Virus record (IMG/VR): IMGVR_UViG_3300046799_000096
Coordinates: 1 to 21,755 of that record
From: a virus
DNA: 21,755 nucleotides
Direction: 5' to 3' (one strand)
In this document: one piece after another, positions 1 through 21,755 of the stretch
How the letters are laid out: every line of letters starts with the position of its first letter
Numbering within the stretch: position 1 is the first letter of the stretch
The notes under the pieces: model-generated
Told to the model about the DNA's origin: nothing
Seen by the model: only the letters and a program-made list of their open reading frames with translations
Database searches by the model: none
Made by a program: the position numbers and the translations under genes

Positions 1-351
1 TTTGTGGAAGGTATACATATGCGGCCGCCAACCGAGCGAGGCGGAAACCCGGCCCCATCCTTTCCGTCCGACCGCCGTCGCCTCGGTGCAGCCGTGCTCG
101 CCCACCGCCCATGAGACGATGTCGCGGTCCAGATCCAGGCAATCCTGGAGGGCTCCGGAAATAAGCCAGTAGTGCACCGCTTTCAGGCGCGGGTATTCGT
201 GGATCTCGGTGACGATCGCGCCGTCGCCGTTCTCCCAGAACTGGGCTTTACCGGATTTCACGAGGTCCACGACATCGGCGAGCGCGTGCGTGCCGCCGCC
301 GTATTCGAGGGCCCTCTGGAGCCGCGCCCGCTTCTCTTCCGGGGACAGCAT
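1..351 (-). CDS. GNAT-like phage protein, C-terminus cut by the window edge
   Basis: The frame is open for 117 codons from an ATG at 351 to base 1 with no stop, so the 3' end is missing. The ATG directly follows the TGA of the previous gene (TGAATG), which fixes the start. The translation begins MLSPEEKRARLQRALEYGGG. It continues with an AVHYWLISGAL stretch, a WAVGEHGC stretch and a GRKGWGRVSASLGWRPH stretch. This order (short helix, W/H strand, then GR-GW-R and GW) is that of the small GNAT-fold proteins common among structural genes of short-tailed phages. Function is unknown; they are often listed as acyltransferase-like, and no substrate can be named. Its place after the nozzle-like gene suggests a virion or ejected protein. 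The family is recognised from memory; the role is inference. Confidence 0.7.
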   Translation of the reverse strand, partial: MLSPEEKRARLQRALEYGGGTHALADVVDLVKSGKAQFWENGDGAIVTEIHEYPRLKAVHYWLISGALQDCLDLDRDIVSWAVGEHGCTEATAVGRKGWGRVSASLGWRPHMYTFHK

Positions 352-540
352 TCAGGTAACGATACGATCCAGGAGGAGCGTCCCCATCGGCGTCACATGG
401 ACGCGCCACACGCCGCCGTCGGTCGCGCGGAAGTTGATCGCGTCGAAGGTCGGAATGGGATCGGGCGGCGAGGGTGGGACCACCGCCGGAGGCGGAGTGA
501 GGGTGAAGGGCTCCGGCGTGGATCGTTTTGGGAGTGTCAT
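352..540 (-). CDS. Small hypothetical phage protein (62 aa)
   Basis: A start at 540 is chosen because its ATG overlaps the TGA of the upstream gene as ATGA; a longer in-frame ATG at 597 would overlap that gene by 61 bases. The 62-aa product starts MTLPKRSTPEPF, has a proline-rich middle (TPPPAVVPPSPPDP) and ends with a predicted beta hairpin, GGVWRVHVTPMGTLLLDRIV. The last 30 residues resemble the end of its upstream neighbour (537-767), so the two look like diverged copies of one small beta-rich module. It is sandwiched between the nozzle-like gene group and the GNAT-like gene. Function is unknown; a small virion component is possible. Confidence 0.6.
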   Translation of the reverse strand: MTLPKRSTPEPFTLTPPPAVVPPSPPDPIPTFDAINFRATDGGVWRVHVTPMGTLLLDRIVT

Positions 541-767
541 ATCCTGGGGACCTGTTCTGTCAGTATTGTTCCGGTATCGCTGACGGTCACGCGCCATGTG
601 GACCCGTCGGGCGAAATCAGCCCGATGAACCGGAAGGCGGGACCCGCCAGTCCGGCGTTGGCCTTCTTGTTCAGTTCGGCCGCTATCGCCGCCAGCCGCT
701 GGTCGAGATCGCCGGAGGCGGGGACGGTGAACGGCGCGGGCGGGCGGGAGGCGGGGCGAACACTCAT
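537..767 (-). CDS. Small hypothetical phage protein (76 aa)
   Basis: The ATG at 767 overlaps the TGA of the nozzle-like gene (ATGA), and its own TGA overlaps the ATG of the next gene in the same way. The 76-aa product has a proline-rich start (MSVRPASRPPAPF), a short predicted helix with heptad character (DLDQRLAAIAAELNKKA) and a C-terminal beta segment ending GSTWRVTVSDTGTILTEQV. That ending aligns with the end of the 62-aa protein downstream (shared pattern: F-x2-I, then dG-x-WRV-x-V-x2-x-GT-x-L). No signal peptide or membrane segment is seen. Function is not recognised; strict coupling to the nozzle-like gene suggests a tail or head-tail role. Confidence 0.65.
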   Translation of the reverse strand: MSVRPASRPPAPFTVPASGDLDQRLAAIAAELNKKANAGLAGPAFRFIGLISPDGSTWRVTVSDTGTILTEQVPRI

Positions 768-2311
768 CTACGGCCGCCGCCTTTCATCTCCAGCCTCGGG
801 CGACCCACGGCGAAGGGGCCATCAGCGGTCGCCTCCATGCGCATGCGGACGGAGCGGCCGGAGAAACGCATGTCCATCAGCCCGCCGTGGATGACGGTGT
901 AGAGGCCGGTATCGTATTCGCTCTCGGCATCGTGCGGCTGCTCGCGCGGGAAGAAGCGATAGCCGATGGTGTCCGGCGGCCCGTCCGCGTCGAAGACAAG
1001 TTGTTTCACATGAAACCTCTTCTCCCCCTCGCCGGCGACGATGTCGCCGCTCTCGGCGTAAATCTGGCCGTATGGCGCGCGCGGGACGCCGTTGTCGGTC
1101 CAGCCATATTCGTGTAAGTAAAGTCCACCGCCAGATCCCAACGGGCCACCGAGCACCGGATAGTCCATCGTTCCCGACGGATCCGCCGCCGTTCTGTCGC
1201 GCACGCCGATGGTCCATGGATGCGCCGGGTCGGCGAAGTTCAGCGCGAGATAGCGGTTGGTATCGAGCGAGCCTTCATCCGGCCAGTCCCACCATAACTC
1301 GGTGAACGCGGGATTTGGGCCACCGAACACGCGTCCGGCCATGGCGCGGTTGACCAGGCTGTAAAACCAATCCTGCACGCCGCACGGTAGCGGCTGCACG
1401 TTGCCCTGATAAGACCAGAAGGTTTGCACGCCGGGCCACGCGATGAACGACCCGATGCCGACGACGGCGCGTAACGATATCGGACCGCAGCCGGTGGCGA
1501 TCTGGTTTATTCCGTAAGCGTAAGGCGCGCCGACATAGACCATTTTATGCGCGTCGTTGGCGGTGAAGATCAGGATACCGTCCGAGATCTTCACCGCCGT
1601 CATGGCGTAGGACTGCGTCTGGAGCATTTTATCGCCCGCGAGGTTGGTGACATCGGGCGCCCAGGTGTCGGGGTCTTCCTGGTCGGACCACGCGATCCGG
1701 CGAGGATCACCACCGGCGGCGAGGAGGACGACGTGGCGCTGGTCGGTCACGACCACGCCCCGGTTGCCGGTGGGGGCGGCGGCGACGATCACGGGCAACG
1801 TCGCGAATGTCGCTGGCGACCAGCGGAACAGGTGGCCGTCCTGCGTGGGCACGATCAGCAGATCCTGACCGAAGGTGTCGAGGCTCCAGCGATCGCCCAT
1901 GGTGGCGGCGATGTCCGAGGGGCCAACGTCCCCGGTGTCGCGCCGCGTGCCGTAGGCGTCCTCGCCGTAATCGCCCTTCCCATAGCCGTCGGCCGTGCTG
2001 CCCGGCGCGCCGAGGGGATCGACGCCCGCTGGGGTGATGTCCGTCAACACCATGGTGTCGAAACGATACGCGAATAGTTTCGTGTCGGTGCCGATCGCCG
2101 CCCACCGAACGCCCGCGTTGTCGTGCCATGTCAGCATGTCGCGGGGGAGGTCGGGGAAGACGGCATTGGTCAGCGCGACATTGCCGCCGATCGGCTGGAG
2201 CTGGCCGCCACGGAAGCGGACAAGGTTGGCGTCATACCAATGATTGGGCGTGGCTTCGGGCGTGGCGTTCCTGAACACGCCCGGGGGAGGTGCCTGCGCT
2301 ACTCTTGGCAC
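764..2311 (-). CDS. Tail nozzle / tail tubular protein B-like protein
   Basis: The 515-aa product starts at a GTG at 2311, two bases after the collar gene's TAG; no longer start fits. The N-terminus has the pattern NLVRFRGGQLQPIGG at about residues 29-43, then AAIGTDTKLF (71-80) and DITPAG (91-96). The C-terminus has FSGRSVRMRME followed by a glycine/arginine-rich end. This order is what I know from nozzle-like tail proteins of short-tailed phages of proteobacteria. These proteins are largely beta, close the distal tail and hold the ejected DNA. A three-copy YG repeat with period five sits at residues 110-121 (DGYGKGDYGEDAYG). The assignment rests on remembered family patterns, not a search. 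A P22 gp10-like stabilisation protein would be the closest alternative name. Confidence 0.7.
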   Translation of the reverse strand: MPRVAQAPPPGVFRNATPEATPNHWYDANLVRFRGGQLQPIGGNVALTNAVFPDLPRDMLTWHDNAGVRWAAIGTDTKLFAYRFDTMVLTDITPAGVDPLGAPGSTADGYGKGDYGEDAYGTRRDTGDVGPSDIAATMGDRWSLDTFGQDLLIVPTQDGHLFRWSPATFATLPVIVAAAPTGNRGVVVTDQRHVVLLAAGGDPRRIAWSDQEDPDTWAPDVTNLAGDKMLQTQSYAMTAVKISDGILIFTANDAHKMVYVGAPYAYGINQIATGCGPISLRAVVGIGSFIAWPGVQTFWSYQGNVQPLPCGVQDWFYSLVNRAMAGRVFGGPNPAFTELWWDWPDEGSLDTNRYLALNFADPAHPWTIGVRDRTAADPSGTMDYPVLGGPLGSGGGLYLHEYGWTDNGVPRAPYGQIYAESGDIVAGEGEKRFHVKQLVFDADGPPDTIGYRFFPREQPHDAESEYDTGLYTVIHGGLMDMRFSGRSVRMRMEATADGPFAVGRPRLEMKGGGRR

Positions 2312-2313
2312 GG

Positions 2314-3255
2314 CTAGTGCGGGCCTCTGTTTGGCGCCGACAGCATCCTGGCGCGTGGCGTCTCGAACAACGCCCGCAGCGCGGTGATCTCCTCGCGCAG
2401 GCTCTCGATCTCCCGGTGAAGATCAGTCGACTCGGGCGCCGACGCGACATCGGCCGCCGTGACGATCGCCGCTTCCTGGCCGGCGTAGATGATTTTGGTT
2501 ACGGTGAGAAACGGGTTGAGCACGGTCATCGGAACGCCGCCGCCGCCGAGGCTGACGCCGTGCGCGTGGTCGCCCGTGGCGTAAACCGTGATGGCGTGCG
2601 TGTGGAAACCGGCCGGTTGCATGGAGTGCGTATGTGCCCCGGCGGGGTCGGTCGCCGAATAGATCGAGCCGGAAGCGGTGTTCCAGACCGGGAAAATGGC
2701 GGTGAAACCAGGCGTTGAATATGGCACCGCGATGCCGTGCTGATGGTCACCGACATAGTCGACAACGTGCGTGTGCGAGCCCTCGCCGCTCATTCCGGCG
2801 ACGTGGGTGTGGTTGCCCCGCGTGTCGGTGGTCAGCGTGTAATTGGGCAGATTGAGTTGCATGATGGGGCTGTAAACGTAGCCCTGCGCCTGGGTGAAAC
2901 TGAACCCGTAGGTCAGCCCGCCCTGGTCCGTCACCGTTCCCGCGCCGAGCAACGAGCGACCGGCGGTGTTGGGCAACCGGAACGTCGTGACACCGTCGCC
3001 AGCGCCCCAGTAAGTGCCGATCACGGCGAACAATTTGGCGTATGTCGTGCGGGAAATCAGTCGCCCGTCGCAGATCAGCCACCCACTCGGCGCCGTCGGT
3101 CCCGCGAAATCGGCGATGATCCCGATCTGGCAGAACTGGGAGACGAACTGGTCGATGATCGTCGCGTTATCGTTCCATTTCGCGCCCCAGGTATCGCGCG
3201 AGGCGCCCACCTCCGGCTGGATCAGCGCGAGCGATGGCGTGTAGGCGTCGGGCAT
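2314..3255 (-). CDS. Tail fibre with phage tail collar domain and six HxH motifs
   Basis: This is a 313-aa protein whose ATG abuts the TGA of the previous gene. Residues 5-35 form an anchor-like segment (LALIQPEVGAS, DTWGAKWNDNA) shared with the spike at 3765-5852. Residues 43-105 match the phage tail collar domain: PSGWLICDGRLISRTTYAKL, then GDGVTTFRLPNTAGRSLLGAG. Residues 148-232 carry HxH pairs at 149/151, 161/163, 171/173, 208/210, 218/220 and 230/232. In T4 gp37 such motifs bind iron along the trimeric fibre tip. A VPMTVLNPFLTVTKIIYAG strand closes the fold. Residues 279-298 look like a coiled coil (DLHREIESLREEITALRALF). It is probably a trimeric receptor-binding or fibre-tip protein; the receptor is unknown. 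Confidence 0.85.
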   Translation of the reverse strand: MPDAYTPSLALIQPEVGASRDTWGAKWNDNATIIDQFVSQFCQIGIIADFAGPTAPSGWLICDGRLISRTTYAKLFAVIGTYWGAGDGVTTFRLPNTAGRSLLGAGTVTDQGGLTYGFSFTQAQGYVYSPIMQLNLPNYTLTTDTRGNHTHVAGMSGEGSHTHVVDYVGDHQHGIAVPYSTPGFTAIFPVWNTASGSIYSATDPAGAHTHSMQPAGFHTHAITVYATGDHAHGVSLGGGGVPMTVLNPFLTVTKIIYAGQEAAIVTAADVASAPESTDLHREIESLREEITALRALFETPRARMLSAPNRGPH

Positions 3256-3570
3256 TCATTTCACCCCGGCGGGCGGGTTGAGAGCGGTGTTCGTCACCCC
3301 CGATGGGGCGTCCGAGCTGTCATCGGTGGTCGCCACGTACCACGTCGCGCCGGTTGGCAGCTTCACGTGCCAGCCGCCGATGCCGGATGTTCTGTTGAAC
3401 CCCATTTTCATCACCCAGTCGCGGTAGGTGCCATAGGAGGTGCCTGTGTGGGGGCGGTTGGTCTGCGGCGCGTAGGGCGCCTGGAAGCCCCACACGATGG
3501 CGCCGTTGGCGGCCCGCCACTGCGGGTTGCCGGTGGGTGTCTGGGTCATGGAGCCGGCGGTGGAAGGCAT
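3256..3570 (-). CDS. Hypothetical protein between two fibre genes (104 aa)
   Basis: The ATG at 3570 lies three bases after the TAG of the 64-aa gene and has a good ribosome site, GGGAG, eight bases upstream. Its TGA abuts the collar-fibre ATG. The product is rich in G, T, W and aromatic residues (NPQWRAANGAIVWGF, then TYRDWVMKMGF, GGWHVKLPTGATWYVATTDD) and looks like a small beta domain without membrane segments. I do not recognise a family. It sits between the pectate-lyase spike and the collar fibre, so a fibre accessory, chaperone or tip role is plausible but not shown. Confidence 0.65.
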   Translation of the reverse strand: MPSTAGSMTQTPTGNPQWRAANGAIVWGFQAPYAPQTNRPHTGTSYGTYRDWVMKMGFNRTSGIGGWHVKLPTGATWYVATTDDSSDAPSGVTNTALNPPAGVK

Positions 3571-3573
3571 GAT

Positions 3574-3768
3574 CTATTCTCCCGCTTCTTGTTGATCACG
3601 CGGCACGAGCGCGAGCGGCGGCTCCCGCGGTTGCGTGCACTGCTGTTGTATCGCGGCGATGAGCGGCGCCGTGACGGCATAGGCCACGGGTGCCTGGGCG
3701 ATGACGCGCAGGATCGTTTCCCACGTCTGGGCGTCGAGGGTGATGCTGATGCGGTCGGTGGGGTTCAT
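3574..3768 (-). CDS. Small hypothetical protein after the tail spike (64 aa)
   Basis: The ATG at 3768 overlaps the TGA of the spike gene (ATGA), which supports this start and translational coupling. The 64-aa product begins MNPTDRISITLDAQTWETIL and is predicted to be one or two helices with a short N-terminal strand (RISITLD, then WETILRVIAQAP, then PLIAAIQQQC). The end is proline- and charge-rich. No signal peptide or known motif is seen. A small helical protein directly behind a spike gene could be a fibre assembly factor; that is inference from position only. Confidence 0.55.
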   Translation of the reverse strand: MNPTDRISITLDAQTWETILRVIAQAPVAYAVTAPLIAAIQQQCTQPREPPLALVPRDQQEAGE

Positions 3769-5852
3769 GCGCCGATCAGTCCATAAGCCGTAAGATCATC
3801 GATCAACGCCTTGACGTGCTCGGCGAGCACGGGAAGTGTCACTGAGCCCGTAACGAACGTCGTGCGCGTCGCCGTGCCGGTCGCCGCTGTCCAACCGGTG
3901 CGTTTGGCGATTGGCGTCGTGCCGCAGAACCCCAGACTGCCCGTGTTGGCGAGCGTGGAGAACTTACCCGACACCGAGCCTGTCGTGCCGATGGGGATAT
4001 AGTTGATGCCGGTGGCGTCAATAAAGCCAAGAGTCGTGGTCCCGACGACGAAGTTAAACCCGGCTCCGGTTGGAGTAACCAGATTGAAGTTACCCATGAA
4101 GTTGATGCCGGCGGTCCCAAGACCAGTCAGATCGAGATGTTTGGTCAGGTCCGTCGCGGACGCCGCCGTGCCCGTGAATTTCGCGCCAGAGCCAAGCGTT
4201 GTCAGGCCACTCGCGGAGAGGGTGCTGAACGCGCCAGCCACCGCGCCCGTTTGTCCAATAGGTATGTAATTGATGCCAGTGGTATCAAGAAACCCCTTGG
4301 CGGCTCCTCCCACGGTGAAGGCCAGTTGCGCGCCACCCGGCACGCTCAGGTTGATATTGCCGCCCTGATAATTCAGGCCCGCCGTCCCAAGGCCGTTCAA
4401 ATCAATATGCTTTGACAGGTCGGTCACGGAAGCCGCCGCGCCTGTAAATCTCGTCCCGGTAGAAGTTGTCAGGACGATACCCGGCACGACCACGGCGACG
4501 TTGCCCGTGGCGGTATTCGAAAAGGTTCCGCCGCGAACACTGGCGTTCACCATCAGCGCGCCCCACACGCCGGAAAGCGTGAGGTTGCCCACGACCCCGT
4601 TGCCTTCAAACGCGAGCGTGCTGTCACCAGCGGTCGAGTTTAGCGTGACATTCGATCCAATATTATTAGCCACCACCTGACATTCCCAGAATGCCGGTCC
4701 CATGCTGAACGCCGGGCCTTCAATGTCACATCCCATGATCTGGATCTGCGTGACCCTCGCGGTCGCGGCGTTTAGGTTGAAAAAGTTTATCTGTGAAAAG
4801 ACCGTGCTGGCGATGACCTTTACTTTCATCAGCAGGGTCACGGTCGCGTCGGTCTGAATAATGTAGTTCACATGCTCGACGTGACAGTTCACGAACTGAA
4901 ACTCTTGCGCCGACTGCCCGGCGCCAGCGACCATCCCGCCAATGAAAAGCAGCGCCCCGACCATGGGTCCGTTCTCGTTGAAATGGCAGTCGGTCGCGAA
5001 GAAAGTATTAGGAAGGATATCTCCAGACACGCCGCCGGTCGCGTAGATATAAGCCTGTGTGCCGTAGGTGCTGGTAAACCGACAGCCGGTCATTCGTAGT
5101 TCCGGCCAGGTATCCTGCACGACGTGATGACCGGATATCTGATCAGTATGGCAACCAATCATCCAACCGCAAATCCCCCCCGGCCCCACGGCTTTCCAGT
5201 AGAACCCGTCATAGGCATTATAAACGAGGACGTTTTCACAGCGAACCTGCAGACCCGTGTTGATATAAACTCCGGCCCCAGCGGTTGGCGCGGCCGTGGC
5301 ATTGGTCGTGACCACGAGGTTCCGCAAACAGGCGGACTTCAAATTGGAGCCAGACCCGAGTGTCACCGAGTTTATGTTGGCGTTGGTCAGGATGGATGAA
5401 CTTGGTGGTGATAAAGTCGTCGTGCTTCCAGCCGTTCTCAGGGAATTGGCGAAGAACGACAAACCCTCGAGCGTCACACCGCTCGGCACCGTGATCCCAT
5501 TCGGTAGGAAACAACACTTCCCCGCCGGGATGACGACGATGGAACCCTCCAACGCCATCGCCGCGTTGAATGCCGCCGTATCGTCAGTCACGCCATCGCA
5601 CATCGCGCCGTAATCCAGCACGTTCCTCACATCCGCCGCGCGATCCTGCGCCGATCTCGACGTGGTGCCGCCGGTCGCGGTGTAGAGGAGTGGGCCTGAC
5701 ACCGTCCCGCCCGTCAGCGGCAGGAACGGCCCGCCCCCGACCAGCGCGGCGTCGAGCGTATCGGCGTTGCTGTTCCAGAACGCGCCCCAGGAATCGTCAT
5801 CCGCGCCGACGACCGGCTTGAAGAGACCGAGGACGGGTGTGGTCGTGGCCAT
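3765..5852 (-). CDS. Tail spike with pectate-lyase-like beta-helix and C-terminal tandem repeats
   Basis: This is a 695-aa protein. I start it at the ATG at 5852, which overlaps the previous TAA (TAATG) and has AAAGG upstream, rather than six codons earlier. Residues 1-38 form an anchor segment (LGLFKPVVGADDDSWGAFWN) shared with the collar fibre. Residues 44-60 carry a PLTGGTVSG linker. Residues 76-98 match the start of the pectate lyase superfamily beta helix (RNVLDYGAMCDGVTDDTAAF), followed by repeated short strands to about residue 460, as expected for a right-handed beta helix. Residues 463-549 and 553-638 are two copies of a module of about 90 residues (FTG, then DLxKHxDLxGLGTAG, then GINYIPIG). 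The end (VLAEHVKALIDDLTAYGLI) is a helical trimerisation-type tail. Likely a trimeric spike that binds or cuts surface polysaccharide; catalytic residues cannot be assigned. Confidence 0.85.
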   Translation of the reverse strand: MATTTPVLGLFKPVVGADDDSWGAFWNSNADTLDAALVGGGPFLPLTGGTVSGPLLYTATGGTTSRSAQDRAADVRNVLDYGAMCDGVTDDTAAFNAAMALEGSIVVIPAGKCCFLPNGITVPSGVTLEGLSFFANSLRTAGSTTTLSPPSSSILTNANINSVTLGSGSNLKSACLRNLVVTTNATAAPTAGAGVYINTGLQVRCENVLVYNAYDGFYWKAVGPGGICGWMIGCHTDQISGHHVVQDTWPELRMTGCRFTSTYGTQAYIYATGGVSGDILPNTFFATDCHFNENGPMVGALLFIGGMVAGAGQSAQEFQFVNCHVEHVNYIIQTDATVTLLMKVKVIASTVFSQINFFNLNAATARVTQIQIMGCDIEGPAFSMGPAFWECQVVANNIGSNVTLNSTAGDSTLAFEGNGVVGNLTLSGVWGALMVNASVRGGTFSNTATGNVAVVVPGIVLTTSTGTRFTGAAASVTDLSKHIDLNGLGTAGLNYQGGNINLSVPGGAQLAFTVGGAAKGFLDTTGINYIPIGQTGAVAGAFSTLSASGLTTLGSGAKFTGTAASATDLTKHLDLTGLGTAGINFMGNFNLVTPTGAGFNFVVGTTTLGFIDATGINYIPIGTTGSVSGKFSTLANTGSLGFCGTTPIAKRTGWTAATGTATRTTFVTGSVTLPVLAEHVKALIDDLTAYGLIGA
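3939..4466 (-). repeat. Two tandem modules of about 90 codons in the tail spike gene
   Basis: Residues 463-549 (bases 4206-4466) and 553-638 (3939-4196) of the spike align along their length. Shared landmarks are RFTG/KFTG, AASVTDLSKHIDL/AASATDLTKHLDL, GLGTAGLN/GLGTAGIN, GINYIPIG in both, and GAFSTL/GKFSTL. The two copies are clearly homologous in protein but only moderately similar in DNA, so the duplication is old and under selection rather than a recent slip. Confidence 0.85.
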
Positions 5853-6370
5853 TATGCCGCCTTTGCCCAAACGCCGGGGGAACAGACATGAACCTGATCG
5901 AACGCCCGCTCGAGCGGCACGCCGAGGATGGTGCCGTAGCCGCGCGGACCGAACACGCCGCTGCCGAGGACGATCGTGTCGAACGGGGTGACCGCCACCA
6001 CCGGCTTCCAGACCCAGTCACCACGACCGTAGGGGCCGGTGCCGTATGGTCCCATGCCGTAGGGCCGGCTGGTCAACGCCAACGCCATGGCGATACCACC
6101 GGCCGGAATGCGCGCGATGTCATACATGCGGATCTCGATCGGTACCACGGTCGGCAGCGTGGCGATGAGCGTTCCACCGGTCATGGCATCGTAGAGCAGC
6201 ACCGTATCGATGACGCCCCAGGAGGCCGTGGCGGTGGGCCACGCGATGCTGGCGATGTTGCACAGCGTGGTGCCATCCGAGGCGTAGGCGAGCGTCGTGG
6301 GCCGCCGCGCGTAGCCGCTGACCGTGACCTCGACACCGGCGATGGCGAGGGCGACGAAAGCAGCGGTCAC
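5852..6370 (-). CDS. Tail accessory protein with three YG repeats (172 aa)
   Basis: The start codon is a GTG at 6370 that overlaps the previous TGA (GTGA). The TAA overlaps the spike ATG. The product is beta-rich, with VSGYARRPTTLAY (residues 17-29), SIAWPTATASWGVIDTVLLYD (41-61) and a three-copy YG repeat with period five at 104-115 (PYGMGPYGTGPYG). The SGYAR ... fPTATasWG pattern recurs in phage structural proteins encoded beside fibres. The exact role is unknown; a fibre-network or baseplate-like attachment protein is plausible. The nozzle-like protein carries the same type of YG repeat, which may mean the two contact similar partners. Confidence 0.65.
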   Translation of the reverse strand: MTAAFVALAIAGVEVTVSGYARRPTTLAYASDGTTLCNIASIAWPTATASWGVIDTVLLYDAMTGGTLIATLPTVVPIEIRMYDIARIPAGGIAMALALTSRPYGMGPYGTGPYGRGDWVWKPVVAVTPFDTIVLGSGVFGPRGYGTILGVPLERAFDQVHVCSPGVWAKAA

Positions 6371-6669
6371 GGCTTCCGCTCCAGCGCCTTGATGCGTTCC
6401 TCTACCCGCCCGAGACCCTCGCGCACCGTGGCGTCGGTCGCCTCCAGCGAGCGGCGGACATCGCCGACCAGCACGCGGTTCTGGTCCATGGTTGTTCTCA
6501 TGGTGTCGATCTCGTGGCGCAGCACGTCAACGCGCCGCTCGAGGTGATGGACGCTCGCGAGCCACGACGCGGCGGCGATGGCGGCGCCGGCGAGCGTTCC
6601 GACGATCGCGAGAATACCCGCGGCGAGGCCAATATTGGATCGGAGCCAGGAGGAGACATCATCGACCAC
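6367..6669 (-). CDS. Small membrane protein with coiled coil (holin- or i-spanin-like shape)
   Basis: I start this gene at a GTG at 6669, one base past the TGA of the fibre gene; the open frame runs further upstream but only over that gene. The 100-aa product begins (M)VDDVSSWLRSNIG. It has one clear membrane segment at about residues 12-37 (GLAAGILAIVGTLAGAAIAA). A long heptad-patterned helix follows from about residue 40 to the end (LERRVDVLRHEIDTMRTTMD, then a second run to IKALERK). One N-terminal membrane helix plus a coiled coil is the shape of i-spanins and of some small phage membrane proteins, but no outer-membrane spanin partner or endolysin lies nearby. Its stop overlaps the next GTG. 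The functional assignment is weak. Confidence 0.6.
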   Translation of the reverse strand: MVDDVSSWLRSNIGLAAGILAIVGTLAGAAIAAASWLASVHHLERRVDVLRHEIDTMRTTMDQNRVLVGDVRRSLEATDATVREGLGRVEERIKALERKP

Positions 6670-6670
6670 A

Positions 6671-7879
6671 TCAGACGACCCTCTGCATGACGACGCTGCC
6701 GTTGCGGTAGAACTGATTGACCGCGACGCCAGCGCCAGCCGCCGCCGCGTCGTTGGCCGCGTTGACCAGTGCCCCACTGGCGATCTTGTTGACCGTCACC
6801 ACGCCCGTTCCCGCCGGTGTCAGCGTGATCGACAGATCGGCCCCGGAGCCGGAACCCGCGATCGATGCCGCGCCTGTCGGCGTTCCCGTCGTGCCGGTAA
6901 TCCAGGCCAACCCCTGGCCCGCCAGCATGGTCATGGCGCGAGCATCGGTGAACGTAGCCAGCGTCGTGTCGACGCCGTGCAGCCACGTTCCTTCAGTCTG
7001 GAACGGGCCATACGGATATTGCGACGCGACGCCGGTGATGTCGCCGCTGGCGTAGAACGCGCGGCCCGTTTGCCCAACGCTGGCGTTAGGCTCGACATTG
7101 AATGCTATATAGGTCTTGACGGGGAAGCCCGTGCTATTCGCTTCACCTGAATGGGCAACAGAGAAAGCAAAGCCGACGTTCTTACCTTCGCCTCCGGTTC
7201 CCGACGCGACGTTCTTCTCTGGCACGAACAACAATCCGCCCGAGTTATTCCCGGGCAACGACCGATCACGTTTGAACCCGGCATCCACGCCCCGGTTGAC
7301 GTAGTTCAGTTCACCAATCCAACCGCTGAAGTTGGTTGTCGTATCAATTGGCGACTCACACTCGATCCAAAGAGCTTCAAAAGTAGTGAGTTGGGGCCTT
7401 ATCGCGGTCTCAGATCGGGTGACGATCGAAAGCGCCGTGTCATGTCCGGCGCCGGTCGCCGTGCTGATGTAGTCGATCCGATGTCCTGTTACCGTATTGG
7501 CGCCTGTGTTTTGTGCGATGAAATGATTACCCGCGATACCATTGGCCGGTGGCGCGCCAGTCGTTAATGAATTGATCTTAAAATTGAAATCCACGGTTTG
7601 ATTCGACTGTCTGGCGACCCACGCGGTTTGCAGGAACCCGCCTCCCACGTCATACGCGTAGCAGCCCAGGTCCTCGGACGCGTTCGTCACCAGTTGCCAT
7701 CTGTTGACGCCCGGGGTTTGGAAGTAAAGGCCTTTCCCCGTCCCGCCCGCCACGCCGTTGAATGCCAGGATCGGCGTTCCGGTGCCATCACCAAGCGTTC
7801 CGCCCGACGTGGGCAAAAACGCCGCGTTCAGGTCGCCGGCGAGCAACGCATCGCCGATCGCCCATGGATATCCGGTCAT
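6671..7879 (-). CDS. Tail fibre / receptor-binding protein (402 aa)
   Basis: The start is the ATG at 7879, which overlaps the TGA of the previous fibre gene (ATGA); the frame is open further upstream only as a shadow of that gene. The N-terminus, MTGYPWAIGDALLAGDLNAA followed by SGGTLGDGTGTP, is a typical entry segment of alphaproteobacterial phage fibres. The middle (about residues 40-330) is rich in G, T, N and aromatics with no helix runs, consistent with a beta-structured shaft or knob. The end includes SITLTPAGTGVVTVNKIASG and a short helix (LVNAANDAAAAGAGVAVNQFY) before VVMQRVV. I see no catalytic motif. It is flanked by other fibre genes, so it is probably part of the adsorption apparatus. 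Confidence 0.7.
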   Translation of the reverse strand: MTGYPWAIGDALLAGDLNAAFLPTSGGTLGDGTGTPILAFNGVAGGTGKGLYFQTPGVNRWQLVTNASEDLGCYAYDVGGGFLQTAWVARQSNQTVDFNFKINSLTTGAPPANGIAGNHFIAQNTGANTVTGHRIDYISTATGAGHDTALSIVTRSETAIRPQLTTFEALWIECESPIDTTTNFSGWIGELNYVNRGVDAGFKRDRSLPGNNSGGLLFVPEKNVASGTGGEGKNVGFAFSVAHSGEANSTGFPVKTYIAFNVEPNASVGQTGRAFYASGDITGVASQYPYGPFQTEGTWLHGVDTTLATFTDARAMTMLAGQGLAWITGTTGTPTGAASIAGSGSGADLSITLTPAGTGVVTVNKIASGALVNAANDAAAAGAGVAVNQFYRNGSVVMQRVV

Positions 7880-9306
7880 GCTGTTAATCCTTGCATTTCC
7901 GCATCCGACAAAAGGCGCGGCCAGTATTGAACCCGCCGCAGATAACCGCTCATTTGCTCGCTGAAAGACGCCGGGACCGTCCCGAACAGCGTGACGCCAT
8001 TTGTCGCCAGCACCGCGTACCCCGTCGCCAATGGCGCCGCCGCGATCGTGCCGCCGTTCAGGCACATCCTGGCGGACCCAGGGGACCACCCGGACGCGAC
8101 TTTCGTAATGGCGTTGGCCGTTACCGTGTTGGCGGTCGCGCAAAAGCCGCCATCATATTGCACCATGACCAACGATGACGCCTCATACATGGGCGACCCA
8201 GCCCCCGCTGCCGTTGGGCCGATGACGCGGCTGTTCTTCCCGGTCATAATGGCGTCAAAGTTCACGAACTCCGCGAACCACGTCCCGCCCGGAGACGCGA
8301 ACCACGGCGACATGTTCGCGGGGGAAATGGTGCAAATATCGACCTGACGCGCCGCCGCACCCGACGTGGTCGGAATATACGACGTTGGGAACGTTCCGAC
8401 CTCGACCTGCTGTCCCCAGACCCACACGCCGTCCACGTTATTGCCGGTAGAAACCGAGCCGCCGATCGTGTTGGTGGCTCCTGGCCGGATGTTACTGACA
8501 TAGGTTCCCGCGCCAGCCGATGACGTGGCATTGATCGAGCAACGATACCAACCGCCACCGATCAGGCGAATCGTCGCCGCCGCTCCGGCACTTTGCGAAT
8601 CGATCGTGCCATTGGACAGATTAAAGGTCGCGGACTGTCCGGTGCCAGTGAACCCGGTGTTGCCCAGTTCCATGTAAATGAAATTCATTCCAACCGGTTT
8701 GGCGTATAGTGAATAAACGTAAGGAGTGCCCGGCGCGCCGCCGAACGTCGTGAAAAACTGATGCACCGCGCTAAACGCACCCGGAATAAGCGCCATCGCG
8801 GTCGCCGCCCCGGATGGGGCGGTTCCGACGTTCTGCGTGATGCCGTCCACAGACCCGCTTGGAACCGAGCCGGCGAGCCAGTTAGTTGAGGGAAACGCGA
8901 TATTCGTCCGCGCCTCCTCGATCAGCAGCCCGCGCGACACACCGCCCGCGTAATCCCAGCGCGGCGTGTTGATCGCGGCGGTTTGCACGATGCCGCTCGC
9001 GTCGGTGTATGTCGCGGTCGAGGCGCGGCTGAACGTGACGCCCGCCGGCATGGTGCCGGAAGACATGAAATTGAGGTCGAGCGTCTTACCAGGAGGACCA
9101 CCGCCAACCGGCGTGCTACCGCCACCGGACTGGGACACCATCTGGCGGCTGAAGTGTTTGCACCAGCCCATCGGGCTGACCGGGCCAATGACCTTGCCGC
9201 AGGAGCGAGGCGGGACGAAGAAGCGGCAGTAGCCGCATTTCTCCCTGCCCCCGGCATCGGTATAGCGCGCGGCGCTTTTGGTGACCCGGTGGACGACGAA
9301 GCTCAT
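7876..9306 (-). CDS. Lectin-like tail fibre with N-terminal four-cysteine HiPIP-like module
   Basis: This 476-aa protein is ATGA-coupled at both ends. Residues 1-52 hold a compact module with Cys24, Cys27, Cys36 and Cys49 (C-x2-C-x8-C-x12-C). It has a Tyr at 15 and the block CGYCRFF ... GPVSPMGWCKHF, which closely follows the high-potential iron-sulfur protein pattern (CxxC ... C ... GWC). A glycine/serine linker (about 57-72) leads to a fibre part: TFSRASTATYTDASGI (91-106), then RGLLIEEARTN (125-135), a pattern common in phage lectin-like fibres. The C-terminal half ends SGYLRRVQYWPRLLSDAEMQGLTA, as in LamG/concanavalin-like domains. Likely role: a virion fibre that binds a surface glycan. 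Whether the module carries a 4Fe-4S cluster, zinc or disulfides cannot be read from sequence. Confidence 0.8.
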   Translation of the reverse strand: MSFVVHRVTKSAARYTDAGGREKCGYCRFFVPPRSCGKVIGPVSPMGWCKHFSRQMVSQSGGGSTPVGGGPPGKTLDLNFMSSGTMPAGVTFSRASTATYTDASGIVQTAAINTPRWDYAGGVSRGLLIEEARTNIAFPSTNWLAGSVPSGSVDGITQNVGTAPSGAATAMALIPGAFSAVHQFFTTFGGAPGTPYVYSLYAKPVGMNFIYMELGNTGFTGTGQSATFNLSNGTIDSQSAGAAATIRLIGGGWYRCSINATSSAGAGTYVSNIRPGATNTIGGSVSTGNNVDGVWVWGQQVEVGTFPTSYIPTTSGAAARQVDICTISPANMSPWFASPGGTWFAEFVNFDAIMTGKNSRVIGPTAAGAGSPMYEASSLVMVQYDGGFCATANTVTANAITKVASGWSPGSARMCLNGGTIAAAPLATGYAVLATNGVTLFGTVPASFSEQMSGYLRRVQYWPRLLSDAEMQGLTA

Positions 9307-9971
9307 CCGAACGATACCAGTTCAGCGCGAAGCGGTGCGCCAGAGTAATTGGATTGCTGGACCCACAGATTTGCCCTGGTCACCACCTGCTGCCACTGGG
9401 CATCCGCCTGCGCCGCGCGATCGTCGTCCAGCTCGAACAACGCGCCGTGCTTGATCACGCCCCAAAGGTAGACCGCGTAAAGCTGTTCCAGGATCGGATT
9501 GGTGTCGGAGGGGAGGAGGAGAGGCTTCGGCCGCGCGTACCACTCCATCAACACCTGTTGCGGCATCCAGGCGGGGTCCGGCGGGTCGGGGAGGACGGGG
9601 TGGGGGAGAAACTCGATACAGTCCCCCGTCAGCCTGTAGGCCGTGCACACCTGCCCAACCGCGCCAACCACGGCGCCTTCCATCCATGCGCTGGAATACG
9701 CCCCGGTCCAGTGCCCACTCCAGGCGTCCTTGAGTTCGAGCAGCTCGCCACTGGTGGCGTCACGGATCGACGCCATCGTGGCGAAGTCAGCCGGTAGGGT
9801 GATGTAGGCGGCGTCGATCGCCTGCGTGCCAGACGTGATCATGCAGCGGGCACGCAGCGTCTCGGCGATCTCCGTTTCCACCATCAGGACCCAGCCGGGA
9901 ATCAGAGAGGCGACGTCTCTCCGATTCAGCCAGTTCTGAACATCATCGACGAGCTGCTGATAAGAGGCCAC
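9303..9971 (-). CDS. Head-tail adaptor protein (SU10 adaptor type)
   Basis: The 222-aa product starts with a GTG at 9971, three bases after the previous TGA, with a weak AAGAAG site upstream. The N-terminus, MASYQQLVDDVQNWLNRRDV then LIPGWVLMVETEIAETLRAR, is the typical helical start of the adaptor family of short-tailed phages (SU10 adaptor, functional counterpart of T7 gp11 and P22 gp4). ITLPADFATMASIRD (about 57-71) and a helical C-terminus (LEQLYAVYLWGVIKHGALFE, then QADAQWQQVVTRAN) fit the same fold. Twelve copies would join the portal to the nozzle. Unusually, the nozzle-like gene is not next to it: about 7 kb of fibre genes lie between them. Confidence 0.8.
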   Translation of the reverse strand: MASYQQLVDDVQNWLNRRDVASLIPGWVLMVETEIAETLRARCMITSGTQAIDAAYITLPADFATMASIRDATSGELLELKDAWSGHWTGAYSSAWMEGAVVGAVGQVCTAYRLTGDCIEFLPHPVLPDPPDPAWMPQQVLMEWYARPKPLLLPSDTNPILEQLYAVYLWGVIKHGALFELDDDRAAQADAQWQQVVTRANLWVQQSNYSGAPLRAELVSFG

Positions 9972-9974
9972 CGA

Positions 9975-10622
9975 TCACTTCTTGTCGTTCTTCTTGTCGT
10001 TTTTCTTGTCGTCATCCTTATCGTCGTCGTGGGTGACGGTCGTCCGCGGCGGCATGGTCACGGATGCCTGCTCGCCGCGCGGCGGCGTGGTCGAGGTGGC
10101 CTGCTGTGGCGGCGGGTTCACGCCCGCCCGGTGGGTGGTTCCTTCAGGCGAGACCGGCGGGTCGTTCTCGCCGGGGCGCGCGCGATGCGTTCCCGCCCCG
10201 CGCGCCGTCGGGTCGGAGAAATCCGGGTTGCCGGGGGCCTGGACGCCATCCGCGGTGTAATAGGGCTGGGTCAGGCTTTCCTCCGCGATCAGGCCCATCC
10301 TGATACGCTCCTCGGCCGCCGCCATCGCGGCGGCGACCGGATCATCAGCATCAGGATAGAGTTTGCCCAGCAGGGAGCGGTCGAACCCGTCGATCAGCAC
10401 CGGGCGCAGCGGGCCGAGGGGTTTGATCTCGGTCATGCCGTCCTCGGTGCCAGGCAGCATCCCGATGCCGGCCAGCGGCACCGTGCCGACGCCGGCCGTG
10501 CTGCCGGGTGGCATGATGCTACCCCGGTTCATGTTGTAGGGGGCCGTCGCATCGGGGCCGATGCCGGGCGTGCGCCGCATCGGCGCCGGAGGGGGCGTGG
10601 TGGTCGAGGTTCCGCTGGCCAT
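9975..10622 (-). CDS. Proline-rich phage protein with acidic/basic C-terminal tail (215 aa)
   Basis: The start is the ATG at 10622, preceded by a strong AAGGA site (AAGGAAATCATAATG); an ATG 24 codons upstream would overlap the previous gene. Residues 1-60 are low-complexity and proline/glycine-rich. Residues 65-115 include PLRPVLIDGFDRSLLGKLYP and a helix, DPVAAAMAAAEERIRMGLIA. The rest is disordered-looking and ends in a D/K tail (residues 197-215, DDDKDDDKKNDKKNDKK) encoded by short tandem repeats at 9977-10030. No family is recognised. The position between capsid and adaptor suggests a head or head-tail protein. Confidence 0.6.
   Translation of the reverse strand: MASGTSTTTPPPAPMRRTPGIGPDATAPYNMNRGSIMPPGSTAGVGTVPLAGIGMLPGTEDGMTEIKPLGPLRPVLIDGFDRSLLGKLYPDADDPVAAAMAAAEERIRMGLIAEESLTQPYYTADGVQAPGNPDFSDPTARGAGTHRARPGENDPPVSPEGTTHRAGVNPPPQQATSTTPPRGEQASVTMPPRTTVTHDDDKDDDKKNDKKNDKK
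9978..10030 (-). repeat. Short imperfect tandem repeats encoding the D/K-rich tail
   Basis: The plus strand shows near-repeats of cttgtcgtt/cttcttgtcgtttttcttgtcgtc with a period of 9-12 bases. They encode alternating Asp/Asn/Lys at the C-terminus of the 215-aa protein. Such a tract can vary in length by slippage. Confidence 0.7.
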
Positions 10623-10632
10623 TATGATTTCC

Positions 10633-10944
10633 TTACAGTTTCGACCTGTCGTCGGTTCGGAAGACGCAGTTATCCGGGTCGTCCAGCCAGGCATTCAACG
10701 CCTTCTCGTCGTCGGTAATCCCCAGTTTCCGCAGGCGGTTCCAGACCACGAGCGGGATGCGGGCGACGTGGACGGTGTCGCGCCGCACCAGGGGGTCGAA
10801 GTCGGACGCGATCTGTTTGGCGCTCTCGACGATCGCTTTGGTATCCTGCGAGTGGACGAACAGCAGCGTGCCGTCGGCCTCCCGCTCCACCTCGGTCAGG
10901 CGGCGTGACGAGGGGTTGAAGGACGAATACAGAAGGTTACCCAT
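10633..10944 (-). CDS. Hypothetical head-region protein (103 aa)
   Basis: I start at the ATG at 10944 (MGNLLYSSFNPSSRRLTEVE). The frame is open further upstream, but that part lies opposite the HNH gene's start and looks non-coding. The TAA is ten bases before the next ATG. A VHVARIPLVVWNRLRKLGI block (about 58-76) followed by DDEKALNAWLDDPDNCVFRT (78-97) is a pattern I associate with small proteins encoded next to capsid genes in short-tailed phages of proteobacteria; their function is unknown. No membrane segment or enzyme motif is visible. A virion or assembly role is inferred from position. Confidence 0.65.
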   Translation of the reverse strand: MGNLLYSSFNPSSRRLTEVEREADGTLLFVHSQDTKAIVESAKQIASDFDPLVRRDTVHVARIPLVVWNRLRKLGITDDEKALNAWLDDPDNCVFRTDDRSKL

Positions 10945-11029
10945 GGGCGTATGCCATGTTGGAAACGGAACGCCACCGGGTGTGATACCCCGGCGACATT
11001 CCCGGCCATGGACCTTGGTGGAGGCCGTG
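10945..11029. other. Divergent gap between the HNH gene and the 103-aa gene
   Basis: These 85 bases separate two divergently oriented starts, so they would need to hold any promoter for the plus-strand HNH gene. The ribosome site of that gene, GGTGGAGG at 11017-11024, is clear. I see no convincing -35/-10 pair on either strand. Confidence 0.4.
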
Positions 11030-11521
11030 ATGGCCATGAACAAACTGCCCGATATCGACTTCATCCGCGAGTGCCTGGATTATGATCCCGACACCGGAAT
11101 ATTCCGATGGCGTGAACGACCCCGTTCGCATTTCGTCAGCGACAGGGGTCATCGGCAATGGAATGGCAAATTCGCGGGGAAACCAGCGGGATCGCGTTCC
11201 CGTCCCGGCGGCCATGCTTGTTGGGTCATCCGATTGTCTGGTCATCTTTGGAGAGCCCACCGCCTCGCGTGGCTCATGATCCATGGGGCCGACCCCGTTC
11301 AAGGGATCGACCACATCGACGGAGACCTCTTGAACGATCGGATCAACAACCTCGATGTCAAAGGTGTGACCCTCAGCGGGAACAGGCGCGGTTACGATGC
11401 CCGCGTCGTGGTAGACGGGAAATCGCATTACCTCGGATATTTCAAGACGATCGAGGAGGCCGCCGGAGCGCGGCGAGATGCCGCCGGCATGCCGCCTGGA
11501 GAGTTCGTCCGTCATAAGTAA
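11030..11521 (+). CDS. HNH endonuclease with AP2-like DNA-binding domain, opposite strand
   Basis: This is the only supported plus-strand gene. The start is the ATG at 11030 (GGTGGAGG five bases upstream); the ATG at 11036 is an alternative. The 163-aa product has a YDPDTGIFRWRERP entry (18-31), then HRLAWLMIHGADP (77-89), GIDHIDGDLLNDRINNL (92-108) and an AP2-like end (YDARVVVDG, KSHYLGYFKTIEEA at 122-144). This is the layout of HNH-AP2 homing endonucleases of phages. The stretch that normally follows NR-x2-NL, with the QN-x2-N residues, appears to be missing: NLD runs straight into KGVTLS. It may therefore be impaired. It lies convergent to the capsid gene and antisense to the structural operon, as expected of a selfish insertion. 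Confidence 0.85.
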   Translation: MAMNKLPDIDFIRECLDYDPDTGIFRWRERPRSHFVSDRGHRQWNGKFAGKPAGSRSRPGGHACWVIRLSGHLWRAHRLAWLMIHGADPVQGIDHIDGDLLNDRINNLDVKGVTLSGNRRGYDARVVVDGKSHYLGYFKTIEEAAGARRDAAGMPPGEFVRHK

Positions 11522-11543
11522 TCGCCCGTCCAGATCGTTACGA

Positions 11544-12527
11544 TCACTGATTTAGGTCAGCTATCCACGCGTGCGCCTTCGGCGCCGTCGGCCTTATCGA
11601 GCCTTCGAAAATCACCGCGCCCTGTTGGTTGTCGCCGGTCCTGGCGTAATCCGTTTGGATAACGTCACGCCCCGGTAGTGGCGCCAGTTCGACGTAGTCG
11701 GTGGAGACCAGCAGGATCTGTTTGGCGGGGCAGAAGCGATCCGGGGCGAGTTGAATGGCGCCAAAGTTGGTCCTGTAAACATCGACCGCGCCCATTATGG
11801 TTACCTCTTCGCGAGACGTGACGTTCTGAATGTTCTGCGCGACGACGGCGTTGCCGGTGCCGCCCTGCGACAGCGTGGCGAAGTAGGCTTTGACGTTGCC
11901 GCTCATGATGCCAAGCGTCGGCTTGCCACCCGCCTGCCAGCACTGCTGCACGGCCGCGTCGATCATCGCCAGGGTAAGATCGCGCAGCGTGCCCGCCGTG
12001 CCGACGTTGGACCCGTCGCCAACCGGCATCACGCCCGCACCCGCGCCTCTCGATCCATTCAGGCAATAGGCGGGAAGCCCCGACATATGCCTTGGATCGG
12101 TGATGGTGCGGACCAGCGGGGAGGTGCAGGCGAACTCGAGGTCACGCTTCACTTCCATGCCGCGCAGGATCAACTGGCGATCATATTCATCCTCGCCGCC
12201 GACCATATCGACCGCGCGCAGCGTGTTGGACACGCCCACCGTGCGGACGATGATCTGCGCGATGTTGTTCATACGGACCGGCTTCGTGACCGCCTGCATG
12301 CTGGCGGTGAAACCCTCGGGCTGGGCATTGTCGGCCACGACCCCAAGCTCCTGGACGATCCACTCGGTGAGGATTTGTTTCGCTTCCACGCTGGGGATCG
12401 CCGAGACCAGGGGAGTCTCGTCGGGGTCGATCTGAAAGATCACGTCGCGGAGATCCTCGCGTACGCCTACCGCGACGGGCTCCAGATACGTATTGGCGGG
12501 GGCCGCACCCATGGTGCCAAGGGCCAT
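11544..12527 (-). CDS. Major capsid protein (SU10 type, HK97 fold)
   Basis: I start at the ATG at 12527 (MALGTMGAAPANTYLEPVAV), with GGAG nine bases upstream; the longer open frame is leader sequence. The 327-aa product shows the pattern of the SU10-like capsid family: IDPDETPLVSAIPSVEAKQ (33-51), TEWIVQELGVVADNAQPEG (54-72), NNIAQIIVRTVGVSNT (87-102), a helix at DEYDRQLILRGMEVKRDLEF (113-132) and a late strand block (REEVTIMGAVDVYRTNFG, then LVSTDYVELAPLPG). Hundreds of copies build the icosahedral or prolate shell. The scaffold gene upstream and adaptor downstream agree. No cleavage motif or protease is seen. Confidence 0.9.
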   Translation of the reverse strand: MALGTMGAAPANTYLEPVAVGVREDLRDVIFQIDPDETPLVSAIPSVEAKQILTEWIVQELGVVADNAQPEGFTASMQAVTKPVRMNNIAQIIVRTVGVSNTLRAVDMVGGEDEYDRQLILRGMEVKRDLEFACTSPLVRTITDPRHMSGLPAYCLNGSRGAGAGVMPVGDGSNVGTAGTLRDLTLAMIDAAVQQCWQAGGKPTLGIMSGNVKAYFATLSQGGTGNAVVAQNIQNVTSREEVTIMGAVDVYRTNFGAIQLAPDRFCPAKQILLVSTDYVELAPLPGRDVIQTDYARTGDNQQGAVIFEGSIRPTAPKAHAWIADLNQ

Positions 12528-12728
12528 GTCGCATGTCTCCAACGCTGGCGCGGCGCTCCACGTGGAGCCGCTCGCGCGGTGAAACCGAAGAGGGGATTGG
12601 TTTCGCGTTGGTCTCGACACGCCTGGCGTGGTGGGTGATCGCTCACTCCACGGGGCGGGAAGGGCCTCGGACGACGGCACGGCCCGCTCTCCGGTGGGTG
12701 CTTTCGCACTCCATTGAGCGACGGCGGA
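12528..12728 (-). promoter_or_regulatory. Structured leader upstream of the capsid gene
   Basis: This 201-base gap is long for an operon whose other genes overlap. On the minus strand it contains a small hairpin with a GAAA loop (GTGC-GAAA-GCAC, near 12701), an inverted repeat GAAACC/GGTTTC (near 12581-12605) and a strong hairpin at 12550-12571. I see no clear promoter. It may be an RNA processing or attenuation site that sets capsid output, or the remnant of a gene; the open frame through it has no family resemblance. Confidence 0.4.
12550..12571 (-). other. Hairpin 23 bases upstream of the capsid start
   Basis: The bases gcggc-gc-tccac-gtgga-gccgc form a 10-bp stem with a two-base bulge; its core, 12555-12568, is a perfect 14-bp palindrome. 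There is no following T-run on the minus strand, so it is not a standard terminator. Confidence 0.6.
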
Positions 12729-13190
12729 TTATTGAGACAACACCGCCCCGTTGTCCAGCGGAAGGATGGCGAAACACTTCCTGGAGACCGGATCGCGCCG
12801 CGCCGTGCCGTTTTTCTTCCAGGCGGTCAGTCTCCCCGCGATAGCGCCGGCCGGCATGCCCGTTACCGTCATCAACTCCGACACGGTCAGACCGTCAGGC
12901 GCCGCCATCCGCAGGACTTCGTAGAGGGAGTGCGCGTCACCCGTCACCACGGGAGCTGGTGGAGGCGGCAGGGGCGGCACGCGGGTCCGCGCTTTCTGAC
13001 GGGTACCACCCGACGGGTAGGGCGGGCCGCGAAAAGACATCGACACCGGGCCAAACTCACGTTCCATTTCCAGCAACACGTCACGCCTGCGCGTGAGTGT
13101 GTTGAGGTCATCCTGTATCTTCGCCAGTTCCTCGCGCAGCCAGGAATGGACCACGCGCTTCGTATCCGGCTTCAGACCTTTCTTTTTCAT
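12729..13190 (-). CDS. Coiled-coil plus winged-helix-like protein between scaffold and capsid
   Basis: The ATG at 13190 overlaps the scaffold TGA (ATGA); a longer frame exists but only over the scaffold gene. The 153-aa product starts MKKKGLKPDTKRVVHSW. It has a heptad helix at about 15-46 (REELAKIQDDLNTLTRRRDV), a proline-rich linker (52-84), and a C-terminal domain (86-142) that reads as a winged helix-turn-helix: HSLYEVLRMAAP, then LTVSELMTVTGMPAGAIAGR, LTAWKKNGTARRD, and a strand KCFAILPL. The domain resembles DNA-binding regulators rather than structural proteins. A head-assembly partner that contacts DNA, or a regulator of late genes, are both possible. No family is recognised. Confidence 0.7.
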   Translation of the reverse strand: MKKKGLKPDTKRVVHSWLREELAKIQDDLNTLTRRRDVLLEMEREFGPVSMSFRGPPYPSGGTRQKARTRVPPLPPPPAPVVTGDAHSLYEVLRMAAPDGLTVSELMTVTGMPAGAIAGRLTAWKKNGTARRDPVSRKCFAILPLDNGAVLSQ

Positions 13191-14347
13191 CTGGCGCCAC
13201 CGTTCAGCGCCGCGCGGCGCGCCGCCAGCAGCGCGGCTCCGCCCCGGACATCCGGTTTGGCCTGAAACGCCTCGGTCGCCCGCGCGATGCGCTCCGAGGG
13301 CGCCGGAGGCGGCGCCACGCCGCGCGCGGGGAGGGACGAGGACGGCGGGGCGGAGGTCTTCGCGCCCTCCACCCACCGGTCGAACAGGGCGGCCTTCATC
13401 ATGGTCTTGAGGTGGTGGGGCGAGGAGAGGCCGCGCAATTCGTCGCGCGAGAAACCACCTTTGTTCGTCGCCCATTCGACGATCTGCTGTTGCGCCTCCA
13501 GGCGCTGCTGGGGGTCGGCCCAGAACGGCAGCTCTTTGGCGAGCTGCTCGTTGGCGGCGGCGACCGCCTGCTCCATGGCGCGGGCCTGGGCCTGACCCTG
13601 GAGGGAGTTGAGATTGAACAGACGCTGTTGCTCGGCGAGCGCGTGTTCATACTGGGCGCGTTCCCGCAGGTATTGTTGTTGATCAGTGTCGATGAGGCGC
13701 GGATCGGGCGGCTGAGGCGGATTCTGGACCATCTCCTGAAGCCGCAGCAGTTCCGGTTGGATATGCGGCAGGACTTCAGCCAATGCCCGCTGCTGCGCCT
13801 CCAGTTGCTGGCGCTGCTGGGCCAGTCCTTGCCTTTCCGTCGCCAGTTCCTGCGTTTTCACGGTGTAATCGGCCGATTTATCGGCGGCGTACTTCCGCAG
13901 CTCCGCCATGGTCCGCAATTTACGGCCCTCGATCTCGATTTCGCCGGGTAGCGGGCCGTCGGCGGGGGATGGAGGGGTCTGGGACGTGGATTCCTGGGAC
14001 AGAGGGGCTGTTGGCGGGACACCAAGCGCCTGTTCCATCGCGCTGAGGGTCGATGGCGCGGGTGTCGGCGTGGTTCGGGGTGTTTGAGGTGTCGGAGGAG
14101 GTGATTTCGCCAGTTCCGCCGCCGGTGGACGCCGTTCGGGGGCCGAAGGCGGTGGCGGAGGCGGTGCTTCCGCGCGCCGCTGGCGCGAGAGCAGACGCGC
14201 CGCCTCGGAGACGGAGATCGGCGGGCGCTCGGTCGCGGGTGGCGATACACCAGAATCAGTGGTGGTCGTTGGCGCGGGCGCTGGCGTGGGCGTGGCGGCC
14301 GGGGCGGGCGTGGAGGAGGGGGTTGGCGCTGATGTGGACTCGGACAT
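13187..14347 (-). CDS. Scaffolding protein
   Basis: The ATG at 14347 lies two bases after the previous TAA. The 386-aa product has a long proline/alanine/threonine-rich N-terminus (1-135), a short beta element plus helix (EIEIEGRKLRTMAELRKYAA, 136-155; DYTVKTQELATERQ, 160-173), a long glutamine-rich coiled coil (about 165-270), and a helical end (FWADPQQRLEAQQQIVEWA, 275-293; HLKTMMKAALFDRW, 312-325). The 'DYT-KTQELA' helix after a short GR-x-L strand is typical of scaffolds of SU10/P22-like phages. Its position directly before the capsid gene supports this. It would guide procapsid assembly and then leave. No protease is fused to it. Confidence 0.85.
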   Translation of the reverse strand: MSESTSAPTPSSTPAPAATPTPAPAPTTTTDSGVSPPATERPPISVSEAARLLSRQRRAEAPPPPPPSAPERRPPAAELAKSPPPTPQTPRTTPTPAPSTLSAMEQALGVPPTAPLSQESTSQTPPSPADGPLPGEIEIEGRKLRTMAELRKYAADKSADYTVKTQELATERQGLAQQRQQLEAQQRALAEVLPHIQPELLRLQEMVQNPPQPPDPRLIDTDQQQYLRERAQYEHALAEQQRLFNLNSLQGQAQARAMEQAVAAANEQLAKELPFWADPQQRLEAQQQIVEWATNKGGFSRDELRGLSSPHHLKTMMKAALFDRWVEGAKTSAPPSSSLPARGVAPPPAPSERIARATEAFQAKPDVRGGAALLAARRAALNGGAR

Positions 14348-14349
14348 GA

Positions 14350-15801
14350 TTATCGCTCTTGTCGGTTTGGCGCGAGGAGACCGCCGCCGCCCAGCATCAG
14401 GCCGGCGAGGCCGTAGCGGCGGATGATTTCCATCGTGGCGGGATCGAAGACAACAACGTTGTGGCTGCCTTCGCCCGCGCCGCGGCTGCCCTGGTCGAGG
14501 TAGCGGATGCCGGGGATGCCGGCCTTTTGGAGTGTGGCTGAAACGTCGGCGGCCCTGGTCATCTTCATGTTCTTATCGAGAGACAGCGCGCCGTAAGCGG
14601 TCGATCCGGGGTTTCGCATCCGTAGATCGCTGAAGCCCTGGTCGCGAAAGAACTTCTGGACATCTGGATGCTGCTCTGACAGCGGCTTATCCCAGTGCAG
14701 GAACCGCTCCGGGTCCGCGTGGACACGGACCTCGTACATGTGGCCGGTTGGCTTAGGCATGGCGCTCAGTTTGTCCTGAAGCGCCTTGATGTTCCGTTCG
14801 TGCGGCGCGGTCGCCGCGTTTACTTCAGGGCTCATATAATCAAAGCCCTTCGCCTCCAGGGCGGCCGCTTTTTCATTACCAGCCGCGATCTCCTTCAAAA
14901 TGGCGTCTTCCACCGCTGTCTTCTCCGGCGACTGAAACTTCGCGGCGAGCAGATCGCGATAGCGTAATCCAACCGCTTCCGCTTCTCCGGCGTAATGGCC
15001 CATACCGTAAGCCTGCCCGCCCTCGCCCGTGCCGATCGCACTGTCCCTGAACTCTCCCAACGGGTTCTTTGGCGTCGGATCGAACTTGTGCGGAGAGCCG
15101 TGATAGGTCGTGAAGCCAGAAGGCGGTTCAGGAACCGGCTCTGGGCGACCTTGGTATGGCCGCACCCGCTGAAAGATTTCGCGGTTCGGCCCGGCGCCCG
15201 TAATCCGTTGTCCCGAGAGCGACCTGGCATCCGGATACTGTTCAAGCAGCGTGGCGCGCAGTTGCTTCATGGCCCCCGCGCCCAGGCTGTTCGCCCCATC
15301 GGGTGACTGGATGTCCGCGATGTGCAGTTCCCCCGTCTGGGGATCCCATCTCGTATCGACGGTTCCAATATGTTCGCCGGCCGGGTTCCTGACGGTATAC
15401 GCATGAGCACCGGGGACGGTCAGATCAGCGTCACCGGACATTGGCCGCAGATTGCGCGGATTGACCCGCTCCAGACTTAGCCCTGGCGGCCGGGGCCCGC
15501 CCCCGCTCGACGTGGTCCCCATCGCCACGCCCTCGGCGGTCTGACGCGTCGCGTCCAACAGTCCGCCACGCGTCGGATGGCCGCCTTCCCAGACCTGTCC
15601 GCCTTCCCACAGACCCCTGTCGATCGCGTCCCGTTGTTGCTTCGCGATGTAATCCGAGACCTGTCGGTAGACCTGGCCCGTGGCCTGGGCGAAGGCATCG
15701 GCCCGCGGATCGGGCGCGAGAGGACCGCGCTCGTCGGGCGGGGGCGGGATCAGCAGCGGCTGAACAGACCGCTCGTCATCGGGGAACAACAAAGACGCCA
15801 T
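14350..15801 (-). CDS. Two-domain protein with ADP-ribosyltransferase-like C-terminus
   Basis: The ATG at 15801 follows the previous TAG by six bases, with GGAG upstream. In the 483-aa product, residues 130-205 form a first domain (HAYTVRNPAGEHIGTVDTRW, then LHIADIQSPDGANSLGAGAM, LSGQRITGAG), reminiscent of acetyltransferase-like domains in phage polyvalent proteins. Residues 230-463 match the ADP-ribosyltransferase-like family of phage polyvalent proteins: YHGSPHKFD (233-241), IGTGEGGQAYGMGHYAGE (256-273), MYEVRVHADPERFLHWDKPL (355-374) with SEQ after it, and a GIPGIRYLDQGSRGAGEG end. Candidate active-site residues are His234, Tyr270 and Glu376. Encoded between portal and scaffold, it may be packaged and ejected to modify a host target, as T4 Alt is; the target is unknown. 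Confidence 0.8.
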   Translation of the reverse strand: MASLLFPDDERSVQPLLIPPPPDERGPLAPDPRADAFAQATGQVYRQVSDYIAKQQRDAIDRGLWEGGQVWEGGHPTRGGLLDATRQTAEGVAMGTTSSGGGPRPPGLSLERVNPRNLRPMSGDADLTVPGAHAYTVRNPAGEHIGTVDTRWDPQTGELHIADIQSPDGANSLGAGAMKQLRATLLEQYPDARSLSGQRITGAGPNREIFQRVRPYQGRPEPVPEPPSGFTTYHGSPHKFDPTPKNPLGEFRDSAIGTGEGGQAYGMGHYAGEAEAVGLRYRDLLAAKFQSPEKTAVEDAILKEIAAGNEKAAALEAKGFDYMSPEVNAATAPHERNIKALQDKLSAMPKPTGHMYEVRVHADPERFLHWDKPLSEQHPDVQKFFRDQGFSDLRMRNPGSTAYGALSLDKNMKMTRAADVSATLQKAGIPGIRYLDQGSRGAGEGSHNVVVFDPATMEIIRRYGLAGLMLGGGGLLAPNRQER

Positions 15802-15807
15802 GGCTCG

Positions 15808-16065
15808 CTACTCCATGCTCTGGGCGTGTCGGGCGACCGCCGCGTCCGCCTCGGGGGCCTCGGCGTCGGCCTGGAGTTCCTCCCAGACACGGCGCAGCGC
15901 GAGAACCAGCTGACGGTTCGCCTCGCGCGCGGCGGTGTCGTCGAGGAAGACCGCGTTCCTGGTCGCCTCCTCGGCGATGCGGTCGATCAGCGCGTTGAAG
16001 TGCGGATCGGCGAGGAACCGCTTCGCGGCCTCACACTGGATCAGGCGTTCGGCGGAGAGCGGCAC
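15808..16065 (-). CDS. Small helical hypothetical protein (85 aa)
   Basis: I start at a GTG at 16065, four bases past the TGA of the membrane-protein gene; an in-frame ATG at 16176 would run over that gene in another frame. No good ribosome site is seen, so coupling to the preceding stop is likely. The product is almost wholly helical: (M)PLSAERLIQCEAAKRFLADP, then FNALIDRIAEEATRNAVFLD, then NRQLVLALRRVWEELQADAE. Small acidic helical proteins of this kind often follow portal genes in proteobacterial phages. Function is not known; an internal head or portal-linked role is possible. Confidence 0.6.
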   Translation of the reverse strand: MPLSAERLIQCEAAKRFLADPHFNALIDRIAEEATRNAVFLDDTAAREANRQLVLALRRVWEELQADAEAPEADAAVARHAQSME

Positions 16066-16069
16066 GGTG

Positions 16070-16228
16070 TCAGTAGCCGCGGAACAGAAGGAACAGCACG
16101 ACCACCACCAGGACCGTGCCGAGACCAATACCGGGACCGTAATAACCCCCGAATCTATCGTGGGTATACCAGCCACCGCCGAGGCCGAAGATAAGCAACA
16201 GGAGGAGGATGATCAGGATGAAGCTCAT
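16070..16228 (-). CDS. Two-helix small membrane protein (52 aa)
   Basis: The ATG at 16228 overlaps the portal TGA (ATGA), which supports translation. The 52-aa product is MSFILIILLLLLIFGLGGGW at its start, a polar glycine/tyrosine-rich loop (YTHDRFGGYYGPGIG) and a second membrane segment (TVLVVVVLFLLFRG). It resembles the small DUF3309-like membrane peptides found in many proteobacteria and their phages. No role is established. A membrane protein directly behind a portal gene could act in lysis, in membrane contact during infection, or as a virion lipid-interacting peptide; none of these is shown by sequence. Confidence 0.65.
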   Translation of the reverse strand: MSFILIILLLLLIFGLGGGWYTHDRFGGYYGPGIGLGTVLVVVVLFLLFRGY

Positions 16229-18951
16229 TGGGGGCCTCCCGGCGAGGGCAGCGGTGGCCCACCAGGGCCGAACAGCGGCAGACCAGCCGCTCTCGCCGTA
16301 AGCTGGCCGTAAGCTGATGGCATTTTTCCCGTCGCGAGGGACTCGCGGATGGCGTTGGCGGCCTGGGGGTTGATGGGGCCGGCGGGTAGCGTGGGAGGAC
16401 GTTGTTGGGGAGAAGGCATCATGGGCGGCCTCGGCGGCCCGGGGGGCATCATCGGCATGCCCTGGGGGCCTTGAGGGGGTTTGGGCGGTGGCGCGCCGAC
16501 CGCCGGAGGTTGGGGGCTGGTGGGTGGCGGGAGATCGGACAGCAGACCCACCGCCGGGGCGTTCGATTTCATCGCCGCTTTGAACTCGTCGAGCGAGGGG
16601 ACGATCATGCCGGACGTGGTGCCCGCCACCCACGCCTTCACCCACGCGTCGAGGGCGGCGCGGTCCCGCTCGCGATCGTCCTCCAGGAGGAGGGAAGCGC
16701 GTTTGGTCTGCTGATCCGCCCTGGTGTTCTCGATATCGGCGTTGGTCTTCTTGTTCTGCACGTCGGCCAGGATGAGGTCGGTGTTGGGCGGCGGCGGCGG
16801 CGTGGGGGGTGGGGCGAAGTCGGGCGGGAGGGCTTTGAAGTAGGAGCTGATGTCGGCGATGTTCACCGTCTCCAGCATCCTGGCGAGGGTATTGCGATAT
16901 TCCGGCAGGCCGACGAGGGGGTTGGACATGCCGCCCTGCTGGATGATCTGCTCCTGCTTCTGGGCAATGGCGGAGAGCATCTGGAGACGCTCCTGGGGCA
17001 TCCCCTTGCCGCCGACATTGACCGAGGTCTCCCACTGCGTGGCGAGCGCGCGGGGGTCGATCGGGATCCACTTCTGACGGATCCGGATGACATTGGGGCG
17101 GTCCTGCTGGCGGGCCAGCATTTTCAGAAGACCCTTATACAAGGGGGCCAGACCGGTCTCGGCGAGCGTGCGGGCCACCATGTCGAGGCGGTCCTGGGCC
17201 GCGGAGGATTGTTGAGAGACAGCTATGGGCGCTGTTGACTGGAGTTCGTCGACGGTCAGGCCAGACGAGGCCCGCGTGATGCCGGTGCGTGATTCCCGGA
17301 TGGTCTCGAGGACCTGCATGACGGGGAGCGCTTCCTTGCCCATGAACGGCTTGGTCAGCTCCTGCACGGCGCCTTGCTGCGCCACGCGAATGATCGAGCC
17401 AATGGCGGTCTGGCGGGTGTCGGCGAGATTGGCCTGGCCCACGACGACGGCCGTCCTCGGAAACATGCTCTGCCCGAGACTGTCGAGCACGCCGCGCATG
17501 ACGCGGCTCTCGATCCGTTGCAGATCCATCACCATGTCGGCCTGGGACTGGCCGATCACCCTGCCGGGCTCGCGATAAGGGGTGAAACAGGACAGGGGGA
17601 TCTCGTCCGCGCGCTCCCACGAGACGAGGGTCTGGGACGCGCCGAGGAGATGGACGTGCAACAGTTCCGAAACATTATCGCCGTCCGCGTCGCAGCGGAT
17701 CCAACCCTCGACGTGGCGCACGATCGACTGGGACTTATCGTTGGGCGGGCTCCCCGCGACATTATGACCCTGCGCGCCGGAGCGCGCGATGAGCTCGGTC
17801 CGCTGTCTTTGGGTGGTGCCGCGGCCGGAGGAGAGATTGGCGAGGATCTTGTCCTCCGGCAGGCCGGCCTCGATCAGGTCGGAGACGGTACTGTCCTGCA
17901 CGATGAAGAGGGCGGGGGTTTGTTCGACGGACGCGGCCGAGGGGTCGATCCAGACGCATTCGGCGAGGACGTGGGAGACCTGGGGCCACGCTTTCGTGGC
18001 CGATCGGGTGAGCGTGGCGCTCCAGTATTCGGCGGGGGCGCCTTGCTGGAGATACATGCGGCCCTCGGGGGTTTTGGCGAGGGCCTGGGTTTCCGCCGGC
18101 GTCATGGGGCGGCGGACGATGCGGGAGGCTTCGATACCGGGCTCGGAGAGCAGCATCTGGAGTTGGGGAAGAAGCAGACCGTGGGCGACCTCGGTCCTGG
18201 TGTGCTTCAGGGACCCCCAGTGCCACCTGACCCAGCCGGCCTTGCGGGTCAGGGCGTCGAGCAGGGCGTCGTGCAGGATCGTCCAGCCGGGATTGGCGGT
18301 GAACAGCGCCCAGCGCGCGTAGTCCGTCGCCTGTCTGGCCAGCGCGGTCGCCAGCTGGTCGTCGGCGGCGGTGACGTGATCGGAGGAGAGGGGTTGGAAG
18401 GAAACCGGGTCCTCCACGCCGGTGAAGATGCGCAGCATGGACGGCAGCGTCTGGCGGATGGTGTCGCGCACGACGGTCAGGGTGATGTTGCTGCGGCCCT
18501 CGATCTTCGGGGCGTCGGGCTCACCCGCGTAGTAATTCGAGGCGGTGACGCGCTCGCGCGAGAGATACGCGTCGTAGTTCTGGGCGGCGCGGAAGTAAAA
18601 CCGCGCGACGGCGTTGATCTCCACGTCCGTCTTCCCGAGACGCTCGAAGACGATCTCCTGGGACCAGGGAGAGGCGGTGGGGCGTTGCGTGGGGCGCAGG
18701 CCGGCGGCGTAACGGCGGAGAGGGGCGGGAAGCGCCTGGTCCGCGTCGGGCGGGTCATCGTCATGGGAGGGCGGCAGCAGGAACGCCAGCATCTGGTTGG
18801 AGGGTTGTGAAGATGCGAGAGGGGTGGGCGTCATCCCCTGGGGGATCAGGCCGGGGATCGGCGGCAGAGGGGTGGGGACGTTGGTGTTGGTGATCTGTTG
18901 GGGCGCCAGCAGACCCTGGGACAGAGAGGGGGATGCGAGTGTCTGGCTCAT
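16225..18951 (-). CDS. Portal protein
   Basis: I start at the ATG at 18951 (MSQTLASPSLSQGLLAPQQI), which overlaps the TGA of the HNH gene (ATGA). The 908-aa product has a disordered proline-rich N-terminus (1-95). The portal core follows: a helix with NYYAGEPDAPKIEGRSNITL (139-158), VVRDTIRQTLPSMLRIFTG (160-178), then a crown and clip region including HVEGWIRCDADGDNVSELLH, CFTPYREPGRVIGQSQADMV and a stem helix (QRIESRVMRGVLDSLGQSMF). The last ~200 residues are proline/methionine-rich. The 'EGRS ... lPsmlRIFtG' pattern is that of P22/SU10-like portals. A dodecamer at one vertex forms the DNA channel. Length is at the large end for the family, because of the tails. Confidence 0.93.
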   Translation of the reverse strand: MSQTLASPSLSQGLLAPQQITNTNVPTPLPPIPGLIPQGMTPTPLASSQPSNQMLAFLLPPSHDDDPPDADQALPAPLRRYAAGLRPTQRPTASPWSQEIVFERLGKTDVEINAVARFYFRAAQNYDAYLSRERVTASNYYAGEPDAPKIEGRSNITLTVVRDTIRQTLPSMLRIFTGVEDPVSFQPLSSDHVTAADDQLATALARQATDYARWALFTANPGWTILHDALLDALTRKAGWVRWHWGSLKHTRTEVAHGLLLPQLQMLLSEPGIEASRIVRRPMTPAETQALAKTPEGRMYLQQGAPAEYWSATLTRSATKAWPQVSHVLAECVWIDPSAASVEQTPALFIVQDSTVSDLIEAGLPEDKILANLSSGRGTTQRQRTELIARSGAQGHNVAGSPPNDKSQSIVRHVEGWIRCDADGDNVSELLHVHLLGASQTLVSWERADEIPLSCFTPYREPGRVIGQSQADMVMDLQRIESRVMRGVLDSLGQSMFPRTAVVVGQANLADTRQTAIGSIIRVAQQGAVQELTKPFMGKEALPVMQVLETIRESRTGITRASSGLTVDELQSTAPIAVSQQSSAAQDRLDMVARTLAETGLAPLYKGLLKMLARQQDRPNVIRIRQKWIPIDPRALATQWETSVNVGGKGMPQERLQMLSAIAQKQEQIIQQGGMSNPLVGLPEYRNTLARMLETVNIADISSYFKALPPDFAPPPTPPPPPNTDLILADVQNKKTNADIENTRADQQTKRASLLLEDDRERDRAALDAWVKAWVAGTTSGMIVPSLDEFKAAMKSNAPAVGLLSDLPPPTSPQPPAVGAPPPKPPQGPQGMPMMPPGPPRPPMMPSPQQRPPTLPAGPINPQAANAIRESLATGKMPSAYGQLTARAAGLPLFGPGGPPLPSPGGPQ

Positions 18952-19436
18952 GTCACATAGCTCCAGGCGGTTCCAGCTTTGATCTGACCTATAAGCTGGC
19001 GACAAACTGAAAACCGCGTCGCGAGCACACGGTGTTTTTCACCGGACGCGCGGATATGACGGATATATTCCTCGGTCAGTTTTGAGTTTACATGGTTGAC
19101 GCCGAGGGGTAGCCGCGCACGACCACGACGAAACATATCGGCTTTGTTTTCGCGCCCTGTTCCCCAATACAAATGATCAGGATTCACACACGAAGGCACG
19201 TCACAGTGATGACAAGCCTGAAGATCCAGGGATGGACGCGGCCTGTCGTGAAGCCGTAAGGACACATGCGTCGCCAAAAGTTGTTTAGGGTGCGATCCGC
19301 CAGCACTGATAACGCCGTAGCCCTTGCACAGACCACCGTTCCACAACCAACATCCGCTGTTTGGCTCAGGTAAAACATAAACCCAAAAACGATCTTCCAA
19401 TGTTCCACGAATACCGCGATGACCGACGTTCTTCAT
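18948..19436 (-). CDS. HNH homing-type endonuclease between terminase and portal
   Basis: The start is the ATG at 19436 (GGGGGA upstream), overlapping the TerL TGA. The stop overlaps the portal ATG, so both ends are ATGA. The 162-aa product has LEDRFWVYVLPEPNSGCWLW (13-32), GGLCKGYGVIS (34-44), a first HNH element (ATHVSL, 56-61), ACHHCDVPSCVNPDHLYWGT (75-93; His76/His77, Asn85, His88) and ENKADMFRRGR (96-106). The end (SKLTEEYIRHIRASG, then LATRFSVCRQLIGQIKAGTAW) is the helix-turn-helix-like tail common in phage homing HNH enzymes. HNH proteins beside terminase genes can also take part in packaging cleavage, but the added DNA-binding tail favours homing. Its G+C is about 50-55% by hand count against 65-70% in the portal. 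Confidence 0.88.
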   Translation of the reverse strand: MKNVGHRGIRGTLEDRFWVYVLPEPNSGCWLWNGGLCKGYGVISAGGSHPKQLLATHVSLRLHDRPRPSLDLQACHHCDVPSCVNPDHLYWGTGRENKADMFRRGRARLPLGVNHVNSKLTEEYIRHIRASGEKHRVLATRFSVCRQLIGQIKAGTAWSYVT

Positions 19437-20848
19437 ACCAAATCCCCCTGAGCGAGGCTCATATGTATTGGCGTGCTGGAGTGAAGTCCGCTCGTCATTC
19501 CCGACCCAACACCCATCCCATGCTGAACAAACGTCATACACAAAGCGTCCGCGTAATCACATGAGGGGAGCCCTCTGCTTCGCATCGACTGCTTGCTTTC
19601 AACCAAAAGACGCCCATCACTCAGGAAAGAGTATCTGGGCATCAATAAATCATCTCTTAAACGATCGTGGCGTGGTAATCTGACGTTGCGGCCTCCCAGC
19701 CATTCCTTACACCGAACCCAGAGTTCATCACGTAATCTGGCATACTGGCCCGTGGTGCTCGATGTTTCAGCCACGTTCACACCCAGGACGGGAACATCCA
19801 TCTCATTCAGCCGATCAACGACGCCCGCGCCTATCCCGATGACATCAACGCAAATAAGCGTCGGTTTCACCGTTTGCAGGTCATATTCAGCTTTTATGGC
19901 TCCCGCCAGCATCATCGTATCGAACTGATGCCACGCGCGCGGCATTTCCGTTACCACGTTTCCACGACGTTTTATGAGGACACTAGAATCAGTCCCGAAA
20001 CGAGCCACATCGCAGCCCCAATACTCAGGAGTGGTCATGTCTATCTCGATATCGCGCAGCATGGCGCTATCGACGAGATCAGCGCCGATCAGCGTGTTGT
20101 CGTCGGCGAGCGGAAACTCGCCGAGGACACGAACGCGAAAAGCATTACTGTCCATGCCGTATCTGTTGGCGACCTCGTTCACGAAATCCGACGTAACGCG
20201 TGATGAGGAAGCGGAAGAGACCTTTTGGGTATACCAGCGGTCGCGCTCCATCATGTGGGCGCGGTAGAAGAAGCCGGTACTACGTGTCGCGTTGCCGATC
20301 AGCAGCGTTATCGCGCCGTGAGAGGACATGCTGCCGGAGGCGGCCTCGAAGACCGATTCGGGAATGCCCGACGCCTCGTCGGCGATGAGAAGAACATGGG
20401 CGCTATGGAGCCCGGCCATCGCCTCCGGCGTGTCGGGCCTGCTCGTTCGCGCGGTGACGAAACATTCCTGGTCCGCTTTAAGCGTCACGCGATCAGACCG
20501 AATATCCCACAGATCGCGCCAGCCGGAGGGGAGAATGCTCAACCATTTAATGAACTCGGGCCACAGCGCGTCGAACAACTGGGATGACGATGGCGCGGTG
20601 ATGGCGACCTTGAACGGCGCGCGGGTGCAGATGAACCATACGCACAGCCACGCGGCGAAGCACGTCTTGCCCACGCCATGGCCGGAGCGAATAGCCAGGC
20701 GGGTATGGCCGCGCGCGACCGCGCGCAGTGCCTCCAATTGCCACGGATCCGGCTCCGCGCCGAGAATGTCCCGCACGAACGCGATCGGCGCGCGGGCATG
20801 CTTTTCAATCGCCGCGTGGAACGGGTTGGTCTGGAGGGTGGCACTCAT
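19433..20848 (-). CDS. terL: Terminase large subunit
   Basis: The 471-aa product starts at the ATG at 20848 (MSATLQTNPFHAAIEKHARA); the ribosome site is weak. The ATPase part has Walker A SGHGVGKT (55-62), Walker B LLIADE (153-158, catalytic Glu158) and coupling motif IGNATR (184-189). The nuclease part has GCDVARFGTDSS (278-289, Asp280), LICVDVIGIGAGVVDRL (331-347, Asp335) and SCDYADALCM (429-438, Asp431/Asp434). It pumps DNA into the procapsid through the portal and cuts concatemers. All key residues look intact. The C-terminal half is clearly lower in G+C than the N-terminal half, which is unusual within one gene. Confidence 0.97.
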   Translation of the reverse strand: MSATLQTNPFHAAIEKHARAPIAFVRDILGAEPDPWQLEALRAVARGHTRLAIRSGHGVGKTCFAAWLCVWFICTRAPFKVAITAPSSSQLFDALWPEFIKWLSILPSGWRDLWDIRSDRVTLKADQECFVTARTSRPDTPEAMAGLHSAHVLLIADEASGIPESVFEAASGSMSSHGAITLLIGNATRSTGFFYRAHMMERDRWYTQKVSSASSSRVTSDFVNEVANRYGMDSNAFRVRVLGEFPLADDNTLIGADLVDSAMLRDIEIDMTTPEYWGCDVARFGTDSSVLIKRRGNVVTEMPRAWHQFDTMMLAGAIKAEYDLQTVKPTLICVDVIGIGAGVVDRLNEMDVPVLGVNVAETSSTTGQYARLRDELWVRCKEWLGGRNVRLPRHDRLRDDLLMPRYSFLSDGRLLVESKQSMRSRGLPSCDYADALCMTFVQHGMGVGSGMTSGLHSSTPIHMSLAQGDLV

Positions 20849-21172
20849 TTGTTTAATAAACGTAGCGATAAAAAACGCGCCGTGGCTTTAATATATTGAT
20901 TTATCGTAACGTGTTTTCCACGACCATGTGACAATTTGATATCGTAACGTATTTTCCCCAACTTCCACGACAATTTTGGAGGGGGTGCCGGTGCCATCGC
21001 CCCACGCGCGGGCAGGGGGGCGCCCGCCCGCCCGCGCGCCTGGGCGCGCACACGCGCATACGCGCCCGAACGCGCGATCATGCTGTGTGTGGCTTGATGT
21101 TTGGCATCGGCCACCTGTTCAAACGGACGATTGGTGACACATTCCACGATTGAATGATATGTCATTACACTA
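20849..21172. other. Non-coding region between small- and large-terminase genes
   Basis: This is the longest gap in the window (324 bases). Nearest terL it is AT-rich (20849-20980), with a near-palindrome gtttaataaac and a duplicated 18-bp box. Then comes an extremely GC-rich block (about 20981-21075, runs of gcccgcccgc and gcgcgcctgggcgcgc). Nearest terS it holds an ordinary stretch. An open frame runs through it on the minus strand to an ATGA overlap with terL, but its product looks non-coding. I see no convincing promoter hexamer pair. It is a candidate packaging (pac/cos) or control region. Confidence 0.6.
20902..20957. repeat. Duplicated 18-bp box upstream of terL
   Basis: The sequence tatcgtaacgt(g/a)ttttcc occurs at 20902-20919 and 20940-20957, 38 bases apart (start to start) with one mismatch. 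Each copy is followed by ttccacga and acaattt elements. An inverted, two-mismatch partial copy (acgtagcgataaa) lies at 20860-20872. The spacing of 38 is close to 3.6 helical turns. Confidence 0.75.
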
Positions 21173-21178
21173 TCATTC
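21152..21178. repeat. Inverted repeat at the terS stop codon
   Basis: gaatgata (21152-21159) and tatcattc (21171-21178) form a perfect 8-bp inverted repeat with an 11-base spacer, and the right arm spans the terS TGA. The AT-rich stem and lack of a T-run argue against a strong terminator; an operator or weak 3' hairpin is possible. Confidence 0.5.
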
Positions 21179-21565
21179 CGTTGGGATATCTGTTGATGTG
21201 GACTCAATGGTTTCAATAACCGGCGTTTGCTGATGCTCGATAAGTGATGCGCTGATTGCTCGAGCCGCCACTAAGTGCAGCTCAATCGTTGAGTTGCTAT
21301 TGATATCCATCTCCTGTTTCGGCCGGCCGAAACCACGATCAAGCAGCGCGATGGCGGCGGCCAGACGTAGCTTGTGATCATCGGACGAAAGCAGCTCCAC
21401 GACTACCTTGACGCAGCGCGGACCGTGCTCACGAGCAAGCGCCGCGATATCAACTTCCGCCTTCGGACGCCCGCCCGGATTGCCGGAACGCCCAGGCTTC
21501 CACGATGAATTGCGTAAGCCACCGCGACCTTTCGGCACAATCCGATCGTTGTCTGCTTGTTGCAT
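21173..21565 (-). CDS. DUF5681-type protein, probable terminase small subunit
   Basis: I start at the ATG at 21565 (MQQADNDRIVPKGRGGLRNS); no ribosome site is obvious, and the upstream in-frame stretch contains the terminator, so longer starts are unlikely. The 130-aa product has SWKPGRSGNPGGRPK (21-35), the hallmark of DUF5681, a helix-rich part AALAREHGPRCVKVVVELLS (41-60) and KLRLAAAIALLDRGFGRPKQ (65-84), then an acidic, threonine-rich end. DUF5681 proteins often sit directly before large terminase genes and are taken to be small-terminase-like, recognising the packaging site. Position supports that role. A 9-base tandem near-repeat (tgagacaat/tgagacaca, 21570-21587) lies just upstream of the start. 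Confidence 0.78.
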   Translation of the reverse strand: MQQADNDRIVPKGRGGLRNSSWKPGRSGNPGGRPKAEVDIAALAREHGPRCVKVVVELLSSDDHKLRLAAAIALLDRGFGRPKQEMDINSNSTIELHLVAARAISASLIEHQQTPVIETIESTSTDIPTE

Positions 21566-21665
21566 GCTATGAGACAATTGAGACACAATCCCATGCCGTG
21601 ATACAGTTCTGACATGGCATGATTTGCCTGTTTCGCCAACTATCTCCAGGTGATTGACCAAAAGC

Positions 21666-21691
21666 AAAAGGCCCCTCACGGGGCCTTTTTT
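21666..21691. terminator. Bidirectional rho-independent terminator
   Basis: aaaaggcccc (21666-21675), loop tcac, ggggcctttt (21680-21689) form a perfect 10-bp hairpin followed by T residues on the plus strand; read on the minus strand it ends in TTTTGCTTTT. It begins right at the stop codon of the minus-strand gene entering from the right, so it most likely ends that transcript and isolates the packaging operon. Confidence 0.9.
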
Positions 21692-21755
21692 CATTTGTTC
21701 AGGACATTTCGCCAGCCCCACCACGCCAGCAACACCGCGTCCGCCTCGTCATGCG
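21691..21755 (-). CDS. C-terminal end of a probable RuvC-like nuclease (partial)
   Basis: Only the last 20 codons are in the window: HDEADAVLLAWWGWRNVLNK, ending in TGA at 21693-21691. The 'hDEADAvLLAwWG' ending is typical of RuvC/crossover-junction nuclease-like proteins of phages, where these acidic residues belong to the active site. The start is beyond the right edge. The stop is followed directly by the terminator stem. The assignment rests on a very short stretch. Confidence 0.5.
   Translation of the reverse strand, partial: HDEADAVLLAWWGWRNVLNK

Follow-up and report, generated by a model that had tools for sequence, protein, structure and literature searches.

The question raised by this locus is why the tail fibre gene of a phage should begin with a four-cysteine module of the kind found in high-potential iron-sulfur proteins (HiPIPs). 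The HiPIPs known so far are soluble proteins that carry electrons, and no report of a HiPIP domain in virions was found in the open-licence literature. The window, that is, the whole stretch of DNA analysed, is a 21.8-kb virus record (21,755 nucleotides) from a soil phage. Its structural gene block is of the podophage type and lies on the minus strand. The block contains the genes for the terminase (20848-19433, homologs found by search), the portal (19005-16225, phrog_1216), the SU10-type capsid protein (12680-11544), the SU10-type adaptor (9303..9971, PF24175, E=6.9e-16), the fibre considered here (7876-9306), a gp80-like fibre protein (5852..6370, PF23140, E=2.3e-13; 39% identity to gp17 of phage phiM5), a pectate-lyase-like protein among the fibre genes (5870-3765), and the collar protein (3255-2314). 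A 483-aa protein encoded between the portal and the scaffold (14350-15801, minus strand) has YHGSPHKF...YGMGHYAG motifs, which we take to recall polyvalent ADP-ribosyltransferase domains. The ORFs at 18948-19541 (minus strand) and 10757-11521 (plus strand) resemble HNH-type homing endonucleases (CHHCDVPSCVNPDHL; IDHIDGDLLNDRINNL); one of these HNH-like ORFs is on the opposite strand, within the structural block.

The fibre ORF encodes 476 amino acids (9306-7879, minus strand), and its ATG at 9306 overlaps the TGA of the adaptor gene (ATGA). The layout described by the sequence-only reading, C24-x2-C27-x8-C36-x12-C49 with an upstream Y15 and the triplet G47-W48-C49, is exact in every detail in the translation. 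The codons of the predicted cluster ligands are, in order, Cys24 (9235..9237), Cys27 (9226..9228), Cys36 (9199..9201) and Cys49 in G-W-C (9160..9162), and Tyr15 at the conserved HiPIP tyrosine position is encoded at 9262..9264, all on the minus strand. The module was earlier placed at 9154-9306; it is indeed there, but this span covers residues 1-51, whereas the conserved module, backed by phmmer, the NCBIfam Iro profile and conservation in IMG/VR, runs to approximately residue 57 (9136..9306, minus strand). It is followed by a Gly/Ser-rich linker (residues 58-74, 9085..9135) and by the fibre part, a lectin-like beta-sandwich region that varies between relatives (residues 75-476 and the stop codon, 7876..9084), both on the minus strand. 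Cysteines were said to be otherwise rare in the protein, which is loosely true, but there are four more in the fibre part, at positions 256, 325, 389 and 415. The number of cysteines beyond the module in relatives varies from 0 to 7.

By sequence comparison, residues 1-57 of the fibre are clearly related to bacterial HiPIPs. The best PDB match of residues 1-64 in a phmmer search is PioC (6xyv, E=2.6e-8), with identical spacing of the cysteines, and another HiPIP, 3h31, is a weak match. A profile built from phage sequences only (A1) retrieves PioC at 1.5e-10 and 3h31 at 4.1e-4, followed by weaker matches to 1hlq (0.084) and 1isu (0.96) that are still above the background, where all non-HiPIP matches lie. 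A PDB search with the profile of alignment A5, in which two PioC sequences of Rhodopseudomonas stand beside phage modules, is not independent for PioC, as relatives of PioC are inside the profile. The single NCBIfam match of the window module is Iro (NF041615), with E=9.3e-9 and 35.5 bits against a cut-off of 100; the same family matches all 23 members of the diverse set. The Pfam HIPIP family (PF01355) matches 19 of the 23 at E up to 1 (best 3.1e-5) and the window at E=0.03, scoring 15 bits against the gathering cut-off of 22. Because of this score we call the module a HiPIP-related domain, although the limit is a cut-off and not a biochemical feature. The PHROGs database yields a weak match to phrog_38300 (E=0.037).

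The kinship with HiPIPs proposed earlier is thus borne out by independent sequence searches and by the diagnostic residues, all of which are conserved. A PROSITE-type HiPIP signature is C-x(6,9)-[LIVM]-x3-G-[YW]-C-x2-[FYW]; the window module fits it, and most cyanophage copies do not, deviating at its final aromatic residue. The (8,12) cysteine spacing occurs in 95 of 99 distinct pattern matches, one of which, a 74-aa ORF lacking the upstream tyrosine (L012), is a chance match. Two further candidates were rejected: a Klebsiella phage match (H3) lies off any HiPIP-like ORF, and matches in Salmonella Jerseyvirus genomes fall within an exonuclease that does not have the HiPIP layout. PioC used as a query in viral contigs produced no matches, this query reaching close relatives only, and no bacterial or prophage copy of the module was found in a scan of genome contigs with the module.

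The only invariant positions among the 23 diverse phage and bacterial sequences of A5 are Y15, C24, C27, C36, G47, W48 and C49. According to the literature, what marks a HiPIP is a pocket lined by conserved aromatic residues that holds four cysteines (PMC10879576). Homology tells about descent and not about the bound metal, so the HiPIP scaffold might have been retained with the four cysteines binding zinc or forming disulfides in the virion. We regard this as improbable: neither zinc ribbons, zinc knuckles nor any other zinc-binding family matched the module in Pfam, NCBIfam or PDB, the spacing is that of PioC, and the retained tyrosine and GW are expected of a [4Fe-4S] pocket rather than of a zinc site. 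AlphaFold2 assigned low confidence to this region, with pLDDT 45.6 for the module alone (shallow alignment of 45 rows), and about 32 for the module in the full-length fibre, where residues 1-68, including most of the linker, are below 50.

Searches of IMG/VR gave 35 close and 58 wider loci with the module, and a looser scan gave 149 stretches, the cyanophage class included. The module is under purifying selection: the uncorrected pN/pS over 57 codons is 0.39, and the cysteine codons show synonymous changes. The many overlapping spurious ORFs of the window could suggest that the pattern arose by chance or from a spurious frame in GC-rich DNA; with pN/pS below 1, E-values near 1e-8 and conservation over dozens of contigs, the probability of this is negligible. 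Proteins with nearly the same module range from 244 to 898 amino acids in total length, and the window protein and that of locus L003 are 98% identical in the module and 33% identical in the C-terminal part. The module is constant while the fibre behind it changes, which is the pattern of a fixed attachment region to which different receptor-binding regions are joined.

Behind the module, the protein is a tail fibre or receptor-binding protein of lectin-like type. This C-terminal part matches the tail protein family phrog_5939 (E=3.4e-58) and other tail proteins in PHROGs. The predicted structure is confident only in parts of residues 69-476; its first Foldseek matches are the fibres of Pa193 (9b45, E=1.4e-8) and E217, followed by laminin-G, galectin and CBM40 lectin folds. 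Together with the position after the adaptor, these matches uphold both the fusion to a tail fibre and the lectin-like nature of the remainder that had been read from the letters.

The adaptor gene is upstream of the HiPIP fibre wherever it is visible among the loci. A search starting from the adaptor identified 80 loci, of which 76 have readable downstream DNA; these counts are per locus, so that some near-identical phages are repeated. In 46 of the 76 loci the HiPIP fibre gene follows the adaptor directly or with one gene in between; the other 30 have no HiPIP fibre in this slot and often carry a gp80-like gene right after the adaptor. The HiPIP-fibre slot is therefore optional, with approximately 40% of the related phages with readable DNA having no HiPIP fibre. 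In one locus (L027:3963-6168) a further fibre-like gene lies between the adaptor and the HiPIP fibre, and therefore the slot takes more than one cassette. The 44.6-kb contig IMGVR_UViG_3300043621_000102 contains two different loci with an adaptor and a HiPIP fibre (L013 and L020), one at each end; the contig may be a chimera, or the result of joining two phages.

On balance, we consider it probable that the module is a small HiPIP-family domain of the PioC/Iro type that is loaded with a [4Fe-4S] cluster in the host cytoplasm and forms the unchanging, virion-proximal knob of an accessory fibre that can be exchanged. Inspection revealed no export leader before MSFVVHR and no hydrophobic segment at the N-terminus, and the start codon overlaps the stop codon of the adaptor gene (ATGA); the fibre, lacking a signal peptide, would accordingly be synthesised in the host cytoplasm. 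Given the homology to HiPIPs, the host Fe-S machinery would then insert the cluster, with C24, C27, C36 and C49 as ligands and Y15, W48 and nearby aromatic residues as a shield. Since the HiPIP cluster lies buried and is more oxygen-tolerant than most Fe-S clusters, the domain would be suited to a virion. Gene order and the usual arrangement of fibres suggest that this rigid, oxygen-tolerant knob would connect the fibre with the particle close to the adaptor, the lectin-like part being swapped for receptor choice. The cluster itself may mainly stabilise a domain of about 50 residues in a place where disulfides cannot form; for such a structural role, which we infer by analogy, the precedent is the tail-tip Fe-S cluster of lambda gpL and of the R4C/RcGTA hub, which may serve tail assembly. 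Several points count against this scheme. The module scores below the Pfam cut-off, its predicted structure is of low confidence, and the gpL cluster is reported to be oxygen-sensitive. Known HiPIPs are exported electron carriers, unlike the fibre module, although export to the periplasm, usually by the Tat pathway, is typical of HiPIPs and does not define them. Moreover, a role in fibre docking leaves the copies on portal and head-type proteins partly unexplained.

A survey of phage proteins, which the sequence-only reading had proposed, indeed revealed both fused and stand-alone copies. Apart from the fibres, the module forms residues 1-52 of portal proteins encoded directly after the terminase (L306:3977-6277; L307:3243 onward), and it occurs inside a polyvalent-type protein of more than 2,100 amino acids with an SNF2 helicase (L035:1474-1620). 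All fused HiPIP-like examples come from uncultured contigs. Stand-alone proteins of about 66 amino acids are encoded in 74 freshwater-type virus loci (L093-L166) and in Synechococcus phage S-SRM01 (QPX48026.1, L036:3977-4180). Two other occurrences are a HiPIP-like C-terminus on an unannotated protein of about 130 amino acids in a 484-kb phage (LR756508.1, L325:1501-1683), and, on a short viral contig (L323:623-919), a small ORF whose layout is HiPIP-like (ASVSYTD..CEFCKHY..CAEVVGEISVAGWC).

The stand-alone proteins of the cyanophage type start with, for instance, MKSFQEFLSE or MKTFKEFLFE, and internal protein I of T4 starts with MKTFKEF. In T4 IPIII the capsid-targeting sequence is formed by the first ten residues; positions 4 and 7 matter for targeting, and positions 8 and 10 for cleavage (PMC9026906). 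This N-terminal pattern was observed in none of the 20 other annotated proteins checked around the S-SRM01 gene. This T4-like start suggests that the HiPIP-like protein is packaged in the cyanophage head. Together with the fusions to a portal and to the SNF2 polyprotein, it could mean that HiPIP-like modules act as effectors or cargo tags delivered into the host along with the virion, the fibre being one carrier among several. However, fibres remain outside the cell, and here the external lectin-like part comes after the module, which makes such a role very improbable. A broader conjecture, offered with low confidence, is that phages have repeatedly recruited HiPIP as a virion component (a fibre knob, a portal N-terminus, an injected or head-packaged protein), the cluster being redox-active in at least some of them during entry or host takeover.

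For the fibre itself, the corresponding possibility is a working redox centre, a cluster of HiPIP potential that during attachment and entry would sense conditions in the periplasm or carriers of the host envelope, or exchange electrons with them. The nearest relatives, PioC and Iro, are electron carriers, similar modules recur on unrelated virion-type proteins, and the function-linked tyrosine, GW and four cysteines are all retained. The same residues, however, are equally needed just for holding a cluster; neither a redox gene nor a partner protein was identified in the window, and about two fifths of the related phages with readable DNA manage without the module. We therefore think this unlikely and retain the structural knob as the preferred interpretation.

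On these observations, the particles of some viruses may contain iron-sulfur clusters. Should the cluster prove real, it would be a second kind of Fe-S cluster in phage particles besides that of the gpL type, and with a domain of about 55 residues one could test why virions carry such clusters. The infectivity of the progeny would then be linked with the Fe-S supply of the host and with oxygen or iron conditions.

The closest known system at the level of the domain is PioC of Rhodopseudomonas palustris, which has the same C-x2-C-x8-C-x12-C pattern, the GWC motif and a tyrosine within one residue of the same position. However, PioC is a free periplasmic electron carrier, whereas the phage domain is the N-terminus of a fibre that has no export signal. 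Iro, the iron oxidase HiPIP of Acidithiobacillus, is the best NCBIfam match, but it is not an equivalog and has a different location. At the level of the particle, the analogous proteins are lambda gpL and the hub proteins of RcGTA and R4C, which are likewise virion tail proteins with a [4Fe-4S] cluster, a cluster that is predicted in our case. The gpL cysteines (173, 182, 205 and 212) have another spacing and belong to another domain, and gpL is a siphophage hub, not a podophage fibre; no match of the module to the gpL-type domain was observed in Pfam or PHROGs, and the cysteine spacing is unlike the one published (PMC10721106). One account reports the tail-tip Fe-S cluster of gpL, R4C and RcGTA as essential to the assembly of the tail, another as functionally uncharacterised (PMC10276861, PMC10721106), and the gpL cluster is reported to be oxygen-sensitive, its role not settled (PMC10721106). 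The fibres of Pseudomonas phages Pa193 and E217, best in fold for the C-terminal part, are myophage fibres. Finally, the nearest isolated phage with a named host is the LUZ24-like podophage phiM5 of Sinorhizobium, whose terminase is 51% identical to that of the window; going by this kinship, the host of the window phage may belong to the Alphaproteobacteria. The gp17 protein of phiM5 was considered as a HiPIP protein and rejected, since it is gp80-like. Unlike the window, phiM5 has the gp80-like protein directly after the adaptor, with no HiPIP fibre in between, and according to its record this protein is detected in the particle proteome.

Follow-up and report, generated by a model that had tools for sequence, protein, structure and literature searches.

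A DNA-conserved element between the small and large terminase genes of an uncultured phage as a predicted packaging terminus

The late genes of the window (the whole 21,755-base stretch of DNA analysed here) lie on the minus strand, where terS (stop at 21173) is followed by a 324-nt stretch and then by terL (from 20848). An earlier sequence-only reading had given this gap the same size, and measurement on the sequence bears it out: 324 nt (20849-21172) separate the terS stop from the terL start. That reading described the gap as having two parts, one AT-rich and one GC-rich. The abrupt change in composition is there; the layout has three parts rather than two, with GC contents of 36% (20849-20980), 84% (20981-21078) and 46% (21079-21172) against a window mean of 63.5%. 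The gap is also not the gene-free stretch for which it was taken, since a minus-strand ORF spans the whole of it and overlaps the start of terL by 4 bases. This ORF, the conserved core and the alternating tract listed below were all missing from the earlier description. In their order along the minus strand, the features of the locus are as follows.

21173..21565, minus strand: terS-like gene (DUF5681), likely ATG start at 21565
20845..21165, minus strand: gap ORF, open in 16/16 non-redundant relatives, pN/pS 1.07
21044..21065, no strand: 22-bp strictly alternating purine-pyrimidine tract, the window's longest such run (next 13)
20998..21043, no strand: GC-rich block with C runs and inverted repeats, diversity 0.068 in the part adjoining the core
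20982..20997, minus strand: core ATGGCACCGGCACCCC (ATGGCACTGGCACCCC in the majority of relatives), pattern in 26/43 terS-terL loci
20989..20992, no strand: predicted genome terminus, approximate, by analogy with phage phiM5, whose right repeat end lies just 5' of TGCACCC
20956..20981, no strand: spacer, near-constant in length and variable in sequence, diversity 0.434
20940..20957, minus strand: box 1, a copy of the 18-bp repeat
20902..20919, minus strand: box 2, a copy of the 18-bp repeat
20853..20870, plus strand: weak box-like sequence, inverted, 12/18, p ~0.02
19433..20848, minus strand: terL, PHROG 2 terminase large subunit, E 9e-38

The DUF5681 Pfam match of terS (28.1 bits) is marginally above the cut-off of 27.5. 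A terS profile built from 16 relatives matched the small terminases 6w7t (E 7e-5) and 7joq (E 0.006) in the PDB, and designed HEAT-like repeat proteins outscored both. Pfam matches to SU10-type portal and adaptor proteins at 16225-19005 and 9303-9971 (both minus strand) place the phage near such podoviruses. An ORF at 18948-19541 (minus strand) overlaps the end of terL and weakly matches HNH endonucleases, with a score under the Pfam cut-off. Just upstream of terS, at 21666-21689, there is a terminator-like hairpin that reads in both directions (two found versus 1.2 in shuffles). The window was searched for end repeats and none were found.

Relatives were collected by a TerL search of viral contigs, which yielded 60 loci, and terS could be placed in 43 rows, of which one is the window and one a duplicate record. 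The core pattern ATGGCAC[CT]G[GT]C[AC]CC was present in 26 of these 43 terS-terL loci and lay exactly 175 nt past the terS stop in 22 of the 26. The core-less loci include three (L022, L025 and L027) with another conserved C-rich stretch, and others with gaps down to 32 nt, which leave no room for the core. The C-rich DNA of the three is mutually conserved, is unlike the core and lies within ORFs that otherwise differ. Across 14 loci, the mean pairwise difference was 0.068 in the GC block (26 nt) and 0.051 in the core with its preceding 14 nt. It was 0.434 in the 26 nt after the core, 0.206 in the box and 0.626 beyond the box. Two conserved blocks held at a near-fixed distance across a variable spacer have, at the level of sequence, the look of the binding sites of one complex. 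These comparisons provide good support for the terS-terL stretch being a cis element that acts at the DNA level, and we consider this very probable. A search of the phage collection with the whole gap as DNA returned chance matches only (Acinetobacter phage Ac42 at E 1). A genome scan for hosts found three distant TerL relatives and nothing more. Short tandem repeats were observed around the terL start in L049 and L050.

In seven relatives (L004, L007, L009, L011, L012, L020 and L021) the gap ORF runs on into an FlbD-like domain ahead of terL, and other relatives have a small membrane-protein gene in the same spot, the cassettes being swapped at one point. These protein-coding inserts further downstream have ordinary pN/pS values (0.25 for the FlbD-like domain and 0.31 for the membrane protein, seven loci each); the Pfam FlbD match of the former reaches only E 0.091. 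Such differing cassettes after the element (FlbD-like domain, membrane-protein gene or none) would suit a recombination junction, that is, a conserved linker at which phages swap downstream genes and whose likeness among relatives comes from frequent exchange and not from packaging. Four-gamete conflicts point in the same direction, at 0.61 in the element compared to 0.21 and 0.32 in terL windows and 0.485 in terS. Homogenisation by exchange would not, however, leave a highly variable spacer (0.434) of near-constant length between conserved blocks, and we regard this explanation as unlikely. It overlaps with the reading of the element as a genome terminus, since genome ends can be recombination points.

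The 18-bp box, TATCGTAACGT[GA]TTTTCC, occurs at 20902-20919 and 20940-20957, the copies differing at one base. Its duplication, already seen in the sequence-only reading, is not expected by chance: with up to three mismatches the box was confined to these two sites in the window (0.03 expected), and the best 23-mer direct repeat of the gap had 20/23 matches compared to a maximum of 17 in 60 shuffles. The inverted third copy of that reading is present in weak form, matching at 12/18 positions, a score equalled in 2.1% of shuffles of the AT-rich flank. In 23 of the 26 core-bearing loci the end of the first box lay at +54 or +55 past the core, the exceptions being L017, L023 and L026, and L020 keeps this distance although its pre-core sequence largely differs. 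The 22 closest loci carry one copy (11 loci), two (7) or three (4), at spacings of 38-66 nt. A lack of conservation of the boxes in relatives had been named beforehand among the outcomes that would refute the sequence-only reading; the comparison was run, and the boxes are conserved. In a search of the whole records of 12 relatives, the pattern used fits only one of two box spellings, so that the counts are lower bounds. The box pattern had one outside match, in L063 (a 167,716-base record), which was taken as chance.

Repeated boxes would also suit a regulator, and the position just before terL would suit an element that controls the transcription or translation of terL and the late operon, such as a promoter, an operator or an attenuator. 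A promoter scan of 20700-21755 revealed three sigma-70-like sites, all on the plus strand. The promoter or operator for the late operon that had been proposed from the sequence thus finds no sigma-70-like promoter on the minus strand of this region, with the reservation that the promoter type of the host may differ. Moreover, the examined loci have few or no copies of the box elsewhere, which is unlike the operator of a regulon, and the window has no Rfam match. A control element is, on this evidence, quite improbable.

The gap ORF begins with an ATG at 21163-21165, 7 nt past the terS stop, and its stop codon at 20845-20847 gives a 4-bp overlap with the terL start. The frame is open in 16/16 loci, compared to 0-2 of 16 for each of the remaining five frames, so that at least some relatives are likely to translate through the element; the 16 loci share ancestry and do not count as 16 independent events. 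An overlooked protein gene, and nothing more, would account for the frame being open in all 16 relatives, for the 4-bp overlap to terL in the window and for the extension of the frame into the conserved FlbD-like domain in seven relatives. However, over the first 192 nt of the ORF in the 16 non-redundant loci, pN was 0.141 and pS 0.131, giving a pN/pS of 1.07, and other frames were no worse. A coding signature was sought in all frames on both strands of these loci and none was clear, with ratios of 0.85-1.26. A 42-nt ORF segment around the alternating tract appears coding-like when taken alone (ratio 0.28), and other segments reach up to 2.8-3.1. For the flanking genes in the same 16 loci, pS was 0.583 for terS and 0.371 for terL, whose alignment is long and gappy (2487 columns for 471 codons), so that its total can be trusted more than its window-by-window values. 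The two boxes of the window sit in different reading frames of the gap ORF, and the ORF product has no family match. We therefore consider a protein gene alone very unlikely. These substitution patterns indicate that what is conserved in the element is its DNA and not a protein. A structured RNA, or an iteron-bearing replication origin, is highly improbable: the inverted repeats and GC-richness, and the AT-rich repeats adjoining the GC-rich block, would fit, but the RNAalifold covariation term was -0.48 with a double change in 1 of 47 pairs, an Rfam search of the window gave no match, and none of the window proteins that were searched was recognised as the product of a replication gene.

The alternation of the 22-bp tract is intact at the same place, with its length unchanged, in 15/16 non-redundant relatives and is broken in L004; the tract is missing in the more distant L017, L020, L023 and L026. 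In the 15 loci, all 11 variable columns of the tract are transitions only, compared to 33 of 69 across the remainder of the 199 nt (Fisher p 0.0008), a test that ignores shared ancestry and is favourable because the pattern-breaking locus, L004, is excluded. With L004 added, 10 of 11 columns are transition-only (Fisher p 0.008). Reading the tract as an RNA hairpin was dropped because of A-C mismatches, judged by eye, in several relatives. We tentatively suggest, as a doubtful proposal, that the terminus lies inside a translated frame and that the Z-DNA-prone tract is selected for its alternation and not for particular bases, thereby contributing structurally to recognition or cutting by terminase. 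In that event the tract would offer a packaging site in which selection on DNA shape can be put to the test. Searches of the literature for Z-DNA in connection with terminase, and for C-rich stretches in terminal repeats, yielded nothing on this element, and their results contained no description of an alternating tract in a packaging site.

Few phages have a known packaging site, and such sites can seldom be predicted from sequence. Among isolated phages with annotated ends, the best TerL match was that of Sinorhizobium phage phiM5 (MF074189), at 51% identity. According to its record annotation, phiM5 has a 357-bp direct terminal repeat that starts inside a terS-like gene and has its right end between that gene and terL. 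At this right end a C-rich stretch lies just before TGCACCC, ~35 nt upstream of where terL is annotated to start, and the C-rich element recurs in phiM5's own relatives. Alignment of the phiM5 stretch gave a z of 11.5 with L094 (a Rickettsiales-labelled contig), 6.2 with L020 and 3.7 with L017. The value for the window was modest at 3.5, followed by L004 (2.8), L023 (2.1), L026 (1.7) and L022 (1.2). The pattern C6..G4..ACCC, which was composed after the sequences had been seen, occurs upstream of terL in 15 of 44 phiM5-like loci, compared to 0.15 expected and 0 of 395 control windows; 29 of the 44 are without it, and in 8 there is no C6 run whatever. A profile of the core had no significant match among phiM5 and 13 other sequences (best E in phiM5, 3), and the phiM5 element, searched in the phage collection, found itself as the only significant match. 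The phiM5 ends are not given in the accessible portions of PMC10783043, on alphaproteobacterial phages, or PMC10386132, on phage GT1.

Collectively, these results suggest that the terS-terL stretch acts in cis, as DNA, to mark a genome terminus for packaging. This is the best-supported function and, by sequence comparison and analogy, a probable one. Our confidence in it is moderate, because the profile search did not tie the core to phiM5 and the terminus is predicted. The small terminase would bind the boxes and perhaps the core as well, and the large terminase would cut close to the core. As in phiM5, the cut end may form one boundary of a short direct terminal repeat, which on this model would span mid-terS (~21420) to ~20990. 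Ribosomes may be kept moving into terL by the open frame that crosses the element. A packaging site had been suggested in the sequence-only reading, and the comparisons support it through the DNA-level conservation, the fixed core-box spacing and the phiM5 repeat end, with the terminus itself standing as a prediction. Against a terminus, terS is not conserved as DNA around the second end predicted in its middle (pS 0.59-0.68). None of the assembled relatives ends in the gap, and 5 of 10 near-complete relatives self-close with overlaps of 125-127 bp that are located elsewhere. If the terminus reading is right, a DNA-conserved core and fixed-spacing boxes between terS and terL would allow genome ends to be predicted in a large uncultured group.

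Several known systems can be set beside this predicted terminus. A lambda-type cos consists of a cut site plus repeated terminase-binding boxes, with a GC-rich core adjoining the boxes, near the terminase genes. The window resembles it, in anatomy only, in pairing a core with repeated boxes at a fixed distance, and differs in that its element sits between terS and terL. In the podovirus PaP3, the small terminase binds a defined DNA site, its cos, according to the parts of PMC7672466 and PMC9611059 available to us; the relationship of PaP3 TerS to the TerS of the window rests on a weak profile match. LUZ24 and tf have C and G runs at their repeat boundaries, a parallel that favours the terminus reading, and, unlike the terminus predicted here, their terminal repeats lie upstream of terS and not between the genes, which counts against it. 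The tf ends were mapped by run-off sequencing, primer extension and ligation, as described in the available portion of PMC3517423. In phiM5 the AT-rich stretch is without repeated boxes, and the alternating tract and through-running ORF of the window are not seen in its element. Like the window, phiM5 has its element between a terS-like gene and terL, C-rich and then GCACCC, and the order of its terL, portal, scaffold and capsid genes is similar.
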